DNA of 64,000 bases. It comes from Anatilimnocola aggregata (GTDB taxonomy: Bacteria; Planctomycetota; Planctomycetia; Pirellulales; Pirellulaceae). The translations under genes and the position numbers were made by a program. Below the pieces are notes generated by a model that ran no database searches, was not told the origin of the DNA, and worked only from the letters and a program-made list of their open reading frames with translations. This document shows, in pieces, positions 1 through 64,000 of this stretch (positions are counted from its first letter, which is position 1; each line of letters begins with the position of its first letter). Location: positions 7,998,001 through 8,062,000 of the forward strand of contig NZ_CP036274.1 in assembly GCF_007747655.1 (NCBI RefSeq). Direction: 5' to 3'.

Positions 1-718
1 GCCCTTCGGGAAGTGCCAGGTTGGGCGCTTGAAAGCTGAGTTGCGAATCGGCCTTGCCCGTTTCGTGATGGAATTCGTACTCGGGATAAGCGCCGTAGGT
101 CTTGCCATTGAACGGCGAAGCCGAGATGAACCATGGCTCGCGCTTCGGTCCCATCAGGCCCGCAAACTGGCCAGGAATGACGCGCCCAGTACGATGGATC
201 AACCGTTCGGGCAGCACCACGGCGGGTGGCAGGTTGTTCGTCGGGCGCAAGACGTCGCTAGTGATCGCGGCCATCGACGGCCAATCACCGGGCATCGGCT
301 TCGAGGGGTTAAAGCCCACGGGCATCGGCGAGCGACCCGAGAGCATTACCATGTGACCTTGCGAATGTTCGTTATAAGGATGCGTCAGCGAGCGGACGAC
401 GGCCCACTTATCGCTGCGCGCGGCCAGCAGCGGCAGATGTTCGGAAACATGCACTCCCGGGGTCTTGGTATTGATCGCCTTGAACTCGCCGCGAACATTT
501 TCGGGCGCGTCGGGCTTCGGATCAAAACTATCCTGCTGAGCGAGACCGCCGGACAGAAAGATGTAAATGACCGACTTGGCTTTGCGAACTTTGCCCGCGC
601 TATCGGCAGCCTGCAGCGCCGAGAGATGATTCATCCCCAGCCCGAGCAGGCCAATGCTCCCCGCTTGAATGGCAGTGCGGCGTGAAAACTGAGGATGCTG
701 TGCGGCAAGTTTGGTCAT
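1..718 (-). CDS. DUF1501 family secreted protein, C-terminus beyond the window
   Basis: The gene starts at the ATG complementary to 716-718 and runs off the left edge, leaving about 239 residues visible. The N-terminus carries a twin-arginine-like signal (SRRTAIQAG followed by a Gly/Leu-rich stretch), then the DUF1501 opening block (YIFLSGGLAQQDSFDPKP) and the conserved SEHLPLLA and VRSLTHPYNEHSQGH blocks. DUF1501 proteins belong to the alkaline phosphatase/sulfatase-like superfamily and are greatly expanded in planctomycetes. Their substrates are largely unknown. The catalytic-like WDTHG and SEFGRTP blocks would lie outside the window. It is the last gene of a minus-strand run with the WD40 gene and a second DUF1501 gene. 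The family call is firm from the visible blocks; the function is unknown. Confidence 0.88.
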   Translation of the reverse strand, partial: MTKLAAQHPQFSRRTAIQAGSIGLLGLGMNHLSALQAADSAGKVRKAKSVIYIFLSGGLAQQDSFDPKPDAPENVRGEFKAINTKTPGVHVSEHLPLLAARSDKWAVVRSLTHPYNEHSQGHMVMLSGRSPMPVGFNPSKPMPGDWPSMAAITSDVLRPTNNLPPAVVLPERLIHRTGRVIPGQFAGLMGPKREPWFISASPFNGKTYGAYPEYEFHHETGKADSQLSFQAPNLALPEG

Positions 719-772
719 GTTCGAATCCTGCGAATTAGCTCAGTCTCGTGACTCGGTCATCTCATCCTTAGC

Positions 773-847
773 CCAGTCATTCCCTGACTGGCACCTCGTA
801 GTCCAGTCATTCCATGACTGGAAACTGCGAGTCACGGAGTGACTCGC
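773..847. repeat. Three consecutive short palindromes (CCAGTCA and GCGAGTCAC types)
   Basis: Two copies of a hairpin with stem CCAGTCA/TGACTGG and a 5-nt loop lie at 773-791 and 803-821. They are followed at 827-847 by a perfect 9-bp stem GCGAGTCAC/GTGACTCGC with a GGA loop. They sit between two minus-strand genes. No T-tract follows, so a Rho-independent terminator role is not shown. They resemble the REP-type intergenic repeats seen elsewhere in the window. Confidence 0.75.
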
Positions 848-872
848 CAACGTGCCAGCATTCTACGAGCGG

Positions 873-1934
873 TTAAGCGGGAATCGCAAACAGGTGAATG
901 GGAGATTTGTTCCCCAGGTACTCGCCATCTTTGCCGAGGCGGCGGCCGTTGCCGTTGCTGCCAGTATTGGTCGCGGCGACGGCAAAGCGTTTGCCATCGG
1001 GGTGCCAACTCAGGCTGTGCGGGTTCGCCAGCTTTTTCTCGGTGAAGAACGGGGTCTTCTCATCGGGCCGCACATAGAGCAACTGCCCCTTGCCAGGCGT
1101 GCCGTAGGTGACGAGCGACAAAAAGCCTTCGTCATGATAGCGCAAATCGGCCACAAACACGTCCTGACCATCGCCCAGGTCGAACTTCTGCTTCTGCTCG
1201 CCGGTAGCCATGTCGAACAGCAGCAGCGTCGGCACACCAACGACCGTCCCGCCGTTCTTCGGCAGCGTACCGCCGACAGCCAGCATTTTTGCTTCGCGAT
1301 CGAAGGTCAGGCACTGCACGCCGCCGCAATCTTGCAGGCGAGACAATACGAACAAGATGCCCGCGTCGAACTTCTTAATCAGCGTGCCGTCGAGCTTCAG
1401 CCACTGGACGATTCCCTTGGCATCGCCAACGAGCAAGCTGCCATCGGGATGAAACTTGACCACGCGAGGATCTTCGACAATGGACAACTCGTGTTGCAAT
1501 TTGCCATCGGCGATCGACCAGATCTTCAGTTTGTGATCGGTGGCGATGCTGGCGAGCAACTGGCCGTCGCCGTTGATGGACAGGTCGCGAATCCAACCAT
1601 CATGGGCCTGTTCGTGTTGCCACGTGGCAGCGGGCTTCTCGCCGTGAATGTCTCCCCAGCAAACGAGCTTGCCCCACGAGTCGCCAGCAAAGAGTTGTTC
1701 ACCGCCGGGAGTGAAAGCAAAAGCTTCGATCCAACCGTGATGACCTTCGAGCGCCGCGAGTTCGGTGAACTCTTCGGTTTGAAAATTCCAGCGGCGAATC
1801 TTGGCGTCGTATCCGCCGGCCACTAGCACTTTGCCACACGGGCTGAACCGCGCGCTCGAGACCTGGGGATCGGCATCGATGACTTTGAATTGCTTGGGCT
1901 GGTATTTCTTCAGTAGTTCGGGAGTTTCGATCAT
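873..1934 (-). CDS. WD40 repeat beta-propeller protein
   Basis: This 353-residue protein has repeated WD40-like blades, for example SSARFSPCGKVLVAGGYDAK, GHHGWIEAFAFTPGGEQLFAG, GWIRDLSINGDGQLLASIA with DHKLKIW, and HSLSWHPDGKRFAVAA. About six or seven blades can be counted, which fits one propeller. No signal peptide is evident, so it may be cytoplasmic. WD40 propellers usually act as protein-interaction platforms. The ATG at 1932-1934 is preceded by AGGAA about 9 nt upstream. It lies between two DUF1501 genes, an arrangement common in planctomycetes where propeller and DUF1501/DUF1553 proteins cluster. The biochemical role is unknown. Confidence 0.85.
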   Translation of the reverse strand: MIETPELLKKYQPKQFKVIDADPQVSSARFSPCGKVLVAGGYDAKIRRWNFQTEEFTELAALEGHHGWIEAFAFTPGGEQLFAGDSWGKLVCWGDIHGEKPAATWQHEQAHDGWIRDLSINGDGQLLASIATDHKLKIWSIADGKLQHELSIVEDPRVVKFHPDGSLLVGDAKGIVQWLKLDGTLIKKFDAGILFVLSRLQDCGGVQCLTFDREAKMLAVGGTLPKNGGTVVGVPTLLLFDMATGEQKQKFDLGDGQDVFVADLRYHDEGFLSLVTYGTPGKGQLLYVRPDEKTPFFTEKKLANPHSLSWHPDGKRFAVAATNTGSNGNGRRLGKDGEYLGNKSPIHLFAIPA

Positions 1935-1981
1935 GGTTCGTTCCTACGTGTTCAAACTGTGGAAGGTGGTCAACCGCAATT

Positions 1982-2004
1982 GTCATCTCGCGGAGTGAGA
2001 TGAC
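1982..2004. repeat. Palindrome abutting a DUF1501 stop codon
   Basis: Stem GTCATCTC/GAGATGAC (8 bp) encloses the 7-nt loop GCGGAGT. It begins immediately downstream of the stop of the DUF1501 gene on the minus strand and touches the stop codon. The CGGAGTGA core is shared with the palindrome at 827-847. It could act in 3' end formation or mRNA stabilisation, but there is no T-run. Confidence 0.65.
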
Positions 2005-3290
2005 TACGAAAGGAGCTCCTTCACAGGTTGCATATCGTCGTGGGCGATCGGCAGGGGCTGCCCGACGTTGTTGTATTCGATCTTCTTCGGGTCAATACCC
2101 AGGGCATTGAACCAGGTGTGGAACAAATGACCAATGTCGTGTTCGTCACCATCGACCCAGGTTCCTTGGTTGTTTGTCTTGCCCACCACCAGCCCGCGGT
2201 TGATACCGCAGCCCGTCATGGCAACCGACCAGGCTTCGGGCCAGTGATCGCGGCCGATGTGGCCGTTGATGCGCGGGGTGCGACCAAACTCGCTCATGGT
2301 AATGACGAGCGTGTTATCGAGCATGCCGCGCTCGGACAGGTCTTCGATCATCGCCGCAAACGCCTGATCGTAGCGCGGCATCAAGCTCAGGTGACCATTG
2401 AAGTTGTCGCCGTGCGTATCCCAGCCATAGCTGTTCACTTTGACGAACGTCACGCCCGCTTCGAGCATCTTGCGGCCTTGCAGCATGTGCCGGCCGAACT
2501 CGTGCGTGCCATACCGCTCGACATCTTTCGGATCGAACTTCGATGTATCGAACAGATCCTGCCTGCGCATCAGCGTGCGAGCCACGTCGTAGACATAACC
2601 CTGAGCATCGCCGACTTGCTTGCGGCGACCAGCGGCATATTTGGCGTTGGCCAGCTTGCGCAGTTCGTCCCGTTCGGCATCGAGTTCAGGAGTGATCTCG
2701 CTATGCAGGGGCAAGTTCTCCGGCGGCTTGCCGTCGCCGAAGGCGATGCAGCCATACTTAGGGCCGAGAAAACCAGCATCGGTATGGATGAACCCGCTAC
2801 TGCCTGGCTTGATCCACACGTAAGGAGGCAGCCCGCTATCGCCGGAACCAAGCAGCTTGGCCACGGCAGAACCGAAGAACGGATACGTGACGCCCCGGTT
2901 CTTAGGATCGCCGCGCTGAATGCGAGCCACACCCGCCGAGTGAGAATTGTCTTTGGTGCAAACGCTGCGAATCACGGCCAGGTGATGCATCTGCTTCGCG
3001 GTCTTCGGCATCAGTTCGCTGATGTGAATGCCGGGGACCGAAGTCGGAATGGCGCGAAAGGGACCACCGAACAGCGTGTTCGGCTTGGGGTCCCAACTTT
3101 CCAGCTGGCTCATGCCGCCGTCGATCCAGATGAACAGCACTTGCTTGTTCTTCTTTTTCACTTCTTCGGCAATCGCCGGCTGCAACAAATCGCTGACTCC
3201 GAGTGCGCCGACGGTACCAGCAGCCGCGCCGAGCAATTGCCGCCGCGATAGGGTGTGCTCCCATGGTTTGCAAAGACGGTTGTTCAGCAT
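2004..3290 (-). CDS. DUF1501 family secreted protein
   Basis: I place the start at the ATG complementary to 3288-3290, giving 428 residues. The frame stays open further upstream, but that part is made of palindromic intergenic repeat and is unlikely to be translated. The N-terminus has a Tat-like signal (SRRQLLGAAAGTVGALGV). Family blocks follow in order: LFIWIDGGMSQLESWDPKP, ISELMPKTAKQMHHLAVIRS, GWDTHGDNFNGH and SEFGRTPRINGHIGRDHW. The last two are the phosphatase-superfamily-like blocks of DUF1501. It lies directly downstream of a DUF1549/DUF1553 gene on the same strand, the classic planctomycete pairing. The pair is widely presumed to act in the periplasm or paryphoplasm, but no reaction is established. 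Confidence 0.92.
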   Translation of the reverse strand: MLNNRLCKPWEHTLSRRQLLGAAAGTVGALGVSDLLQPAIAEEVKKKNKQVLFIWIDGGMSQLESWDPKPNTLFGGPFRAIPTSVPGIHISELMPKTAKQMHHLAVIRSVCTKDNSHSAGVARIQRGDPKNRGVTYPFFGSAVAKLLGSGDSGLPPYVWIKPGSSGFIHTDAGFLGPKYGCIAFGDGKPPENLPLHSEITPELDAERDELRKLANAKYAAGRRKQVGDAQGYVYDVARTLMRRQDLFDTSKFDPKDVERYGTHEFGRHMLQGRKMLEAGVTFVKVNSYGWDTHGDNFNGHLSLMPRYDQAFAAMIEDLSERGMLDNTLVITMSEFGRTPRINGHIGRDHWPEAWSVAMTGCGINRGLVVGKTNNQGTWVDGDEHDIGHLFHTWFNALGIDPKKIEYNNVGQPLPIAHDDMQPVKELLS

Positions 3291-3306
3291 CGGAGGTCTC
3301 GTTGAG

Positions 3307-3395
3307 GTAGGGTGGGCCGAGTGAAACGAGGCCCACCGTAATGTGCGTGGCGATGTCGATTTCGGTGGGCCTCGCGTTGCTCGGCCCACCCTACG
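3307..3395. repeat. Inverted pair of GTAGGGTGGGCC-type palindromes
   Basis: Two copies in opposite orientation, 3307-3340 and 3363-3395, each contain a GGTGGGCC/GGCCCACC stem with a variable 10-11 nt loop. The outer ends (GTAGGGTGGGCC and GGCCCACCCTAC) can also pair with each other. The same family recurs at 25315-25404. It sits between the DUF1549/1553 gene and the downstream DUF1501 gene and would be transcribed with them. Confidence 0.85.
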
Positions 3396-3407
3396 GAAAT
3401 GGGGAAA

Positions 3408-5015
3408 CTAGTGATTAATTCCAAACTCGTTCGAGGCCAGCAAACTCCAGGCGAGCGTGCGAATCGACTCGGTGCGAGCATCGGCATGCTTGGCCAGGTA
3501 GTCGGCAACAATCTTCTTCTCGTCAGCGGTCGGCTGGCGAGTCAGCACGCTCAGGTAGAGTTCGTCGGCGAGCGCGCCAGCATCGGTTAGTTTTTCCAGG
3601 CGGGCTGTCAGGTTATCCTCCTGCGGCTTGAGCCAACCGATGACCGTAGTGTCGTTCAGCAGGAAGAGGGCGGCCTTCACCGAAGGAGCATGCTCTACTT
3701 CCGGCTCGCGAGCCGGCAGGGCGAAGGCCTTGTCGAACTTGGCCTGCAAATCGGCCAGTTGCTTGGCTTCTTTCACCGTGGCCGACATACCAGTCGCGGT
3801 GAGCATGCTTTGCAGCAGTTGTTCCGAGAGGAGCGGCTTCTCGAGCGCCACGCGATACGACTGGAGTGGAATATCGTCGGCGGCGAACGAGGCGACGGTG
3901 CTCCGTTGATACGTCTTCGTGAGGGCCAGTTCTTTGAGCAGCCAGCGCAGGTCAAAATCCTTGGCGGCCAGTTCATCGGCCAGCAACGACAGAACGGCCG
4001 GATGCGACGCAGGGTTGTCCTTGTGCATCAGATCGAGCGGATGAACTTGCCCGCGCCCCATGAGCAACCACCACATGCGGTTGGCAATGTTCTGTTTGAA
4101 GAACGGATTGCTGGTTGTCGGCAACTGCTCGGCCAGGGCTTGCAGCGCGCTGAACTTCGGCTTGCCCGGCGTCTTGGCTTTAAGATCGGGCTTAACTTCG
4201 TATTCTTCTCCCTTTTCGAACGTGGGGAGCGACACTTCCTGCAAGCCGGGCACCTGTGGGCCGATCGACTTCGGCTCCTGCACAAACACCGACATGAACT
4301 CGACCTTCTTCAGCAGCGGCTTCTCGGCAACTGCAGGAAACTTCACATCGGTTCGCAGCCCCACCTGGCTGATATATGCAAACAAGCCGTGATAGTGCTC
4401 CTGCTTGTATTCGTCGACGAAGAGATGGTCATGACACTGAGCACACTGGACATCGATGCCCATGAACAGCCGGCCGACATCGCGGACCAGCGCGGGCACA
4501 TCGACCGGTACCTGCCCGTTAGTTTCCAGCCGCTTCGAAAAGAAGAGGGCGCTGCCCCGAGTCTGTTCGTCGTCCGCATTCGGGTTGAGCAGTTCGCGAA
4601 CGAGTTGGTCCCAATGTTTGTTCACCTTGACCGATTCGGCGAGAAACTTCTTCCACTCTTCGTGGTCTCCCAGCCGTTCCATGAGCATCACGTGCAACAC
4701 TTGCTGCAGGCGGCGAACGTGGTCGTCGCTGGCCAGCAACTGGTCGATGACTTTGGAGCGCTTGTCCTTGTCTTGGTCGGCAAAAAACGCAGCCGCCTCG
4801 TCTCGCGTGGGAATGCGGCCGGCCAAATCGAGATAGACCCGGCGGAGGAACTCGCCATCCCTGGTCTGCGGAGCTAACTCTCCCCCAGCAGCTCCCTCGA
4901 TTAACTGGTCGATGCGCGCGTGCAACGGAGCGTCTTCAGCATGAGCCGAATGCCACGCTTGGCAAACGAATGAGCAGCCGAACAGGAGAACAAAGCAACT
5001 AACCTTCCAAACCAT
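3408..5015 (-). CDS. DUF1549/DUF1553 (PSCyt2/PSD1) domain protein
   Basis: The 535-residue protein has a signal peptide (VSCFVLLFGCSFVCQAWHSAHA). An N-terminal DUF1549 region carries the typical block RRVYLDLAGRIPTRDEAAAF and a CAQCHDH motif within FMGIDVQCAQCHDHLF. The C-terminal DUF1553 region has NIANRMWWLLMGRG, DLRWLLKELALTKTYQRS and EKPLLSEQLLQSML. CxxCH is a c-type haem signature, but in DUF1549 proteins haem attachment is not generally proven. It is shorter than many relatives and lacks an N-terminal PSCyt1 cytochrome domain. The start ATG has GAGG about 10 nt upstream. The DUF1501 gene follows on the same strand, matching the common planctomycete two-gene unit. Function is unknown. 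Confidence 0.9.
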   Translation of the reverse strand: MVWKVSCFVLLFGCSFVCQAWHSAHAEDAPLHARIDQLIEGAAGGELAPQTRDGEFLRRVYLDLAGRIPTRDEAAAFFADQDKDKRSKVIDQLLASDDHVRRLQQVLHVMLMERLGDHEEWKKFLAESVKVNKHWDQLVRELLNPNADDEQTRGSALFFSKRLETNGQVPVDVPALVRDVGRLFMGIDVQCAQCHDHLFVDEYKQEHYHGLFAYISQVGLRTDVKFPAVAEKPLLKKVEFMSVFVQEPKSIGPQVPGLQEVSLPTFEKGEEYEVKPDLKAKTPGKPKFSALQALAEQLPTTSNPFFKQNIANRMWWLLMGRGQVHPLDLMHKDNPASHPAVLSLLADELAAKDFDLRWLLKELALTKTYQRSTVASFAADDIPLQSYRVALEKPLLSEQLLQSMLTATGMSATVKEAKQLADLQAKFDKAFALPAREPEVEHAPSVKAALFLLNDTTVIGWLKPQEDNLTARLEKLTDAGALADELYLSVLTRQPTADEKKIVADYLAKHADARTESIRTLAWSLLASNEFGINH

Positions 5016-5197
5016 AGGAGAAACCTCTGTCGGCAGGCTGGGCGGCGGGCGGGACGATCTGTTTTTGGCGGGGGTCGCATGAGCGACAGCTGATGCTTAG
5101 TCTAATGAATGGCATCGGCGACAGGAAAGCAGAATCTGGCAAAATTCTGCCTGTGCGGTGCTGCTTGTCGGGCTCCTTTTCTCGTTCCGAGGTCGCA

Positions 5198-6451
5198 ATG
5201 TCCTGCAGCCGCTTGGTTTTGGGTTGTTTCCTGATGTTATTGTCGGTTGGCTGGACGACCCGGGCAGTTGGGCAAGCTATTCCGTCTGCGCCGCCGCCCC
5301 TGAAGTTGGTCGCGCCGGCTGATGCGGGCTTTGAGGCAGAGAAACTGCCAGGGGTTGAGAAAATCGTCGCGGCTGGCTTGGCGGCGAAGAAAATGCCGGG
5401 CTGCGTGGTGGCGTTTGGCAGCCGTGGAAAACTGGCCTGGCTTTAGGCGTATGGAGTCAAATGCGTTGCCGATGGCGACGAGCCAGCTGAGTTGATGACG
5501 ACCAACACGGTTTTCGATCTGGCTTCGCTGACCAAGCCGATTGCTACGGCGACGAGTGTAATGCTGCTGGTCGAACAAGGGAAAGTGAAACTCGACGAGC
5601 CAGTCGCCACCTATCTGCCGACATTTATAGAGACTGGCGATGCCGAAGCTAATGCAGCGAAGCAGAAGGTCACAGTGCGGCAACTGTTGCTTCATACCAG
5701 CGGGCAAATCGCCGATAACGCGCTGCGGGACTACTTGCAGGGCGTGGACGAAGCCAACCAGCGACTGCTGGCACTCAAACTGAGCAAACCGCCGGGCGAG
5801 ACGTTCGTCTACAGCGACGTGAACTTCATCACGCTCGGGCTGCAGATCGAAAAACTGAGCGGGCAGAACGTACACGAGTTCTCACAGGCTCACATTTTTC
5901 GCCCTTTGGGGATGGACGAGACCGGCTTTGTGCCTGGCAAGTCACTGGGCTATCGCACTGCGCCGACCGAGAAACGTGACGGCCACTGGATGCGAGGTAC
6001 CGTGCACGATCCACGGTCTTATGCGCTGCGAGGTATTGCCGGGCACGCGGGACTCTTCTCCACGGCCGAAGATCTGGCCCGGTATGCCTCGGCAATGCTC
6101 AACCGAGGCGAATATCAGGGCGTGAAGATCATGCAACCCGAGACCTGGCAGTTGATGACGACCGGCAACGTGGTTCCCGGTCGCCGCAACGATGGCGAGA
6201 AGTACGAAGGACTGCGCGGACTGGGTTGGGACATGCGGACCGGCTTCTCGACCAACGGCGGCACTGCCCGCTCGGCAGCTGCGTTTGGTCACGGCGGCTT
6301 CACCGGCACCGCGATCTGGATCGACCCCGAGCAGGATTGGTTCCTCATCTTCCTGAGCAACCGCGTCCATCCCGATGGCAAAGGAAGCGTGAATCCGCTC
6401 ATCGGCGAAATTGCCACGCTGGTGGCCGCAGCGAGGCAGGCGGGTAAATAG
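5198..6451 (+). pseudogene. Serine beta-lactamase-fold hydrolase with an in-frame TAG
   Basis: Reading from the ATG at 5198 (GAGG upstream) gives a signal peptide (LVLGCFLMLLSVGWTTRAVG) and the start of a class C beta-lactamase/DD-peptidase-like domain, then a TAG at 5444-5446 (codon 83). The same frame continues without a shift to 6451. It carries the whole active site: SLTK (Ser110, Lys113), YSD at about codon 205 and HGG at about 365. Residues on both sides of the stop fit one family alignment (GKLAWL, stop, AYGV), so a single base change probably created the TAG. The first ATG after the stop (5495) lies 15 codons before the catalytic Ser, so reinitiation could give a cytoplasmic form. A sequencing error cannot be excluded. 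Downstream a weak AATCCC/GGGATT hairpin lies at 6471-6487. Confidence 0.85.
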
Positions 6452-6737
6452 GGGGAGATACCAGGCGAACAATCCCAGTCCGGGATTGGGATTATCGAAA
6501 TGAGATGACAGCGTGATCGAACGGATCACACCGGAAACGGCTGAGAATCCTCTGGCATTTCGCAATTAGCGACTTTCCTGGATGTTTCCTGCGTTTTACA
6601 AGGCTTTTGCAGCGAAGCTACGGCGCAGGAAAGAGATTCTGCAGGCTCTGGCACGGGGCGTGCTTTAAGAGAGTTTCATCACCCGAGCATGTTGCTCAGG
6701 TGTCCCACCTCAATCGTCCCGCCTAGGAGTCCTTGCC

Positions 6738-7034
6738 ATGAATCGTGCTCTCTACACTGTCGTCGCTGTTGTCGCCCTGATGCTCAGCAGCTTGTCCGCT
6801 TCGTCCGCTTACGCCGGAAATGGTTTCGGTGGCGGCAGCAGTTTCCACGGCCATAGCGGTAGCTTTGGTGGTGGCCATAAGAACTTCAAGTTCAACGGTG
6901 GTGGCCACAACTTCCACAATGGCGGTCACAATTTTAATGGCTTCCACTTCAACAAGTTCCACAACTTCCATAACCACAACCAGAACTTCCACCACAACAG
7001 CTTTAAGTTCCACGGCAAGAAGTTCGGCGGCTAG
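6738..7034 (+). CDS. Small secreted Phe/His/Asn/Gly-rich low-complexity protein
   Basis: The 98-residue protein begins with a clear Sec signal peptide (ALYTVVAVVALMLSSLSASSAYA). The mature part of about 70 residues consists almost entirely of Gly, His, Asn, Phe, Lys and Ser in irregular motifs such as GGHNFHNGGHNF and FHNFHNHNQNFHH. The start ATG follows TAGGAG, a good ribosome-binding site. I recognise no domain. The composition suggests metal binding through His, or an aggregation-prone surface or matrix protein, but this is inference. Short Gly/His/Asn-rich secreted proteins do occur in planctomycetes. It stands alone, between the broken hydrolase gene and a convergent glycosyltransferase gene. 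Confidence 0.75.
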   Translation: MNRALYTVVAVVALMLSSLSASSAYAGNGFGGGSSFHGHSGSFGGGHKNFKFNGGGHNFHNGGHNFNGFHFNKFHNFHNHNQNFHHNSFKFHGKKFGG

Positions 7035-7048
7035 TCCTTCGCGATACA

Positions 7049-8296
7049 TCACGAGTGATCGCGGTGAGCTGCGACCAGATTGAGCAGCCACCGCGATTCT
7101 TTTTCACTCGAGATCGTTGCCGCCGTCGAAAGTGCCGATTGCTTTGCCACCTGACCTAGCCGCTCGCGCAGCGCGGCATTCTCAAATAAACGTGTCAGGC
7201 ACAGCGTGAGCGAGTTCTTCTCACTCGCCGCATACAGCAGCCCATTCTGTTCGGGCTCGATCCACTGCCGATGCTCGGTCTGATCGGTCGCCACCACTGC
7301 CAGCCCACTGGCCAGCGCCGCGCGCAGGACAGTCGTTTGACTGGGCCGAGGAGCGGGAGCAATCAGCACGTCCGCCGCTTGCAGCAAATCGGTCCAATCG
7401 TCGAAGGTACCGGGCAAGACCACGCGATAGCGCACATCTAAATCGCAAACCAAGCGAAACATTGTTTCGCGCGCGGGGCCATCGCCGACGATCCACAGCC
7501 GGGCATGCGGCCAGCGATGTTGAATGGGCAGCCAGGCGCGAATCATTGCCTCCAACCCGCGCTCGGGTTGCAGCGAAGCAATGCACACCGCGACTGGTGC
7601 TTCGCCGACGATATGCAGGTCGTGATTCGCTGCTGCGAGCGCCACCCGAGCCGCAGCTTTGGTGGCAGGAGTGCGAGTTGGCAATTCCTGATCGGTCGTC
7701 GATGGCAAAACATGAATCCGTTCAGCCGGATAATTCGCGGCGCGCAATTCAGCGGCGACGAACGAAGAGTTGGCAATGATCGCGCCCGCCTGCCGACAGC
7801 TGTTCGCAATTCGACTGCCAAACCGCGCTTGCTGTTGCCAGGCAACTTCGCCATAGGTGCCCGCTTCACTCGCGCGCAGGACGACGGGAATCTCATTCTC
7901 CGGCAAACTGGCCAACGCGCAAAACGCTTCGGCCCGCAACCCAGCGACGAGGACGGCATCAAACTCCTGCCGCTGCTGGCGCAAGTAACGCGACAAACTA
8001 TACAAGTAGCGCAACATTCCCCAGCCTGGCGTAGCTGGCCAGGGCAAGCGCACGACCGGCACGCCGCGCACGCGACTCCGCTCCGACCATTGTTTCTCCC
8101 AGCGGGGCGTAATGATGGTCGGGGCCGCGCCAAGTTGCGACAACTCTTCCGCGAGTCGCACGAGATCGAGTTCGGCTTCGCCCGCGATGGGCCAGAAGCG
8201 GCGCGCGACGATGGCGATTCGCGGCGCTGCCGGCAACGAATCGCCCGTCTGGCGTGACAACCGCTGACCAACAGGATTTTGGAGCGTACCAGACAT
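7049..8296 (-). CDS. Glycosyltransferase family 4-like (GT-B) protein
   Basis: I start at the ATG complementary to 8294-8296, which is preceded by GAGGGG, giving 415 residues. The N-terminal Rossmann half begins RIAIVARRFWPIAGEAELDLVRLAEELSQLG, typical of GT4. The C-terminal half has VCIASLQPERGLEAMIRAW, ARLWIVGDGPARE, VLPGTFDDWTDLLQAADVLIAP and the acidic region around TEHRQWIEPEQNGLLY in place of the usual EX7E motif. GT4 enzymes transfer a sugar from a nucleotide donor to glycans or lipids. Donor and acceptor cannot be told here. It converges with the small secreted protein gene and stands alone. Confidence 0.85.
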   Translation of the reverse strand: MSGTLQNPVGQRLSRQTGDSLPAAPRIAIVARRFWPIAGEAELDLVRLAEELSQLGAAPTIITPRWEKQWSERSRVRGVPVVRLPWPATPGWGMLRYLYSLSRYLRQQRQEFDAVLVAGLRAEAFCALASLPENEIPVVLRASEAGTYGEVAWQQQARFGSRIANSCRQAGAIIANSSFVAAELRAANYPAERIHVLPSTTDQELPTRTPATKAAARVALAAANHDLHIVGEAPVAVCIASLQPERGLEAMIRAWLPIQHRWPHARLWIVGDGPARETMFRLVCDLDVRYRVVLPGTFDDWTDLLQAADVLIAPAPRPSQTTVLRAALASGLAVVATDQTEHRQWIEPEQNGLLYAASEKNSLTLCLTRLFENAALRERLGQVAKQSALSTAATISSEKESRWLLNLVAAHRDHS

Positions 8297-8552
8297 CCGC
8301 CCCTCAATGACGCACTCGACGTTCGACGAACCCACTGACCACAGGTGTTCACTCAAATCGCAGTTCACGAACCAGCACCAAGCCTGTACTCATCGTACCG
8401 GGTTCTGCCGCCGTCCTCAAACCTGAGCGTACCGGGCGAGTCTCCAGTTCTGGTCGCTGGAGCAACAGCCAGCTACAATCCCGCCTGCTTTACGCAGCCT
8501 ATTTTACACCATCGACCCTCTCTATTTATTATCCAGTTACGAGCACCCTCTC

Positions 8553-10070
8553 ATGAGTCACTTTCTCGGCATTGATGTCGGCACCTCAGGCACCAAGACG
8601 CTGGTGGTGAGCGAAGATGGCAAGATCCTGGCCGAAGCATCGCAGGGATATCCACTCTCGATGCCCAAGCCCCTCTGGAGCGAACAAGATCCGGAAGATT
8701 GGTGGCAGGCGACCATCGCCACTGTCCGCGCCGCGGTGAAGAAAGCCAAGCTCAAGCCGGCCGATATCAAGGCCATTGGGCTCTCGGGGCAAATGCACGG
8801 CAGCGTGTTTCTCGACAAGAATCACAAGGTCGTGCGCCCCGCGCTGCTGTGGAACGATCAGCGGACCGCGGCCGAGTGCGCAGAAATCGAAGAGCGCGCT
8901 GGCGGGCGGAAGAAGTTAATTCAAATGGTTGCGAATCCGGCCCTCACGGGCTTCACCGCGCCGAAGATTCTCTGGCTCCGCAATCACGAGCCCAAAAATT
9001 TCGCCAAGACGGTGAAAGTGCTGCTGCCCAAGGACGACATTCGTCGCCGCCTGACGGGCGAATATGCGACCGAAGTCAGCGACGCCAGCGGCATGCTGCT
9101 GCTCGATGTTGCCAAACGCAACTGGAGCACCAAGCTGCTTGAGAAGCTGGAACTCGATGCTTCGCTGCTCGGCAAGGTCTATGAGTCCGAAGAAGTAACC
9201 GGCAAACTGACGGCTGCGGCGGCGAAGGAACTGGGCCTGACGACCGACTGCGTCGTCGTCGGCGGTGCCGGCGACTGCGCGGCGAATGCAGTCGGAACCG
9301 GTGTGGTCGAAAGTGGCATTCTCTCGAACTCGCTCGGCACCAGCGGCGTGATGTTCGTCCACAGCGAGCAGATTCAAGTCGATCCCGCTGGCCGGCTGCA
9401 CACCTTTTGCCACGCAGTGCGCGGCAAGTGGCACATGATGGGGGTGACCCTTTCTGCCGCCGGTTCGCTGCAATGGTTCATCGAACAAGTTTGCCAAGAC
9501 ATTGCTGCCAAGGGCAAAGTCGATCCCTACAAAATCCTCACCGACGAAGCGGCTGCCACTCCGCAAGGAAGCCAGGGGTTGTTCTTCCTCCCCTACCTAT
9601 CTGGCGAGCGCACCCCGCATGCGGACCCCAATGCGCGAGGCTGTTTCATTGGTCTCACGCTCTCGCATGGTCGCGGGCATCTGGCGCGCTCGATCATGGA
9701 AGGAGTTGCTTATTCGCTGCGCGATAGCCTGGCGATTCTCGCCGAGATGAACGTCCCCGTGAAGCAAATCCGCGCTTCCGGTGGCGGCGCCAAGAGCCCG
9801 TTCTGGCGGCAGATTCAGGCCGACGTCTTCGGCCAGGAAGTGGTCACCATCAATGCCGAACAAGGGCCCGCGTATGGCGTTGCCTTACTCGCCGCGGTCG
9901 GTGCCGGGGCTTACAAGAACATCCAGGAAGCTTGTGCTGCGAACATCCGCGTCGTCAATCGCACGCCCGTCGATAAGAAAGCCATTCCCATCTACGACCG
10001 CGGCTTCCCGGTCTATCAGCGGCTGTATCAGTCGTTGAAAGCCGATTTTCAAGCGATTGCGAAACTGTAA
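8553..10070 (+). CDS. xylB: Xylulokinase (FGGY family)
   Basis: The 505-residue protein has the FGGY kinase opening [16 protein letters not shown], the GLSGQMHG substrate-loop motif, LLWNDQRT, and the C-terminal ATP-binding signature region [18 protein letters not shown] with [20 protein letters not shown]. Length and motifs match XylB, which phosphorylates D-xylulose with ATP to xylulose 5-phosphate for the pentose phosphate pathway. The start ATG has no clear Shine-Dalgarno sequence (upstream CACCCTCTC). No xylA or transporter gene is adjacent. A related FGGY sugar kinase with another substrate is possible. Confidence 0.93.
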
Positions 10071-10078
10071 CCTCGCTA

Positions 10079-10834
10079 CTACTGATCGTCGCTGAGGTGA
10101 CGTTTGTCATAGCCTTGTCGACGCACTTCGGTAGTGACTACAAACCCGTGGAGTTGTTCTGGCGATATCGCCGGCGCAATGCCAAGTGGTAGCGGCCCAA
10201 TCATGGTGGAATTGATTACTCGACGTCGCGAGTCGTCCGGCGACAGAATCGTCGCAGTATGCAACGTCCCTTGCCAGCGCGGCTGTTCGCGTGAAAAAGG
10301 CGCAGCTAAGTTATTGATGCAAACAATTTGATAGTCAGTCGGTGCGAAGCACGACAGGCGAGTGACATACGGCGCTAAAAGCGTTTGGCCTGAATGAAAC
10401 ATGGGATTATGCCGCGTGAGGAAATTCTGGGGCGAGATGCCCAGATCAAAAGCACAGCGGGCATAGTCGGCAATCTGTATTTCGGATTCGACCTCGCTGG
10501 GCTCGTATCCAAGCATTAAGAAGCATTCTTCCGGGCCGCCGTCACGATGGAACTTCGTTGTTGTTTGTTGATCGAACCTGGCAGCGGACAAATATCCGAG
10601 GGAGTTGCCGGTAGTTGACTCGTGTATGACAGCAAGCGATTTAGTGAGGTCGAGCATTCGCTGCCGGAACTGCGACGATGTGAACTCGCTACCGCAGTTC
10701 AGCACACAAAATCCTGGAGCCGAGAAATCGGTTCGGCAAACGAGTCGATAGACTTCCGCCGCCTGAGAATTCAGAACCGTCTGGTGCCGCAAGCAAAATT
10801 GCCGGGGAATCCAAGGCTCAAACTTGGCCATCAT
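10079..10834 (-). CDS. Hypothetical protein, possible Fe(II)/2-oxoglutarate oxygenase-like fold
   Basis: The first in-frame ATG is complementary to 10832-10834 and gives 251 residues. I do not recognise a named family. The sequence has FHRDGG, followed about 100 residues later by GTLHTATI and then SRRRVINS. The spacing H-x-D, distal H, then Arg is reminiscent of Fe(II)/2-oxoglutarate-dependent oxygenases with a double-stranded beta-helix. That reading is inference from a motif pattern only. No signal peptide or membrane segment is seen. The stop codon lies about 8 bp from the convergent xylB stop. The upstream stretch to 11078 holds no other gene. Confidence 0.6.
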   Translation of the reverse strand: MMAKFEPWIPRQFCLRHQTVLNSQAAEVYRLVCRTDFSAPGFCVLNCGSEFTSSQFRQRMLDLTKSLAVIHESTTGNSLGYLSAARFDQQTTTKFHRDGGPEECFLMLGYEPSEVESEIQIADYARCAFDLGISPQNFLTRHNPMFHSGQTLLAPYVTRLSCFAPTDYQIVCINNLAAPFSREQPRWQGTLHTATILSPDDSRRRVINSTMIGPLPLGIAPAISPEQLHGFVVTTEVRRQGYDKRHLSDDQ

Positions 10835-11078
10835 AAATGCACTTGCGTTGATGGTTAGCGGGCAGGAAAGAAAAGTGGTATTCCTGGACCGCGATTCCAA
10901 GCCGATGCTTCACGGCAGGCGAACTTGAAAATTCGCCATAATCAGATTGACATTGCCCCGGCGACTCATAGAATAAGTCGTAGCTGAGACAGAATCTCAA
11001 AATCAGTTGGGTTCAAACCCTCGGCAATTCCCAGTTCCGCTTGAGTTCACTCCCGCCCACCTTTCCCGCCTCAACGCT

Positions 11079-11381
11079 ATGCAATCCTCTGAAACGATTC
11101 TGAGCGCCATCCCAGCGCTGTCGGACAAGGAACGTCTGGTTGTGGTTTTGGTGCAGCTGCCCGAAGGGAGCCGCCTCGAACTGCGTCAGCAGTCGTATGG
11201 CGAAGGGGTGGGCTGGTTTACGCAATCGACCGTGCAACTTGAGCCCGGTCAGGTCGCCCAGCTGAAGAACTCGCTCGGGCACGCCACGTCTGGTTCTCCT
11301 GCCGCTCGCTTGCCGAAGTCGTTCAACCAACTCAAGTCCCCTGCCTGGCAGCCGCGCCTGGTCCAAGCCGATTCGGCTTAG
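11079..11381 (+). CDS. Small conserved-type protein, possibly PC4/p15-like
   Basis: Starting at the ATG at 11079 gives 100 residues. The central block VVLVQLPEGSRLELRQQSY with GVGWFTQSTVQLEPGQVAQLKNSL resembles the layout of the PC4/p15 single-strand-binding domain (beta-strands, then 'L.P.Q...L'), but similarity is weak by eye. The C-terminal tail is Pro/Ser-rich and probably disordered. No Shine-Dalgarno sequence is obvious. It converges with the Nudix gene. If the PC4-like reading is right it would bind nucleic acid; otherwise the function is unknown. Confidence 0.6.
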   Translation: MQSSETILSAIPALSDKERLVVVLVQLPEGSRLELRQQSYGEGVGWFTQSTVQLEPGQVAQLKNSLGHATSGSPAARLPKSFNQLKSPAWQPRLVQADSA

Positions 11382-11390
11382 CAGATCGGC

Positions 11391-12035
11391 CTACGCAACA
11401 AGCGCGGCCAATTCGGCGAGCATCATGCAGGTTGCGCCCCAGATACGGCGATTGCCGATCTGATAATGCGGCGCAGAAAAGATCAGCCCGCGGCGCTCGA
11501 TCTGATGCATGCCGAGCACAGTCGGGTCGAGCAACTGGGCCACGGGAACTTCGATGACCTCGGCCACTTCTCCCGGGTTGGGCTGCCACGTCGGCGTCTC
11601 CAGGCAGAGTGCCAGATGAGGCCGGACAAGGACGTTGCTGACGAAGACAAACAGCGGCGATAGTTCCCCGAGCACGCGAATGCCAGTGCGCGGCCCGCCG
11701 AGTTCTTCTTCATACTCACGCAGTGCCGATTGTTGACTCGACTCACCTGCTTCGACCATGCCGCCGGGCAAACCGACCTGATCGGCATGCGCCTTCATGT
11801 GCGTGGGACGCAGAATCGCAGGAACATGCCAGCCCGACGACTTGGGATACAGAAGCAACAGCACGGCTGCTTCTCGCGCTTCGCGCGCAGGTGGGCCGAA
11901 GTGACGGCCAAAGGAAAGTTGCGGCGCGACGGGCGTTTGACTTTTGCGGCCGGGCAACCCGCGCGCGATTCGCTCACCCAAATAGTCGGCCAACTGATCG
12001 GGCGACATCTGGAGCGGCGCGATATTCGTGTTCAC
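11391..12035 (-). CDS. Nudix hydrolase, CoA pyrophosphatase-like
   Basis: The 214-residue protein carries a full Nudix box, GGMVEAGESSQQSALREYEEELG, matching G-x5-E-x7-REUxEExGU. It is preceded by AILRPTHMKAHADQVGLPGG, which resembles the UPF0035 signature of CoA pyrophosphatases (NudL/YeaB type). Such enzymes cleave CoA or acyl-CoA to phosphopantetheine and 3',5'-ADP using Mg2+. The start is a GTG (12033-12035) overlapping the TGA of the upstream DUF6798-like gene as GTGA, so the two are probably translationally coupled. No membrane segments are seen. The substrate assignment is from family resemblance only. Confidence 0.88.
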   Translation of the reverse strand: MNTNIAPLQMSPDQLADYLGERIARGLPGRKSQTPVAPQLSFGRHFGPPAREAREAAVLLLLYPKSSGWHVPAILRPTHMKAHADQVGLPGGMVEAGESSQQSALREYEEELGGPRTGIRVLGELSPLFVFVSNVLVRPHLALCLETPTWQPNPGEVAEVIEVPVAQLLDPTVLGMHQIERRGLIFSAPHYQIGNRRIWGATCMMLAELAALVA

Positions 12036-13777
12036 TGCGCGGCTCCTTCCTTGGCGGCGGCAAGGGGCGGAACGAAGTAAACCTCGTAAGCTTGATTCTC
12101 GCCTGGAAACGTGGGATAGATGCGCGGCAACTTCAGCCCGCGCTCGGCCCGCGCGCGATCGAGCACGATATAGGTGGCATTGTACTTGCGCGCGAGGCGG
12201 ACAAGTTCGTCATCGCTGTGTGCAGCCAGATCGCGCACAAAGGTCGCACGCGGATAGAGTTCTTCCATGGCTGCTTTCCAGCGCATTAGTCCGGCCGCAT
12301 CCTGAGGTACATCCTTCCAGTTCACCGCCTCGCGGCGCTGCGCGTACCAATGAAACGTCTGCTGGCGACGGGGTGTCAGAAAACCAGCCTGCGCGGGCGT
12401 TTCACGTTCGATCCAATCGCAAACGCGCTGCCACTCGGCAAACATTTGCTGCGGCGAAAGCTCGGGCTGTGTTGGTGCTGCGTGCGGGTCTTCCAGCGGC
12501 GAAGTTTGCGTCGGCTTGGGTTGCAGGAACGCGCCGGGCACGCGTAGTTCGCTGCGCGACCACATGGCATACGACAGGTCGATCCCCACAGCCAGCATGG
12601 CCAGCGTCATCACGGCTGCAGTCAGCCCGGGCTGCGACTTCTCGCGGCGAGAAAGCTCGGCAGCAATTGCCAAGGCCACACCAATCGCCAGCATCGAATC
12701 GCTAAGGCGGAACCAATAGTAACGGAGCAACCGGGCCGCGAGTTCGCGCTGCCAGAGCAACGACTGATCGATGGCGGCCCCCACCGCGCCCATGAGCACC
12801 GCCCCTAGCACGAACAGGTGCAATGCGCGCAAACGGACATCGTGACGCTGATGCCAGGCGAGCGCGGCCCAGGCGATGAGGAGTGCCAGTTGCCGAGCCA
12901 TATAAAGATGTTCGAAGCGATGGAACACCAGGTGATGCGGCAAGCGTTCGAAGACGTAGGCCGTCGTTGCTTCGCGGGCGATTTCGGGATCAACACCTTT
13001 GTTGAGCAAGATCGCAGGGATTAATCCTGGCAGCGAAAGAACAAAGCCGCCGAGCACCGCCGGCATCATGCGGAGCAGCGAAGGCGAATCGGGTTGATTC
13101 CGTTCGAGAAGCCAAACGCCGCCAATCAACACGCAGCCCCAACCACCAATCAGTACGTGAAACGCCGCGGCCGCGCCCATCCAGAGCCACGCTCCGGTCC
13201 AACGCCTGCGAACGAGACATTCAAGTGACAAGAGAAAGAAGACGTACGCAAAGCTCTTGGCTTCGACACCACCGACCATCCATTCGCCGGCCATGTGAAA
13301 CCAGCGCAGGAAGATCATCATCAGCCCGGCGGTGAGAATCGACATCAGTCGCTGCGGCACGAGCGCGACGCTCAAGCGTTGCCAAGCAGCGGCCAGCAGC
13401 AGCCAGGTGACACCGCGGCCAATCCAAGCAGTTGTGGTCAGCGAGCAGTACTGGGTCACCCAACCAAAGCACCAATAGAACGTTAGATGGGCATCGGCCG
13501 AGTCGAGAAACAGATCGCCGCGGCACCAACTGGGATCCCAATAATGCTTAGCTTTGGGCAAGTAGTGCGATTCGCCCACGCCCGGCGGAGGTGAGCCCGC
13601 GAGAATAAAAAACAGCAAAAAGATGAACGCTATTTCGACCGCCGCTTGCAACCAGGAATAGTCGCGCCCCTCGCCGGAGTCGATCACTTCCAGCAGCGGC
13701 GGCGGGGACTTACGGCTCACGAGGATTTCGTCGTTGCGGGAGAGGAAGGAAATACTTAGCCCGACGCGTCGGGGCAT
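12032..13777 (-). CDS. Polytopic membrane protein, DUF6798-like
   Basis: This 581-residue protein has a cytoplasmic N-terminal stretch, then around ten hydrophobic segments (for example AFIFLLFFILAG, VTWLLLAAAW, LMSILTAGLMMIFLRWF and AWLWMGAAAAFHVLIGGWG). A soluble C-terminal domain of roughly 150 residues begins near PQQMFAEWQRVCDWIERETP. The layout, with conserved residues in the first loop (WDPSWCRGDLFLDSADAHLTFY), fits the DUF6798 membrane proteins of planctomycetes and cyanobacteria. It also resembles glycosyltransferase-C-like architectures. Function is unknown. Its TGA overlaps the GTG start of the Nudix gene. The true start could lie slightly downstream of the chosen codon. Confidence 0.8.
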   Translation of the reverse strand: MPRRVGLSISFLSRNDEILVSRKSPPPLLEVIDSGEGRDYSWLQAAVEIAFIFLLFFILAGSPPPGVGESHYLPKAKHYWDPSWCRGDLFLDSADAHLTFYWCFGWVTQYCSLTTTAWIGRGVTWLLLAAAWQRLSVALVPQRLMSILTAGLMMIFLRWFHMAGEWMVGGVEAKSFAYVFFLLSLECLVRRRWTGAWLWMGAAAAFHVLIGGWGCVLIGGVWLLERNQPDSPSLLRMMPAVLGGFVLSLPGLIPAILLNKGVDPEIAREATTAYVFERLPHHLVFHRFEHLYMARQLALLIAWAALAWHQRHDVRLRALHLFVLGAVLMGAVGAAIDQSLLWQRELAARLLRYYWFRLSDSMLAIGVALAIAAELSRREKSQPGLTAAVMTLAMLAVGIDLSYAMWSRSELRVPGAFLQPKPTQTSPLEDPHAAPTQPELSPQQMFAEWQRVCDWIERETPAQAGFLTPRRQQTFHWYAQRREAVNWKDVPQDAAGLMRWKAAMEELYPRATFVRDLAAHSDDELVRLARKYNATYIVLDRARAERGLKLPRIYPTFPGENQAYEVYFVPPLAAAKEGAAQ

Positions 13778-13827
13778 GCATTCAGGCTAATCGCTGAGTA
13801 CAAAACTGGCCAGTGGCGAGCCAGGCC

Positions 13828-14062
13828 AGGGTCGGGGCAATTTTCGGGCGGTGCGACGTTGCCTTTAGCTGGTTGAGACTGGCCCGAAAAATTGTCCTGA
13901 CACTTTTCGGGTGACTCCCTAAGTCGTCACGAGCACAAAACGATTGATTCAAAGTGGTTGGCACTTCGAGTTGTTTGACTAGAAGTGGGTCAGGACAAAG
14001 TTTCGGGACAACGCCTCGCGGATGAAGATAGAGCCAAGCTGCCCGAAATTTGCCCCGACCCT
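13828..14062. repeat. Four-copy GTCRGGRCAA...TTTCGGG repeat cluster, MITE/BIME-like
   Basis: Four copies of a roughly 22-bp motif alternate in orientation: plus at 13828-13849, minus at 13882-13901, plus at 13988-14008 and minus at 14041-14062. The outermost two are inverted repeats of each other with 21 of 22 positions matching. Each adjacent plus/minus pair is separated by about 32 bp. It fills the gap between the DUF6798-like gene and the large secreted protein gene. No target-site duplication is obvious. No gene is seen in the 289-bp gap. Confidence 0.8.
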
Positions 14063-14066
14063 GTTA

Positions 14067-16796
14067 TTAGCGCGCCGCTGTCTCGCGGATTGGATCGGGG
14101 TCGAGCAGGTTGACATGCACGTCGTCGACCCAGGCTTCGCCGAGGCCGGTGAGGGCAAAGCTGACGACGAGTTCGCCCGATTCAGGCACCGCGCGATAGT
14201 AAGTAAATTGCCGCCAGCCGCGAGTGAGTCGTATGCGGTCGGCCAGATCGGGTCCGCCGATCGAATCGAAAATCATCAGGCCGTCGTGGCTGCCGTGGAC
14301 GACCTGCGGAACGTAGCACCAACCAGTGATGCGGGCAATTTGCTTTTCACGTACCGGTACCGGGCTGCTGGTGATCCAGACAACGGGCCGTTCGAAGGGG
14401 GGAGGCAATTGCTTGGGCTCGCGCGCGGCAGCTGCCAGTCGCAGGGCACTTCGTCCGCCGTGAGGATTGACGAGTGACAAGGCGACTTCGCTCTTCACAC
14501 CATCGGGCAGGCGGTTGTAGTTTTTCCAGCCAGCCTTGGTCATCTGATCGAGCGATTCAAAATCGCCCCCCGCTTGGGCATTGGCTCCCCACGTGGCTCC
14601 ACGCAGGCGTTCGGCTAGTTCCCAGTGCAGGGGCAGCGTGGTGAACTGCGCGATACACGGGCTGGCGGCCGGAGCATGAAAGGCAGCCACCGATTGTTCC
14701 CAGTGACCGCGACGAATGCGGGCCTGCTGTTGTTCAGCCTTCACGATGTACGCATGAGCTGCCGAGAAATCACCGGTCGACATCACCCGCTGCGATTGGG
14801 CCAGGTTCCCTTCCGCTTCTCGCAGCCAGGTGGGCGCTTCTTTCAGCGTGTGGCCCGCAATGTTCAATCGTTGATCGATGTCGACAATTTGCGTCTGCCG
14901 ACGCACAGCCAGATCGTGCCGCAACCGAGTCGCGTCTTGCTTGATCTCACTCAGCGTGCGATTGAGATAGTGAATCACGAGCGGATCGTGTGTGATGACG
15001 ACAGCCGACGATGTGCTCGCTTCGTCGACCGTCACGCGCAGGCCGCCAGTTGCCATGGCCGAACGAAGCTTTCGCAGGCCAGCCGTAGTGATTTGATAAG
15101 CCTGACTGGCCGCTGGGACTCCGGCGACAACCAGCGTGAACTGATTGCGAGGCGCGGGTGTCGCTACATACTGCTGGGCAGCCGCTCGTTGCGTGACGAG
15201 GAGCAACCGCGAGCGTTCGGTCTGCCAGACGGCGGCATACACGCCCGCTTCGGGCGCAGAAAGCTCCTCGGTCAACTGACCGCCGGAGATCCAGGGCTCC
15301 ATCAGCCGCAGTTCGAAATTAAGCATCCGCAGCGCGTCGGTGCGCATCGAAGTCGGAATCGTATCGATGCTCAGTGGCGTTTCGGATGGGAAAATCAACC
15401 CACGCATGCCAGCTGAAAGATTGAGATACATCGTCAAGCGAAGTTGCTCAAGGTCGCAATCGTCGGGCAGAGTCGAGTTGCGCCCAAGCAGTGTCAACTG
15501 TTGCTGCAACGCGGCGGCTGGCTGCGAGTAGACCGTGCCCCAGAAGGGCGTACCTGGCCGGGCAAGTTGTTCGCGATCGCTGAGCCAAGCGCGGAGGTCA
15601 TTTTGTTCGAAGCTGGTCGCTGCCGTTCGTTTGTCGATTAGTAGTAGACTGGCAAGCCGACTGTATTCGCTTAGTTCGCAATCGGCACCAACGAGCAGCG
15701 GGCGCTGCCGCTGCGGATCGATGCTGCGAATCTCTTGGGCCAGATCGCGCGTGTAAGGAACGTCGCGATCGACGAGCCGAGTCCCCAGGCTCCAAGCCAA
15801 GACGGGCTTGAAGGCTTCGGGCGGCGGCGCAGTTTCATCGGCAAATGGTGGTGGCGCAACAATCCACATTCCCAGCCGCTGCGCTTCCTTTAGCAAGGCC
15901 GGTGATGGTGAAGCATTGAACTTTACCGCGTTGAAACCCAGCGATTGCAACCAGGCCAGCGGTTCCCCTTGATGTTGAATAATGCGTGGCAAGAAGGGAC
16001 GACCCTTGGCCAACAAATGCGAACCTTGAATCTCCGCTCCTGGCGTTTCGAGATTAGCCGGTCCCTCGTTGGTGCCACCAAAGGGAGTGTTGTCGATGGT
16101 GGGGCGCGAGACATTCACGCCCACTTTGTCTTGTGGCACGAAGCCTTTGATCTCGACATCGTCGATCCAGAGTTGCAGATTGCCGGGACTGCTGTACGCA
16201 TTGAGGACGAGCAGATCGACCTGAGCGCCGCGAACATCGACTTCCGGCCCGAATTCGCGGCGCAGGCGAATCAATTCGGGGCCATCGAGCCGGCGGAGAA
16301 CTTCTTTCACAGACAATTGTTGCCAGGCACCCACGTCGGTATAAGTATCGCCTGGCAGGAGCGTCGTCAGGGGCTTGCCGGTGCCGCGGTCGGTCGTGCG
16401 GGGGAGGACGACGCGAATCAGCACTTGTAAATTGGGCCGATCCGATTTGATCCAGAGCGAAGGCTCGAACTCGGCAATTACGGGAACTCGTTCCAGCTGA
16501 TAGGCCAGGTGAACGTAAGTGCCCGTGCCGACCGACAGCCGCAGGTATTCGCTACCACTTCCCGAGCGCGACTGGCGAAAAGTTCGTTCCTGCCCGATCA
16601 ACCGCACGCCAGCATCGGCAGCGGCCAGTTGCCAGGTCGCTTGCGGCGATTCGAACGTATCGCGGAACTGTGCGACCGCTGGCTGCGTAGTGATGAACTG
16701 CAGCACCGTCAGCAGCCCGAACACTAACCCTAACAGCCGCGCGCACCGCGACCGCTGAGGTCGAACGTGGGGCGAAGTGCTGAGGGCTCGCTGCAT
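14067..16796 (-). CDS. Large secreted protein, jelly-roll plus putative glycosidase-like domain
   Basis: I start at the ATG complementary to 16794-16796, giving 909 residues with a signal peptide (RCARLLGLVFGLLTVLQFITT...AVAQ). The upstream open frame lacks a signal and is disregarded. Residues about 40-220 look like a carbohydrate-binding jelly roll (DTFESPQATW, GSGSEYLRL, LWIDDVEIKGF). A central region (FNAVKFNASPSPALLKEAQRLGMWIVAPPP, VLAWSLGTRLVDRDVPYTRDLAQEIRSIDPQRQRPLLVGAD) resembles the strand pattern of a TIM-barrel glycoside hydrolase, but I could not pick catalytic acids with confidence. A helical segment lies near 680-760, and another sandwich domain ends in ESGELVVSFALTGLGEAWVDDVHV. 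It probably acts on or binds polysaccharide outside the cytoplasm. It is divergent from the gene at 17140. Confidence 0.75.
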   Translation of the reverse strand: MQRALSTSPHVRPQRSRCARLLGLVFGLLTVLQFITTQPAVAQFRDTFESPQATWQLAAADAGVRLIGQERTFRQSRSGSGSEYLRLSVGTGTYVHLAYQLERVPVIAEFEPSLWIKSDRPNLQVLIRVVLPRTTDRGTGKPLTTLLPGDTYTDVGAWQQLSVKEVLRRLDGPELIRLRREFGPEVDVRGAQVDLLVLNAYSSPGNLQLWIDDVEIKGFVPQDKVGVNVSRPTIDNTPFGGTNEGPANLETPGAEIQGSHLLAKGRPFLPRIIQHQGEPLAWLQSLGFNAVKFNASPSPALLKEAQRLGMWIVAPPPFADETAPPPEAFKPVLAWSLGTRLVDRDVPYTRDLAQEIRSIDPQRQRPLLVGADCELSEYSRLASLLLIDKRTAATSFEQNDLRAWLSDREQLARPGTPFWGTVYSQPAAALQQQLTLLGRNSTLPDDCDLEQLRLTMYLNLSAGMRGLIFPSETPLSIDTIPTSMRTDALRMLNFELRLMEPWISGGQLTEELSAPEAGVYAAVWQTERSRLLLVTQRAAAQQYVATPAPRNQFTLVVAGVPAASQAYQITTAGLRKLRSAMATGGLRVTVDEASTSSAVVITHDPLVIHYLNRTLSEIKQDATRLRHDLAVRRQTQIVDIDQRLNIAGHTLKEAPTWLREAEGNLAQSQRVMSTGDFSAAHAYIVKAEQQQARIRRGHWEQSVAAFHAPAASPCIAQFTTLPLHWELAERLRGATWGANAQAGGDFESLDQMTKAGWKNYNRLPDGVKSEVALSLVNPHGGRSALRLAAAAREPKQLPPPFERPVVWITSSPVPVREKQIARITGWCYVPQVVHGSHDGLMIFDSIGGPDLADRIRLTRGWRQFTYYRAVPESGELVVSFALTGLGEAWVDDVHVNLLDPDPIRETAAR

Positions 16797-17139
16797 CGAG
16801 CGGGATCCTGCTGGGGCATCAAAGCGAACGACTTTTGAGGAGCGAACTAAACAACATTGGCGCGTGCTGCGCGGTTCGTCCCCTATGTAGCCTTTCGGCA
16901 ACTTGAGGCCACGAGTGTGGCGAATGCTGTAAGGTGGCCTTGTATCAAGTGTTACGACCACCGGCCAGAGCAAACGTGGCGAAAGCTCCACAGCGAACCA
17001 AGGTCTGCGAAAATCCTTGATTTGTCGCAACCGCTTAATAGCCATAAACTTACGCAACGCACAACGAGCCGTACCCAGGGACTGGTACGCCGGCTGCTTT
17101 TAATGCTGGCATAAGACCAACCTCTGGGAGAAATCACTG
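16797..17139. other. Divergent intergenic region, no gene recognised
   Basis: This 343-bp stretch separates two divergently transcribed genes and should contain both promoters. The open frames across it lack start signals and domain-like sequence. A ribosome-binding site (GGGAG) precedes the plus-strand gene at 17140. I could not identify convincing -35/-10 elements or a structured RNA. Confidence 0.5.
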
Positions 17140-17445
17140 ATGTCGACTTCGCCGCGAATCACTGCTCAAGCCACCGAAGAACTTCCTAAGGACGTGGCCG
17201 ACCTGGCCGCGGCCGTTGCGGCCTTGCCGGCGGAAGTTCGCTCGCGGCTTGAACCGTTGATGTTTCGCGTAGTCGACAGCACCAAACGCCGTCGGCGAAT
17301 TCTCAACCTGGTGCAGGAAGCTTTGAGCCAATTGCGGCTCGACATGAAGTACCTGGTCTTCGATCTCGAAGCAACCCGCCGCGAACGGGATTCTCTGAAA
17401 CCGACCAAAGACGAAGGCTCTGCCGGCGACGACGATCGCTTGTAA
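17140..17445 (+). CDS. Small helical protein of unknown function
   Basis: The 101-residue protein is charged and predicted helical: LPKDVADLAAAVAALPAEVRSRLEPL, then a basic patch KRRRRILNLVQEALSQLRLDMKYLVFDLEATRRERDS that could form a coiled coil or bind nucleic acid. An acidic tail follows (EGSAGDDDRL). The start has GGGAG about 10 nt upstream, and a strong terminator closes the transcript at 17491-17532, so this is a single-gene transcription unit. I do not recognise a family. Confidence 0.75.
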   Translation: MSTSPRITAQATEELPKDVADLAAAVAALPAEVRSRLEPLMFRVVDSTKRRRRILNLVQEALSQLRLDMKYLVFDLEATRRERDSLKPTKDEGSAGDDDRL

Positions 17446-17490
17446 GCTTGCCGGCCCTTCGACCAGCCACGTTCGCACTCCTTGTGCCGA

Positions 17491-17532
17491 CGCTTCGCGC
17501 CAACTTGCCCGGTTGGCGCGAAGCGTTTTTTT
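17491..17532 (+). terminator. Strong Rho-independent terminator
   Basis: A perfect 14-bp stem (CGCTTCGCGCCAAC with GTTGGCGCGAAGCG) encloses the loop TTGCCCG and is followed immediately by seven T residues (17526-17532). It lies downstream of the small gene ending at 17445 and upstream of the phosphatase gene. It is the clearest intrinsic terminator in the window. Confidence 0.95.
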
Positions 17533-17604
17533 ATGCGCCGAGTATGCTACAAACGGTTGTCTAAACGACGAACTGTGTTGTTCAACTCCTCAAGCAAACC
17601 TATC

Positions 17605-18552
17605 ATGCCCCAGCATCCTTCCCGTTTGATGTTCGCTGCATGCTGGTCGTTGGTTGCGTTATTCGCCATCGCACAAGATCCCGCTGCCAAGCTTCCCGCC
17701 AAGCCATTGAAGGACATTCCCCCCGCGGTGATGGAAAACGTCCATCAACTGTCGGCGAATGTCTATAGCAGTGGCGGCCCCAACGGCGAAGTCGCATTCG
17801 AGACGTTGGCGAAGCTCGGCATTAAGACCATCATCAGTGTCGATGGTGCTCAGCCCGACCTCGTGAATGCCAAAAAGTTCGGCCTGAAGTATGTCCATGT
17901 GCCGATTGGCTACGACGCGCTGCCCAAAGAAAAAGCGCTGCTCATCGCCAAAGCCGTGAAGGAATCGAAGGGCCCAGTTCTGATTCACTGCCACCATGGT
18001 AAACATCGCGGACCAGCAGCTGCTGCGGTCGCTTGTGTAACGGTGGACAACTGGACTCCCGAGCAGGCTCTCGCCTGGATGAAACAGGCCGGCACGTCGC
18101 CCAATTATGCTCAGCTAATTAAGGACGCGGGCTCGTTTCAAAAGCCACTGGCAGCCGAGCTCGACAAGATTCCAGCGGACCTTCCCGAAGCCGTCGCGCC
18201 GACGCCACTCGTCGATGCGATGCTCAAGATCGACGATCGCTTCGATACGGTCCTCAAGCACTTCAATGTAGCCATTGATGTGAAAGGTCCTAACTGGAAG
18301 CAGGCGACCACCGACGCAATTCAACTCGACGAGGACTTTCGCGAGTTCCAGCGCTTGCCTGCCGTCACTAAGTTGCCGGTTGATTTTCAGAAGTTGGCGG
18401 CCGACATGCAAAAATCGGCAGCGGAACTTCATCTGGCTATCGAGGCACTTGCAGCCGGCAAGGTCAAAGACACCGCTCCAGCGCGCGACCTCGTCACGCG
18501 CATGCAGCAGCAATGCGTCACGTGCCATAAGCAATATCGGGACCAGAAGTGA
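17605..18552 (+). CDS. Secreted tyrosine phosphatase-like domain fused to a cytochrome c'-like domain
   Basis: Starting at the ATG at 17605 gives 315 residues with a hydrophobic signal (LMFAACWSLVALFAIAQ). Residues about 35-165 form a DSP/PTP-like phosphatase domain. The P-loop HCHHGKHRG has the CX5R signature (Cys129, Arg135), and an upstream Asp could serve as acid. Residues about 200-315 are an all-helical segment ending in CVTCH (Cys304, Cys307, His308), as in class II cytochromes c', where the haem site lies near the C-terminus. Both domains would be extracytoplasmic, so cytochrome c maturation would attach the haem. The combination of a Cys-based phosphatase and a haem domain suggests redox-linked regulation, but that is inference. 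A TPR gene follows on the same strand about 48 bp away. Confidence 0.85.
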   Translation: MPQHPSRLMFAACWSLVALFAIAQDPAAKLPAKPLKDIPPAVMENVHQLSANVYSSGGPNGEVAFETLAKLGIKTIISVDGAQPDLVNAKKFGLKYVHVPIGYDALPKEKALLIAKAVKESKGPVLIHCHHGKHRGPAAAAVACVTVDNWTPEQALAWMKQAGTSPNYAQLIKDAGSFQKPLAAELDKIPADLPEAVAPTPLVDAMLKIDDRFDTVLKHFNVAIDVKGPNWKQATTDAIQLDEDFREFQRLPAVTKLPVDFQKLAADMQKSAAELHLAIEALAAGKVKDTAPARDLVTRMQQQCVTCHKQYRDQK

Positions 18553-18599
18553 ATTACAATTACAGTGCCCACCTTCCGGCACTTGCTAAGGCTCTGCCC

Positions 18600-20801
18600 A
18601 TGATTCGCACGCTGGTTGTTTCGACTCTCTTCGTTACTTTTGTCAGTGCCGCGCTTGGTCAACCGCCACAGTTGCCGGGCAAGTCCGACGCCGATACCAC
18701 CTTCGACTTACCCGAAGTCTTGCAGCCCGCCAAGACGCGCAGCGAAGCTGCCGAAGACAAGCTAACCGCGGCCACACACTACGCGCAAAGTCGCCTGTTG
18801 CAGCAAAAGGGAGAGACACTCCTCGCCCTGCGGCACCTGCAACGTGCCTGGCGTTACGATCCCGAGACCGATTTTCTTCTGGCCGAAATTGTGCCGCTGG
18901 CCTTCGAAGCAAAACAGAGCGAAGCTGCTGCCCGCTATGCCGTACTTGCAGCCGAGCGCGATCCCAAGGACGCGCTGCTGGTGCGCCGGCTGGCCATCTA
19001 TCTGACCGATAAGCAAGACTACACCCGCGCGCTGCGGATGTATGAAAAGTCGCTCGCCAAGGACGATCAGTTGCAAGCTGGTGTCCCCACCGACCTGGGC
19101 GCCGCCACAGTCTATGCCGAACTTGGCCGGCTTTACTTTCTCACCCAACAATATCAAAAATCAGCTGCAGCCTTCACAGCAGTCCGTCGCGCACTGGAAG
19201 AAGAGAAGTCGTCACTCGACGACAGCGCGAAGAAGTCGCTCATCGGCGAAGCAGCAATCACCTATGTCCTCTGGGGCGAGAGTTTTCTCGAAGCGGGCCA
19301 GCATGCCGACGCGGAGAAGGCCTTTCGCAAAGCCGATCTGGCCAAGCCCAATGCTCCGCTATTGGCCTTCCGCCTGGCGCGAGTCGCCGCAGCACAAGAC
19401 AAGCGTGACGACGCCATCAAACTGTTGAACGAATACTTCGCCGCCAAGACCGCTGACAGCGGCCGCGCACCGTACGAATTACTCGCCAAGCTGCTTGGTC
19501 AGCAAGCGGCGAATCCGGCCGCAGCGCACGAACAATTGATCGCGCGCTTGCGCGAACTCCACCAGGAACAGCCCGAGAATCATCCCTTGGCACTTTCGCT
19601 GGCCAATGCCCTGTGGACGACCGGCAAGTTCGACGACGCTATTCCACTCCTCACCGCCACACTCGCTAAGCAGTCCGATACCGACAGTTCGCAAAAACTG
19701 ATCGAGCATCATTGGCAGCAAAAAGAGTTTCGCGAATTGCTGGCCGCAGCGGGCCAACTGGCCGAGCGGAGTGGCTCGCTCGATTCGCTGGGCGAGCTAC
19801 TAACGCGATTGCAAAAAGATACTGCCGCTGTCACCGCTTGCATCAAGGTCGCGCAAGAACAAGCTGCCCAAACCGATCCCAAGGCCAAGCACGCGCCCAT
19901 TCTGGCCGCTGCGATCATCGCCCGCGGGGGCGGAAAGATGGAGGCTGCCGGCCAGTTGTTCCAAGCAGCGCTGGCGCTCGATCCGCCCAACAAAACCGAA
20001 CTCCGCACGCAGTGGGCGCTGGGTCTGTTTCTCGAAGATAAGAACGACCTCGCTGCAGAGATGTTTCGCCAGGTCCTTGCCGCCGAACCGGCCCCGGGGA
20101 ATCCGGCCGCCATTCGCTACTATCTGGCTGGCGCTTTGGAGATGCTCGGGCAGACCGATGCCGCCTTGCAGGAAATTGACAAGGCTTCGCAACTGCAGCC
20201 GACCAATCCGCGCTACGAAAGTCGTAAGGCCTGGATCCTCTATCACGCCAAACGCTGGCCCGCCGCCGCAGCCGAGTATGAGAAGTTTTTGGACAAGCAT
20301 TCCGCCAAGCAACAAGCGGCCATGCGCGAGCAACTCCGTAGCGCGAAGCTGGCCCTTTCGAACATCGCGCTCGAGCAGGGTGACTTTCCTGCAGCTGTCG
20401 AATGGCTCGAACAGGTGCTCGATGAATATCCCGAAGATCCCGGGGCCTTGAACGACCTCGGCTATCTCTGGGCCGACCGCGGCTTGCATTTGCAGCGTGC
20501 CCTGCGCATGACACAGCAGGCCGTGGCGCTCGAACCAGACAATCACGCCTATCGCGACAGTCTGGGCTGGGCCTATTTTCAGTTGGGTCAATACGAAGAG
20601 GCTGCGCGCGAGTTAGCCGTTGCCGTACAGGAAGAGAATCCCGACGGGGTGCTGCTAGAGCACTATGCCGATGCCCTGCACAAGTTGGGCAAAACCACCG
20701 CGGCCCGCAGTCACTGGCAACGCGCCGCAGAGGCCTTTCAAAAAGCGGGCGAGACGCAAAAGCAAAACCGTGTGCAAGAAAAACTGAAAGCGTCGTCGTA
20801 A
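18600..20801 (+). CDS. Secreted tetratricopeptide repeat protein
   Basis: I start at the ATG at 18600 (733 residues) because it gives a signal peptide (IRTLVVSTLFVTFVSAALGQ). An earlier in-frame start overlapping the phosphatase stop codon would bury it. Most of the protein is TPR helix pairs, for example QKGETLLALRHLQRAWRYDP, GRLYFLTQQYQKSAAAFTAV, AEKAFRKADLAKPNAPLLAF, ALQEIDKASQLQPTNPRYES, GALNDLGYLWADRGLHLQRA and LGWAYFQLGQYEEAARELAV. More than ten repeats can be traced. TPRs act as protein-binding scaffolds. It could be co-transcribed with the phosphatase-cytochrome gene. The partner is unknown. Confidence 0.88.
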   Translation: MIRTLVVSTLFVTFVSAALGQPPQLPGKSDADTTFDLPEVLQPAKTRSEAAEDKLTAATHYAQSRLLQQKGETLLALRHLQRAWRYDPETDFLLAEIVPLAFEAKQSEAAARYAVLAAERDPKDALLVRRLAIYLTDKQDYTRALRMYEKSLAKDDQLQAGVPTDLGAATVYAELGRLYFLTQQYQKSAAAFTAVRRALEEEKSSLDDSAKKSLIGEAAITYVLWGESFLEAGQHADAEKAFRKADLAKPNAPLLAFRLARVAAAQDKRDDAIKLLNEYFAAKTADSGRAPYELLAKLLGQQAANPAAAHEQLIARLRELHQEQPENHPLALSLANALWTTGKFDDAIPLLTATLAKQSDTDSSQKLIEHHWQQKEFRELLAAAGQLAERSGSLDSLGELLTRLQKDTAAVTACIKVAQEQAAQTDPKAKHAPILAAAIIARGGGKMEAAGQLFQAALALDPPNKTELRTQWALGLFLEDKNDLAAEMFRQVLAAEPAPGNPAAIRYYLAGALEMLGQTDAALQEIDKASQLQPTNPRYESRKAWILYHAKRWPAAAAEYEKFLDKHSAKQQAAMREQLRSAKLALSNIALEQGDFPAAVEWLEQVLDEYPEDPGALNDLGYLWADRGLHLQRALRMTQQAVALEPDNHAYRDSLGWAYFQLGQYEEAARELAVAVQEENPDGVLLEHYADALHKLGKTTAARSHWQRAAEAFQKAGETQKQNRVQEKLKASS

Positions 20802-20826
20802 TCTTCACGCTGAATTCGCACTGAAG

Positions 20827-20872
20827 TCGTCCCGCAGGGACGCTGCCTGTAGCCGGCTTCCCTGCGGGACGA
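20827..20872. repeat. Long intergenic hairpin repeat (TCGTCCCGCAGGGA)
   Basis: A perfect 14-bp inverted repeat, 20827-20840 with 20859-20872, encloses an 18-nt loop. It lies just downstream of the TPR gene stop codon. There is no T-tract after it, so it looks like one of the window's REP-type palindromes, though it may also stop transcription or protect the mRNA end. Confidence 0.75.
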
Positions 20873-21073
20873 ATACAGGTGGAGCAGCCGCTTTGGAGCG
20901 AGCAATGCAACACCTCAATCCGCTTGAGTAACAAATTGGCAGATGACGGCTGGTGAATGGCGTTTCGCTAGCGGCGCGGGCCGTTGCCCCCCGCAGACCC
21001 GTTTGGGTTGGTTTGGTATCATCCAAGGTTGCTGATTTGGTTTGCAATTTCAGTACTCAATAGGAACGGTTCG

Positions 21074-21799
21074 ATGTCTCGATTTGGATTGCTGATGGCC
21101 GCACTGGCCCCACTTTATTTTGCCTCGCTAGGAATCGCTCAAGTGCCAACTCCTCCAGGCGGCCAGCCCGCAGTCCGGGCACCACTTACCACGGTTAGTC
21201 AACAAGCCAGTTATGCGATTGGGCTCGACTTTGGTCAGCGGTTGTCGCGCGATGGTGCTGCTGTCGACCTCGAACCGATTTTGCGCGGCCTGCGCGATGG
21301 TTTGACCGGAACCAAGCCCGAACTGACCGACGAGCAGATTCAAGGCGCGATGGATAAGTTCCTGGCCGCCCTGCGTGCCAAGCGCGAAGAAGAGGCCAAG
21401 GGGGCGGGCAATAAGAACAAGAAGGATGGCGAAGCTTACCTGGCCGCGAACCTGCAAAAGCCCGGCGTGCAGCAGACCAAGAGCGGTCTGCAAGTCAAAT
21501 CGCTGAAGGCTGGCACTGGTGCCTCGCCCAAAGCGACCGACACAGTCAAGGTGCACTATCACGGCATGCTGATCGACGGCACCGTGTTCGATAGCAGCGT
21601 CGAGCGCAAGGTTCCTGCCGAATTTCCCGTGAATCGCGTCATTCCCGGCTGGACCGAAGCCCTGCAGCTGATGAAGGTCGGCGACAAGGTGCAACTCACC
21701 ATTCCCGCCGCGCTGGCCTATGGCGAAGAGGGGAGCGGCCCAATCCCGCCGAACTCGGTGCTGGTGTTCGATGTCGAACTGCTCGATATCGTGAAGTAG
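21074..21799 (+). CDS. FKBP-type peptidyl-prolyl isomerase, secreted
   Basis: Starting at the ATG at 21074 gives 241 residues with a signal peptide (SRFGLLMAALAPLYFASLGIAQ). Residues about 45-130 match the FKBP N-terminal dimerisation domain of Mip/FkpA proteins (QASYAIGLDFGQRLSRDG, ILRGLRDGLTG). Residues about 150-241 form the catalytic FKBP domain (DTVKVHYHGMLIDGTVFDSS, FPVNRVIPGWTEALQLMKVGDK, IPAALAYGEEGSGPIPPNSVL). The active-site Tyr, Asp, Trp and Tyr positions appear present. It speeds proline isomerisation during folding of exported proteins. The downstream lpxK gene is separated by a palindromic repeat. Confidence 0.94.
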   Translation: MSRFGLLMAALAPLYFASLGIAQVPTPPGGQPAVRAPLTTVSQQASYAIGLDFGQRLSRDGAAVDLEPILRGLRDGLTGTKPELTDEQIQGAMDKFLAALRAKREEEAKGAGNKNKKDGEAYLAANLQKPGVQQTKSGLQVKSLKAGTGASPKATDTVKVHYHGMLIDGTVFDSSVERKVPAEFPVNRVIPGWTEALQLMKVGDKVQLTIPAALAYGEEGSGPIPPNSVLVFDVELLDIVK

Positions 21800-21817
21800 T
21801 CATGATTTCATCGTGCG

Positions 21818-21837
21818 GCGTGGACTAAAGTCCACGC
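21818..21837. repeat. GCGTGGACT/AGTCCACGC palindrome
   Basis: A perfect 9-bp inverted repeat with a 2-nt spacer lies between the FKBP and lpxK genes. A second member at 24115-24134 differs by a paired A-T to G-C change and shares the flanking CTAC, so the hairpin itself seems to be conserved. Confidence 0.8.
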
Positions 21838-21861
21838 TACAACAAGCGAAGACCTAGCGCG

Positions 21862-22935
21862 ATGGCGTTTCTTACTGCTGCCAGCTTTCGCGCGATTGTC
21901 AGCGGGCAACAGCGAGGGTTGCTCGCAGGAACATTGCGCTCGCTGCTCAGTGCTGCCGAGCCCCTGTACGGTGCCGTCGTGGCCCAGAAGAATCGCCGGT
22001 TTGACTCTGGCGCACTGCAGGCAACCAAAGTCGACGCGCCAGTGATTAGCGTCGGCAATCTCACCGTTGGCGGTACCGGCAAAACGCCGCTGGTCGTTTG
22101 GCTGGCCAAGTGGTTTCGTCAGCAAGGACGAGATGTCACCCTCATCAGCCGCGGTTATGGCAAGCGGCAGGGGCCGAACGACGAAGCACTCGAAATCGCT
22201 GCTTCGCTCCCCGCTGTGCCGCAAATCCAAAATCCCGATCGAATTGCCGCAGCGCGCGAGGCCTTGCGCAACTCGCGCGCAGCAGTGCTGATTCTGGACG
22301 ATGCATTTCAACATCGGCGGCTTGCTCGCAATCTGGATATTGTCCTGCTCGATGCACTCGAGCCATTCGGCTATGGTCACTTATTACCCCGTGGCTTGCT
22401 CCGCGAACCCATCGCCAGTCTTCAGCGCGCGCAGGTGATCGCCCTCTCGCGCGCCGGTGCCATATCCACGGAGCGACGCGCCGAGATTCGCGCAATCGTG
22501 GCGCAGCACGCGCCGCAGGCCGATTGGCTCGAACTAACGCACGCGCCTGTCGCGCTGATCGATCACTCGGGGCGTGAAGAAACGCTAACTGATTGGCGTG
22601 AGAAACCGTTAGCTGCCTTCGCCGGCATCGGCAATCCCGCGGGTTTTCAATTCACGCTAGCGCAATGCGGGCTGCAGATCGCTGCCTGGAAAGAATTCGC
22701 CGACCATCAAGCCTATGGCCCTGCCGAACAGCAGGCTCTCGCGAACTGGTTGAATGCGCACGGTTCACTTGCAGGAGTAATCTGCACGCATAAAGACCTG
22801 GTGAAGTTGCCTGTGAACTCAATTGGCAAGTTGCCGCTGCGGGCACTTAAGATCGCTCTGCAGATTACGAGCGGGCAGGATCGATTGGAGAATCGATTGC
22901 GAGAGTTGCTAATTGCCTCGGCAGGAGCGCGGTGA
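21862..22935 (+). CDS. lpxK: Tetraacyldisaccharide 4'-kinase
   Basis: The 357-residue protein has the LpxK P-loop block ISVGNLTVGGTGKTPLVVWLA, then LISRGYG, AVLILDDAFQHRRLARNLDIVLLDA with the conserved DDAFQH motif, and LPRGLLREP. LpxK phosphorylates the 4' position of the lipid A disaccharide at the inner face of the cytoplasmic membrane. Its presence indicates that this planctomycete makes lipid A and has a Gram-negative-type outer membrane. No other lpx genes are in the window. The C-terminus (VICTHKDLVKLP) also fits the family. Confidence 0.95.
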   Translation: MAFLTAASFRAIVSGQQRGLLAGTLRSLLSAAEPLYGAVVAQKNRRFDSGALQATKVDAPVISVGNLTVGGTGKTPLVVWLAKWFRQQGRDVTLISRGYGKRQGPNDEALEIAASLPAVPQIQNPDRIAAAREALRNSRAAVLILDDAFQHRRLARNLDIVLLDALEPFGYGHLLPRGLLREPIASLQRAQVIALSRAGAISTERRAEIRAIVAQHAPQADWLELTHAPVALIDHSGREETLTDWREKPLAAFAGIGNPAGFQFTLAQCGLQIAAWKEFADHQAYGPAEQQALANWLNAHGSLAGVICTHKDLVKLPVNSIGKLPLRALKIALQITSGQDRLENRLRELLIASAGAR

Positions 22936-22961
22936 AATGCAGAGTCACCGCGCGTGAGGAC

Positions 22962-23249
22962 TTACCGGGTACCGGTCAGATAGTCCGACTTCGGCGTGTA
23001 CACCACTTGCAGCGAATTGAGGACTTCCACTCCCTCGACCGCAGCGCGGACAAGTTCCTGGGCCAACTGCTTGTGATAGAACGATTCGACATGGCCTCGC
23101 AGTACGATGCCGCTTCCTTCACGGTCGACCTGCAGTTTCCGCAGCACATAGATATTGCTGGACTGCAGTGCTGCACGTGCGTCGACGAGTTGGCTGACTG
23201 CCGCATCGTCGTTGACTAAAGACTCACGCCTGAGTGTTCGCGTTTGCAT
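22962..23249 (-). CDS. BON domain protein
   Basis: I start at the ATG complementary to 23247-23249 because it is preceded by an excellent AAGGAGGAATCG ribosome-binding site, giving 95 residues. A short BON domain spans about residues 20-90: VSQLVDARAALQSSNIYVLRKLQVDREGSGIVLRGHVESFYHKQLAQELVRAAVEGVEVLNSLQVVY. The internal LRGHV followed by a helix and a second half-repeat is the BON pattern. BON domains bind phospholipids or attach proteins to membranes. No signal peptide is seen, so its location is uncertain. It converges with lpxK. Confidence 0.82.
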   Translation of the reverse strand: MQTRTLRRESLVNDDAAVSQLVDARAALQSSNIYVLRKLQVDREGSGIVLRGHVESFYHKQLAQELVRAAVEGVEVLNSLQVVYTPKSDYLTGTR

Positions 23250-23391
23250 TCGATTCCTCCTTGCCCAGGCTTCCTCGCCTGGAACGATCTCATTCATATC
23301 GGCCGCGCGCCGCCTACTGCGCATTCCCGCCGAATTCCATAGACCTAACTGTAGGAATGGCCTGGAGGGTGTCAAGCTTCCGAGCTCGCTT

Positions 23392-24063
23392 TTACGCAAT
23401 CTTGCCACATTTCTTTAAGTGCGACAGCACTTCGGCCGCTAGCAAGTCTGGCGTCTTCTCGCCAGATAATAGGTGAAGATCCGGCGTTAAAGGGGCCTCA
23501 TAGGGGTCATGAATGCCCGTAAAATTTGGCAGCTCGCCGGCGCGGGCTTTCTTATACAACCCCTTGGGGTCGCGCGCTTCGCAAACCGCAAGTGGCGCAT
23601 CGACGAACACCTCGATGAAATCTCCTACTTCCCCGCGCTCTTCCACCAACTTGCGCACGGCGTCTCGATCGGCCCGATAGGGGCTGACGAAGGCAGTCAG
23701 GGTGATCAGTCCGGCCGAGGCGAACAGTTCGGTCACCGCGCCAATGCGGCGAATGTTCTCGACGCGATCTTCGGGCGTGAAGGTCAGACCAAACCGCTTG
23801 GCAAATGCTTCGCCATAACTACTGAGCATTTGCGGCGACGCATTGAGCCCATGGCGCACGTTGTCGCCATCGAGCAGCATGCTGTGAGCGCCACGCTGAT
23901 GCAGTTGACGATCGACTTCATTCGCGATCGTGCTCTTGCCGCAACCCGATAGCCCGGTGAACCACACGACGCAGCCTCGGTGGCCATTCAGTCTTTCGCG
24001 CTCGGCGCGCGTCACGCTGTGAGGATGCCAAACGACTTGCGTAGCGGATGATGGATCAGACAA
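23392..24063 (-). CDS. cysC: Adenylylsulfate kinase (APS kinase), TTG start
   Basis: No ATG precedes the conserved part. A TTG complementary to 24061-24063 with AAGGTG six nt upstream is the best start, giving 223 residues. The frame upstream runs into a palindromic repeat. The protein has the P-loop [35 protein letters not shown], the [15 protein letters not shown] block and [26 protein letters not shown], all diagnostic of APS kinase. It phosphorylates adenylyl sulfate with ATP to PAPS. No cysN or cysD is adjacent, so sulfate activation is encoded elsewhere. PAPS may serve sulfotransferases or assimilation. Confidence 0.94.
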
Positions 24064-24114
24064 CTTACACCTTTTATGTAGTCTTGGCTTCAGCCGACAC
24101 GCATGTTGAGCATC

Positions 24115-24134
24115 GCGTGGGCTAACGCCCACGC
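24115..24134. repeat. GCGTGGGC/GCCCACGC palindrome
   Basis: An 8-bp inverted repeat with a 4-nt loop TAAC is followed by TACG. It belongs with the repeat at 21818-21837. It lies in the 79-bp gap between the cysC start and the stop codon of the acyl-CoA dehydrogenase-like gene. Confidence 0.78.
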
Positions 24135-24142
24135 TACGAAAT

Positions 24143-25213
24143 TTAGTGCAGTCCTGCAAACTCGCACAAGTTCACCGCGAGGACATTTTGGGGACAACTC
24201 CAGACGAGAAAAAAGAGGGCTTCGCGGCACCAGCGACCGGCGGAATGGGTCGCCACGAAACCGGCTCCTTTGGCAGCGACGAGCGCCGCCTGCGTGGCGC
24301 GCAGCGACAGGCTGTTTGCTCGTCCCCGCGCATCTTCGGCCGCGCACGGCTGCTCGCCCTCGGCCAACGCGAGTAAATCATGAATCAATTCGTTCAACTC
24401 GGCGCGCATGGCAGTGGCAGGTTCGGCGAGCATATTCCGCTGCTGCGCCTCTTGTTCGAGATAATCAAGCGCAGCGGTCGTCAATCCTGCCGCGAGAGTA
24501 GAGGTCTGCAGCCCGCCTGTTTTTGCGCCCAAACCTTGCTTCATCACGTTTTCGATCGGGCCCCCAAGGAGCCACTGGCGATTGACCAGCACCTCGTCGC
24601 AATGGACTTCGCCGGTGCGCGAAGCCGTCAGACTCACCAGTTCCGGAGCCGGCGGAATTCTTACGCCGGGCAAGTCGGTTGGCAGAGCAACGAGGATTTG
24701 CCGGCCGTCGACCAGCGTCGCGCCGAGCACAATCGATTGCGCATGCTCAGCGCCCGTCACCCAGGGTGAATACCCTGTCAACTTGAAGCCGCTGCTGGTT
24801 TCTTCTGCGCGCATCACCGGTTGCATATGCTGCCGGCTGGTGGTCAGGTGCGAGATGCCCACTGTGGCGAAGATTTGGCCATCAATTAAGGACGGCAATA
24901 GTTTTTGCCTCGCGAAGACATTGCCACTGGCCGCAATTCGCGTGCAAGCACCGACGCGCTGCGTGATGACAAAGGCCGTGGTGAGGCAGGCCGCACTCAG
25001 TTGTAAATAGCCGCGCAGCAAGTCGGCTTCGCTCCAACCTTGGCCACCTACTTCGGGCGGCAAGAACCACTCGTGCACGCCAGCTGCTGCACACAATTCC
25101 AACTGTTTAGCTGGCCAAGCTTGGGGCGCATTGAGCGTGGGAGCCAGTTCGCGCAAGCTCGCGCACAGTTGCGAGAGAGATTCATCGTGCGGCGAGGTAA
25201 TGCGAGCCATCAC
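24143..25213 (-). CDS. Acyl-CoA dehydrogenase-like flavoprotein
   Basis: The 356-residue protein has the acyl-CoA dehydrogenase layout. An N-terminal helical domain is followed by [28 protein letters not shown] central beta domain has [14 protein letters not shown] and [23 protein letters not shown], where the GYSPWVTGA block corresponds to the flavin-contact region. The C-terminal helical domain has [24 protein letters not shown] cannot pick out the catalytic Glu with confidence, and the protein is shorter than typical 380-residue enzymes. The substrate is unknown and a non-canonical role is possible. It lies upstream of cysC on the same strand, separated by a repeat. Confidence 0.82.
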
Positions 25214-25314
25214 CCGATTATAGCAACTGGGTCGTACCTGGGGCCGATTCTCGTTTGAGCCGCGCGAATGCGATACACTCTACGAACGTACTTGCAGTCA
25301 AACGCATTTAGCAT

Positions 25315-25404
25315 CGTAGGGTGGGCCGAGCACTGCTCGGCCCACCCTAACCAACAAATTTCGCACGTGAATGGTGGGCCTCGTTTCACTCGGCCCACCC
25401 TACG
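25315..25404. repeat. Inverted pair of GTAGGGTGGGCC-type palindromes
   Basis: Copy one (25315-25350) is an almost perfect self-complementary palindrome of about 33 bp with a single central base. Copy two (25373-25404) has a GGTGGGCC/GGCCCACC stem with a longer loop. It is the same family as 3307-3395. It lies directly in front of the M3 peptidase start, and reading through it would add a spurious N-terminus to that gene. Confidence 0.85.
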
Positions 25405-25433
25405 TTCACCGTGACCCTCCATTGAGCTCACCC

Positions 25434-27128
25434 ATGCCCGTCACCATCGATCAGATCTTTGTCGAAACACCTCAGTACGAAGAAGTAGCCCGCGAATACG
25501 CCGAGCTCGAAGCTTCCTTCGCCCGCGCCAAGACCGCCGAACAGACGGCGGAGGTCGTTCATCGCTGGGATCAGATTCGCCGCCGCTTGGAAACGTGGGG
25601 CGCGCTCGTCTCGTTGCGGTTCAATCAAGACACGCGCAACGAAGAATACAAAAAGGAGCGCGAGTACAGCGACGAACTCCAGCCACGGCTGACCGACCTG
25701 GATGTCAAGATCAAGCGGCTCCTACTCGCTAGTCCGCATCGGGGGGCCCTCGAACAAAAGTACGGCACCCAGGCGTTTGCCCTGTGGTCTGCCGATGTGA
25801 TGACGTTCGAGCCAGCCATTCAAGACCACCTGGTTCGCGAGGCCAAGCTGCAGGCCGAGTATGGCGAAGTGATGGCGACCGCCAAGTTACAGTTCCGGGG
25901 CGAAACGCTCAATCATTCGGCGATTGTCAAGTTTCGCGAAGATCCCGACCGAGCCACGCGGCACGAAGCCGAGCAAGTCCGCTGGCAATGGTACGCCGAT
26001 AATCGCCCGCAGCTCGACCGAATCTATACCGACATGGTGAACCTGCGCCACGAGATGGCCCGCACGCTGAAGTTCAACAATTTCGTCGAACTGGGTTACC
26101 AGCGGATGAAGCGAGTCGATTACAACGCGGCCGATGTCGCCCTTTTTCGCGACGAAGTCCGCAAGTATGTCGTGCCATTGGCCGTTGAGTTGCGCAAGAA
26201 GCAGGCCAAAGACCTGGGCGTCGACAAACTCATGTTTTGGGACGACGCCATTCACGACGCGCAAGGCAATCCCGCGCCTCAGGGCGACCACGATTGGATG
26301 GTCGAGCGGGCGCACGAAATGTTCGCCGCGATGGGCCCCGAGCTGGCCGACTTCTTTCGCTTGATGACGACCGCCAAGCTGACCGACCTGAAGAACCGCG
26401 AAGGGAAAAGCCCGGGCGGCTTCTGCACGTCGTTCCCCTCGTATGGCTTGCCGTACATCTTTGCCAACTTCAACGGCACCAAGCACGACGTCGAAGTCTT
26501 CACGCACGAAGTAGGGCACGCCTATCAGGGCTACCTCAGCCGCGAGCAACCGCTGAGTGACTATCTCTGGCCAACGTACGAGTCGTGCGAGATCCACTCG
26601 ATGGGGCTCGAGTTCCTCACCTGGCCGCACATGGAAAAGTTCTTCGGTGCCGATGCCGAACGGTTCCGTCGCATCCATCTCACCCAAGGCCTGCTGTTCC
26701 TGCCCTATGGCGTGGCCGTCGATCACTTTCAACACTTGGTTTATGAGAAGCCCGAAGCGACCGCGGCCGAGCGGCATGGCATGTGGCAGGAAGTGGAACG
26801 AATGTATTTGCCGTGGCGCGACTACGGCGACTTGCCCCACGTCGTCGATGGCGGCTTTTGGCAATTCCAACGGCACATTTATCTTCACCCGTTTTATTAC
26901 ATCGACTATACGCTGGCGCAAACCTGCGCGCTGCAGCTGTGGGTCCGTTCGCGTAAAGATCCGCAGAAGACGCTCGACGACTACAACGCCCTGTGCCGTC
27001 GCGGTGGCGAAGCTCCCTTCCAAGCCCTGGCACGCGGTGCCGGTCTGATCAGTCCCTTCGAACCGGGCTGCCTGCGCGATGTCGTCGAGCAGGCCCGCGT
27101 GGTGCTAGCGGAAGGAAAGCAGGGCTAA
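25434..27128 (+). CDS. M3 family oligoendopeptidase (zinc metallopeptidase)
   Basis: The ATG at 25434 gives 564 residues and avoids translating the preceding repeat. The zinc site HEVGH (His358, His362) lies in VEVFTHEVGHAYQGY, followed by the downstream Glu block YESCEIHSMGLEFLTWP. The C-terminal region DYTLAQTCALQLWVRSRKDP is typical of the M3 oligoendopeptidase F group. These are cytoplasmic enzymes that cut short peptides. No signal peptide is seen. The length matches the family. It appears monocistronic. Confidence 0.95.
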   Translation: MPVTIDQIFVETPQYEEVAREYAELEASFARAKTAEQTAEVVHRWDQIRRRLETWGALVSLRFNQDTRNEEYKKEREYSDELQPRLTDLDVKIKRLLLASPHRGALEQKYGTQAFALWSADVMTFEPAIQDHLVREAKLQAEYGEVMATAKLQFRGETLNHSAIVKFREDPDRATRHEAEQVRWQWYADNRPQLDRIYTDMVNLRHEMARTLKFNNFVELGYQRMKRVDYNAADVALFRDEVRKYVVPLAVELRKKQAKDLGVDKLMFWDDAIHDAQGNPAPQGDHDWMVERAHEMFAAMGPELADFFRLMTTAKLTDLKNREGKSPGGFCTSFPSYGLPYIFANFNGTKHDVEVFTHEVGHAYQGYLSREQPLSDYLWPTYESCEIHSMGLEFLTWPHMEKFFGADAERFRRIHLTQGLLFLPYGVAVDHFQHLVYEKPEATAAERHGMWQEVERMYLPWRDYGDLPHVVDGGFWQFQRHIYLHPFYYIDYTLAQTCALQLWVRSRKDPQKTLDDYNALCRRGGEAPFQALARGAGLISPFEPGCLRDVVEQARVVLAEGKQG

Positions 27129-27296
27129 CGGGACGCAGCACGGAAGGGGTGAAGAGAAGGGAGTATGATGAAGTCGCGCCTCAACCTCGCTCACGCGTCG
27201 GGCTATGTAATACAACTGCAAACTCCAAACTCCATCCCTGCCGAACTGCATTGAAACTTAAACTCCCGCACTCCTAACCTCCCGCCGGTACCCATC

Positions 27297-29072
27297 ATGC
27301 CTAGCCGTCGTGCGATTGTTTGGTTGACGTTATTGTTTTCCCCGCTCGTGGCTGTTGCTGCCGAGCCCGACCGGAGCCCGGTCGACTTGGTGCTCGGTCC
27401 CGATGAATCGTGGCTGGTGACAATCAATCAGACGAGCGACACCGCGTCGCTCGTTCGCACCAGCGACGGCCAGGTGCTGCACGAGTTGGCCATCGGCGAT
27501 CATCCCACCGGCATCTGCCTGCTGCCCAGCGGCCACGAAGTGCTGATCGCCTGTCATCACTCGGGCGAATTGCAACGGCTGCAAATCGTGGGAGATAAAT
27601 TGAACCTGGTGAGCCAGCTGGCTGTCGGCTATTTGCCGCACAGCGTGGTGACGACCAAGGATGGCAAGACAGCTTATGTTTCGCTGCTGGCATCGGCTGA
27701 AGTGGCCATTGTCGATCTCGCCAAGAACGAAGTAACCGAAAAGATCACCGTGGGCCGTTGGCCGCGCAATTTGGCGCTATCGGCCGACGGCAACACGCTG
27801 GCTGTGGCGGCGAGTGGCGACCGGGGCATTTCAGTCGTCGATCTGCCGACCAGGAAGCAGAAGTTCCACGAAACGTTCATGGGGCTGAATATCGGCCAGT
27901 TGCAGATCGGCAAAGATCAGCAGCACGTCTACACCACATGGATGACCTACCGTGGCTTTCCGCTCAACATCTCGAACATTCGCCAGGGCTGGGTACTCGC
28001 CAGTCGCGTGGGGCGCGTGCGGCTCGATGGTCCCGCGCGGCGCGAAGCAATGGCGCTTGATCCGCGCGGCCGGGCGATTGCCGATCCTTATGGCTTTGCG
28101 CTCACCAGCGATGAACAGCGGATGATCGTCGCCGCCGGGGGCACGCACGAACTGCTCGTCTATCGCGCGCACGATCTCCCGCTGAAGGCAATCGGCAGCG
28201 ACGACCATGTTCCCGACGATGTGCTCCGCGATCGCGACCGCTTCGACCGCATCGAGCTCGGCGGCCGCCCTCAAGGGTTGAAGATCGCCAAGGATGATAA
28301 GTCGGTTTACGTCGCCAACTACTTTTCCAATTCGGTGCAGGTGGTTGATATCGTCGGCAAGACGGTGACGAAAACCTTCGCGCTTGGCGGGCCCGACAAA
28401 CCGTCACTCGCGCGGCAGGGAGAAACCATTTTTCACGATGCCCGCCGCAGTCTCGATCAGTGGTACAGCTGTGCCACCTGCCACGTCGATGGCGGCACCA
28501 ACAGCATTCCCATGGACACCCTCAATGACAACACCAACTTCACCAGCAAGACGGTCCTGCCTCTTTATCACCTGGCCGACACCGCTCCCTGGACCTGGCA
28601 CGGCTGGCAAAAAGATCTCTCCGCCGCGATGCGCAAGAGCCTCATCGACACCATGCACGGCCCCGTCCCGAACGACGACGACGTCGCCGCCGTCCTCGCC
28701 TATCTGCGCGAACTCAAGCCCGCCCCCAATCCGTTCGTCGCCAAAGATGGCCAACTCACGGCGGCGCAACAACGGGGGCAGCAGCTCTTCACCGGCAAAG
28801 TGGGCAACTGCATCCAGTGCCACACCGGCCCGCACTTCACCGACGGCCAGGTTCACGAAGTGGGACTCGAATCGAGCAAAGACTATTACCGCGGCTACAA
28901 CACTCCCACGCTCCGCAACGTCTACCTCAAGACCACCCTCCTTCACGACGGCCGCTCCGCCACGCTCGCCGACGTCCTCCGCGAGCCCCACTCCCCCGAC
29001 AAAGTTGCCGGTGAGAGAGCTTTGACTGAGGAGGAGATTAGAGATTTGGTGGAGTATTTAAAGACGTTGTAG
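27297..29072 (+). CDS. Beta-propeller fused to di-haem cytochrome c domain, secreted
   Basis: The 591-residue protein has a signal peptide (IVWLTLLFSPLVAVAAE). An N-terminal YVTN-type beta-propeller covers about residues 25-375 (GICLLPSGHEVLIACHHSGE, LPHSVVTTKDGKTAYVSLL, WPRNLALSADGNTLAVAASG, PQGLKIAKDDKSVYVANYF). A C-terminal cytochrome domain has two CxxCH sites, SCATCHVDGG and NCIQCHTGPHF, in the arrangement of di-haem cytochrome c peroxidase/MauG-like proteins (NTPTLRNVYLKTTLLHDGR). It probably carries out electron transfer or a peroxidase/oxidase reaction in the periplasm. Substrate is unknown. The gene ends just before the repeat array that brackets the RAYT gene. Confidence 0.9.
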   Translation: MPSRRAIVWLTLLFSPLVAVAAEPDRSPVDLVLGPDESWLVTINQTSDTASLVRTSDGQVLHELAIGDHPTGICLLPSGHEVLIACHHSGELQRLQIVGDKLNLVSQLAVGYLPHSVVTTKDGKTAYVSLLASAEVAIVDLAKNEVTEKITVGRWPRNLALSADGNTLAVAASGDRGISVVDLPTRKQKFHETFMGLNIGQLQIGKDQQHVYTTWMTYRGFPLNISNIRQGWVLASRVGRVRLDGPARREAMALDPRGRAIADPYGFALTSDEQRMIVAAGGTHELLVYRAHDLPLKAIGSDDHVPDDVLRDRDRFDRIELGGRPQGLKIAKDDKSVYVANYFSNSVQVVDIVGKTVTKTFALGGPDKPSLARQGETIFHDARRSLDQWYSCATCHVDGGTNSIPMDTLNDNTNFTSKTVLPLYHLADTAPWTWHGWQKDLSAAMRKSLIDTMHGPVPNDDDVAAVLAYLRELKPAPNPFVAKDGQLTAAQQRGQQLFTGKVGNCIQCHTGPHFTDGQVHEVGLESSKDYYRGYNTPTLRNVYLKTTLLHDGRSATLADVLREPHSPDKVAGERALTEEEIRDLVEYLKTL

Positions 29073-29086
29073 GTAGTGAGATCGCC

Positions 29087-29246
29087 GGGTGCCTGTCGTT
29101 TTGCGGAGCAAAACACAGTGAAGTGTGAGTTGATACGGATTGGCTCTGGCGGCAAAGGTCTGCTAAAAAAGCTGGGCCAGTATGGTTGATTGGCCGGAGT
29201 GGTTCGAGCTGCTGCTGTGTTTTGCTCCGCAAAACGACAGGCACCC
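29087..29246. repeat. RAYT-associated palindrome, perfect 32-bp inverted pair
   Basis: The 32-bp sequence at 29087-29118, which starts GGGTGCCTGTCG, recurs as its exact reverse complement at 29215-29246. Each copy holds a small hairpin TTTTGC-GGA-GCAAAA next to a conserved GCCTGTCG tetranucleotide-like foot. This matches the REP arrangement (a foot plus an imperfect hairpin) and the pair has BIME layout. It lies immediately upstream of the RAYT gene. No coding region is seen in 29073-29368. Confidence 0.9.
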
Positions 29247-29368
29247 AACTTCAGTGCCGGTAGGCATCCCATTGCAAAGGTTGACAGGCACTCAAATACG
29301 TGCAGCGAAGCCACCTGCCAATCAGCTTTCAGCAGCCATCGATTCGTTCCCTCACTCAAGAGTGCGGT

Positions 29369-29941
29369 ATGCGTGGCCGGCCCCAGCGTGTTCACCGACA
29401 GGACTTCAATACCCCAGGACATGCGCACGAGCTGACGTTCTCTTGCTATCGCAGGTTCAATTTCTTGAAAGCGGAACGAACTTGTAACTGGCTCGTTGAA
29501 TCAATCGAGCGGGCTCGTGTGAAACACGATTTCGACCTCTGGGCCTTTGTGATCATGCCCAATCATGCACATGTGATTGTGCGGCCAAGACCCGAGAAGT
29601 ATCGAATCGGCAGGATCAGGTCCGGCATCAAACTGCCGGTGGCAAAACAGGCGATTCAGTTTCTTATTGATAACGAATCGCCTTGGCTGGAGCGAATCAC
29701 ACGACGACGCGGACATCGCACCGAGCGATTGTTTTGGCAATCGGGAGGTGGCTATGATCGCAATATCACCAATGGCAAGACGCTGCTCAAAATGATTGAG
29801 TACTTGCACGACAACCCAGTCCGCAAGGAATGGTGCCAGAGGGGAAGTGAGTGGAAGTGGTCGAGTGCGGCCTTCTATGAAGGTGGTAAGTCGCCGCTGA
29901 CTCCCGACCCCATTCCAGCCGAATGGTTGACTGATACCTGA
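29369..29941 (+). CDS. REP-associated tyrosine transposase (RAYT), Y1/IS200-like
   Basis: Starting at the ATG at 29369 gives 190 residues. The HUH metal site is MPNHAHVIV (His66, His68) and the catalytic Tyr145 lies in MIEYLHDNPV, followed by WKWSSA, all characteristic of Y1 transposases of the RAYT clade. RAYTs bind and cut REP hairpins in single-stranded DNA. They are usually single-copy domesticated enzymes not flanked by their own transposon ends. Here REP-like palindromes flank the gene on both sides. The protein appears intact. An N-terminal extension to an earlier non-ATG start is possible but has no domain-like features. Confidence 0.93.
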   Translation: MRGRPQRVHRQDFNTPGHAHELTFSCYRRFNFLKAERTCNWLVESIERARVKHDFDLWAFVIMPNHAHVIVRPRPEKYRIGRIRSGIKLPVAKQAIQFLIDNESPWLERITRRRGHRTERLFWQSGGGYDRNITNGKTLLKMIEYLHDNPVRKEWCQRGSEWKWSSAAFYEGGKSPLTPDPIPAEWLTDT

Positions 29942-29965
29942 GCTTGGAGAGCTGTCGGTGGCATT

Positions 29966-30040
29966 GGGTGCCTATCGTTTTCCGCAGTAAAGCAGAGCGA
30001 AGTGGCCGAGTTGGTTTGAACAGCTGCTGTGTTTTGCTGC
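29966..30040. repeat. Degenerate RAYT-associated palindrome pair
   Basis: A diverged copy of the 32-bp element lies at 29966-29997 in plus orientation, with changes in foot and hairpin. An inverted partial copy (CTGTGTTTTGCT) lies at 30027-30038, with related flanking sequence (GCTGCTGTG) shared with the upstream pair. It sits directly downstream of the RAYT stop, so the gene is bracketed by two inverted pairs. Confidence 0.75.
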
Positions 30041-30073
30041 GATTGAGAACCTAACATCGGCTCACATTGCCAG

Positions 30074-31228
30074 TTAAGTGGCCTTGGCCGTTGTGATGCT
30101 GTGCGGAATGAGGTTCATCCCGGTGTAGAGCACGCTTTCGCCGTTCTCAGTCACTTCGACACCTAGTTTTTGAACATGCTTGCTCAACTGCTCCAAGCAC
30201 AGCTTGCGGCTCACTCGTCTTTCCCCGTTTTGCTCGCAGTGAACGGAGTAAGCAGAGAGGATTTTGGCCCGCGTGATTTTGGCCCCACGTCCACCCACGC
30301 GGAGCTTGGTTTTCAGCCACTTTTCGAAGCTTCCTCCGCTTCGCGGATTAGCAAGGGAGGTATCGTTCAAAGGCTTGGCTTGTTTCAACACCCGAATCAC
30401 CAACTGCAAGCCGAACTTTCTCCCGCCTGAGCACACGTTACTTTTAGATTCAACCAGCTTCCGATGAATCTCTCGCAGGCTGAACCCTTTAGCCCTTAAA
30501 TCACAGATTAAGTCGATGGTGGTCTGGGGAAGCTCACGAAAGAACACTCTGTTCTTGTTGCCTCTAGCCCCAAACATGCGACAGTTGTAAACATGACTCA
30601 AGCTAAGTATATCTTGAATAAGTTCAGCTTGATAATCGACAGATTCTTCAGTCTCAGTTTGGATTATGGTGATTCCTTTGGACTCACAAATCGTCTTTAT
30701 TAAATCGAATCCCTGTCTTACAAGACGTTCACGATAAGTGATTATTAAAAAACCATTGTTGAACTTGTTGTCGATAATGTCCCGAACCATTTTCGTCAGA
30801 ACACTTGAGTTGTAATTTAAGCCGGAGGTCGTCCGGACGTACTTGTGGATAGTGCAGCCGTCCTTTCCCCACTTCTCTTTTGCGAATGCCTCTAGGCGTT
30901 CAACTTGACGTTGTAAATCAGCTTTCTGAGAACTGGTTGAAACTCGCGCAACTAATAGCACAGCAGGCCGCGTGGGTTCATTGGAATCTCCCTGAACTGA
31001 TTTCCCCTGCTCTAATCCGAGCCACTCGTGAACGTCCTCTAATCTGAAACGTCGGTGGCTCTTTCCGTCGAAGCTGGCCGCATTCAGCCTATAGCTTCGC
31101 AACCGGCCAGCGTTCGCCGCGTTTCTCGCCGTGTTGACGTGAACTTTGAACCTCCTGCTGAGTTCACCGATTGAAAGCCACTCCGTTGCGGTCCCTGATT
31201 CTGCGTTGATAGACTGGTAGCCAGACAT
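30074..31228 (-). CDS. IS607-like serine recombinase with C-terminal extension
   Basis: The ATG complementary to 31226-31228 has GGAG six nt upstream and gives 384 residues. Residues about 15-70 form a MerR-like HTH (WLSIGELSRRFKVHVNTARNAANAG, RFRLEDVHEWL). Residues about 88-215 are a serine recombinase with ARVSTSSQKADLQRQVE (likely catalytic Ser97) and ITYRERLVRQGFDLI. IS607 transposases have this HTH-first order but are normally near 200 residues. The extra 170 residues contain an HTH-like segment (LRAKGFSLREIHRKLV) and a C-terminal block (KILSAYSVHCEQNGERRVSRKLCLEQLSKHV) that resembles winged-helix domains of viral and plasmid primases. No tnpB is adjacent. The gene is visibly more AT-rich than its neighbours, consistent with recent transfer. 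Confidence 0.85.
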   Translation of the reverse strand: MSGYQSINAESGTATEWLSIGELSRRFKVHVNTARNAANAGRLRSYRLNAASFDGKSHRRFRLEDVHEWLGLEQGKSVQGDSNEPTRPAVLLVARVSTSSQKADLQRQVERLEAFAKEKWGKDGCTIHKYVRTTSGLNYNSSVLTKMVRDIIDNKFNNGFLIITYRERLVRQGFDLIKTICESKGITIIQTETEESVDYQAELIQDILSLSHVYNCRMFGARGNKNRVFFRELPQTTIDLICDLRAKGFSLREIHRKLVESKSNVCSGGRKFGLQLVIRVLKQAKPLNDTSLANPRSGGSFEKWLKTKLRVGGRGAKITRAKILSAYSVHCEQNGERRVSRKLCLEQLSKHVQKLGVEVTENGESVLYTGMNLIPHSITTAKAT

Positions 31229-31439
31229 TGCTTGCTCCATACGCAAGTGATGTTCAGGCGGGAGTGAGTGCTTGTAACACTTGCTCTCGCCGCTTTCATT
31301 TACGGGGCCAGCTAGAGAGCCGAACCCAGCGAAGGAAACGCCCCTCGCCGCTAGATTATGGGGAATGAAGCAAGAGAGAATGGCTCAAAAAACCTGCCAT
31401 CGGCTCACAACGGCCACTCTTGCCTGCCATGTTCAGCCC

Positions 31440-31462
31440 GCTCCGCAAAACGACAGGCACCC
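31440..31462 (-). repeat. Single RAYT-type palindrome copy
   Basis: Twenty-three bases match exactly the 3' part of the RAYT-flanking element in reverse orientation (GCTCCGCAAAACGACAGGCA and beyond). It is a solo copy between the serine recombinase gene and the LamG-fused DUF1501 gene. The rest of 31229-31515 shows no gene. Confidence 0.8.
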
Positions 31463-31515
31463 AGCTTCGTAATTACAAGTCGACCGGAATGTACCCAAGA
31501 CGGCAGAGAGAGAAA

Positions 31516-33651
31516 CTACCCCTTCACCTGGCTGGCGGCGAAGTGGGCGGCGAGACGTTCGCGGGAAAGGGGCTTGTTGAAGATGGCGAGGTCTCGCAGG
31601 CGGCCTTGCAGGGCGAACAAGGCGTCGCTGCGGGTGGCGGCGTACAGAGTGCGGGTGGTGAACTGTTTGGCGAGCGACCCGCTGAGCTCGGGCTGGGCGA
31701 AGTTGCCGTTGAGATAGACACTCACGTGTTCGCCCTCGCGGACCAGAGCCACGTGATACCAACGGTCGACTTCCAGCTTGGTCTTGCCAACGAGCAGGCC
31801 GCGCGGTGAATCGTCGCCGTTAAAGACGATCAACTTTCCTTGCAGCGACTGCTGAGGATTGAACGTGCCGCCAATTCCCAAGTGCTCGCCGCGGTCGCGG
31901 TCAGCACCGGCCGCTGCACCCTCGCGGCTGAACATATAGCCTGTCACCGGCAAGCGATCGACGGCCAGCGAATTCAAAAAGCAGAACTCGACGGTGTAGT
32001 TGTCGGCCCAGTCGCGCACATCAGCCTTCACGCGCTGATCGCCGGTCGCGACATCGCCCAGGTAGGCAGCCGGCGTGCGACCGCTGGGCAATTCCACGCT
32101 GCTATTGGTCGCACTGCTGCCGACCAGGTCGCGGGCACTTTTGCCACTCCGTTCTTGCAGCGGCCAATAGGCCAGCGGTGCATCGGCGAGAATCGCACTG
32201 TTGGGCTGCGAAACCAATTGCTCGGCCGGTTGCACCGAATCGTTGTCGTTGGGCTGGGCTTCGCCGCGGAGGATATCGTCGACAGGGCGGCCGTGGGCAA
32301 TGGTGTGCGGCCGCTGTTCGCGGTCGTGGACCACGCCGTGCGGATCGACTCCGAGCAAATGAAAAATCGTGGCCGTCACATCGGCGGGCCCGACGGGATT
32401 ATCGGCCGGATAGGCGGCGTGCTTGTCCGAGGCACCATAGACTTGCCCACCGGGAACTCCGCCACCGGCGAGCCAGACCGTGTTGCACGGGCCCCAGTGA
32501 TCGCGCCCCGCATTGCCGTTGATCTTCGGCGTGCGACCGAACTCGCTCGACCAGACAATCAGCGTATCGTCGAGCAAGCCACGATCATGCAAATCGCTCA
32601 GCAGCGTGGCCACGGGCTGATCGATCTGCGGCACCAGCCGTTCTTTCAGCTGCTTGAAGTTCTGGCCGTGCGTGTCCCAGGTCGTATCGACCCCCGGCAT
32701 GTCGCGGTGCCAATAGACAGTGACCAACCGCACGCCCGCTTCGAGCATCCGCCGCGCGAGCAACAAGCTTTGCCCAAAGGTTCCCTTGCCGTACCGTTCG
32801 CGCAGGGGCTGCGGTTCGCGCGCCAGGTCGAACGCTTCGCGGGCCTTGGTCGAATTCACCAGGTCGGCGGCCTGTTGATAGTACTCGTTCATCGCGTGGA
32901 CGCGCCGGCTGGCGTCGAGCCCCGCAGCCGCTTCGCCCATCAGTTGCCGCAAGTGCTGGCGACCGGCGACGCGGACCGGATCGATTCCTTTGCGCAGGGC
33001 CACCGCATCGATCTTGAAGTTCGGCAAGTCGGGATGCTGGTCGATGGTGAACGGATCGTACTTGCTGCCCAGCATGCCGCCGTTCTGCCCCGGGACAATG
33101 GCCCCGGCAGTGGTCGCGATGCGATCGGGGAGCGAGACAAAAGGGGGCATGCTCGCCTGGCTGGGGAGCAGCTTGTTCAGGACCGAACCGAGATGCGGAT
33201 GATCGCTGGGGGAAGCCCCAAAATTTTCGGCAGCCAGGCGATGCTTGTGCCCGGTAAGCATCCAGTGGGCACCGGTCGAGTGATTGTTGTCGGTGTGCGT
33301 GACCGAGCGGATGAGGGCGACCTTATCCATCTGCTGCGCGAGGTTCGGCATTAGCTCGCTGATTTGCAGGCCGGGGACGTTCGTCGAGCGGGGCGAAAAC
33401 TCGCCGCGAATGGTCGATGGCGCGTTCGGCTTCATGTCCCACAGGTCTTGATGCGCGGGACCACCCCACATGAACATCAGCAAGCAGCGCTTTGCCTTGC
33501 CAAAGCCAGGCCCATGCGCAGCGGCCGCCGCTTGCGGCAGGAGTAACGACGGCAGCGAGAGACCCAGCGGCGCGAGCGCACCGACTTGCAGCATGGCTCG
33601 TCGCGAGACACGGTCGCACAGCGGAGTCGAATTACCGAGAAGTTCGAGCAT
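31516..33651 (-). CDS. DUF1501 protein with C-terminal LamG/concanavalin-like domain
   Basis: The ATG complementary to 33649-33651 has GGAG about 9 nt upstream and gives 711 residues. A Tat-like signal (SRRAMLQVGALAPLGLSL) is followed by the DUF1501 domain to about residue 450: LLMFMWGGPAHQDLWDMKP, DTTWDTHGQNF and SEFGRTPKINGNAGRDHW. A linker then leads to a LamG-type jelly roll (about 480-705): LADAPLAYWPLQERSG, YTVEFCFLN, DRWYHVALVREGEHVSVYLNG and GRLRDLAIFNKPLSRERLAAHF. LamG domains bind glycans or proteins, so the fusion may anchor the enzyme to a polysaccharide. That is inference. A second DUF1501 gene lies upstream on the same strand. Confidence 0.92.
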   Translation of the reverse strand: MLELLGNSTPLCDRVSRRAMLQVGALAPLGLSLPSLLLPQAAAAAHGPGFGKAKRCLLMFMWGGPAHQDLWDMKPNAPSTIRGEFSPRSTNVPGLQISELMPNLAQQMDKVALIRSVTHTDNNHSTGAHWMLTGHKHRLAAENFGASPSDHPHLGSVLNKLLPSQASMPPFVSLPDRIATTAGAIVPGQNGGMLGSKYDPFTIDQHPDLPNFKIDAVALRKGIDPVRVAGRQHLRQLMGEAAAGLDASRRVHAMNEYYQQAADLVNSTKAREAFDLAREPQPLRERYGKGTFGQSLLLARRMLEAGVRLVTVYWHRDMPGVDTTWDTHGQNFKQLKERLVPQIDQPVATLLSDLHDRGLLDDTLIVWSSEFGRTPKINGNAGRDHWGPCNTVWLAGGGVPGGQVYGASDKHAAYPADNPVGPADVTATIFHLLGVDPHGVVHDREQRPHTIAHGRPVDDILRGEAQPNDNDSVQPAEQLVSQPNSAILADAPLAYWPLQERSGKSARDLVGSSATNSSVELPSGRTPAAYLGDVATGDQRVKADVRDWADNYTVEFCFLNSLAVDRLPVTGYMFSREGAAAGADRDRGEHLGIGGTFNPQQSLQGKLIVFNGDDSPRGLLVGKTKLEVDRWYHVALVREGEHVSVYLNGNFAQPELSGSLAKQFTTRTLYAATRSDALFALQGRLRDLAIFNKPLSRERLAAHFAASQVKG

Positions 33652-33673
33652 TGTCAGTCTCCGGCTTCTCTTA

Positions 33674-33736
33674 AGTGGCATAGGCTTCCAGCCTGTGATG
33701 CCAACTCGTCCTGACAGGCTGGAAGCCTATCCCACT
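33674..33736. repeat. AGGCTTCCAGCCTGT long hairpin
   Basis: A perfect 17-bp inverted repeat pairs 33680-33696 with 33714-33730. AGTGG/CCACT extends it outside a mismatch. It separates two DUF1501 genes and touches the stop codon of the upstream one. A related pair lies at 52605-52670. Confidence 0.85.
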
Positions 33737-35165
33737 AAGCAAACAAAGCGGTGATCGGTTCGCCGGCGTAAACGGCGTGTGGTCGGCCGTCGCGGTCGTG
33801 CAACTTCGCGCCGGCTTCAATGCCCAGGGCATGCAACATGGTCGCGGCATAGTCGTGCGGCGAGCAGGCGTTCGTCGCCGGATAGGCCGCGTGGCGATCG
33901 CTACTGCCGTAGATCGCACCGCCGGCGATTCCCGCGCCAGCCAGCAGCCCGCTGTAACAGTAGGGCCAATGTTCGCGACCGGTGCCGTTGGTGGTCTGCG
34001 GCTTGCGACCAAACTCGCCGACCCAAGCCACGAGCGTATCCTCAAGCAGGCCGCGGTCACTCAAGTCGGTCAGGAGTGCCGTGAGGGCGCGGTCTGCGGG
34101 AGGGATGAGGTCATCCTTCAAGCGGTTGAAGTTGTTGCCGTGCGTGTCCCAAAAGTTGCGGCCGTCGTCGTGCCAGTTGATGTTCACCAGTGGCACGCCA
34201 TGCTCCAGCAATCTTCGTCCCAGCAGCACGCTTTGGCCGTGAATGTTTCGGCCGTAACGCTCGCGCGTCTCGGCCGATTCCTTGGCCAGGTTGAAGGCCT
34301 CGCGGACTTTGGGCGAAGCCAGCAGATCAAGCGCGCGGGCCTGATGCTGAGTCATGGCCGCTGGTCGCGGGAGCGCATCGAAGGCGGCCCGCTGAGCATC
34401 GATCTGCTGCAACAGTTGATAGCGACTGTGGAGCGTCTCGGGAGTCACGCCTGGCGGCAGTTCGATCGCCGGCAACTTCCAATCAGCTTTGTTCGGGTCG
34501 CCGGTGGCCAGCAGGGGATCGTAAGTGGGGCCGAGCCAACCGCCGTGCTGACCGGGGGCTTGTCCGCCGGGTGCGGCGGGATGAAAGACCTTCCAGGGCA
34601 ACATGACGAAGGGTGGCACCGCCGATTGCGGTGGACGAAGCTTGCTCAGGACCGAACCGATGTGCGGCGTATCGCGCGAGCTGGGGGGCGTGGCATCGCT
34701 GCGCACGACCGGCGCGAGATGCCCCGTCACGCAAGTGTGTCCGCTGGAGAGGTGGGCCGGATCGTTATGCGAGAGCGAGCGAATGACCGCGACCTGATCC
34801 ATCACGCCGGCCAGCTGCTTGAAGTGCTCGCTGATGTGCAGCCCGGGAACCTTGGTGCTGATGGGCTGAAACGGGCCGCGAATATCGGCGGGGGCGTTGG
34901 GCTTCAAGTCGAACGTATCGAGCTGGCTCGGGCCGCCCCACATGAACAGGAAGATGCAGCGCTTGGCCTTGCCAAAACCTGGGAGCAAGCGATTTGCTGT
35001 CCCCGTGAAATCGGCCCGCGCTTGATTGGCCGCTTGATGGGCAAACAGGGCCGGCAAGCCCAGCCCCAGCAGACTCGCAGCCCCGGCCTGCACCACCGCT
35101 CGCCGCGAAGTTTGCAGCGCGCGAAACTCCGCGCAGGCTCGATCGTGCTTCGCGCTCTTAGGCAT
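33735..35165 (-). CDS. DUF1501 family secreted protein
   Basis: I choose the ATG complementary to 35163-35165 (476 residues), because the part before it is basic and not signal-like. The Tat-like signal is TSRRAVVQAGAASLLGLGLP. Family blocks include CIFLFMWGGPSQLDTFDLKP, ISEHFKQLAGVMDQVAVIRS and FWDTHGNNFNRLK. The usual SEFGRTP block is altered to GEFGRKPQTTNGTGREHW, so the Thr/Ser positions of the phosphatase-like motif differ from the other copies. It is transcribed towards the LamG-fused DUF1501 gene. No DUF1549/1553 partner is adjacent, unlike the pair at 2004-5015. Confidence 0.92.
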   Translation of the reverse strand: MPKSAKHDRACAEFRALQTSRRAVVQAGAASLLGLGLPALFAHQAANQARADFTGTANRLLPGFGKAKRCIFLFMWGGPSQLDTFDLKPNAPADIRGPFQPISTKVPGLHISEHFKQLAGVMDQVAVIRSLSHNDPAHLSSGHTCVTGHLAPVVRSDATPPSSRDTPHIGSVLSKLRPPQSAVPPFVMLPWKVFHPAAPGGQAPGQHGGWLGPTYDPLLATGDPNKADWKLPAIELPPGVTPETLHSRYQLLQQIDAQRAAFDALPRPAAMTQHQARALDLLASPKVREAFNLAKESAETRERYGRNIHGQSVLLGRRLLEHGVPLVNINWHDDGRNFWDTHGNNFNRLKDDLIPPADRALTALLTDLSDRGLLEDTLVAWVGEFGRKPQTTNGTGREHWPYCYSGLLAGAGIAGGAIYGSSDRHAAYPATNACSPHDYAATMLHALGIEAGAKLHDRDGRPHAVYAGEPITALFA

Positions 35166-35299
35166 GCGGAGGTTTCTCGCGGGGTGGGAAGTGTGTTGGG
35201 TGGGAAGCCTTGTCGATGGTCTGCTTCGCAAGCGGGCATCCATCAGCGGCGGCTAATGGTGTTTATCGTACCTTTCCGGCTGGCTCAAGGGAACATTAT

Positions 35300-35494
35300 T
35301 CAGGGGGGAGTCATTTCCTCAATCTCGCGGTCACGCCGCTCGGTCTCATCCGTAACGGCGTCTAGATTGCGTTTTAGCCGTCCGGACTTGGTGTTCGGAT
35401 CGCTAGTCATCCAACCGATAACCGTTGCGGCAACGGCAACCGTAACGAGCAGCACTCCAAGTGCGATAGCCAGCGAATTCTGCTTGGATCCCAT
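35300..35494 (-). CDS. Small single-pass membrane protein
   Basis: This 64-residue ORF encodes one hydrophobic helix near the N-terminus (LAIALGVLLVTVAVAATVIGW), then a charged tail (RLKRNLDAVTDETERRDREIEE) that could be helical. The start could be the ATG (35492-35494) or an adjacent GTG. A 30-bp direct repeat precedes it and also precedes the next small gene upstream. I recognise no family. The length and composition are compatible with a real gene, but this is unproven. Confidence 0.5.
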   Translation of the reverse strand: MGSKQNSLAIALGVLLVTVAVAATVIGWMTSDPNTKSGRLKRNLDAVTDETERRDREIEEMTPP

Positions 35495-35500
35495 CACTCC

Positions 35501-35530
35501 ATTCTACTCGTGCATGAAAAAGTCCCGCTA
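35501..35530 (-). repeat. Leader direct repeat, copy 1
   Basis: On the minus strand this reads as a TTTTTC...GTAGAATGG segment just ahead of the small membrane protein start. It matches 35891-35920 at 24 of 30 positions. TAGAAT resembles a -10 hexamer, so it may be a shared promoter or leader. Confidence 0.6.
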
Positions 35531-35884
35531 GGTTCGCGGGCCGGGTAGTGCGTCAGTTTGAAATTCGCTACCCGGCGATTGCTTGCTGTCGTGGGTGAGA
35601 CGGGTTGCGGCCGCCTGCCACTCGCGAGATCCCAGCGCCCCCTTCATTATTTTCGGTAGCGCAATGTTGCGGCCATAGGTGTAGCCGCAACCATTTGCGC
35701 GAGTCACCTTAAGGTCATCGTGCCACGCTTGGAGGTCGTAGCCAAAGTCCTTGCCGGTTATCTTTACTAGCCGAGCACGCCCCTCGTTCATCCGTTCATC
35801 GATGCTGTCAGACGTACGAACGAACGGCGGGAGTTTGAGTCCGCAGATTAGATGAACCGCCATTTGGGCTGGAGTCATTCTCAT
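35528..35884 (-). CDS. Hypothetical protein, 118 residues
   Basis: The protein has no signal peptide or membrane segment. A central part (VKITGKDFGYDLQAWHDDLKVTRANGCGYTYGRNIALPKIMKGAL) looks globular. The N-terminus (MTPAQMAVHLICGLKLPPF) could be a short helix. The ATG complementary to 35882-35884 follows the second copy of a leader repeat. I recognise no domain. It may form a unit with the small membrane protein gene just downstream. Confidence 0.5.
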   Translation of the reverse strand: MRMTPAQMAVHLICGLKLPPFVRTSDSIDERMNEGRARLVKITGKDFGYDLQAWHDDLKVTRANGCGYTYGRNIALPKIMKGALGSREWQAAATRLTHDSKQSPGSEFQTDALPGPRT

Positions 35885-35890
35885 AGCCCT

Positions 35891-35920
35891 ATTCTACCCA
35901 TGCACGAAAAACCCCCGCCA
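35891..35920 (-). repeat. Leader direct repeat, copy 2
   Basis: This is the second copy of the 30-bp segment, ending about 6 nt before the start codon of the 118-residue hypothetical gene. The repeat of one upstream sequence before two successive small genes suggests duplicated regulatory DNA or a duplicated gene start. Confidence 0.6.
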
Positions 35921-35957
35921 GAGTGACCGGGCCGAAGCCCGCGCGTAGAATCTTCTC

Positions 35958-36257
35958 ATGCCCAACAACCGCTCTGCCGCGCCGATTATCGCAGGCATTC
36001 TACTGCTGGCCATTCTTTATGTCGGGAGTTATCTGGCGCTGGTAGTGCCGGAAGGGCACATGGTCATTGGTAACGTGACCAGTCGAGGAGCCATTGCGAC
36101 ACCGGAGCACTACCGATTCGGTTCACAATTCTTCAGCATTTTCTTCTTGCCTATTGAGCAGTTGGATCGGAGAATGCGACCAGGAGCTTGGGTCGGCGAC
36201 CTTTCCCATTACGGCAGTGGCGCCACATATCAGGAAATACCGGACCTGAGTCCGTGA
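35958..36257 (+). CDS. Small membrane protein
   Basis: The 99-residue protein has one N-terminal transmembrane helix (AAPIIAGILLLAILYVGSYLALVV). A short extracytoplasmic part follows, with HYRFGSQFFSIFFLPIEQLDRRMRP, a pattern I associate with short membrane proteins in planctomycetes, although I cannot name a family. TAGAAT lies about 15 nt before the ATG, reminiscent of the leader repeats of the neighbouring minus-strand genes. Confidence 0.55.
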   Translation: MPNNRSAAPIIAGILLLAILYVGSYLALVVPEGHMVIGNVTSRGAIATPEHYRFGSQFFSIFFLPIEQLDRRMRPGAWVGDLSHYGSGATYQEIPDLSP

Positions 36258-36761
36258 TTCAGATTGCATTCAAAAAGAGAGCTTGCGACGTAAGTCGCGC
36301 TTGCACGCAAAAGGGGGGTGTTGATAAACCCCCGGGGAATTTCAACACCGATGAGCATATTCCTCGGTAATGGCGCATATGTTGGTTGAAAAACTCGACT
36401 CGTTTATCAACGAATAGGATGATTTCGGTGGCGTGTACAAGACAAGTTACGTCGAGGCGGGAATGAGTTTTCAACGGCCGGTACAGACTGGCATGAATCA
36501 GGAAACCCGAAGCGTCAGCGAGGAGAGCGATGGTGTGGTACAGAATTGAATCGTGTCGCAATTCGTTCGCTCGAATCTCGTAACGAATCAAACGCGGTCG
36601 GAACCAATGGCTAAACGGCGACAATAAATCAATGCGGCGAAGAGCACTCTCCCTCGCTAACGCGCCGGGCTAAGGGGGAAACGAATTGCTTCCCGCCGTA
36701 GTGGTGCGACAATGACCGGCGCAGTTGGTTCCGCTGATGTTCTTTCTATGAGGGTCCGCGA
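36258..36761. other. Intergenic region, repeat-bearing, no convincing gene
   Basis: This 504-bp stretch has one minus-strand open frame of about 120 codons, but its protein has no domain, signal or ribosome-binding site and I do not accept it. The right half contains an inverted pair of CCCGACGCG-type repeats (listed separately). The last part should hold the promoter of the sugar isomerase-like gene. Confidence 0.5.
36506..36673. repeat. Inverted pair of CCCGACGCGTNAGCGAGG-type repeats
   Basis: Copy one at 36506-36523 (CCCGAAGCGTCAGCGAGG) and copy two at 36652-36673, reverse orientation (CCTCGCTAACGCGCCGGGCT), are separated by about 130 bp. Other pairs of this family occur at 42221-42315 and 42769-42828. 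Confidence 0.75.
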
Positions 36762-37796
36762 ATGTCTGCTTCTCCCGATCACGACTCGAAATCCTCGCTC
36801 AGCCGGCGCGAGGTGTTTGCTTATTCGGCTGCATTTGGTTCGTCGTTCTTGGCTGCCCAAGGTCTGCTGGCCAACGAGCAGGGCACAACGCCCGTGGCGG
36901 CCAAGAACGCCAAGGAACCGACCAAGCGCTACGACATGAAGAAGTCGATCAATCTTTGGGCGCTCCCCTACCCGCAGAAGATGACGCTCACCGAGTGTTT
37001 TCAGCTGTGCAAGGATGCGGGCTTCGAGGCGGTGGAAGTGAATTACGCGCTGGAAGGGGATTTGTCTCCCGAGACGTCGCCGGCGCAGATCAAGGCGATT
37101 GGCGAGCAGGCGCGGAAGCTGGGGCTGGAGATCAGCGGCGTCTGTTCGTTCTTGTTCTGGCCCTATGCCTTTACGCACGAGGATCCAGCCCGGCGAAAAA
37201 AGGGAACCGAACTGGCGCTGAAGATGATCGAAGCGGCCCGCCTGCTGGGGTCCGAGAATTTGCTCTGCGTGCCTGGTTCGGTCTATGCCCCCTGGATTCC
37301 CGATGAGCCGCCCGTGCCCCACGATGTGGCCCTGGAGCGAGCCACGGCCGGCGTGAAGGCGATGCTGCCGGCCGCTGAGAAGAACCAGGTCTATATCAAC
37401 ATCGAGAACATTTTTGCCAACGGCTTTTTGCACAGCCCGCAGGAGATGAATCAATTCGTCGATAGTTTCCATAGCAAATGGGTGAAGGTCCACTTCGATA
37501 CTGGCAACATCATGCAATATCACTTTCCCGAACACTGGATTCCAATGCTGGGTAAGCGGATTCAAAATATTCACTTAAAGGAGTACAGCAAAAAGGTACA
37601 CGAGTTCAATCTGAACGCCTTCCGCCTGCTGCTCGACGGCACCACCAACTGGCCCGCGGTGCTCGCCGCGCTCGACGACACCGGCTATCGCGGCTATCTG
37701 ACGTTCGAGTATTTCAATCCCTTCCCGCACTGGCCCGAAGCGATCGTCTATCACACGTCCGATGCCATGGACCGCATGCTGGGGAGGAAGGGGTAG
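36762..37796 (+). CDS. Sugar phosphate isomerase/epimerase-like TIM barrel, Tat-exported
   Basis: The 344-residue protein begins with a Tat-like signal (LSRRREVF type, here SRREVFAYSAAFGSSFLAAQGLLA). An AP endonuclease 2/xylose isomerase-like barrel follows: CKDAGFEAVEVNYALEGDLSPE, LGLEISGVCSFLFWPYAF, NQVYINIENIFANGFL, WVKVHFDTGNIMQY, RIQNIHLKEYSKKVHEF and GYRGYLTFEYF. The Glu, Asp, His and Glu at strand ends fit the usual metal site. Such proteins isomerise or epimerise sugars and inositols, and exported versions are frequent in planctomycetes. The substrate is unknown. No sugar-related partner gene is adjacent. Confidence 0.88.
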   Translation: MSASPDHDSKSSLSRREVFAYSAAFGSSFLAAQGLLANEQGTTPVAAKNAKEPTKRYDMKKSINLWALPYPQKMTLTECFQLCKDAGFEAVEVNYALEGDLSPETSPAQIKAIGEQARKLGLEISGVCSFLFWPYAFTHEDPARRKKGTELALKMIEAARLLGSENLLCVPGSVYAPWIPDEPPVPHDVALERATAGVKAMLPAAEKNQVYINIENIFANGFLHSPQEMNQFVDSFHSKWVKVHFDTGNIMQYHFPEHWIPMLGKRIQNIHLKEYSKKVHEFNLNAFRLLLDGTTNWPAVLAALDDTGYRGYLTFEYFNPFPHWPEAIVYHTSDAMDRMLGRKG

Positions 37797-37818
37797 ATGA
37801 TGCCCTGGCCAGGTTTGG

Positions 37819-37827
37819 TGGTATAAT
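37819..37827 (+). promoter_or_regulatory. Extended -10 promoter element (TGGTATAAT)
   Basis: TG-G-TATAAT is a perfect extended -10 sequence, 38 bp before the antitoxin ATG. No good -35 is seen at the matching distance, which is usual for extended -10 promoters. It probably drives the toxin-antitoxin operon. Confidence 0.6.
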
Positions 37828-37864
37828 TCCGATATCGGTTCGGTCTGTTTTGCGGAGGACTCTC

Positions 37865-38158
37865 ATGAGCCAGCAGTTGATTATCCAGCTTAGTGACGAT
37901 GCTTTTGCCCAATTGCAACTGCAAGCCGCGTCTCAGTCAATGTCACCGGCCGAGATTGCGACTGCCGACATGGAACGACTTTATTCTCGTTCTCAACATG
38001 GCGACGGTAATGCCCCTCTGCGGACAACGAAACAGCCAGCCCGCGGTCTCTTAAGAAAACACTTCGGGACGTTCGATTTGGGCTGTCCCGTGGGTACGGA
38101 CAATGAGCAGATCGATGCTGACCTGGCGCGAGAGTACGGTAGCACTCACGAGGAATAG
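37865..38158 (+). CDS. Antitoxin-like protein (VapB-like)
   Basis: The 97-residue protein starts at an ATG preceded by GGAGG. The N-terminal part (QQLIIQLSDDAFAQLQLQAASQSMSPAEIATADMERLY) has the strand-helix-helix pattern of a ribbon-helix-helix DNA-binding antitoxin. The C-terminal part (RGLLRKHFGTFDLGCPVGTDNEQIDADLAREY) looks like the toxin-neutralising tail, ending in the DNEQIDADLAREY helix common in VapB partners. The PIN-domain gene begins two bases after its stop codon. As with other type II modules it would be expected to repress its own promoter; no operator was pinned down. Confidence 0.82.
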   Translation: MSQQLIIQLSDDAFAQLQLQAASQSMSPAEIATADMERLYSRSQHGDGNAPLRTTKQPARGLLRKHFGTFDLGCPVGTDNEQIDADLAREYGSTHEE

Positions 38159-38160
38159 TG

Positions 38161-38553
38161 ATGTTCCTCGATACGTCGGGTCTGTTCAACGTCTGTTCGC
38201 CCCGCGAACTATTCAATCGGTTAGCAATAAAGCTGTATGACTCGGCCGGTTACCGGATAACTCATGGCTATGTGCTATCTGAGTTTGTTGCCCTCGCCAC
38301 GGCAAGAGGCTTTGATCGATACAAGACATTGGAGTTCGTGGACGACATCGTTTACGATCTCGATGTAGAAATAGTTTGGGTCGACAAGGACCTTCATCAA
38401 CGCGGAATGGCCCTACTCCAATCCCGTCTCGACAAAAACTATTCCCTCTGCGACGCCATCAGTTTCGTCCTGATGCGCGAGAAGAGAATCGAAGATGCGT
38501 TAACCACCGATCGCCATTTTGAGCAGGAGGGTTTTCGCAGGCTATTGGATTGA
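38161..38553 (+). CDS. PIN-domain toxin (VapC-like)
   Basis: The ATG at 38161 (GAGG upstream) gives 130 residues; a GTG at 38158 overlapping the antitoxin stop is an alternative. The PIN acidic residues are in place: FLDTSG near the start, SEFVAL in the middle, SLCDAIS and the C-terminal TTDRHF. These match the Mg2+-binding Asp/Glu set of VapC ribonucleases. With the upstream VapB-like gene it forms a type II toxin-antitoxin module. The likely targets are RNAs, but the specific substrate is unknown. Confidence 0.9.
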   Translation: MFLDTSGLFNVCSPRELFNRLAIKLYDSAGYRITHGYVLSEFVALATARGFDRYKTLEFVDDIVYDLDVEIVWVDKDLHQRGMALLQSRLDKNYSLCDAISFVLMREKRIEDALTTDRHFEQEGFRRLLD

Positions 38554-38604
38554 GGCACGACTGGCGGAGTTTCCCTTGGCACAGCATCTGCGAGAGTTGT
38601 GGCT

Positions 38605-39246
38605 ATGACATTCTCTCATACCAGCCGCGAAGTCGCCAAGCAGCAAATGCTTCACCAACACCTCCGTGCACGCGGCATTGCCGACGAGCGGGTGCTGGCT
38701 GCGATGGCGCTGGTGCCGCGCGAGCAGTTTGTCCCCGAGAACGAAGCCCAGCGGGCCTATGCGGACGAAGCGCTGGCCATTGATTGTGGACAGACAATCA
38801 GCCAGCCCTATATGGTCGCGCTGATGACGCAAACGCTGGAACTGCTGGGGCACGAACGAGTGCTGGAAATTGGCACGGGCAGCGGCTACCAGACGGCGAT
38901 TCTGGCGGAGTTGGGGGCCGAGGTTTATTCCCTCGAACGACACGCGCACCTTTCGGAGCAAGCAGGGGTGCGGCTACGCACGTTGGGGTACACGAATGTG
39001 CATTTGCGCGTCGGCGACGGCAGCCTCGGCTGGCCGGAAGCGGCCCCCTTCGAGCGAATCATCCTCACGGCTGCGGCCCGCCATTGTCCACCGGCACTGT
39101 GGCAACAGTTGGCCGAGAACGGGCTCCTCATTGGTCCCTTCGGACCGACCGATCAACAGATCCTGACCATCATCCGCAAGATCGACGGCCGCGCAGAACT
39201 GCAGCCCTCGATCGGTTGCCGCTTCGTGCCGTTAGTCGCTGACTAA
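38605..39246 (+). CDS. pcm: Protein-L-isoaspartate O-methyltransferase
   Basis: Starting at the ATG at 38605 gives 213 residues; an in-frame GTG six bases earlier is also possible. The protein has the PCMT signatures VPREQFVPENEAQRAYADEAL, TISQPYMVALMTQTLEL and VLEIGTGSGYQTAILAELGAEVYSLE (SAM-binding motif I). The later RIILTAAARHCPPALWQQL block is the usual motif II region, where LTAAA stands for the standard VTAAA. The enzyme methylates isoaspartyl residues to start their repair. It has no obvious operon partner, although it follows the toxin-antitoxin genes on the same strand. Confidence 0.94.
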   Translation: MTFSHTSREVAKQQMLHQHLRARGIADERVLAAMALVPREQFVPENEAQRAYADEALAIDCGQTISQPYMVALMTQTLELLGHERVLEIGTGSGYQTAILAELGAEVYSLERHAHLSEQAGVRLRTLGYTNVHLRVGDGSLGWPEAAPFERIILTAAARHCPPALWQQLAENGLLIGPFGPTDQQILTIIRKIDGRAELQPSIGCRFVPLVAD

Positions 39247-39270
39247 CATCCTGGCTTTCATTCTGCCTTC

Positions 39271-40227
39271 TTACTTCTGCGTTCTTACTTCAATCTGGTC
39301 GTTATTCTCGGCCCGGCCTTCGGTATAAAACCAATTGTGAATCGGCTTAAGAATCTGCTGCACTTCACTTAGCAATTGTTGATCGATGGGGAGCCCGGCC
39401 CACTCGACCCACTTCTTCACGTTCTCGGGATTAGCTGAACCCACGATGCACGTTGTCATCCCCGGATGAGCAATGCTGAACTGCACGGCCAGCTGCGCGA
39501 TATCAACCCCGCGGCTGCTGCAGTGGTCAGCTGCCTGTTTGGCGATGGCGCGCACTTCCGGCGTCGCCTTGTGCCACGGGGGCAATGGTTGCCGCGTCAG
39601 GAGCCGGGCCGAAAACGGCGCGGCGTTCATGACCCCTACGCCCTTGCTTTGGAGATAAGGCAGGAGGTCGGCGAGCATCGTGTTCTGAAGTGTGTAGTGG
39701 TTATAAGAGAGGACCACATCGAGCGGCTGTTGATCGAGCACATAGCGGAAGATATTCATCGGATAGCCGCTAATGCCGATGAAGCGGACTTTTCCCTGCT
39801 GTTGCACTTTGCGCAGGGCCGGCAGGGTTTCGTCGATGATCTGCCGCATATCGACGAACTCGATATCGTGGCAGAGCATGATGTCGAGATAGTCGACCCC
39901 CATCCGATGCAGACTGATGTCGACACTCTCAACCACGCGCCGCGCAGAAAAATCGAAGTGCGCGCCGTCATAACGCCCCAGTTTGGTGCCGAGCAGGTAC
40001 TTATCGCGGGGCACATCCCGCAAGGCGACGCCAAGCAACACTTCGCTCATGCCGCGGCCGTAATAGGGGCTAGTGTCGATAAAGTTCATCCCCAAATCGA
40101 GCGCCGTGCGAACCGACCGCAGCGCTTCGTTCAGGTCGACACTTCGAAATTCCTGCCCCAGCGACGACGCGCCGAAACTTAACTGCGAAAGTTTTAATCC
40201 CGTTTGACCTAGAGGTCGCAATTCCAT
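39271..40227 (-). CDS. Aldo/keto reductase (L-galactose dehydrogenase-like)
   Basis: I start at the ATG complementary to 40225-40227, which has GGAG nine nt upstream, giving 318 residues. The AKR barrel is clear: LRPLGQTGLKLSQLSFGASSLG, NFIDTSPYYGRGMSEVLLG (Asp, Tyr of the catalytic set), YLLGTKLGRYDG (Lys), YLDIMLCHDIEF (His region) and FSIAHPGMTTCIVGSANPENV at the cofactor site. The overall pattern is closest to L-galactose or L-fucose dehydrogenase-like AKRs. It reduces or oxidises sugars or carbonyls with NAD(P)(H). It converges with pcm. Confidence 0.9.
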   Translation of the reverse strand: MELRPLGQTGLKLSQLSFGASSLGQEFRSVDLNEALRSVRTALDLGMNFIDTSPYYGRGMSEVLLGVALRDVPRDKYLLGTKLGRYDGAHFDFSARRVVESVDISLHRMGVDYLDIMLCHDIEFVDMRQIIDETLPALRKVQQQGKVRFIGISGYPMNIFRYVLDQQPLDVVLSYNHYTLQNTMLADLLPYLQSKGVGVMNAAPFSARLLTRQPLPPWHKATPEVRAIAKQAADHCSSRGVDIAQLAVQFSIAHPGMTTCIVGSANPENVKKWVEWAGLPIDQQLLSEVQQILKPIHNWFYTEGRAENNDQIEVRTQK

Positions 40228-40487
40228 CGCCGGCTGCTCCACAAAGGCTGAATCTCATAACGTGAATTGAATTCCCCTCATCATTGCCCGAATGTTGGCG
40301 GCGGAGCCAGTAGGGGAAACCCTAAATTCCCACCAGCGAACTCGGAGGGGGTATGACACTCACTTGTCACCATCGCAGTCGATACTGTAGCGGTGACCAA
40401 TACTCCATTTGGGGTGGTATTGCCGGCCCCTCCGCCGTATTCTGGAGCCCGGCTAACCATGAGCGGCAACCTTGCTGAAGGAACAGG

Positions 40488-40784
40488 ATGGGGACCAAAG
40501 CGCATTCAACGGTCGTCAATCGAATTATCGATATCTACCAAGGAGAACTACAAACCGCGGCAGACAGTGTGATTGATGTCATTGCCGGCGATAAATTAAT
40601 CGCCGTCGAATCATCGGCCAATCTGGAAGAAGCCGTGAAACAACTGATGGCCATGACCGGCCTGCGTTATATCGCCACTACCAATCACGATTCCCTGGTG
40701 TATGCCCAGCGCCTGTGTGCGGGCACCCCCATTGGCCTGATCAATAGCCAAGGGGACATTGTGAAAGAAGCCGCCGAGAATTAG
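40488..40784 (+). CDS. Hypothetical protein, 98 residues
   Basis: The ATG at 40488 is preceded by AAGGAA. The sequence alternates strands and helices (TVVNRIIDIYQGELQTAADSVIDVIAGDKLIAVES, LRYIATTNHDSLVYAQRLCAGTPIGLINSQGDIVKEA) and looks like a small alpha/beta domain. I recognise no family. Upstream of it, around 40371-40398, GTCACC...GGTGAC flanks inner CAGT/ACTG, a possible structured leader. It converges with the pseudopilin gene at 40803. Confidence 0.55.
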   Translation: MGTKAHSTVVNRIIDIYQGELQTAADSVIDVIAGDKLIAVESSANLEEAVKQLMAMTGLRYIATTNHDSLVYAQRLCAGTPIGLINSQGDIVKEAAEN

Positions 40785-40802
40785 TTGGTAGCCCGCCGGG
40801 CC

Positions 40803-42161
40803 TTACTCGGGAATAAAGTCGGTTCCCACGGTGATCTGCCGCGCTTGACGCGTTTGCGGCTCATAAACTCGAATGCGAACTTGCACCCCCCGCAGCGGAG
40901 CGGCATAGGGTGGTTGAGTCTGCCGCTCGCCTGCGTCATCAACGCCGTTGACTCCATCGGTATCGAGACCATCGAGCCCGGTTCCGGTGTTATAAGGCGG
41001 CAACTCATAAGCGAGAGGCCAGGTGTCCCAAAAAGGAATACTCGCCCCCGACGAACCAGAGAAGGAAGACGAGGGGCGCGATCCTGCAGCAACGCCTTGT
41101 GCGGCCAAAACCTGGTTGTAATAGAGATCTACCCAGGCTCCGACGCCGATGCGGGTGGGGGTACCTGAACCGAAAAGTGCGGCAAATCCCGGGTCGCCAG
41201 GCGTTAACGCGGTCTGAGAACTTGAATCCTCGTAGATTGGTGCGGTCGGATCAAAGGCCCGAATATCAAACGCCAATACATTTGAAAGAACCCGATCCTC
41301 GCCAAACGCATTGCCCGAAAGCGTATAGACATTGAGCGAATTCACGTCGCTTGGCTTGATGTCGATTTCTTTCCATGAAGTTGAATTAATGGCGGTGCCA
41401 TTTCCCTGCAGTGCACATCCAAAGCGATTTTCGCGGAGCGATAGGTCGGCCAGTGAATTGGCGACAACCTGAAACTGCATCGATGTAGAGTTATAAGAAA
41501 TTCGTGCAGAGACATCGTTATCGTCCCAGAAGTCGATGGCATTACTCAAAGTGCCATACGTCCCCAATACGCCGAGATCCGGCCGAATAATCAGCTGCCG
41601 CCGGCAAAGCAAGCGCGGTTCGCCCAGGTCCCAATCGCCGTCTCCATTCGTATCCGTAAACGTGGCAAACCAAACCACCTCAGCAAACTGAGAGGTCTGC
41701 GTGCCGCCGTTGTACCGCCCCTGAAACGGCACGTCCCCTGCCCGAATCGTCATTGCAATAACGTCGTCACCGTCTCCCACCAGCGTTGTGACGTTGTTGT
41801 TCACCACGTCCGGAATCTGATTCGTGTTGATCGTGGTAATATCGTTCGTTCCGCTATCGGGTCGCGAATCCGAATAGGGCCCTTCATAAATCGTGAAATA
41901 ACCCGGCGAAGCATTCGGGTCAATCCACGGTTCCGGGCGCAGCGTGAGCGAGTCGAGATCGTCTTGAAGCTGTTGGCCGACGGATCGCAGCTGGCCGCCG
42001 AGTTCGATCATAGCGCGGCTATCGCGCACGGCATTGCCGACGTAGGCATAGAACTCTGCAATGGCGTACACCAAGATCAGCGTCAGCGCCATGGCAATCA
42101 GCAGCTCGATGAGCGTGAACGCACTACGAACTGCTGACGTGTTATGAATTCTCTTACCCAT
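40803..42161 (-). CDS. GspJ-like pseudopilin, unusually long
   Basis: The ATG complementary to 42159-42161 gives 452 residues. The N-terminal prepilin motif is SAFTLIELLIAMALTLILVYAIAEFYAYV, with Ala at the -1 cleavage position instead of the usual Gly. The large C-terminal region is globular and Asp/Asn-rich. The order of the cluster and the sequence after the helix (VRDSRAMIELGGQLRSVGQQLQDDLDSL) suggest a GspJ-type minor pseudopilin, but it is about twice the usual length. It is the last gene of the 11-gene secretion/pilus cluster, after two repeat-containing spacers. Confidence 0.8.
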   Translation of the reverse strand: MGKRIHNTSAVRSAFTLIELLIAMALTLILVYAIAEFYAYVGNAVRDSRAMIELGGQLRSVGQQLQDDLDSLTLRPEPWIDPNASPGYFTIYEGPYSDSRPDSGTNDITTINTNQIPDVVNNNVTTLVGDGDDVIAMTIRAGDVPFQGRYNGGTQTSQFAEVVWFATFTDTNGDGDWDLGEPRLLCRRQLIIRPDLGVLGTYGTLSNAIDFWDDNDVSARISYNSTSMQFQVVANSLADLSLRENRFGCALQGNGTAINSTSWKEIDIKPSDVNSLNVYTLSGNAFGEDRVLSNVLAFDIRAFDPTAPIYEDSSSQTALTPGDPGFAALFGSGTPTRIGVGAWVDLYYNQVLAAQGVAAGSRPSSSFSGSSGASIPFWDTWPLAYELPPYNTGTGLDGLDTDGVNGVDDAGERQTQPPYAAPLRGVQVRIRVYEPQTRQARQITVGTDFIPE

Positions 42162-42220
42162 TCCCCACCCCAATTCCCATTCGCATTTCAGACTGAACCG
42201 CTATCGCTCTGCACTTCTCA

Positions 42221-42315
42221 AGTAGCCCGAGGCGTGCGAGGGAACTATTCTGATGGCCCGTTTTGCTGGGAGGAAAAGTCGTTATCGACTTCCCCTCGCT
42301 GACGCGTCGGGCTAC
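42221..42315. repeat. Inverted pair of AGTAGCCCGACGCG-type repeats
   Basis: Copy one at 42221-42241 and copy two, inverted, at 42294-42315, flank about 50 bp. It is placed inside the pseudopilin cluster between the zinc-ribbon gene and the GspJ-like gene, so it must be transcribed if the cluster is one operon. Confidence 0.8.
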
Positions 42316-42377
42316 CTGAAGAACCCTTGGCCTCTACTCAACACCGACTCTCGTATCTTCCTTCATTCTGCCTTCGT

Positions 42378-42746
42378 TCACCCCAGCTGCGGGTACAACT
42401 CGCTGGCCCAGCGCCACTGGCTGTCACCTTCGCGTAGCACCTGGCAGCGAGAGGTGACGGCTCCCAGCCGCAGCCAATAGTCGAGCAGTCGGCGGTCGAC
42501 GGGCCCGTACTGGCGGCCGGAGGCAGTTTGCAGGAACCAATTGGCTTCGTCGCCTGTCACCTGTGCCCCCTTGCCGCTGCCCGCCCATTGCATGAAGTCG
42601 CTCAGGGCCTGCCCGTGGTTGGCACCATCGGTCGCCGGCACTGCCAACTTGCCCTGGCACGCCGGGCACTTAATCTTCTTGCCTGCCCATTGATCATTGA
42701 TATGAAACGCATGCTCACAGTGCGCACAAACGAGTGATATGGACAT
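42378..42746 (-). CDS. Zinc ribbon plus GYF-like domain protein
   Basis: The 122-residue protein has a CxxC...CxxC zinc ribbon (CAHCEHAFHINDQWAGKKIKCPAC) in the first 35 residues. A GYF_2/DUF4339-like domain follows at about residues 65-120: ANWFLQTASGRQYGPVDRRLLDYWLRLGAVTSRCQVLREGDSQWRWASELYP. GYF-type domains recognise proline-rich or other peptide segments. The gene is embedded in the secretion/pilus cluster with its own repeat-bearing spacers. Whether it belongs to the machinery or is a passenger is unknown. Confidence 0.85.
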   Translation of the reverse strand: MSISLVCAHCEHAFHINDQWAGKKIKCPACQGKLAVPATDGANHGQALSDFMQWAGSGKGAQVTGDEANWFLQTASGRQYGPVDRRLLDYWLRLGAVTSRCQVLREGDSQWRWASELYPQLG

Positions 42747-42768
42747 CGCTACCCCTTCGCATTTCTCA

Positions 42769-42828
42769 AGTAGCCCGACGCGTTAGCGAGGATGCATTGC
42801 CAATCTCCCTCGCTGATACGTCGGGCTC
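42769..42828. repeat. Inverted pair of AGTAGCCCGACGCG-type repeats
   Basis: Copies at 42769-42791 and, inverted, at 42808-42828 are separated by about 16 bp, which would give a long hairpin. The flank TTTCTCA before copy one is shared with the pair at 42221. It lies between the giant GspK-like gene and the zinc-ribbon gene. Confidence 0.82.
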
Positions 42829-42844
42829 CTTTTCAATCTCCGAC

Positions 42845-42885
42845 TCCCTTCCCTAACTCCCAGTCCCTAGTTCCCAACTCCCACC
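42845..42885 (-). other. G-rich segment, possible G-quadruplex
   Basis: On the minus strand, right after the stop of the giant gene, this reads as repeated GGG runs (GGGAGTT, GGGAACT, AGGGACT, GGGAGTTAGGG) with short spacers. Such spacing could fold as a G-quadruplex in the transcript. A similar G-rich segment in the opposite orientation lies at 55931-55965. Folding is not shown. Confidence 0.45.
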
Positions 42886-45800
42886 CTAATCGATTTGCCG
42901 CCGCAGCAGCACGCAATTATCGGCGTTCAACTTCAGCCCGGGGATGAAGCCCACAGGAATCGAACGGTCGAGCAAGTAAAACGCTCGATGCCGCTGAATG
43001 TCCCCAGTGTCCATGCCCAGTTCCTGTCCCAACATAAATCCATCGGGATGAGCCGCGCCAATCGTTGCTTCTTCCACTTCGAAGTAGCCAACCGTCACCC
43101 ACACGGCATAGCAGTTCGACTGCGTGCTGACGATGTTGTTGATTTTCTGAATGCCTTGATAGCGGAAATATGGATTCCGGTCGGTATTGATTGACGCTTC
43201 GGAGGAACGATAGCCAAATAGCGGCTCGCCGGTTCGCGAGGTCGACGACCGGAAGAACGTAGCTTCGACCGGCGACTTACGCATGTTCCCGGCAGCGGGC
43301 ATTAAGTCGGCGGAGTTCGCAGGACGGAACGGATTGGCAAAGATGGTGGGATGCGTCTGGCTGATTCGCCCGAGCGAGCCCCCCGAAATCCCTTGCCGAC
43401 TGACCATGACCTCGCTGAACGGGACGCGTAACCCGGGCAGAATTGAAGGCGAGCCCGTATAAGTAGAATCGCTGGGATCGTAACCAATGATCGAGTTCCA
43501 AATGGGCTCGTCAAAAATGGTGTTGATATTGATGCGCCCCGGATCGCGAAAACGCGACAAGCGATTGAACGGAGGCCGGTACAAGTAAGGCGGCCGATAC
43601 TCGGGGCGTGGCGACGGCAACGTATCGGTATTATTCACCGAGTTGGGACTGTACCACTTTTCGGTCTTCACAAAGTTCGAGGGCGTTTCGACAAAGTCGA
43701 ATAGCCGCGACAGGTTAAATCCGTCGGTATCGGTTGGGTTACTCTGGAACATGTTCAGCAGGTAACCAAACCCGCCATTGAAATCCGGCTCGCTCGTAGC
43801 TGTGTATGGATTTGCGCCAACAGCCACGTAGGGATTGTCGGGAGTGATTTCGAGATTCAACCGATTCGGAGCGCAGGTGGGAACCAGCAACAGTTCGGCC
43901 GGGTTCATAAAAGGACGATTGTGAAACGGAATCCACGGGAACGGCTTGTCGGTATCGCCTGGATCACCAGTATAAGACGCATAGTTACCACTCTGGGCAG
44001 CGGTGCGCGGGGTACCCATCGCCGGATTGATGTAGCCCAGCGTGTGGTGCAAACCGAGTCGCATGAAGCGATCGCCAGAGTTCTGAACGGCTGGGTTCGT
44101 CGGCGTATCGATAAACTGCGGGAACCATGGGTTTCCCCTTTGGACGCCACGTTGACTCGTGAATAATCTGCTGGGGCGAGCATTTCCAGTCGGATCCGGC
44201 GGATCATCACGGTCGATGTTCACCATCATGGAAGGCGTGCCCGAAGGAACTTGCTGATCGGTATCTTCCTCACCGTTGAAGACAGAGAGATCAACGGGAG
44301 CGAAATCGACGGTGATGTATGGATTCGAGAGTGGATCCCAGTCTTGAGTTGGGTCCGCCAACCGCTGCAGGAACACGCCAGCTTTGCGGGCATGGTATCG
44401 AGTCTCCAGCAGGCCGGAAGTACCAAGCAAACGGGTGTTATCCTGCGGCGCATCTGGGATCAGCGGCGGGTCGCTGTAGGTCACCGGATTGTCGTAGGAA
44501 TCGAGCGGATTCGACCATAGATTGTCGACGTTGTACTCGGGGTAATAACTGCCGCCGACCGCGGGAATCGCATTCGGAAGGGGTTCGGTGATGTTAACAC
44601 CAACGCGACGGTTTACATTCCCGGCGTTCATCCATGTCGTTGGTGGACGGATATCGACGACGAGTGCAGCCGGGGGCTGAATTTCGGCCGTTGCCGAAGG
44701 CGTGGAAAGCTTGGAAGTGGTATTGCCGCCTGCATCCGTAATCGACACACCGGTCGTACTGCTGAGGTTGATCTCTTGCAATGAAGGTCCGTGCCAATCG
44801 CCGACTTCGCGTCCGACGTCCTTGTTGTTGGAGCCAAGAACGGTCTTTTCGCGCGGACCAACGACCATGTATTGGCCCGGAGCGACTTGAGCGGTCCAAT
44901 CCTTTTGATTGTAAAAAACTCGATCCTGTTTGGGATTCGTTGCACCGCCATCGGTGTTCGTAAACCAAACGTAACGCTCAATCTCGACGATGCGACCTGG
45001 GTTATTTTCATCGTATTGCAGGTTGATGAACTGACGCCCCGTGATCGTGGCGTCAGCTGGTTCGGCATAACGCGAGGTTTCCCAAGCGTTTTCGGTGAGC
45101 ACCTGCGAATGGGGAAGTCCATCTTGATTGGCATTGACCGAACTAATCGCAACTTGCCAGACCGGCGAAGCCCGCCCGGAAGTTCCGGGCGACATCCGAC
45201 CTAGATCCAGTTTTCCCGTGCTCTTGTCGTACAGTTCAAACGGCATCTGCGGGCTATACATGGCCTCGTAAGTACCGGGCTGGTTGTACATGGTGTGCGT
45301 GCGCGGGCAGTAGAGTTCAAAGAAGAGTGATCCCTGCGGAACGCGGAACTGGTCAAGATCGTCATCGGGGGTCGTCGGCTCTTCGACCTTTTTCTTGGTC
45401 GTGTCGTGAGCAGTATCACGCACGCGACGATCATGAAAGGCGAGTGCTTCTGTCAGTAACAATTCCGGTGCTTCGCAGCCCCAAACGACGCCACGTTCCG
45501 AAGTTTCGACCGTGGCCAGATTGCCATCAACCGACCAGCCATTCCAAGGATTGGTGTCGTATTCGAAGCCGGTCATGATGCCATCGACATCGCGAAAATC
45601 GACGACATTCACGGCCCATTGTGCCAATAAACGCGCTGTCTCCGCATTCGACAGGTTGCCACCACCGTTGGGCTTCGGCGGGTTGTAGCTGTTTCCTTTA
45701 AGTGCCATTGCAAGGCAATACAAATGTCGGGCAAGTAAATGGCGTGCATATCTGCGGTCGTTCGTGGCGCCCGACGCGCCGTCTTGCGCACCATCACGAT

Positions 45801-48261
45801 CCACATCAACGCTGTTGACCGGAAAGGCACGCTGACCGCTGAAGCCACCGGTGCCTGGCAGAGCGCCACCCGAAGGAGCCGACGATTGAGTGCCGGAGGA
45901 GTTGGTGCCCCAAGCGTCTTCGTTGCTGGTGGCTTCCAGCACTTCGTCGATGGCCTTGTTGGTCGTCGAGTTATCGTTGATGCCGTTGCCGAGATAACGA
46001 TTGATGTTGAGTGGCGTTCCTTGCCAGAATTCCCACGGCATAATCTTGGCCAGTTCGGCCTTAAGGTTGGTGGTATTCGTGGTATCGAAGCCACCTTGCT
46101 GTAACTTCACAATGTACATGCCGACAATCGTCGGTGCATTGGTGGCGCTGAGCTTGGCATTACTGGAACTGAGCGAGCCATGCTGATTGCGATCTTCCTG
46201 TCGAAGAATGGCCGGCACCGTGGGAATGTACGAGCCCATGGTAGAGAGCGATTCGCGCACGCGTTGGTAAGCACCGCTGTTCGAGTCGGGCTGACCCGCA
46301 CCGCTGAACAGGGCATTGGCAGCATTCACGAGACGGCCATTGAAGTGCCCCATGTCGTTATCGTGATTGCGGAGCATCCGTTCCATATCGAGGACTGAGT
46401 AGGGCGTATCGTTGATCGCGGTCGCTGCATCCCACTCCATTTCGTAGGGGTCATCCCACGTTTCTGGTGCGGTGGCAAACGTCCCCACATTCGGCAAGCG
46501 GCCGCGAAAGAAGAATGGCCTTCCGCCAAAGTCGATGGCAACAGCACTGCGTCCCCAGACATCGGGTGGGCTGCCATACCAGGAATCCATCGAGACGTAA
46601 TAGCCGGGTATGCCCGACGTGCGCAGGACGCTCAGCGGGTCATCCTCACCACTCTTGCCCGGCGCGTTGTCGCTGCCGTAGCGGCCGAGCAACAGATTGC
46701 CATAGTTGCCGTTCAACGACGCCGAGTTGAGCACCAGCCGATAGTCGACTTCCGCCGGTCCAAAACCCAAGCCGCGCGGCAGTTTGAGTGAAGCGGTTTG
46801 AGTGCCACCAACTCGGTTGTCGTTGGGAAACGTGGCAGCTGCGGGCTGCGCGGTAGTGGAAAAGATTGGGAAAGGATACGGAATATCGTAGCTAGCCTGA
46901 TTGGCAGTATCGAGCTGCGAGCGGTTGCCGTGAACGTTTACGTTGATGCGGCCATCGAGGTCTTTGATGAGGAACGCATACAGCCGCTTGTAGCGCCGGC
47001 CTGTAGGGCTGGTCATCACTGGCAGGCCAATATCGACCCACACGCTTTCGCGCACACCGTCGCCGTCGTTATCGACGTCCCAGATGGCTTCCCAATAGCC
47101 GTTGGGGTTGGATGCAGATAAGTCCTGCATGGCATTCTGTTGGGCCATCTTGCGGATCAACGTTTCATATGCGGCATCGGTATTGGCCGAGGGAGTCAGA
47201 TCGGGATTGCTTCCGGTAAAGTTGGTGTGGTCCCAGGGCATCGGGCGGAAGATGATCTGCCGGGCAAAGTCCTTTTGCGATTGGTTGGTTAGTTGAATGC
47301 TGCCGCTTGGCCAGCGCGACGACTCGAGCCAGTAGTTAATGAGTTCGGGGCGGACGTAGGACGGGATCAACGGCACGCCAAAGCGATTGTTGGCTTTGCG
47401 CGAGGCGATCAGGCTGGGTGGCACAACCGACAGATGCAAGTTCTGCAAGTCGGCCGCATCCCAGGGTTCATCGGCACCGCCCCCATCGACGGAGAACGGG
47501 CCTGCGCCACCAACAGATGAGTAGACACCCTGCTCCGTATAGCCGGCGTAATGCGGCAGCAGCACGGCCGGGCGATTATTAGTAGTGTTGTCGACTGCAT
47601 CCAAGCGATAGGTCGACGAATCGTAGCCAAAACCCATGCCGTTGAACGGCTGGCCATTGATGACAAACTGATCGTTGGCCGCGGGCGAGATGGTCGTCCC
47701 ACCGTTGCCGTTGATGGGCTCTACAAACAGCTCGCACTCGCTCGTCGAAACATCTTCGGGTTCATAGCCGGCGATTCGCGTGCTGAGATTGCGAGCATTG
47801 CCGGTGATGAAGGTGATGACGCGACCATTGTAGTAGCCTGGCCTGGTCGAGAGGGATGCGGTCGTCGAAAAGACGAGAAAGTGGCCACTCAGGGTTTTTT
47901 GCGTGTCAGTGCTGACCGCTTTTACGGTTCCCCTGACGTAATCGGTGCCGTACAGATCGCGCAGCAGATCGTGCCCTTGCAGCGAACTGCGGGTGTCTGT
48001 GCCGTACAGAACCTGCCCAAATGCCAGATCGAGCTCCATCATCGGATCGTCGCCGTAGCGATTGACGCCGGCGTGCATTTTGGCAGCGGTGTTGTACTGC
48101 ATGGCGAGCACGGCGAAGGTGACGCCCATCAGCAGGAAAAGGGCGAGCAAGCTGACGACCATCAGCAGGACGATGCCGTTTTTTCGCTTGCGCGATTGGC
48201 CATGTTCGCGCTGGCGCGCGGGGCCGTAACGCCGGGGCTGATCTGCGAGTGTGCGAGCCAT
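42886..48261 (-). CDS. Giant GspK-like/prepilin-type protein, 1791 residues
   Basis: The start at the ATG complementary to 48259-48261 places the basic leader RRYGPARQREHGQSRKRKNG directly before the hydrophobic helix (IVLLMVVSLLALFLLMGVTFAVLAMQY), as in GspK-type minor pseudopilins. The rest, roughly 1720 residues, is extracytoplasmic, rich in Asp, Asn, Gly, Pro and Thr, with many short calcium-loop-like segments (DVDNDGDGVRESVW, VDVDRDGAQDGAS). Phrases such as DLDGRINVNV and RINVN recall the GspK core. GspK is normally about 330 residues, so this is an extreme expansion. It could act as a very large tip complex or an adhesin. It lies mid-operon, 209 bp after the GspI-like gene. Confidence 0.75.
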   Translation of the reverse strand: MARTLADQPRRYGPARQREHGQSRKRKNGIVLLMVVSLLALFLLMGVTFAVLAMQYNTAAKMHAGVNRYGDDPMMELDLAFGQVLYGTDTRSSLQGHDLLRDLYGTDYVRGTVKAVSTDTQKTLSGHFLVFSTTASLSTRPGYYNGRVITFITGNARNLSTRIAGYEPEDVSTSECELFVEPINGNGGTTISPAANDQFVINGQPFNGMGFGYDSSTYRLDAVDNTTNNRPAVLLPHYAGYTEQGVYSSVGGAGPFSVDGGGADEPWDAADLQNLHLSVVPPSLIASRKANNRFGVPLIPSYVRPELINYWLESSRWPSGSIQLTNQSQKDFARQIIFRPMPWDHTNFTGSNPDLTPSANTDAAYETLIRKMAQQNAMQDLSASNPNGYWEAIWDVDNDGDGVRESVWVDIGLPVMTSPTGRRYKRLYAFLIKDLDGRINVNVHGNRSQLDTANQASYDIPYPFPIFSTTAQPAAATFPNDNRVGGTQTASLKLPRGLGFGPAEVDYRLVLNSASLNGNYGNLLLGRYGSDNAPGKSGEDDPLSVLRTSGIPGYYVSMDSWYGSPPDVWGRSAVAIDFGGRPFFFRGRLPNVGTFATAPETWDDPYEMEWDAATAINDTPYSVLDMERMLRNHDNDMGHFNGRLVNAANALFSGAGQPDSNSGAYQRVRESLSTMGSYIPTVPAILRQEDRNQHGSLSSSNAKLSATNAPTIVGMYIVKLQQGGFDTTNTTNLKAELAKIMPWEFWQGTPLNINRYLGNGINDNSTTNKAIDEVLEATSNEDAWGTNSSGTQSSAPSGGALPGTGGFSGQRAFPVNSVDVDRDGAQDGASGATNDRRYARHLLARHLYCLAMALKGNSYNPPKPNGGGNLSNAETARLLAQWAVNVVDFRDVDGIMTGFEYDTNPWNGWSVDGNLATVETSERGVVWGCEAPELLLTEALAFHDRRVRDTAHDTTKKKVEEPTTPDDDLDQFRVPQGSLFFELYCPRTHTMYNQPGTYEAMYSPQMPFELYDKSTGKLDLGRMSPGTSGRASPVWQVAISSVNANQDGLPHSQVLTENAWETSRYAEPADATITGRQFINLQYDENNPGRIVEIERYVWFTNTDGGATNPKQDRVFYNQKDWTAQVAPGQYMVVGPREKTVLGSNNKDVGREVGDWHGPSLQEINLSSTTGVSITDAGGNTTSKLSTPSATAEIQPPAALVVDIRPPTTWMNAGNVNRRVGVNITEPLPNAIPAVGGSYYPEYNVDNLWSNPLDSYDNPVTYSDPPLIPDAPQDNTRLLGTSGLLETRYHARKAGVFLQRLADPTQDWDPLSNPYITVDFAPVDLSVFNGEEDTDQQVPSGTPSMMVNIDRDDPPDPTGNARPSRLFTSQRGVQRGNPWFPQFIDTPTNPAVQNSGDRFMRLGLHHTLGYINPAMGTPRTAAQSGNYASYTGDPGDTDKPFPWIPFHNRPFMNPAELLLVPTCAPNRLNLEITPDNPYVAVGANPYTATSEPDFNGGFGYLLNMFQSNPTDTDGFNLSRLFDFVETPSNFVKTEKWYSPNSVNNTDTLPSPRPEYRPPYLYRPPFNRLSRFRDPGRININTIFDEPIWNSIIGYDPSDSTYTGSPSILPGLRVPFSEVMVSRQGISGGSLGRISQTHPTIFANPFRPANSADLMPAAGNMRKSPVEATFFRSSTSRTGEPLFGYRSSEASINTDRNPYFRYQGIQKINNIVSTQSNCYAVWVTVGYFEVEEATIGAAHPDGFMLGQELGMDTGDIQRHRAFYLLDRSIPVGFIPGLKLNADNCVLLRRQID

Positions 48262-48470
48262 CCTAGGAGCCTCTCGAACAAAGGTGCTTTGGCCTGTTCC
48301 GGGCCGGGGCACTGCCTCTGGCCACTGCCGCCGGGTGCGGCTGGTGGTTGGTCAGCTGGCCTGCGGAGTCGCGCCTGGCTGACAGTGGTGATAAGGTTGT
48401 ATGGAAAACGGGCCGAGCGAACTTGCGGGGACGTTCGGCGTCGATGGGGTGCGGCTGCAGGCCGCGGGGA

Positions 48471-49583
48471 CTATTCTTTCGGTTCGAGCTTGATCGTTTT
48501 TTCATAGACCGCGACGACACCTTGGCAGACGATAACTTCGGCTTCATTGGCTGGATCGGTCTGCGAGGTTTCCCAATCGGAGCCGGCCAGTGTGACCTCA
48601 ACAGTATTGGCCGAGGTATCGGGTTCGTCGGCATCCATCACGCGATACCAACGGCAGAGGGGCATATCGCGATTCGTGCCGGAGGCGGTACCCCTGGTCT
48701 TGGCGCGGAGCATGACCCACTGACCCGCATGAATGTTGAGCCGGCGAGCACGCTCGTCAGCGGTAAGCGAAGTTGAATTCTCCGTCAACGTCACGGAGCC
48801 GCCGTTGATGCCGGCATCGTGAAAGTCGCCGCTGTTGATCTTCAGTGCCCACTCGGTCGCCAAGCGGTCACCGGTTGAGTCAGCCGTGAGATCGCCGGGG
48901 CGATCGTAGAAGACAACGATCGACAGAACATAGCGATCTTCCAGCACTCCGCCTGTCGGCATTCGTTCGAGTTTGGGAGCGAGGGTTGCCATCCACGACA
49001 TGTGCCCTTCGGACTGGCGTTTAAGAGCGTTGCTGCTGCCATCGCGAACAAAGATCGAAGCTGCTTGCAGGGTGTTATCGCGAACGACGACACCATCGCG
49101 AAAACGGTCGTAGGAGATATCGTCGTCGATCTGAAAGTTCAAATCGGCGAGAAGCTTACCCATGTAGTTGGTCGTGCCAATTCCATTGCTGAGCGTGACT
49201 CGTCCCATCAGGCTCGACGAACTGTCGTAAGGAAACTTATGTGCCTTGGAGTCGTTGAGATTTGCTGCGACGAAGCGAGGGTCGATACAATAAGCCATCG
49301 TGCCATCGGGATCGGCAACTTGTGCAAACGCAGAACCGTTGTAGTACAGCCACTTGGCCGGTTGGCGCATCCCTTGGGCATCGAACGCATGAACGTTCGT
49401 GATGCCGGCGACCGCCGTGGCATCGGCCTGGGCACCGCGACGGGCTTGCATCATGGCGGCTGGGAAGATGGCGATCGCCCCCATCAGCCCGATGCTGGTG
49501 ATCATGATGGCAAACAGCACTTCGAGAATGCTCACGCCGGGGCGAGTACCAAACCTCTCGCGAGCGAACCTGCTTTGAGCCAT
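48471..49583 (-). CDS. Pseudopilin, GspI/PilV-like
   Basis: The 370-residue protein has the prepilin motif RPGVSILEVLFAIMITSIGLMGAIAIFP with Gly at -1 and Glu at +5. The SILEVLFA block is typical of GspI/PilV-type pseudopilins. The C-terminal domain is much longer than usual. The start ATG overlaps the TAA of the upstream pseudopilin gene (TAATG), implying translational coupling, and is preceded by an A/G-rich ribosome-binding site. It is a cluster component of the secretion/pilus machine; the specific position in the pseudopilus is inferred. Confidence 0.85.
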   Translation of the reverse strand: MAQSRFARERFGTRPGVSILEVLFAIMITSIGLMGAIAIFPAAMMQARRGAQADATAVAGITNVHAFDAQGMRQPAKWLYYNGSAFAQVADPDGTMAYCIDPRFVAANLNDSKAHKFPYDSSSSLMGRVTLSNGIGTTNYMGKLLADLNFQIDDDISYDRFRDGVVVRDNTLQAASIFVRDGSSNALKRQSEGHMSWMATLAPKLERMPTGGVLEDRYVLSIVVFYDRPGDLTADSTGDRLATEWALKINSGDFHDAGINGGSVTLTENSTSLTADERARRLNIHAGQWVMLRAKTRGTASGTNRDMPLCRWYRVMDADEPDTSANTVEVTLAGSDWETSQTDPANEAEVIVCQGVVAVYEKTIKLEPKE

Positions 49584-50677
49584 TAGAGGCCCCCCTTCTG
49601 CTCACGAGCCGTGGCGTAAGTGCGGGCGTAGGTCAAATAATTCTGCGCCTGGGTTAGATCAGTGGAGTAAGTCGATAGATCGGTGGGAACTAAGTTCTCG
49701 GTGGAGGTGACCAGTCCCGAGGCGCGGCCCACCGAGACCCACAGGGCGTTGTTATCTGCCAGGTTCGAGAGTTCGAGATTGGCCATGTTGCTGGCCGTCG
49801 GGAGGTTCACCTTCGACGTCAAGCCAATCAACAAGTGAATGGTGCCCGGGGCAGAAGTTCCTGGTGGTGAAAAGTCTGGGTAGTTCGGCGAGTCCATTTC
49901 GGATGTCGTCGAGTCGAAGGCGACAGAGTGCACACTGCCGTTGGGCGAAAACATGATTCGCAGCCCGCCATCTTTATTGATCAGGCTGAAATCGATTCCC
50001 TCTTTGGCCGACATCGTGGCCGACTTATCGACGCCCGTCCCGAACCCGCTGTAGTTCATATCGATGGCGGTCGACTTGGGGAGTTCAATCGGATTGCCGA
50101 TGCGAACCGGGGGACGCAGAATTTGAAAGGCGTAACCGCCAGTATCGGAAGTGGGCGGGTAAACGGATGGCGCGGTGATGTAGTACTTGCTACTCATGGT
50201 GTTGTAGCTTCCCACGTGCCAGGGGCCGCGGTAGTTGATGCGAATAAAGAATACGTTTGAACTGTCGAGCAGCGAGGGCAGATTCGTCGCGCAGGAATTC
50301 TGAAAGGTGAGTTCCCAGGTGGAAGTGTTGACGGTGACGCGCGCGTTGGTCGTATCGCCCGAGTACATGGCGGGCACTTCGCACAGAAACAGTTGGGTCG
50401 ATTGCTGCGCGACTGGTGTTGCCGTGGGATCGCCCACCGGAGTGAGCAGGAATTCGAGGCCACAGGGTCGTCCCGTCGAAGCCGCGCGGGCTTTGGCGGT
50501 GGCAAAGGCGGCGTTGAGAATGCGCGACGCTTCCCGCGGCCGAGCATTCTCCATGATCGACTTGGCAGCGGGCAAGGTGACGGCCATCAGCAGAATGGCG
50601 ATCATGATTACCACGAGCAACTCGATGAGCGTATAACCGCGAACTGGCTGCAAATGACAAGGATGGCGAGCGGCCAT
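49583..50677 (-). CDS. Pseudopilin, GspH-like
   Basis: The 364-residue protein has the prepilin motif RGYTLIELLVVIMIAILLMAVTLPAAKSIMENARPREASRIL with Gly at -1. The following helix (RILNAAFATAKARAASTGRPCGLEF) is the GspH/FimT pattern. The start is preceded by AGGAGG and overlaps the stop of the next upstream gene as TAATG. It is probably coupled to the neighbouring pseudopilins. GspH is usually about 170 residues, so this is a long version. Confidence 0.87.
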   Translation of the reverse strand: MAARHPCHLQPVRGYTLIELLVVIMIAILLMAVTLPAAKSIMENARPREASRILNAAFATAKARAASTGRPCGLEFLLTPVGDPTATPVAQQSTQLFLCEVPAMYSGDTTNARVTVNTSTWELTFQNSCATNLPSLLDSSNVFFIRINYRGPWHVGSYNTMSSKYYITAPSVYPPTSDTGGYAFQILRPPVRIGNPIELPKSTAIDMNYSGFGTGVDKSATMSAKEGIDFSLINKDGGLRIMFSPNGSVHSVAFDSTTSEMDSPNYPDFSPPGTSAPGTIHLLIGLTSKVNLPTASNMANLELSNLADNNALWVSVGRASGLVTSTENLVPTDLSTYSTDLTQAQNYLTYARTYATAREQKGGL

Positions 50678-51642
50678 TACTCAGCCTCCTGATAGTGATT
50701 GGTGATGTTGTCGACCCAGTTCGAAACGCCATCGCCATCGCGATCCATCGGATAGCCCGGCAGTTGGCCATCGGTAAATGCGGTGAACGGTTGCGGCGCG
50801 GCGTTGCTGGCCGAGTAGTGATGAAAGCCGGAGGTATTGTCGGTGAAGATATCGAGCGATTTGTCCGTGCCGGGCGACATGATCAGCGGTCGCAGGGCAA
50901 AGCCGTTCGAGTCGAGCTTCAGCGGATCGAAGGGATCGGGAGCATTCGCGGCATCTGAGGTTTGCATCGTCAGCGCGCCATTTTCGATCGTGAAGCCAGG
51001 CGCCCAGCGGAGGAACTCGATGGGGCGACCCCAGGCGTCGAGAATCTCTTTCATGCCATCGCCGTCCGTATCGCCAATTTCGGACTCGGTGAAGTAGTCG
51101 AGGGCGTTTCGATCACCATCACGCATACACGAAACGATCAGATACAGGCACTCAGCACCCTGTGAAACCTCTGTCCAGCCGGTGGTGGCCCACGAAGAAC
51201 CGGCGGCCGCCTGAGCCTTGCGTTGATACGCACGGCGAAGGGCGGGCGAAGCCATTGCTTGGGACGTTGCGTAATAGCATGGACCGTCCACCACATCGGT
51301 TTTGCGGTCGGGCATTTCCATCCGCATCAAATCGCGAATGGCATTGAGTCGCATTTGTCCTGCGGTTCTAGGATTCACTGTCGAACTAAGGGAAACGCGA
51401 ATCGGTACGGGCCGCGTGCGATAGCTTTCCCACTTTTCCATGATGAGCTGATCGAGTTTGGCGACGATGACTTTCGTGCGCGAGACGCGCGACTGTTCGA
51501 CGGCAGCGTTGAAGGCCGAAAGACTCATGGCGACGAGTAGCCCGAGAATCAACATCACCACCAGCATTTCGATCAACGTAAACGCGCGGGGCAGCGGAGC
51601 CCGCTGTCGTCGGTCGTCGCGATTGATAAGGGGCTGTGTCAT
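50677..51642 (-). CDS. Pseudopilin, GspG-like
   Basis: The 321-residue protein has the motif RAFTLIEMLVVMLILGLLVAMSLSAFNAAVEQSRVSRTKV. The -1 residue is Ala. Downstream are a helix (IVAKLDQLIMEKWESYRTRP) and a C-terminal DTDGDGMKEILDAWGRPIEFLRW block, close to the GspG C-terminus (the calcium-site-like 'DxxGxP' region). It is one of two GspG-like genes here. It is coupled to the next gene by a TAATG junction. Confidence 0.85.
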   Translation of the reverse strand: MTQPLINRDDRRQRAPLPRAFTLIEMLVVMLILGLLVAMSLSAFNAAVEQSRVSRTKVIVAKLDQLIMEKWESYRTRPVPIRVSLSSTVNPRTAGQMRLNAIRDLMRMEMPDRKTDVVDGPCYYATSQAMASPALRRAYQRKAQAAAGSSWATTGWTEVSQGAECLYLIVSCMRDGDRNALDYFTESEIGDTDGDGMKEILDAWGRPIEFLRWAPGFTIENGALTMQTSDAANAPDPFDPLKLDSNGFALRPLIMSPGTDKSLDIFTDNTSGFHHYSASNAAPQPFTAFTDGQLPGYPMDRDGDGVSNWVDNITNHYQEAE

Positions 51643-51699
51643 GAAGTTGATCCTGAACTGCAGTTGCTCGCCGAAGGTCGCGAAATACGGAAACGAAGG

Positions 51700-52536
51700 C
51701 TACTGCGGGCGAGAGTCGCCCAGCGTTCTGCCTTCGCTGAAGTTCGTGAGGTTGTCTAAATCGCCTTCTTCGAGCTTGGTGCCACTGGGATAGAGCTTCA
51801 GATCGCTGTAGGTGCTTCCCGTGTTGTTGTAGATCTTGCCGAAATCGCCATCGAGGCCCGCAGCGATGATCTGAAACTTGGTGGGGTTGATTCCCTTTAG
51901 CGTTGTCGCTGTATTGCCGGTACCATCGGCGAAGTAGGGCTGAGCGTAGTACGAATCGCTCAAGCCTGAAGCTGCATTCGCGGAACTCAAGTGCTTACCG
52001 TAAGTTCGATTCTCGATGTAGATATACGGCGTATCGCGGCAATATTTCGCAATGTAAGCGGGCACGCTGTCGCCGTCGTCGTCGTTCAGGCGCCGTTCGT
52101 CAAACTCGTAATAGCCTGATCGAGTTGCCGTCATCTCAAAAGGATCGGCGGGATTGGTTCCCACCAATCGCAGCCACAGGACCAGCGCCTCGGCCTGATC
52201 GACCTTGTCTGAGTCGATCTTGGAGTAGAAATCCATCTTTTTGGCGGCAGTCATCTTGGGATAACAGCGCTGCAGATGGCGCTCGACGACGGTGGTATAC
52301 GGCGTGCCGTAATCCTCCCCAAAGCTGGGTGGGTACTCGCCTTTCTGCTGCTTATAGGTCTCGATGCCGTTGGCCAGTTGGCTGATCTCGAGCGAAATCG
52401 CGGCCCGGCGGGCGGCGTTGACGGCCATGTTGATGGCAGGCAGGAGCAGGCCGACGAGGACGGCAATGATGCCAATCACCACCAGCATTTCGACCAGGGT
52501 GAAAGCTCGGGAAGCCGAGGGCCGACGCGTAAACAT
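51700..52536 (-). CDS. Pseudopilin, GspG-like
   Basis: The ATG complementary to 52534-52536 has AAGGAG eight nt upstream and gives 278 residues. The prepilin motif is SRAFTLVEMLVVIGIIAVLVGLLLPAINMAVNAARRAAI with Ala at -1. Then ISQLANGIETYKQQKGEYPPSFGEDYG, the GspG-type helix with 'GxYP'. A short acidic C-terminal region follows. Earlier in-frame residues precede the leader and look non-coding. It is the first pseudopilin after the GspF gene and a candidate major pilin-like subunit. Confidence 0.87.
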   Translation of the reverse strand: MFTRRPSASRAFTLVEMLVVIGIIAVLVGLLLPAINMAVNAARRAAISLEISQLANGIETYKQQKGEYPPSFGEDYGTPYTTVVERHLQRCYPKMTAAKKMDFYSKIDSDKVDQAEALVLWLRLVGTNPADPFEMTATRSGYYEFDERRLNDDDGDSVPAYIAKYCRDTPYIYIENRTYGKHLSSANAASGLSDSYYAQPYFADGTGNTATTLKGINPTKFQIIAAGLDGDFGKIYNNTGSTYSDLKLYPSGTKLEEGDLDNLTNFSEGRTLGDSRPQ

Positions 52537-52604
52537 AACCAACTCCTTCGAGAACAGACGCAGCATTGATTTGATGAGATTTGGGTTGAAGCGAAAGTTG
52601 CAAC

Positions 52605-52670
52605 GTGGGACAGGCATCCTGCCTGTCGGTATTTACTGTTCGTTGTTCACAGGCTGGAAGCCTATGCCAC
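52605..52670. repeat. AGGC...GCCTGT-type imperfect inverted pair
   Basis: A 22-bp arm at 52605-52626 (GTGGGACAGGCATCCTGCCTGT) pairs imperfectly with 52649-52670. The family is the same as 33674-33736, sharing AGGC/GCCTGT and GTGG/CCAC ends. It lies between the gspF stop codon and the GspG-like gene start within the cluster. Confidence 0.75.
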
Positions 52671-52673
52671 GGA

Positions 52674-54089
52674 TTAGGTCAAACCTTGAATGAGCGAAAT
52701 CAGCGGCAAGAAGAGTGCGATGACGATGAAACCGACCGCACCACCGAGGAAGCAGATGAGCAAAGGCTCGATCAACTTCATCAAACCGTCGGTGAGGGTG
52801 CTGACTTCTTCGTCGAATAAGTCGGCCACTTTGTAGAGCATGGTGTCGAGTTCGCCGGTTTCTTCGCCGACGTCAACCATGTTCACCACCAGTTCGTCCA
52901 CCACGCGGGCATTCATATTCAGCAGGTAATAAGCCAGGCCGCAAATGCCCGCCGCCCCGGCAAAGCTGAGGAAGTTCGTATAGCCAGCCTTGGCCGCCAC
53001 ACCAGGGAGCATCATGATCAGAAGCGGAATGAAGGCACCGCTGCCGAACCAGAGGAAGGCCGTCACTGGATGAAAACCGGGGCGAGCATTCGCACCCATC
53101 GGCTTGGCGATCGTTTCGCCTTCGCGAATGGCATCGGTCACTTTGCCATACATCCGCTCGAACATCGCGTTGCCGGCGGTTTCGCGAGTAATGGTGAGAG
53201 CTTCGAGAATAGGCACACCGCTGGAGACGAGCGTTCCCAACGTCCGCGTGGTGCGGGCCATGATGTTCTTCTCGGTGAGCATGCCAATGATCGGCAGCTT
53301 GAGCCAGTACAAGTCCCAGCCCATGCGACCTTGCTTGAACTTGCGAATCAACTTCACGCCGATCCATAACACGACCGGCATCAGCGGGAGCGACCACCAA
53401 CCGTCTTTCACAATCCACTTCGACAGGTTGATGAGAACTTCTGTCATCACCGGTAGTTTGAGACCGAACTCTTCGAACATCTTTTGGAACACCGGCACGA
53501 TCTTGAGCATGATGAAGATCAAGATGAGGCAGGCGACGAGAACGACGACCACGGGATAGATCATCGCGCCTTTGACTTTGCGCTTCAGCGATTCCGACCG
53601 GTCGAGAAACTCGGACAAGCGGCGCAAAATGACTTCGAGAGCACCGCCCGCCTCACCCGCCTTAATCATGTTGATGTACAAGCGGCTGAAGACGCCCGGG
53701 CTTTTGCCCATCGCCTCGGAGAGGGTGGCACCACCTTCAATCTCTTCGCCAACGTCCATCAGCGCGTTTTTCAGTTTGCCGGGCTTCTGTTGCGTTTCGA
53801 GAATTCGCAAACTGCGCACGATGGGGAGACCAGCGTCCTGCAGAATCGACAATTGCTTGGTGAACAGAGCCAATTGCTTGGTACTGGCCCCACCGAGCGC
53901 GAAGCTCCGTTTCTTGCCACTCTTGCCACCTACTTTCGCGCCAGCTTGTTGGCGCTTGACGGCGATCTTGGTGACGAAGTAACCCATCTGCCGAATAGTG
54001 GCCTGGGCTTCTTCTTCGGACCCCGCGTCGATGACGTCGCGAATCTCGGCACCGGTGGCATCCATCGCTTCAAACTGAAAGGTAGGCAT
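52674..54089 (-). CDS. gspF: Type II secretion/type IV pilus inner-membrane platform protein GspF/PilC
   Basis: The ATG complementary to 54087-54089 gives 471 residues. Two tandem GspF domains are visible, each with a helical head (LALFTKQLSILQDAGLPIVRSLRIL and RTTRTLGTLVSSGVPILEALTITRETAGN) and a membrane segment (VVVVLVACLILIFIMLKIVPVF, LLICFLGGAVGFIVIALFLPLISLI). GspF is the polytopic platform protein that couples the ATPase to the pseudopilus. It is preceded by an ATPase gene and followed by pseudopilins. An N-terminal FQFEAMDATGAEI segment is typical of the family's cytoplasmic tail. Confidence 0.95.
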   Translation of the reverse strand: MPTFQFEAMDATGAEIRDVIDAGSEEEAQATIRQMGYFVTKIAVKRQQAGAKVGGKSGKKRSFALGGASTKQLALFTKQLSILQDAGLPIVRSLRILETQQKPGKLKNALMDVGEEIEGGATLSEAMGKSPGVFSRLYINMIKAGEAGGALEVILRRLSEFLDRSESLKRKVKGAMIYPVVVVLVACLILIFIMLKIVPVFQKMFEEFGLKLPVMTEVLINLSKWIVKDGWWSLPLMPVVLWIGVKLIRKFKQGRMGWDLYWLKLPIIGMLTEKNIMARTTRTLGTLVSSGVPILEALTITRETAGNAMFERMYGKVTDAIREGETIAKPMGANARPGFHPVTAFLWFGSGAFIPLLIMMLPGVAAKAGYTNFLSFAGAAGICGLAYYLLNMNARVVDELVVNMVDVGEETGELDTMLYKVADLFDEEVSTLTDGLMKLIEPLLICFLGGAVGFIVIALFLPLISLIQGLT

Positions 54090-54193
54090 CGCCAAATCCC
54101 CTACTTGGTCAAACTCAATCGAATGATCTATGGGTTGGAGAGTCAGCCGCTCGGCAGGAGCGATGCTCTCGGTTCAGGACAAATCGTTCAGGA

Positions 54194-55906
54194 CTAGACT
54201 TCTTGAATGGTTTCGCGGGCCACTTCTTCGAGCGTGGTAATGCCCTCATAGGCTTTGGACAGGCCCGACTCGCGGAGTGTCACCATGCCAAAGCTTTGAG
54301 CGCACTTGCGCAGGTCGTCGACCGAGGCGTTTTGCATGATCAGGTCGCGGATCGTATCGTTGGCGATCAGCAACTCGAACAGACCAACGCGTCCCTTGTA
54401 GCCCGTGTTGTTGCAGGTTTCGCAGCCGCGGCCGCGGAAGAATCGCTTGTCGGCGACGTCTTCCAGCTTCATGCCGATTTCGGCGAGCAACTCTTCGGAC
54501 GCTGGCGTTTCTTCGCGGCATTGAGCACAGATGCGGCGCACCAGACGTTGGGCGAGAATCGCTTCGACCGTAGCGGTGATGAGGAACGTTGGTACGCCCA
54601 TGTCCTTCAAACGCGTGATCGTGCTGGGCGAGTCGTTGGTGTGGAGCGTGCTGAACACCATGTGGCCGGTAAGGGCGGCTTGAATTGCGATTTCGGCAGT
54701 TTCCAAGTCGCGGATTTCGCCGACGAGGATCACATCGGGATCTTGCCGCAAAATGGCGCGCAAGCAGGCTGCGAACGTGACGCCGATCTCGTGATCGATG
54801 GGAATCTGCACGATCCCTTCAATCTCGTACTCGACCGGGTCCTCGGTCGTGATCAGCTTATCTTCCATCGTGTTGAGTTCGGTCAGCGCGGAATAGAGCG
54901 TGGTGGTTTTGCCAGAGCCCGTGGGTCCCGTCACGAGCACGATGCCGTTCGGCCGATCGATAAGCGTGCGGAAGGTCTTGAGCATCGCGGCATCGAGCCC
55001 CACCTTCGCCAGGTTGAGCGATACGACCGAGCGATCAAGCACTCGCATAACGACGCTCTCGCCGAACAGCGTGGGCAACACGCTGACGCGCAGATCGACC
55101 GGGTGACCACCGACGGTAAGTTCGATCCGACCATCTTGCGGCATGCGGCGCTCGGCGATGTCGAGATTCGCCATCACCTTGATGCGCGTAGTAATCGCAA
55201 ACGCCAGGTGACGTGGCGGTGGCACCATTTCGAACAGCACACCATCCGCCTTGATGCGAATGCGAAACTCGTCTTCGAACGGCTCAAAGTGAATGTCGCT
55301 CGCGTGATCTTTGATCGCGAGGAGGAGCACCATGTTCAGCAGTTTGCGAACCGGCGCGCTATCGGCGAGGTCTTCGACATTCAAGCTGTGCTTGCCCGAT
55401 TCGGCCTCTTCAATGGCCTTCTTCAATTCGCCATCGTCTTCGAGTTCGTCGATCAGCCCCTGAATCGTGTCTTTGTCCGACGCATAATAACGGTCGAGCG
55501 TCTTCTTGATTTCCGTCTCGGTTGCGATAACCGTGCGGATTTCATGCCCCAGGAGCGAACGAAGTTCGTCCTGAATGGTGATATTTTGCGGATCGCAAGT
55601 TGCAACGGTCAGGCGATTCCCTTCGAAGTGAACGGGAATGACGCGATATAACTGCGCCATCGACTCGGTGACTTTGCTGAGCAACTCGGGGGTGATGTTG
55701 ATATCGCCGAGTTCGACGACCTTCATCCCCATCTGTTCCGACAGGGCCTGCACCAGCTGGTCTTCTGTTACCAGGTTGAGTTCTTGCGCGATCTTGCCGA
55801 GCAAGGTACCGGGACGGTTTTGCTGTTCTTCGAGCAACATCTCCAATTGGTCATCGGAGATGAAACCCATATCGACCAGAATTTGTCCGATGCGACGAAT
55901 GGCCAT
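54194..55906 (-). CDS. gspE: GspE/PilB-type assembly ATPase
   Basis: The 570-residue protein has an N-terminal GspE N-domain (IGQILVDMGFISDDQLEMLLEEQQ), then ASDIHFEP, the Walker A GPTGSGKTTTLYSAL, the Asp box DPVEYEIEGIVQ, the Walker B RQDPDVILVGEIRD, and the HTNDSPSTITRL His box. A C-terminal tetracysteine zinc motif has CAQCREETPASEEL and CETCNNTGYKGRVGLFELL. It hydrolyses ATP to drive pseudopilus assembly. A second GspE/PilB lies at 57783-59507. Confidence 0.95.
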   Translation of the reverse strand: MAIRRIGQILVDMGFISDDQLEMLLEEQQNRPGTLLGKIAQELNLVTEDQLVQALSEQMGMKVVELGDINITPELLSKVTESMAQLYRVIPVHFEGNRLTVATCDPQNITIQDELRSLLGHEIRTVIATETEIKKTLDRYYASDKDTIQGLIDELEDDGELKKAIEEAESGKHSLNVEDLADSAPVRKLLNMVLLLAIKDHASDIHFEPFEDEFRIRIKADGVLFEMVPPPRHLAFAITTRIKVMANLDIAERRMPQDGRIELTVGGHPVDLRVSVLPTLFGESVVMRVLDRSVVSLNLAKVGLDAAMLKTFRTLIDRPNGIVLVTGPTGSGKTTTLYSALTELNTMEDKLITTEDPVEYEIEGIVQIPIDHEIGVTFAACLRAILRQDPDVILVGEIRDLETAEIAIQAALTGHMVFSTLHTNDSPSTITRLKDMGVPTFLITATVEAILAQRLVRRICAQCREETPASEELLAEIGMKLEDVADKRFFRGRGCETCNNTGYKGRVGLFELLIANDTIRDLIMQNASVDDLRKCAQSFGMVTLRESGLSKAYEGITTLEEVARETIQEV

Positions 55907-55930
55907 GATTGGGAGCTAATGCTTGAGAGC

Positions 55931-55965
55931 TGGGAGTTAGGATCTGGGAACTGGGAACTGGGGTA
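55931..55965 (+). repeat. G-rich GGGAACT tandem segment
   Basis: A stretch of CTGGGAACTGGGAACT-type repeats lies between gspE and pilT on the plus strand, opposite to the reading direction of the cluster. It is related to the C-rich complement of the segment at 42845-42885. It may just be low-complexity repeat. Confidence 0.45.
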
Positions 55966-55987
55966 ATACTGCTTGCTGCAGCAACAA

Positions 55988-57127
55988 CTAATGTCCGCCG
56001 CCGCGAGGGGTTGCGTTCAAATCGGGACCGGGTGCTTGATTCGGATCGTCCATAATGCCGCGTTGTGCGTTGTGAATGCGCTTGGCCAGTTCATCCTGGT
56101 TCTGCGCCTTCGTCAGCACGTCTTCGAGCGTAACCTTTTGCTCCAGCCACAGGCGGAACAAGTGGTCGTCCATCAACTGCATGCCGAACTTGGTGCCGGT
56201 TTGAATAGCGCTGTTAATACGGAAGGTTTTGTTTTCGCGAATCAGGTTCGCAATGCCCGGCGTGACGACGAGAATCTCGTAAGCCGCGCAGCGCCCGCCG
56301 CCAATCTTGGGGAGCAGCGTTTGAGCCACGACGCCGATAATCGACGTCGATAACTGGGTGCGGACCTGATCCTGCAGGTTGCCGGGGAAAGCATCGATAA
56401 TACGATTGATCGTCCCCTGGGCACTATTCGTGTGCAGCGTACCGAACACGACGTGCCCCGTTTCAGCAGCTGAGATCGCCGCTTCGATCGTTTCCAAGTC
56501 ACGCATTTCGCCGACGAGGATTACGTCTGGGTCTTGTCGCAATGCGCGGCGAATGGCTTCCGAAAAGCTGGGAACGTCGACGCCGATTTCGCGCTGATTG
56601 ACCGTCGACTTCTTGTGGTAGTGATAAAACTCGATCGGATCTTCAATCGTGATGATGTGATGGTCGACCGTCTCGTTGATGTAGTTCACCAGGCTCGCCA
56701 GGGTCGTACTCTTGCCCGAACCGGTGGGGCCCGTAACAAGAAACAGGCCGCGGGGACGCATCACCATCTTGACGCAGACGTCGGGCAAGCCCAACTGCTG
56801 CGGGGTGAGCATGTTGTTCGGGATTTGCCGGAGCACCATCGAGACATTGCCGCGTTGCTTGAAGATCGAGACGCGGAAACGGGCCAGGTCGCCGAAGGCA
56901 AAGCCAAAGTCGGCGCTACCTCGCTCCTGCAATTCGCGCTGGCAACGCTCGGGGGCGATGCTCTTCATCAGGGCGACCGTATCTTCGGGCTCGAGTGTTT
57001 TGGTCTCGAGTTTGCGCATCCGGCCGTGCAGACGGAACACTGGGGGCTGACCGGTCACAATATGAATATCGCTCGCGCCTTGCTTGATCGCTGCCTGCAG
57101 CAGCTTGTCGATCAGAATGGAGGCCAT
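55988..57127 (-). CDS. pilT: Type IV pilus retraction ATPase PilT
   Basis: The 379-residue protein has the PilT features: LLQAAIKQGASDIHIVTGQPPVFRLHGRM, Walker A GPTGSGKSTTLASLVNYI, Walker B ALRQDPDVILVGEMRD, and the His box LHTNSAQGTINRIIDAFP. The AIRRALRQDP and EMRDLET blocks are the retraction-type signature, and no zinc tetracysteine is present. PilT powers pilus retraction. The start ATG has AAGGAA about 7 nt upstream. Its presence within this cluster suggests that the machine can retract as well as extend. Confidence 0.95.
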   Translation of the reverse strand: MASILIDKLLQAAIKQGASDIHIVTGQPPVFRLHGRMRKLETKTLEPEDTVALMKSIAPERCQRELQERGSADFGFAFGDLARFRVSIFKQRGNVSMVLRQIPNNMLTPQQLGLPDVCVKMVMRPRGLFLVTGPTGSGKSTTLASLVNYINETVDHHIITIEDPIEFYHYHKKSTVNQREIGVDVPSFSEAIRRALRQDPDVILVGEMRDLETIEAAISAAETGHVVFGTLHTNSAQGTINRIIDAFPGNLQDQVRTQLSTSIIGVVAQTLLPKIGGGRCAAYEILVVTPGIANLIRENKTFRINSAIQTGTKFGMQLMDDHLFRLWLEQKVTLEDVLTKAQNQDELAKRIHNAQRGIMDDPNQAPGPDLNATPRGGGH

Positions 57128-57782
57128 GCAAATTCCTTTCGAGATGTTCCATCAAATAGAAGGGCGCTGCGAGACAACTGAGGACCGAGCGCAGTCCACT
57201 GCGCAACGGGCTCAACCGCGTTAGTTCATCCGAGGTATATGAATAAAGAGTAGAGGTGAAAAGAAGATTTCGCCCCGCCTCTCGCGAATCTGTTCCGAGC
57301 CCGAACCGTTGCCAGGGACCGAGAGCAGGGAAAATGCTTGAGTAAGCACCCGCCTGCGCCAGGCCGTTGTGTTGCCGCACCGCTGGGCAAAGTTCGAATG
57401 AATAAGTTGTCTGGTAGATGAGTAGAGTCTGTTCCGAGCAGACGTGTTGATTATCCCAAGCCTCAGCCGCTGGGACAAATCTTCCCAGGAAAAAACGAGA
57501 TTTTGGGGAGCGATTTTATTTGAACGGCAACCAACGATCCGGTCGCAACGGTCGGCGATAGGGTCGAAACGAATGCCGGACTGGCCAGCCCGAGGTCAGA
57601 TTTTCAGCAACCAGATCGATGCCGTCCGGTCAGCCAACACAATCCGCAACCAACTAACTGGCTGTTCTATGTGGGCCGGTAAGATCCTAACCCGACTGAA
57701 TCTGGAAGTCGGCCGGCACCGCCGCCAGCGCCATCAATGTGACGCGGCCGATGCTCCGCGGCGGGCAAAAATGCTTCGCCAG
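57128..57782. other. Long intergenic region in the secretion cluster, no gene seen
   Basis: This 655-bp gap separates the two minus-strand ATPase genes. I found no reading frame with coding character and no convincing terminator, structured RNA or repeat of the families seen elsewhere. A promoter for pilT and the downstream genes is likely here. Its length, in an otherwise compact cluster, is unusual. Confidence 0.5.
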
Positions 57783-59507
57783 CTAACCAATCACATCCTG
57801 CTCGGTACGCTTGGCGTTGCGATACACTTCTTCCAGGGTTGTTATACCCCTCATTACCTTGTGCATTCCATCTACATAGAGGGTGCTCATCCCTTGACTG
57901 ATAGCTACCTTGCGGATCTCAGTAGAGGAGACGTTTTTGAAGATCAGCTCGCGAATCTTCGCCGTAATCATCATCAGCTCGAAGATCCCTTGGCGGCCGC
58001 GATAGCCACTCTTGTTGCAGTTGCCGCAACCTTTCCCCTTCATAAAAGTTGCCGTTTGCGCCAGTTTCAGAGGAATTCCTGCATCCAGCAAAACCGATTC
58101 CGAGAGCTGAATTGCATGCTTGCACTTCTGGCAATTCAAACGGACCAGCCGCTGAGCCAGCACCGCCACCACGCTGCTTGCGACCAAGTACGACGGCACG
58201 TGCATGTCGACCATGCGCGTCACAGCACTGGGCGCATCGTTCGTGTGTAGCGTACTAAAAACCAAGTGTCCAGTTAGAGAAGCCTGGATACCCATCTGAG
58301 CCGTCTCTTCGTCGCGCATTTCGCCAACGAGGATCACATTGGGGGCTTGTCGCAACATCGCGCGAATGATGCGGGCGAAGTCGAGTCCGATGTTGTGCTT
58401 CACCTCCACCTGATTGATTCCGGGAAGGTAATACTCCACCGGATCCTCGGCCGTGATGATCTTCTTGTCGGGCCGATTCATCGAATTGAGCGCGGCATAA
58501 AGCGTCGTCGTCTTCCCCGAACCGGTGGGTCCAGTTACGAGCACGATTCCGTTAGGCCGCTTGAGCAGAGTCTGGAATTTGGTGAAGTCACCTTCCGACA
58601 AGCCAAGCTGGCGGACGCCAACCTTGATGTTGTCCTTGTTCAGAATCCGCATGACTGCCGACTGGCCGTGCGCCGTCGGAATGATACTGACGCGAAGGTC
58701 CAAGTCCTTGTCGCCGACCGTCACCTTAATCCGTCCGTCCTGGGGGCGGCGACGTTCGGCGATGTCCATCTTCCCCAAAATCTTGATGCGGGAAATGATC
58801 GCTGCCAGCAGCCGCCGGGGAGGGCTGTCGCGTTTGATTAATATGCCATCGATTCGATAGCGAATCCGAACGACTGTTTCAAACGGCTCCACATGAATGT
58901 CGGAGGCTCGGAGCTGGACCGCCTCAGCGATCATCAAATTGACCATGCGCACGACCGGCGCGCTATTCTCGTCGACGATTTCCTGGCTGCTGGCGACCGA
59001 TGCCGACTCGGTCTCGGTGAAGTCGATTGCCGTATCAGTGAATTCCTGGAGCACCGAGTCCGCCGATTCACCTTCGATCTGGCTGTAGTACTTATTGATC
59101 GACTCCAAGATCTTATCGCGGGGCGCCAGGGCGATTTCGATCTTGCGATTCAAGATAAAACGCAGTTTTTCGATCGTATCGATGTCGTAAGGATCGCTGA
59201 CGATTACCTTTAGGGCGTCATCTTCTTCAGCCAACGGCAGAATGGCATTTTCGCGGGCGACCGATTCCGGAACGAGTTCGATGATGTCCTCGGGAATGGT
59301 CACTTCGCTCAGGTCGATGTAATCGCGGCCATGCTCCTGAGCCACCGCCCGCATCACTTCTTCGCCGGTGGCATAGCCCAGTTTGATCAGGGTTTCAGAG
59401 AGATTGGCATTCGAATCCTTGGAAACCTGGCGAGCTTCGGTGAGTTGGTCCTGGCTGATGATTCGCCTGCGGAGCAGGATTTCGGTGAAGTCTCCCTTAC
59501 GAGCCAC
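57783..59507 (-). CDS. pilB: GspE/PilB-type assembly ATPase, second copy
   Basis: I choose the GTG complementary to 59505-59507 because GGAG lies nine nt upstream, giving 574 residues. The N-domain (FTEILLRRRIISQDQLTEARQ) is followed by ASDIHVEP, Walker A GPTGSGKTTTLYAAL, DPVEYYLPGINQVEV, Walker B RQAPNVILVGEMRDEETAQ and the HTNDAPSAVTRMVDMHV His box. The C-terminal zinc motif CQKCKHAIQLSES and CGNCNKSGYRGRQGIFELM is present. It is the first gene of the cluster. With the second ATPase at 54194 this cluster has two assembly motors plus PilT. Confidence 0.94.
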   Translation of the reverse strand: MARKGDFTEILLRRRIISQDQLTEARQVSKDSNANLSETLIKLGYATGEEVMRAVAQEHGRDYIDLSEVTIPEDIIELVPESVARENAILPLAEEDDALKVIVSDPYDIDTIEKLRFILNRKIEIALAPRDKILESINKYYSQIEGESADSVLQEFTDTAIDFTETESASVASSQEIVDENSAPVVRMVNLMIAEAVQLRASDIHVEPFETVVRIRYRIDGILIKRDSPPRRLLAAIISRIKILGKMDIAERRRPQDGRIKVTVGDKDLDLRVSIIPTAHGQSAVMRILNKDNIKVGVRQLGLSEGDFTKFQTLLKRPNGIVLVTGPTGSGKTTTLYAALNSMNRPDKKIITAEDPVEYYLPGINQVEVKHNIGLDFARIIRAMLRQAPNVILVGEMRDEETAQMGIQASLTGHLVFSTLHTNDAPSAVTRMVDMHVPSYLVASSVVAVLAQRLVRLNCQKCKHAIQLSESVLLDAGIPLKLAQTATFMKGKGCGNCNKSGYRGRQGIFELMMITAKIRELIFKNVSSTEIRKVAISQGMSTLYVDGMHKVMRGITTLEEVYRNAKRTEQDVIG

Positions 59508-59827
59508 GTTGCAGTTCTCCAATCCGCGGAATGCCAGAAACAAAGTATCGTTAGCGTCGCCTGGGGTGGGCGAAGCGGCAGCTTAGCCCGCCCTATCTCC
59601 GCACGCGGAGACCCACCGGGGAAAATCTCAAACATCAGTCAAGTTCGATGCTGGCCATCAATCGGGGCCAGTTGCCGGCGTCGGTTTGAAGATGAGAGTG
59701 GGCAAACCAACGCCTGTTCCGTCGACAAACAGCAAGTTGCTGCAGTTTGCCAAAACTTATTCTGCGCCGCTGCGAAAGCCATTGTCAATTCGCCGCAAAT
59801 TAGGAACAAGCAAAATTTGCGGATTTT
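59508..59827. promoter_or_regulatory. Divergent control region with AATTTGCGG sites
   Basis: This 320-bp region lies between the pilB start and the divergent membrane protein gene. Three copies of the AATTTGCGG element lie at 59793-59801 (inverted), 59814-59822 (direct) and 59840-59847 (inverted), with the last two forming an 11-bp inverted repeat (59815-59825 with 59837-59847). A separate hairpin of GGGTGGGC-type sequence lies around 59570-59600. The spacing looks like a transcription factor operator. No gene is seen. Confidence 0.55.
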
Positions 59828-61135
59828 ATGGTCGCTAATCCGCAAATCCATCCTTGGCAGGTATTGGAGCGGGAAAGATCACAGACCTATAATCACTTCG
59901 GTCGCTTGGCGAACTTCTCTGTTCACTGGTCTATTCGTGATGACCAGCAACTGCTGCCCAGCGATGCGCCCTTCTCGTCCCCGGAGCCCCCTGTGGCCCG
60001 ATTGTTTCGCTTCCTGGAAAAGAAACGCGGTACACGCCGAACCGGCTCCAACCTGGCCGGTAGCGTCGGCGAAGCGCTCTTTTTCGGAGCGTTGTTTCTC
60101 CTTGGCGTTGGCACCCTTTCGAGCCTGCTGGGGCCGCACGATCCTGGCACGTACGACTGGGGAAAGGGAGGCTGGCTGCTGATTCTGGTGGCTGCTTCGT
60201 TTGCCATCATGGGTGGCGCTGGTCTGATTTGGACCGCCATGCGCGTGGGCGTCTCGGCCGAGCGTCGCTCGGTCATGGCGCGAACCGCAACCGAACTCGA
60301 CCCGCTCAGCGATACACTTTCGACCGCACCAGAATACCCCGGCCTGCCAGAACTGAGCGGGCTGATTAACAGTCCGGGCGTCGAGCTGAGTTATCGCCTG
60401 CCCCAAACAGAGTCAGCAGGCTGGCGTTTGCTCGCATCCACCGTCTTTGCGCTGATTTGGAATGCCGTGGCCTGCGTGATTACGGTGTGGGCCATTCGTG
60501 GCCATCTCTCGGGCCAGGGGGATTGGCTCTTCACACTCTTCTTGTTTCCGTTTGTCGCGATTGGCGGGTGGTCGGTCTACTACTTATTGCGTTTGATTGT
60601 CATTCACACCGGCATGGGGCCGACGACGGTCGAAGTTTCCGATCTGCCGCTGCATGCGGGGCGCGAGTATCGCGTGGCCGTCTGGCAGCAGGGACATATC
60701 CGCGTTTTTTCGTTCGAGGTATGTCTCGTCTGCGAAGAAGAGGCGACTTACCATCAAGGGACCGACTGCCGTACGGAAGTGCGGGAAGTCTTCCGCCGCG
60801 TGGTATTCGAACAGGCCGATTTTTTAATCGAGCCAATTCAGCCCTTTCAGTGCACGTTTCTGCTGACGATTCCCGCCGATGCGATGCACTCGTTCCAAGG
60901 TTTGCATAACTCGGTGCAATGGCGACTAGTCGTCCGCGGTTCGGCCGAAGGTTGGCCAGAATTCCGCCGTGCGTTTCCGCTGGTCGTTTATCCCGGCGCT
61001 GCCACCTCGCAGTTGAAGGCGAGCCCTCCTGCTGTTCGCACTCCACTGATTCCCTACACACCCGCCATGAACGGGGGCACGAATCAGGGAGCCATCATCA
61101 ATGGAGCCCTGGCTGCAACGCGGGTGCGGGCATGA
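59828..61135 (+). CDS. Membrane protein with possible arrestin-like C-terminal domain
   Basis: The ORF gives 435 residues, although the first in-frame ATG lies inside a possible operator, so the true start may be downstream. The N-terminal part is basic (LFRFLEKKRGTRRTG), then hydrophobic segments at FGALFLLGVGTLSSLL, LLILVAASFAIMGGAGLIW, LASTVFALIWNAVACVITVWAI and FTLFLFPFVAIGGWSVYYLLRLIVI. The last 180 residues are soluble and beta-rich (TVEVSDLPLHAGREYRVAVWQ, FSFEVCLVCEEEATYHQG, CTFLLTIPADAMHSFQGLHNSVQWRLVVRG), a layout like an arrestin-fold domain. Its TGA overlaps the next ATG as ATGA. Function unknown. Confidence 0.7.
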   Translation: MVANPQIHPWQVLERERSQTYNHFGRLANFSVHWSIRDDQQLLPSDAPFSSPEPPVARLFRFLEKKRGTRRTGSNLAGSVGEALFFGALFLLGVGTLSSLLGPHDPGTYDWGKGGWLLILVAASFAIMGGAGLIWTAMRVGVSAERRSVMARTATELDPLSDTLSTAPEYPGLPELSGLINSPGVELSYRLPQTESAGWRLLASTVFALIWNAVACVITVWAIRGHLSGQGDWLFTLFLFPFVAIGGWSVYYLLRLIVIHTGMGPTTVEVSDLPLHAGREYRVAVWQQGHIRVFSFEVCLVCEEEATYHQGTDCRTEVREVFRRVVFEQADFLIEPIQPFQCTFLLTIPADAMHSFQGLHNSVQWRLVVRGSAEGWPEFRRAFPLVVYPGAATSQLKASPPAVRTPLIPYTPAMNGGTNQGAIINGALAATRVRA

Positions 61136-61572
61136 AAGGAACGAGCCTCACGGAAGAACCCTTGCTCAGCATTTGCCTGGGGGGGAGTCGCAAGCACTAC
61201 TCCGCCGGTGAAGAACTGATCGTGGAGTATCAGATCGACGCGATTGACGTGACCGACATTCAAGCGGTCGAAGCTTCCGTCCTCTGGCTCACGGAAGGGA
61301 AAGGGGAAGAAGACCTCGGCGTTCATTTTTTCGAACGTCGCTTGCCCGCAGATGCCGAAGAGGGGGATCTGCGGCCGCTGCGGCGGTTCAAGATTATGCT
61401 CCCCAACAGCCCGCTCAGTTATGAAGGTGCGATCATGCGCATTCGTTGGTGCGTGCGCTTACGGTTGTTCGCTCGGCGGGGCAAAGAATATGTCCTGGAG
61501 CATGGCTTTACACTTGGCTCTGTTCCCCCCGCGCCGGTCCCGCCGCCGGAACAAGCTACGGATGAAGATTGA
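61132..61572 (+). CDS. Small beta-rich protein, possible arrestin-like domain
   Basis: The 146-residue protein starts at an ATG overlapping the previous stop (ATGA). The sequence (LLSICLGGSRKHYSAGEELIVEYQI, AVEASVLWLTEGKGEEDLGVHFF, RRFKIMLPNSPLSYEGAIMRIRWCVRLRLFARRGKEYVLEHGFTLG) has two beta-sandwich-like halves. The 'P..P.SY.G..I.IRW.VR' block resembles the arrestin C-terminal half seen in the last part of the previous protein. The tail (PPAPVPPPEQATDED) is Pro-rich. The fold is inferred. The gene is the middle member of a three-gene operon. Confidence 0.72.
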   Translation: MKGTSLTEEPLLSICLGGSRKHYSAGEELIVEYQIDAIDVTDIQAVEASVLWLTEGKGEEDLGVHFFERRLPADAEEGDLRPLRRFKIMLPNSPLSYEGAIMRIRWCVRLRLFARRGKEYVLEHGFTLGSVPPAPVPPPEQATDED

Positions 61573-61577
61573 GTGCC

Positions 61578-62174
61578 ATGACCTCCGGGCCCACTGCAGG
61601 CAGCAATCCGTTCGCGACGAAATTCATTCGCCCCGGCGCCATTCCGTATCAATTTCCGCCCGGCATTTCGGTGGAATCATTAACAACTCAATTGAAAGCA
61701 CAACACTGGCGCGGTTCGATCATCGGTCCGCACGGCAGCGGTAAGTCATCTCTCATCGCCGCGCTAATTCCTACTTTAGAAGCACAAGCCCGAGTGATTG
61801 TTCGGCAGCAGTTGCATGGCGGCCAGCGCGCGCTCGATTGGCAATCGCTAAACTGGCGCAACTGGAACGAGCGTACGCTCGTGATCGTGGATGGCTACGA
61901 ACAACTCAGCTTTTGGCAGCGACTATTGCTGCGCGCTCGTTGTCTTCAGCGTGGCGCGGGATTGCTGGTGACCGCTCATCAGCCCGTGAGTTTGCCGGCG
62001 ATCTTCACCACCCAGCCGACGTTTGAGTTGGCCCTGCGGATCGTGCAGCAACTACTGCCCGACAGCGACGACCAGATCACTCCGGCCGACGTCGCCGAGG
62101 CCTATGCCGCGCAGCGCGGCGACCTGCGCGAAATGCTCTTGAGCTTGTACGACGTTTTCCGCCAGCGAAGTTAG
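61578..62174 (+). CDS. Small P-loop ATPase
   Basis: The ATG at 61578 gives 198 residues; a TTG nine bases earlier overlaps the previous stop and is also possible. Walker A is IIGPHGSGKSSLIAAL (residues about 48-63) and Walker B RTLVIVDGYEQL (Asp105). The RRL/RGAGLLVTAHQPV segment could be a sensor-like strand. The C-terminal part (QITPADVAEAYAAQRGDLREMLLSLYDVF) is helical. The compact size resembles stand-alone AAA/STAND-like domains. The preceding genes encode a membrane protein and a possible arrestin-like protein, so the ATPase may power or regulate that pair. Function unknown. Confidence 0.8.
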   Translation: MTSGPTAGSNPFATKFIRPGAIPYQFPPGISVESLTTQLKAQHWRGSIIGPHGSGKSSLIAALIPTLEAQARVIVRQQLHGGQRALDWQSLNWRNWNERTLVIVDGYEQLSFWQRLLLRARCLQRGAGLLVTAHQPVSLPAIFTTQPTFELALRIVQQLLPDSDDQITPADVAEAYAAQRGDLREMLLSLYDVFRQRS

Positions 62175-62299
62175 CACCCGCGCGGGTTACCTGGCACGGC
62201 CTTTCTGCGGTTGTCTTCAAGGGGGCTGGCGGTAGGATGGTGAGTGGCCTGCCATACCTGGACGCTGTTGCGAAGATCGCCTTTTTTGTCGGTGCATAC

Positions 62300-63676
62300 A
62301 TGAGCAAATCGATTTCCCTGCTGGCAGCCGCCGGTTTGCTTGCGCTGACGATGCTCGCCGGCAGCCTGCTCACCGCCGGCGAGCCCGAGACGGCAGCCGA
62401 GCGCGGCTATCGCTGGCTCACGCAAAAATCGTACTTGCCGGCAGACTTCACACAGGACGTCTTCGACGAGGCTTGGACCGAATGGCCCGAGCCGCTCCGC
62501 ACTCAGGCGAAGAACGCTACTCCGGAAGAACGTCGCAAGCTTGCTTTTTCTCGTTATGGCCTCACGCCGCGTCCCGATGATCCCACGAGGCCGCTGCAAT
62601 ATGTGGTCGATGAGAAGGGCGTTTGGACGATGAACTGCTTCGCCTGTCATGGCGGGCAAGTCGAAGGAAAAGTAATTCCCGGATTACCGAACTCGCGCTT
62701 CGCCCTGCAAACGCTGACGGACGATACACGCGCCTACAAACTGACGCATACCCGGCCACTCGGGCGGATGGACCTCGGCAGTCTGTTTGTTCCGCTGGGA
62801 ACGAGCGACGGTACAACCAATGCGGTGATGTTCGGCGTCGCGCTGATGAACTTTCGCGATGCCGATCTGAACGTCCATAAGAATCGTCCGCCACCGAAGA
62901 TGACGCACCACGATATGGATGCGCCTCCGTGGTGGCACTTCCGCAAGAAGGAGTTTCTCTATGCCGATGCCTTCGCGGGCAAAGGTCACCGCGGACTGAT
63001 GCAGTTCATGATGGTGCCGCAAAACGGTCCAACCAAGTTCCACGAGTGGGAAGCCGACTTTCAGGACGTCTTTGCGTATATCAGTTCGCTCGCAGCGCCA
63101 CCCTATCCCCATGCCATCGATCAACCGCTGGCCGACCAAGGCCGAGTTGCCTTCAATCGAGTTTGCGCCGAATGCCACGGCACCTATGCTCGCCACAAAG
63201 ACGAAACAGACACCTGGCCGGCGAAAGTCATCCCGCTCGACGAGTTGAAAACCGACCCGGTCCGACTGCAAGCACTTTCGCCCGCTCAACGCGCTGCATA
63301 CGGAACCAGTTGGTTCACCGATTATGGCAAGGTGCCGAACATCAACGAACCGAAGGGATACGTGGCTCAGCCCCTCGATGGCATTTGGGCGACCGCTCCT
63401 TATTTGCACAACGGCAGTGTGCCGACGCTCTGGCACATGCTGCATCCCGCTCAGCGGCCCGTTGTATGGAAGCGAACCGAGACCGGCTACGACCAAAAAC
63501 GAGTGGGCCTGGAAGTGGAAATGCTCGATGCCGTTCCCGCGGACCTAAACAGCGCGGAGCAGCGACAGCACTTCAATACGCGCGGCTTTGGCAAGAGTGC
63601 CGCCGGGCATGACTATCCGGATGCGCTCAGCGAAGATGAGAAAACCGCCGTCCTCGAATATTTGAAGACGCTGTAG
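62300..63676 (+). CDS. Secreted di-haem cytochrome c protein
   Basis: Starting at the ATG at 62300 gives 458 residues with a signal peptide ([26 protein letters not shown]). Two CxxCH motifs are visible: [21 protein letters not shown] and [15 protein letters not shown], far apart, as in long cytochromes with a class I-type C-terminal domain. The later block [28 protein letters not shown] is typical of a haem-contact loop with distal Met or His. It ends [11 protein letters not shown]. It is likely a periplasmic electron-transfer protein. The number of haems beyond two is not obvious. It is separate from the preceding three-gene operon by 125 bp. Confidence 0.88.
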
Positions 63677-63686
63677 CCAACGCCTA

Positions 63687-64000
63687 ATGAACATCGAGTC
63701 GTGGCAATCGCTGCAAGAAAAGATCGTCGCCTGCGAGCGCTGCCCGCGACTGCGTGAGTATTGCCGCGAGATTGCAGCTGAGAAGCGCAAGGCTTATCTG
63801 GCCTGGGACTACTGGGGCAAGCCGGTCCCGAATTTTGGCGTGGCTCCAGTGGGGCTGCTAATAGTCGGCCTGGCTCCGGCGGCACATGGAGCGAATCGGA
63901 CGGGGAGAATGTTCACGGGCGACCGCAGCGGCGAGTGGCTTTATCGCGCGCTCCACCGCGCTGGCTTTGCCAATCAGGGGCACTCGGAGAAGATCGATGA
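63687..64000 (+). CDS. Uracil-DNA glycosylase, family 5-like, partial
   Basis: The ATG at 63687 starts an ORF that runs off the right edge (about 104 residues). The N-terminal [11 protein letters not shown] block has the first two Fe-S cysteines, and [22 protein letters not shown] is the diagnostic motif of family 5 (UdgB-type) uracil-DNA glycosylases, which remove uracil and other bases. The active-site motif near the C-terminus is outside the window. It is 10 bp downstream of the cytochrome gene and may be co-transcribed with it by chance. Confidence 0.9.

Follow-up and report, generated by a model that had tools for sequence, protein, structure and literature searches.

Introduction

Cys-based phosphatases of the PTP and DSP classes usually, though not universally, carry a Ser or Thr directly after the Arg of their P-loop, and oxidation switches Cys-phosphatases off. 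Siw14 and plant DSP1 (PFA-DSP; PDB 6byf, 7mok) are inositol-pyrophosphate phosphatases. Closest to the protein described here is TpbA of Pseudomonas aeruginosa (PDB 4r0s, 2m3v), whose solved chains are single-domain; passages of PMC4409338 give its Asp105 as the proposed general acid and the periplasmic domain of TpbB as the target on which it acts. On the haem side, the class II cytochromes c—cytochrome c′, c-556 (1s05), b562 with an engineered c-type haem, and NaxLS (6r6m)—are single-domain four-helix bundles with a C-terminal CXXCH that is mostly followed by Y/F/H-R. They differ in how the haem is held: that of cytochrome c′ is five-coordinate, with no sixth protein ligand, Met7 is a haem ligand in cytochrome b562, and ligation in NaxLS is His/Cys.

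We know of no Cys-phosphatase whose own chain also contains a haem that carries electrons; a search of the open-license literature for a phosphatase–cytochrome fusion found none. To our knowledge, exported phospho-signaling is itself little known in the bacterial phylum considered here. In the 64,000-nucleotide stretch of DNA analyzed (“the window”), one gene joins the two domains, and we describe its parts, its conservation across relatives, and the readings of its function that these data suggest.

The Fusion Gene and Its Surroundings

The gene occupies positions 17605–18552 (+) of the window, an open frame of 315 amino acids in translation, and encodes a DSP/PTP–class II cytochrome c fusion that is predicted to be exported, has both Pfam matches, and belongs to a conserved family. 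Its ATG at 17605 opens onto an N-terminus that by eye resembles a signal peptide, at approximately residues 1–24 (17605–17676, +; cleavage site also judged by eye). A terminator-like hairpin that would close the upstream unit (17489–17527, +; 17-bp stem, 10 GC pairs, T tail) lies just upstream, and we therefore prefer this ATG over the longer TTG start at 17482. A terminator scan gave one site where shuffled sequence gave 1.9 on average, so the case for the hairpin lies in its 17-bp stem. Downstream follows a TPR protein whose start is likely the ATG at 18600 (GTG 18549 in the list of open reading frames), which leaves a gap of 47 bases. Elsewhere in the window, a 996-aa frame at 14067–17057 (−) has no Pfam match at E 0.001.

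Of the 77 aligned sequences whose start lies on the contig (the other four of 81 are cut off and were left out), 74 carry a hydrophobic stretch at the N-terminus, and in 20 of the 77 a lipobox-like site follows it.

Two Domains in One Chain

The phosphatase half (residues 45–164; 17737–18096, +) matches the DSP-PTPase family PF22785 over residues 64–144, with 27.8 bits against a Pfam cut-off of 27 (E 3.9e-6). Its best match is TpbA, whether searched as a single sequence (E 3e-9) or as a profile (E 8e-12), and Foldseek with the AlphaFold model (pLDDT 90.1 for the whole protein) likewise ranks TpbA first (E 3.5e-7), followed by Cdc14 and DUSPs, which identifies a DSP fold. The P-loop HCHHGKHRG spans residues 128–136 (17986–18012, +) and has the CX5R form, with C129 as predicted nucleophile and R135 as the Arg; the candidate general acid, D104 (17914–17916, +), aligns with Asp105 of TpbA. 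DSP fold, HCxxGxxR loop, and a general-acid Asp in register are thus common to both proteins, whereas the fusion has two domains, and TpbA has a known substrate while the fusion has none yet. The loops differ as well: that of TpbA, HCKHGNNRT, has Thr after the Arg, but the window protein has G136, and across the 81 aligned sequences this position is G in 55, S in 25, and A in one. Given this Gly in place of Ser/Thr, turnover of the phosphatase domain may be slow.

The P-loop also resembles that of Siw14 and plant DSP1, which have LIHCxxGKHR as the fusion does, though overall similarity is weak (E 0.01) and the window protein stays below the cut-off of the PFA-DSP/Siw14 family PF03162 (22.5 and 25.2 bits vs 27). 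Neither the window protein nor its phosphatase half reaches the cut-off of any NCBIfam model.

The haem half (residues 201–312; 18205–18540, +) is assigned to the class II cytochromes c by its modeled helices and by PF01322 (Cytochrom_C_2), which matches residues 251–312 with 27.5 bits against a cut-off of 26.5 (E 6.6e-6) and with 29.4 bits when the half is searched alone; 52 of 62 C-terminal halves match this family at E 0.01. Its AlphaFold model consists of four long helices (pLDDT 95.7), and the haem c attachment motif CVTCH (residues 304–308; 18514–18528, +), with an Arg just past it (R312; 18538–18540, +), sits near the C-terminus within this bundle, as in class II cytochromes c. Sequence profiles of the half match cytochromes c′, c-556, and b562. 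By fold, Foldseek finds no match at E < 0.1 for the haem-domain model; the best class II hit, second overall, is chain A of Kusta0087/0088 (TM 0.68/0.77, probability 1.0, E 0.18), behind an unrelated chain with a probability of 0.44. The genome encodes a cytochrome c assembly gene (PF01578). The same genome holds a second protein, of 349 aa (L142:1495-2544, −), that ends in the class II motif CVECHENYR after approximately 300 residues without a Pfam match.

A sequence-only reading of this DNA had proposed a phosphatase-like domain, recognized by its CX5R P-loop, joined in an exported chain to a class II cytochrome domain ending in CVTCH, and had placed a haem site and a redox-sensitive Cys in the same chain. 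That architecture stands: both motifs lie where it had read them, the N-terminus is signal-peptide-like, the predicted sites C129 and CVTCH are present in one chain, and both halves, including the C-terminal helices by profile search, pass their Pfam cut-offs. They do so narrowly, if above chance, and the case is therefore carried by conservation in the family, with further support from the two confident AlphaFold models.

Conservation Across Aligned Sequences

The alignment of 81 sequences comprises the window copy and 80 loci, the best 80 of at least 482 places confirmed in a contig scan. These loci were found by P-loop and VDG patterns, so that selection accounts in part for the invariance of the P-loop; the patterns did not include M206, CXXCH, or R312. 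In this set, C129, R135, H98, Y103, D80, M206, C304, C307, H308, and R312 are present in 81 of 81, as is G132, and others are nearly so (H134 in 80, E247 in 79, H131 and R250 in 78 each, and D104 in 74, being absent from seven). Within the haem domain, for which 62 of the 81 rows were compared at 38% mean column identity, only M206, C304, C307, H308, and R312 are invariant. A pattern-free check gave the same picture for the P-loop: 30 of 30 loci taken as the best of the phylum-wide profile search (L111–L140) show HCHHG[KR]HR together with CXXCH, and a locus found later (L168) has HCHHGKNR and CXXCH. One locus (L087:5899-6834) has HCHKGTMRG in place of the usual HCHHG[KR]HR and keeps its CXXCH.

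The inter-domain segment (residues 165–205; 18097–18219, +) is nearly constant in length: T164 and M206 are 38–43 residues apart in the 81 sequences, mostly 42. Since the distance from M206 to C304 ranges from 84 to 107 residues in the same sequences and this linker hardly changes, the two domains seem to be kept in a set relation to each other.

The invariant Met (M206; 18220–18222, +) is the predicted sixth haem ligand; it speaks against a cytochrome c′ in the strict sense and marks a difference from NaxLS. A phmmer alignment over the domain matches M206 to Met7 of engineered cytochrome b562 and CVTCH to its CXXCH, though weakly (E 0.77); the alignment by profile A2, built on the haem domain, begins later (position 23 to residue 8) and is approximately 3–4 residues off this register. 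Because M206 is invariant and aligned, if weakly, with a ligand Met, we predict that the haem, if bound, is probably a six-coordinate electron-transfer center, Met/His-ligated by H308 and M206.

Distribution and Phylogeny

Of the three phyla sampled, one has the fusion often, and in the other two it is sporadic or rare. Searched with the fusion protein, its own genome gives a single match, the protein itself. Among 100 genomes of the family, 53 have a match and 47 a match that spans both domains (48 matches), counting those that extend from query position 60 or earlier to position 300 or later; partial rows, e.g., G084, G028, G017, and G057, were not counted. Among 392 genomes of the phylum, 177 have a match at 1e-10 with a 30-row alignment (A1) as profile, and 132 have one that spans both domains (133 matches, among the 150 best-scoring matches listed), where spanning means that profile position 279 is reached; 131 genomes remain if position 310 is demanded. 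Other listed matches are partial (G239, G309, G469) or phosphatase-only, and the lowest-scoring, phosphatase-only rows were left out of the count. Co-occurrence of the two domains across planctomycetes, to which the earlier reading had looked for confirmation, is thus borne out.

Beyond this phylum, 28 of the best 80 of the at least 482 loci bear labels that we read as Verrucomicrobia-type. In 194 genomes from the phylum of one such locus, 14 matched and only the seed spanned both domains; in 151 genomes from the phylum of a locus labeled Abditibacteriales (L031), 14 matched and three have both motifs (the seed L166, L167, and L168).

A tree of the 81 sequences, whose bootstrap had not settled, needs four label changes between the 28 Verrucomicrobia-labeled and the 53 other rows, against a mean of 23.3 when labels are shuffled; the labels are the submitters' own, and the 53 include L031 as well as metagenome-assembled genomes titled only “bacterium.” The branch that leads to the window copy is long (1.21) and, in a placement without support, lies apart from the main Pirellulaceae group, as if this copy were a distinct paralogue or a transfer.

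Separate-Gene Versions and Gene Neighborhood

Nineteen phosphatase-only relatives were fetched with approximately 2 kb on each side, or less at contig ends. In three of them (L147, L148, and L149), which are also the best-scoring of the 19 against the phosphatase profile, the P-loop is of the HR type and a gene with a class II CXXCH lies directly downstream of the phosphatase gene. In L147 and L149 this gene starts approximately 84 bases beyond the end of the phosphatase frame, and in L148 the two overlap. PF01322 matches two of these cytochromes below its cut-off (E 7e-4 and 2e-3) and does not match that of L149; all three match profile A2 (E 2e-7 to 4e-5, with only these three sequences searched). 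In the A2 alignments, the cytochrome of L147 has a Met in register, and those of L148 and L149 end short of it. By eye, starts resembling export signals are present on both genes in L147 and L148 and on the cytochrome only in L149. The L149 phosphatase frame lies near a contig end, and its N-terminal stretch, of a different look and with a weak tRNA_bind match, is perhaps an assembly joint; the same frame (L149:1582-2535, −) seems by eye to hold another DSP-like repeat, degenerate and lacking the P-loop Cys.

In the remaining 16 of the 19, the loop reads HCxxGxDRTG and the fetched stretch holds no class II cytochrome; one further CXXCH frame among them (L153) overlaps the phosphatase. As far as so small a set can show, phosphatases of the HR type and the cytochrome go together, fused or not.

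No constant partner gene lies beside the fusion in the neighborhoods of all 80 loci: the largest recurring cluster of neighbors, DUF1501-like by eye, is found at 10 of the 80, and the next, pilin-like proteins (again by eye), at eight. As no neighbor recurs beyond this, none suggests a partner or substrate, and the fusion protein seems to act on something encoded elsewhere. At two Verrucomicrobia-labeled loci (L064 and L109), the fusion is immediately preceded by a pair of exported proteins of SCO1/CusF-like appearance (by eye), a hint that it may be connected with copper or oxidase assembly at these loci.

A Proposed Mechanism and Its Alternatives

Our preferred reading, which we hold with slightly less than even confidence, is that the protein is an exported, haem-bearing, Cys-dependent phosphatase of the periplasm that is redox-controlled by its own haem. 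After export, the c-type maturation machinery would attach the haem, and ligation by H308 and M206 would make it a low-spin redox center of the c-556/b562 kind. Such a haem could exchange electrons with the respiratory chain or with carriers in the periplasm, and set the activity of the nearby phosphatase through a changed domain conformation or, alternatively, by keeping the C129 thiolate reduced or letting it oxidize. Redox state would thereby be coupled to dephosphorylation, either of a periplasmic phosphoprotein (cf. TpbA on TpbB) or of a small polyphosphorylated molecule, for which the GKHR P-loop offers a hint. Possible, if rather doubtful, is a phosphatase wired to the respiratory chain, in which the haem delivers electrons to the catalytic Cys or removes them, such that periplasmic electron flow sets the dephosphorylation of proteins or metabolites.

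An unlikely alternative to a phosphatase is a redox enzyme in which C129 would attack thiosulfate, a persulfide, or a disulfide and the fused cytochrome would accept the electrons, as in cytochrome-linked sulfur enzymes. Linking a catalytic Cys to an electron carrier makes direct enzymatic sense, and this reading needs the same parts as the preferred one; the departure of G136 from the phosphatase norm fits such a reading, as do weak matches to the sulfur transferase/dioxygenase Blh in 36 of 39 phosphatase halves and to TIGR01244 in 26 of 39. The scores of the window's phosphatase half, however, are far below both NCBIfam cut-offs (26.3 vs 625 for Blh; 23.4 vs 85.85 for TIGR01244), and 3gxg, the solved member of DUF442, a neighboring family that resembles sulfur transferases, has a CX4R loop (HCLANYR), unlike the CX5R of the fusion family, which thus lacks the DUF442/Blh loop. 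The GKHR P-loop and D104 are phosphatase features. Nor do the neighborhoods favor it, their most frequent recurring cluster being found at 10 of the 80 loci.

Distinctly improbable, in our view, is the proposal of the sequence-only reading that the haem half is an open-site cytochrome c′ and senses gas, with NO or CO binding the haem and switching the phosphatase. PF01322 is the cytochrome c′ family, and Kusta0087/0088, the best class II fold match (at E 0.18), is called nitric-oxide-binding in a passage of PMC11897245; yet M206, present in all 81 sequences and paired, if weakly, with a Met known to ligate haem, would occupy the sixth coordination position, which makes gas sensing less likely.

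We give similarly little weight to a non-catalytic pairing, in which the DSP-fold domain would only bind a phospho-ligand or partner and so dock the cytochrome, a working electron carrier. The Gly at position 136 in 55 of 81 sequences and the missing D104 in seven would suit a domain of this kind, but C129, G132, and R135 are kept in every aligned sequence (this loop partly guided the choice of loci), and all 30 loci found without the pattern have it intact. That the fusion arose by chance or as an artefact is ruled out, since matches span both domains in 47 of the 100 genomes from the family and in 132 of the 392 from the phylum (among the 150 best-scoring matches listed for the latter).

Significance

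Both domains are known, and their combination is a new architecture of known parts, with a fair chance that it represents a new kind of control. All 81 aligned sequences (the window copy and the best 80 of at least 482 loci) retain both domains, with the catalytic Cys and Arg and the haem residues unchanged. With this conservation, and with its presence in the phylum as counted above, a link between electron transport and an exported phosphatase becomes testable with one recombinant protein. If the preferred reading of a haem-controlled phosphatase holds, the pairing may let redox state control a phosphatase.
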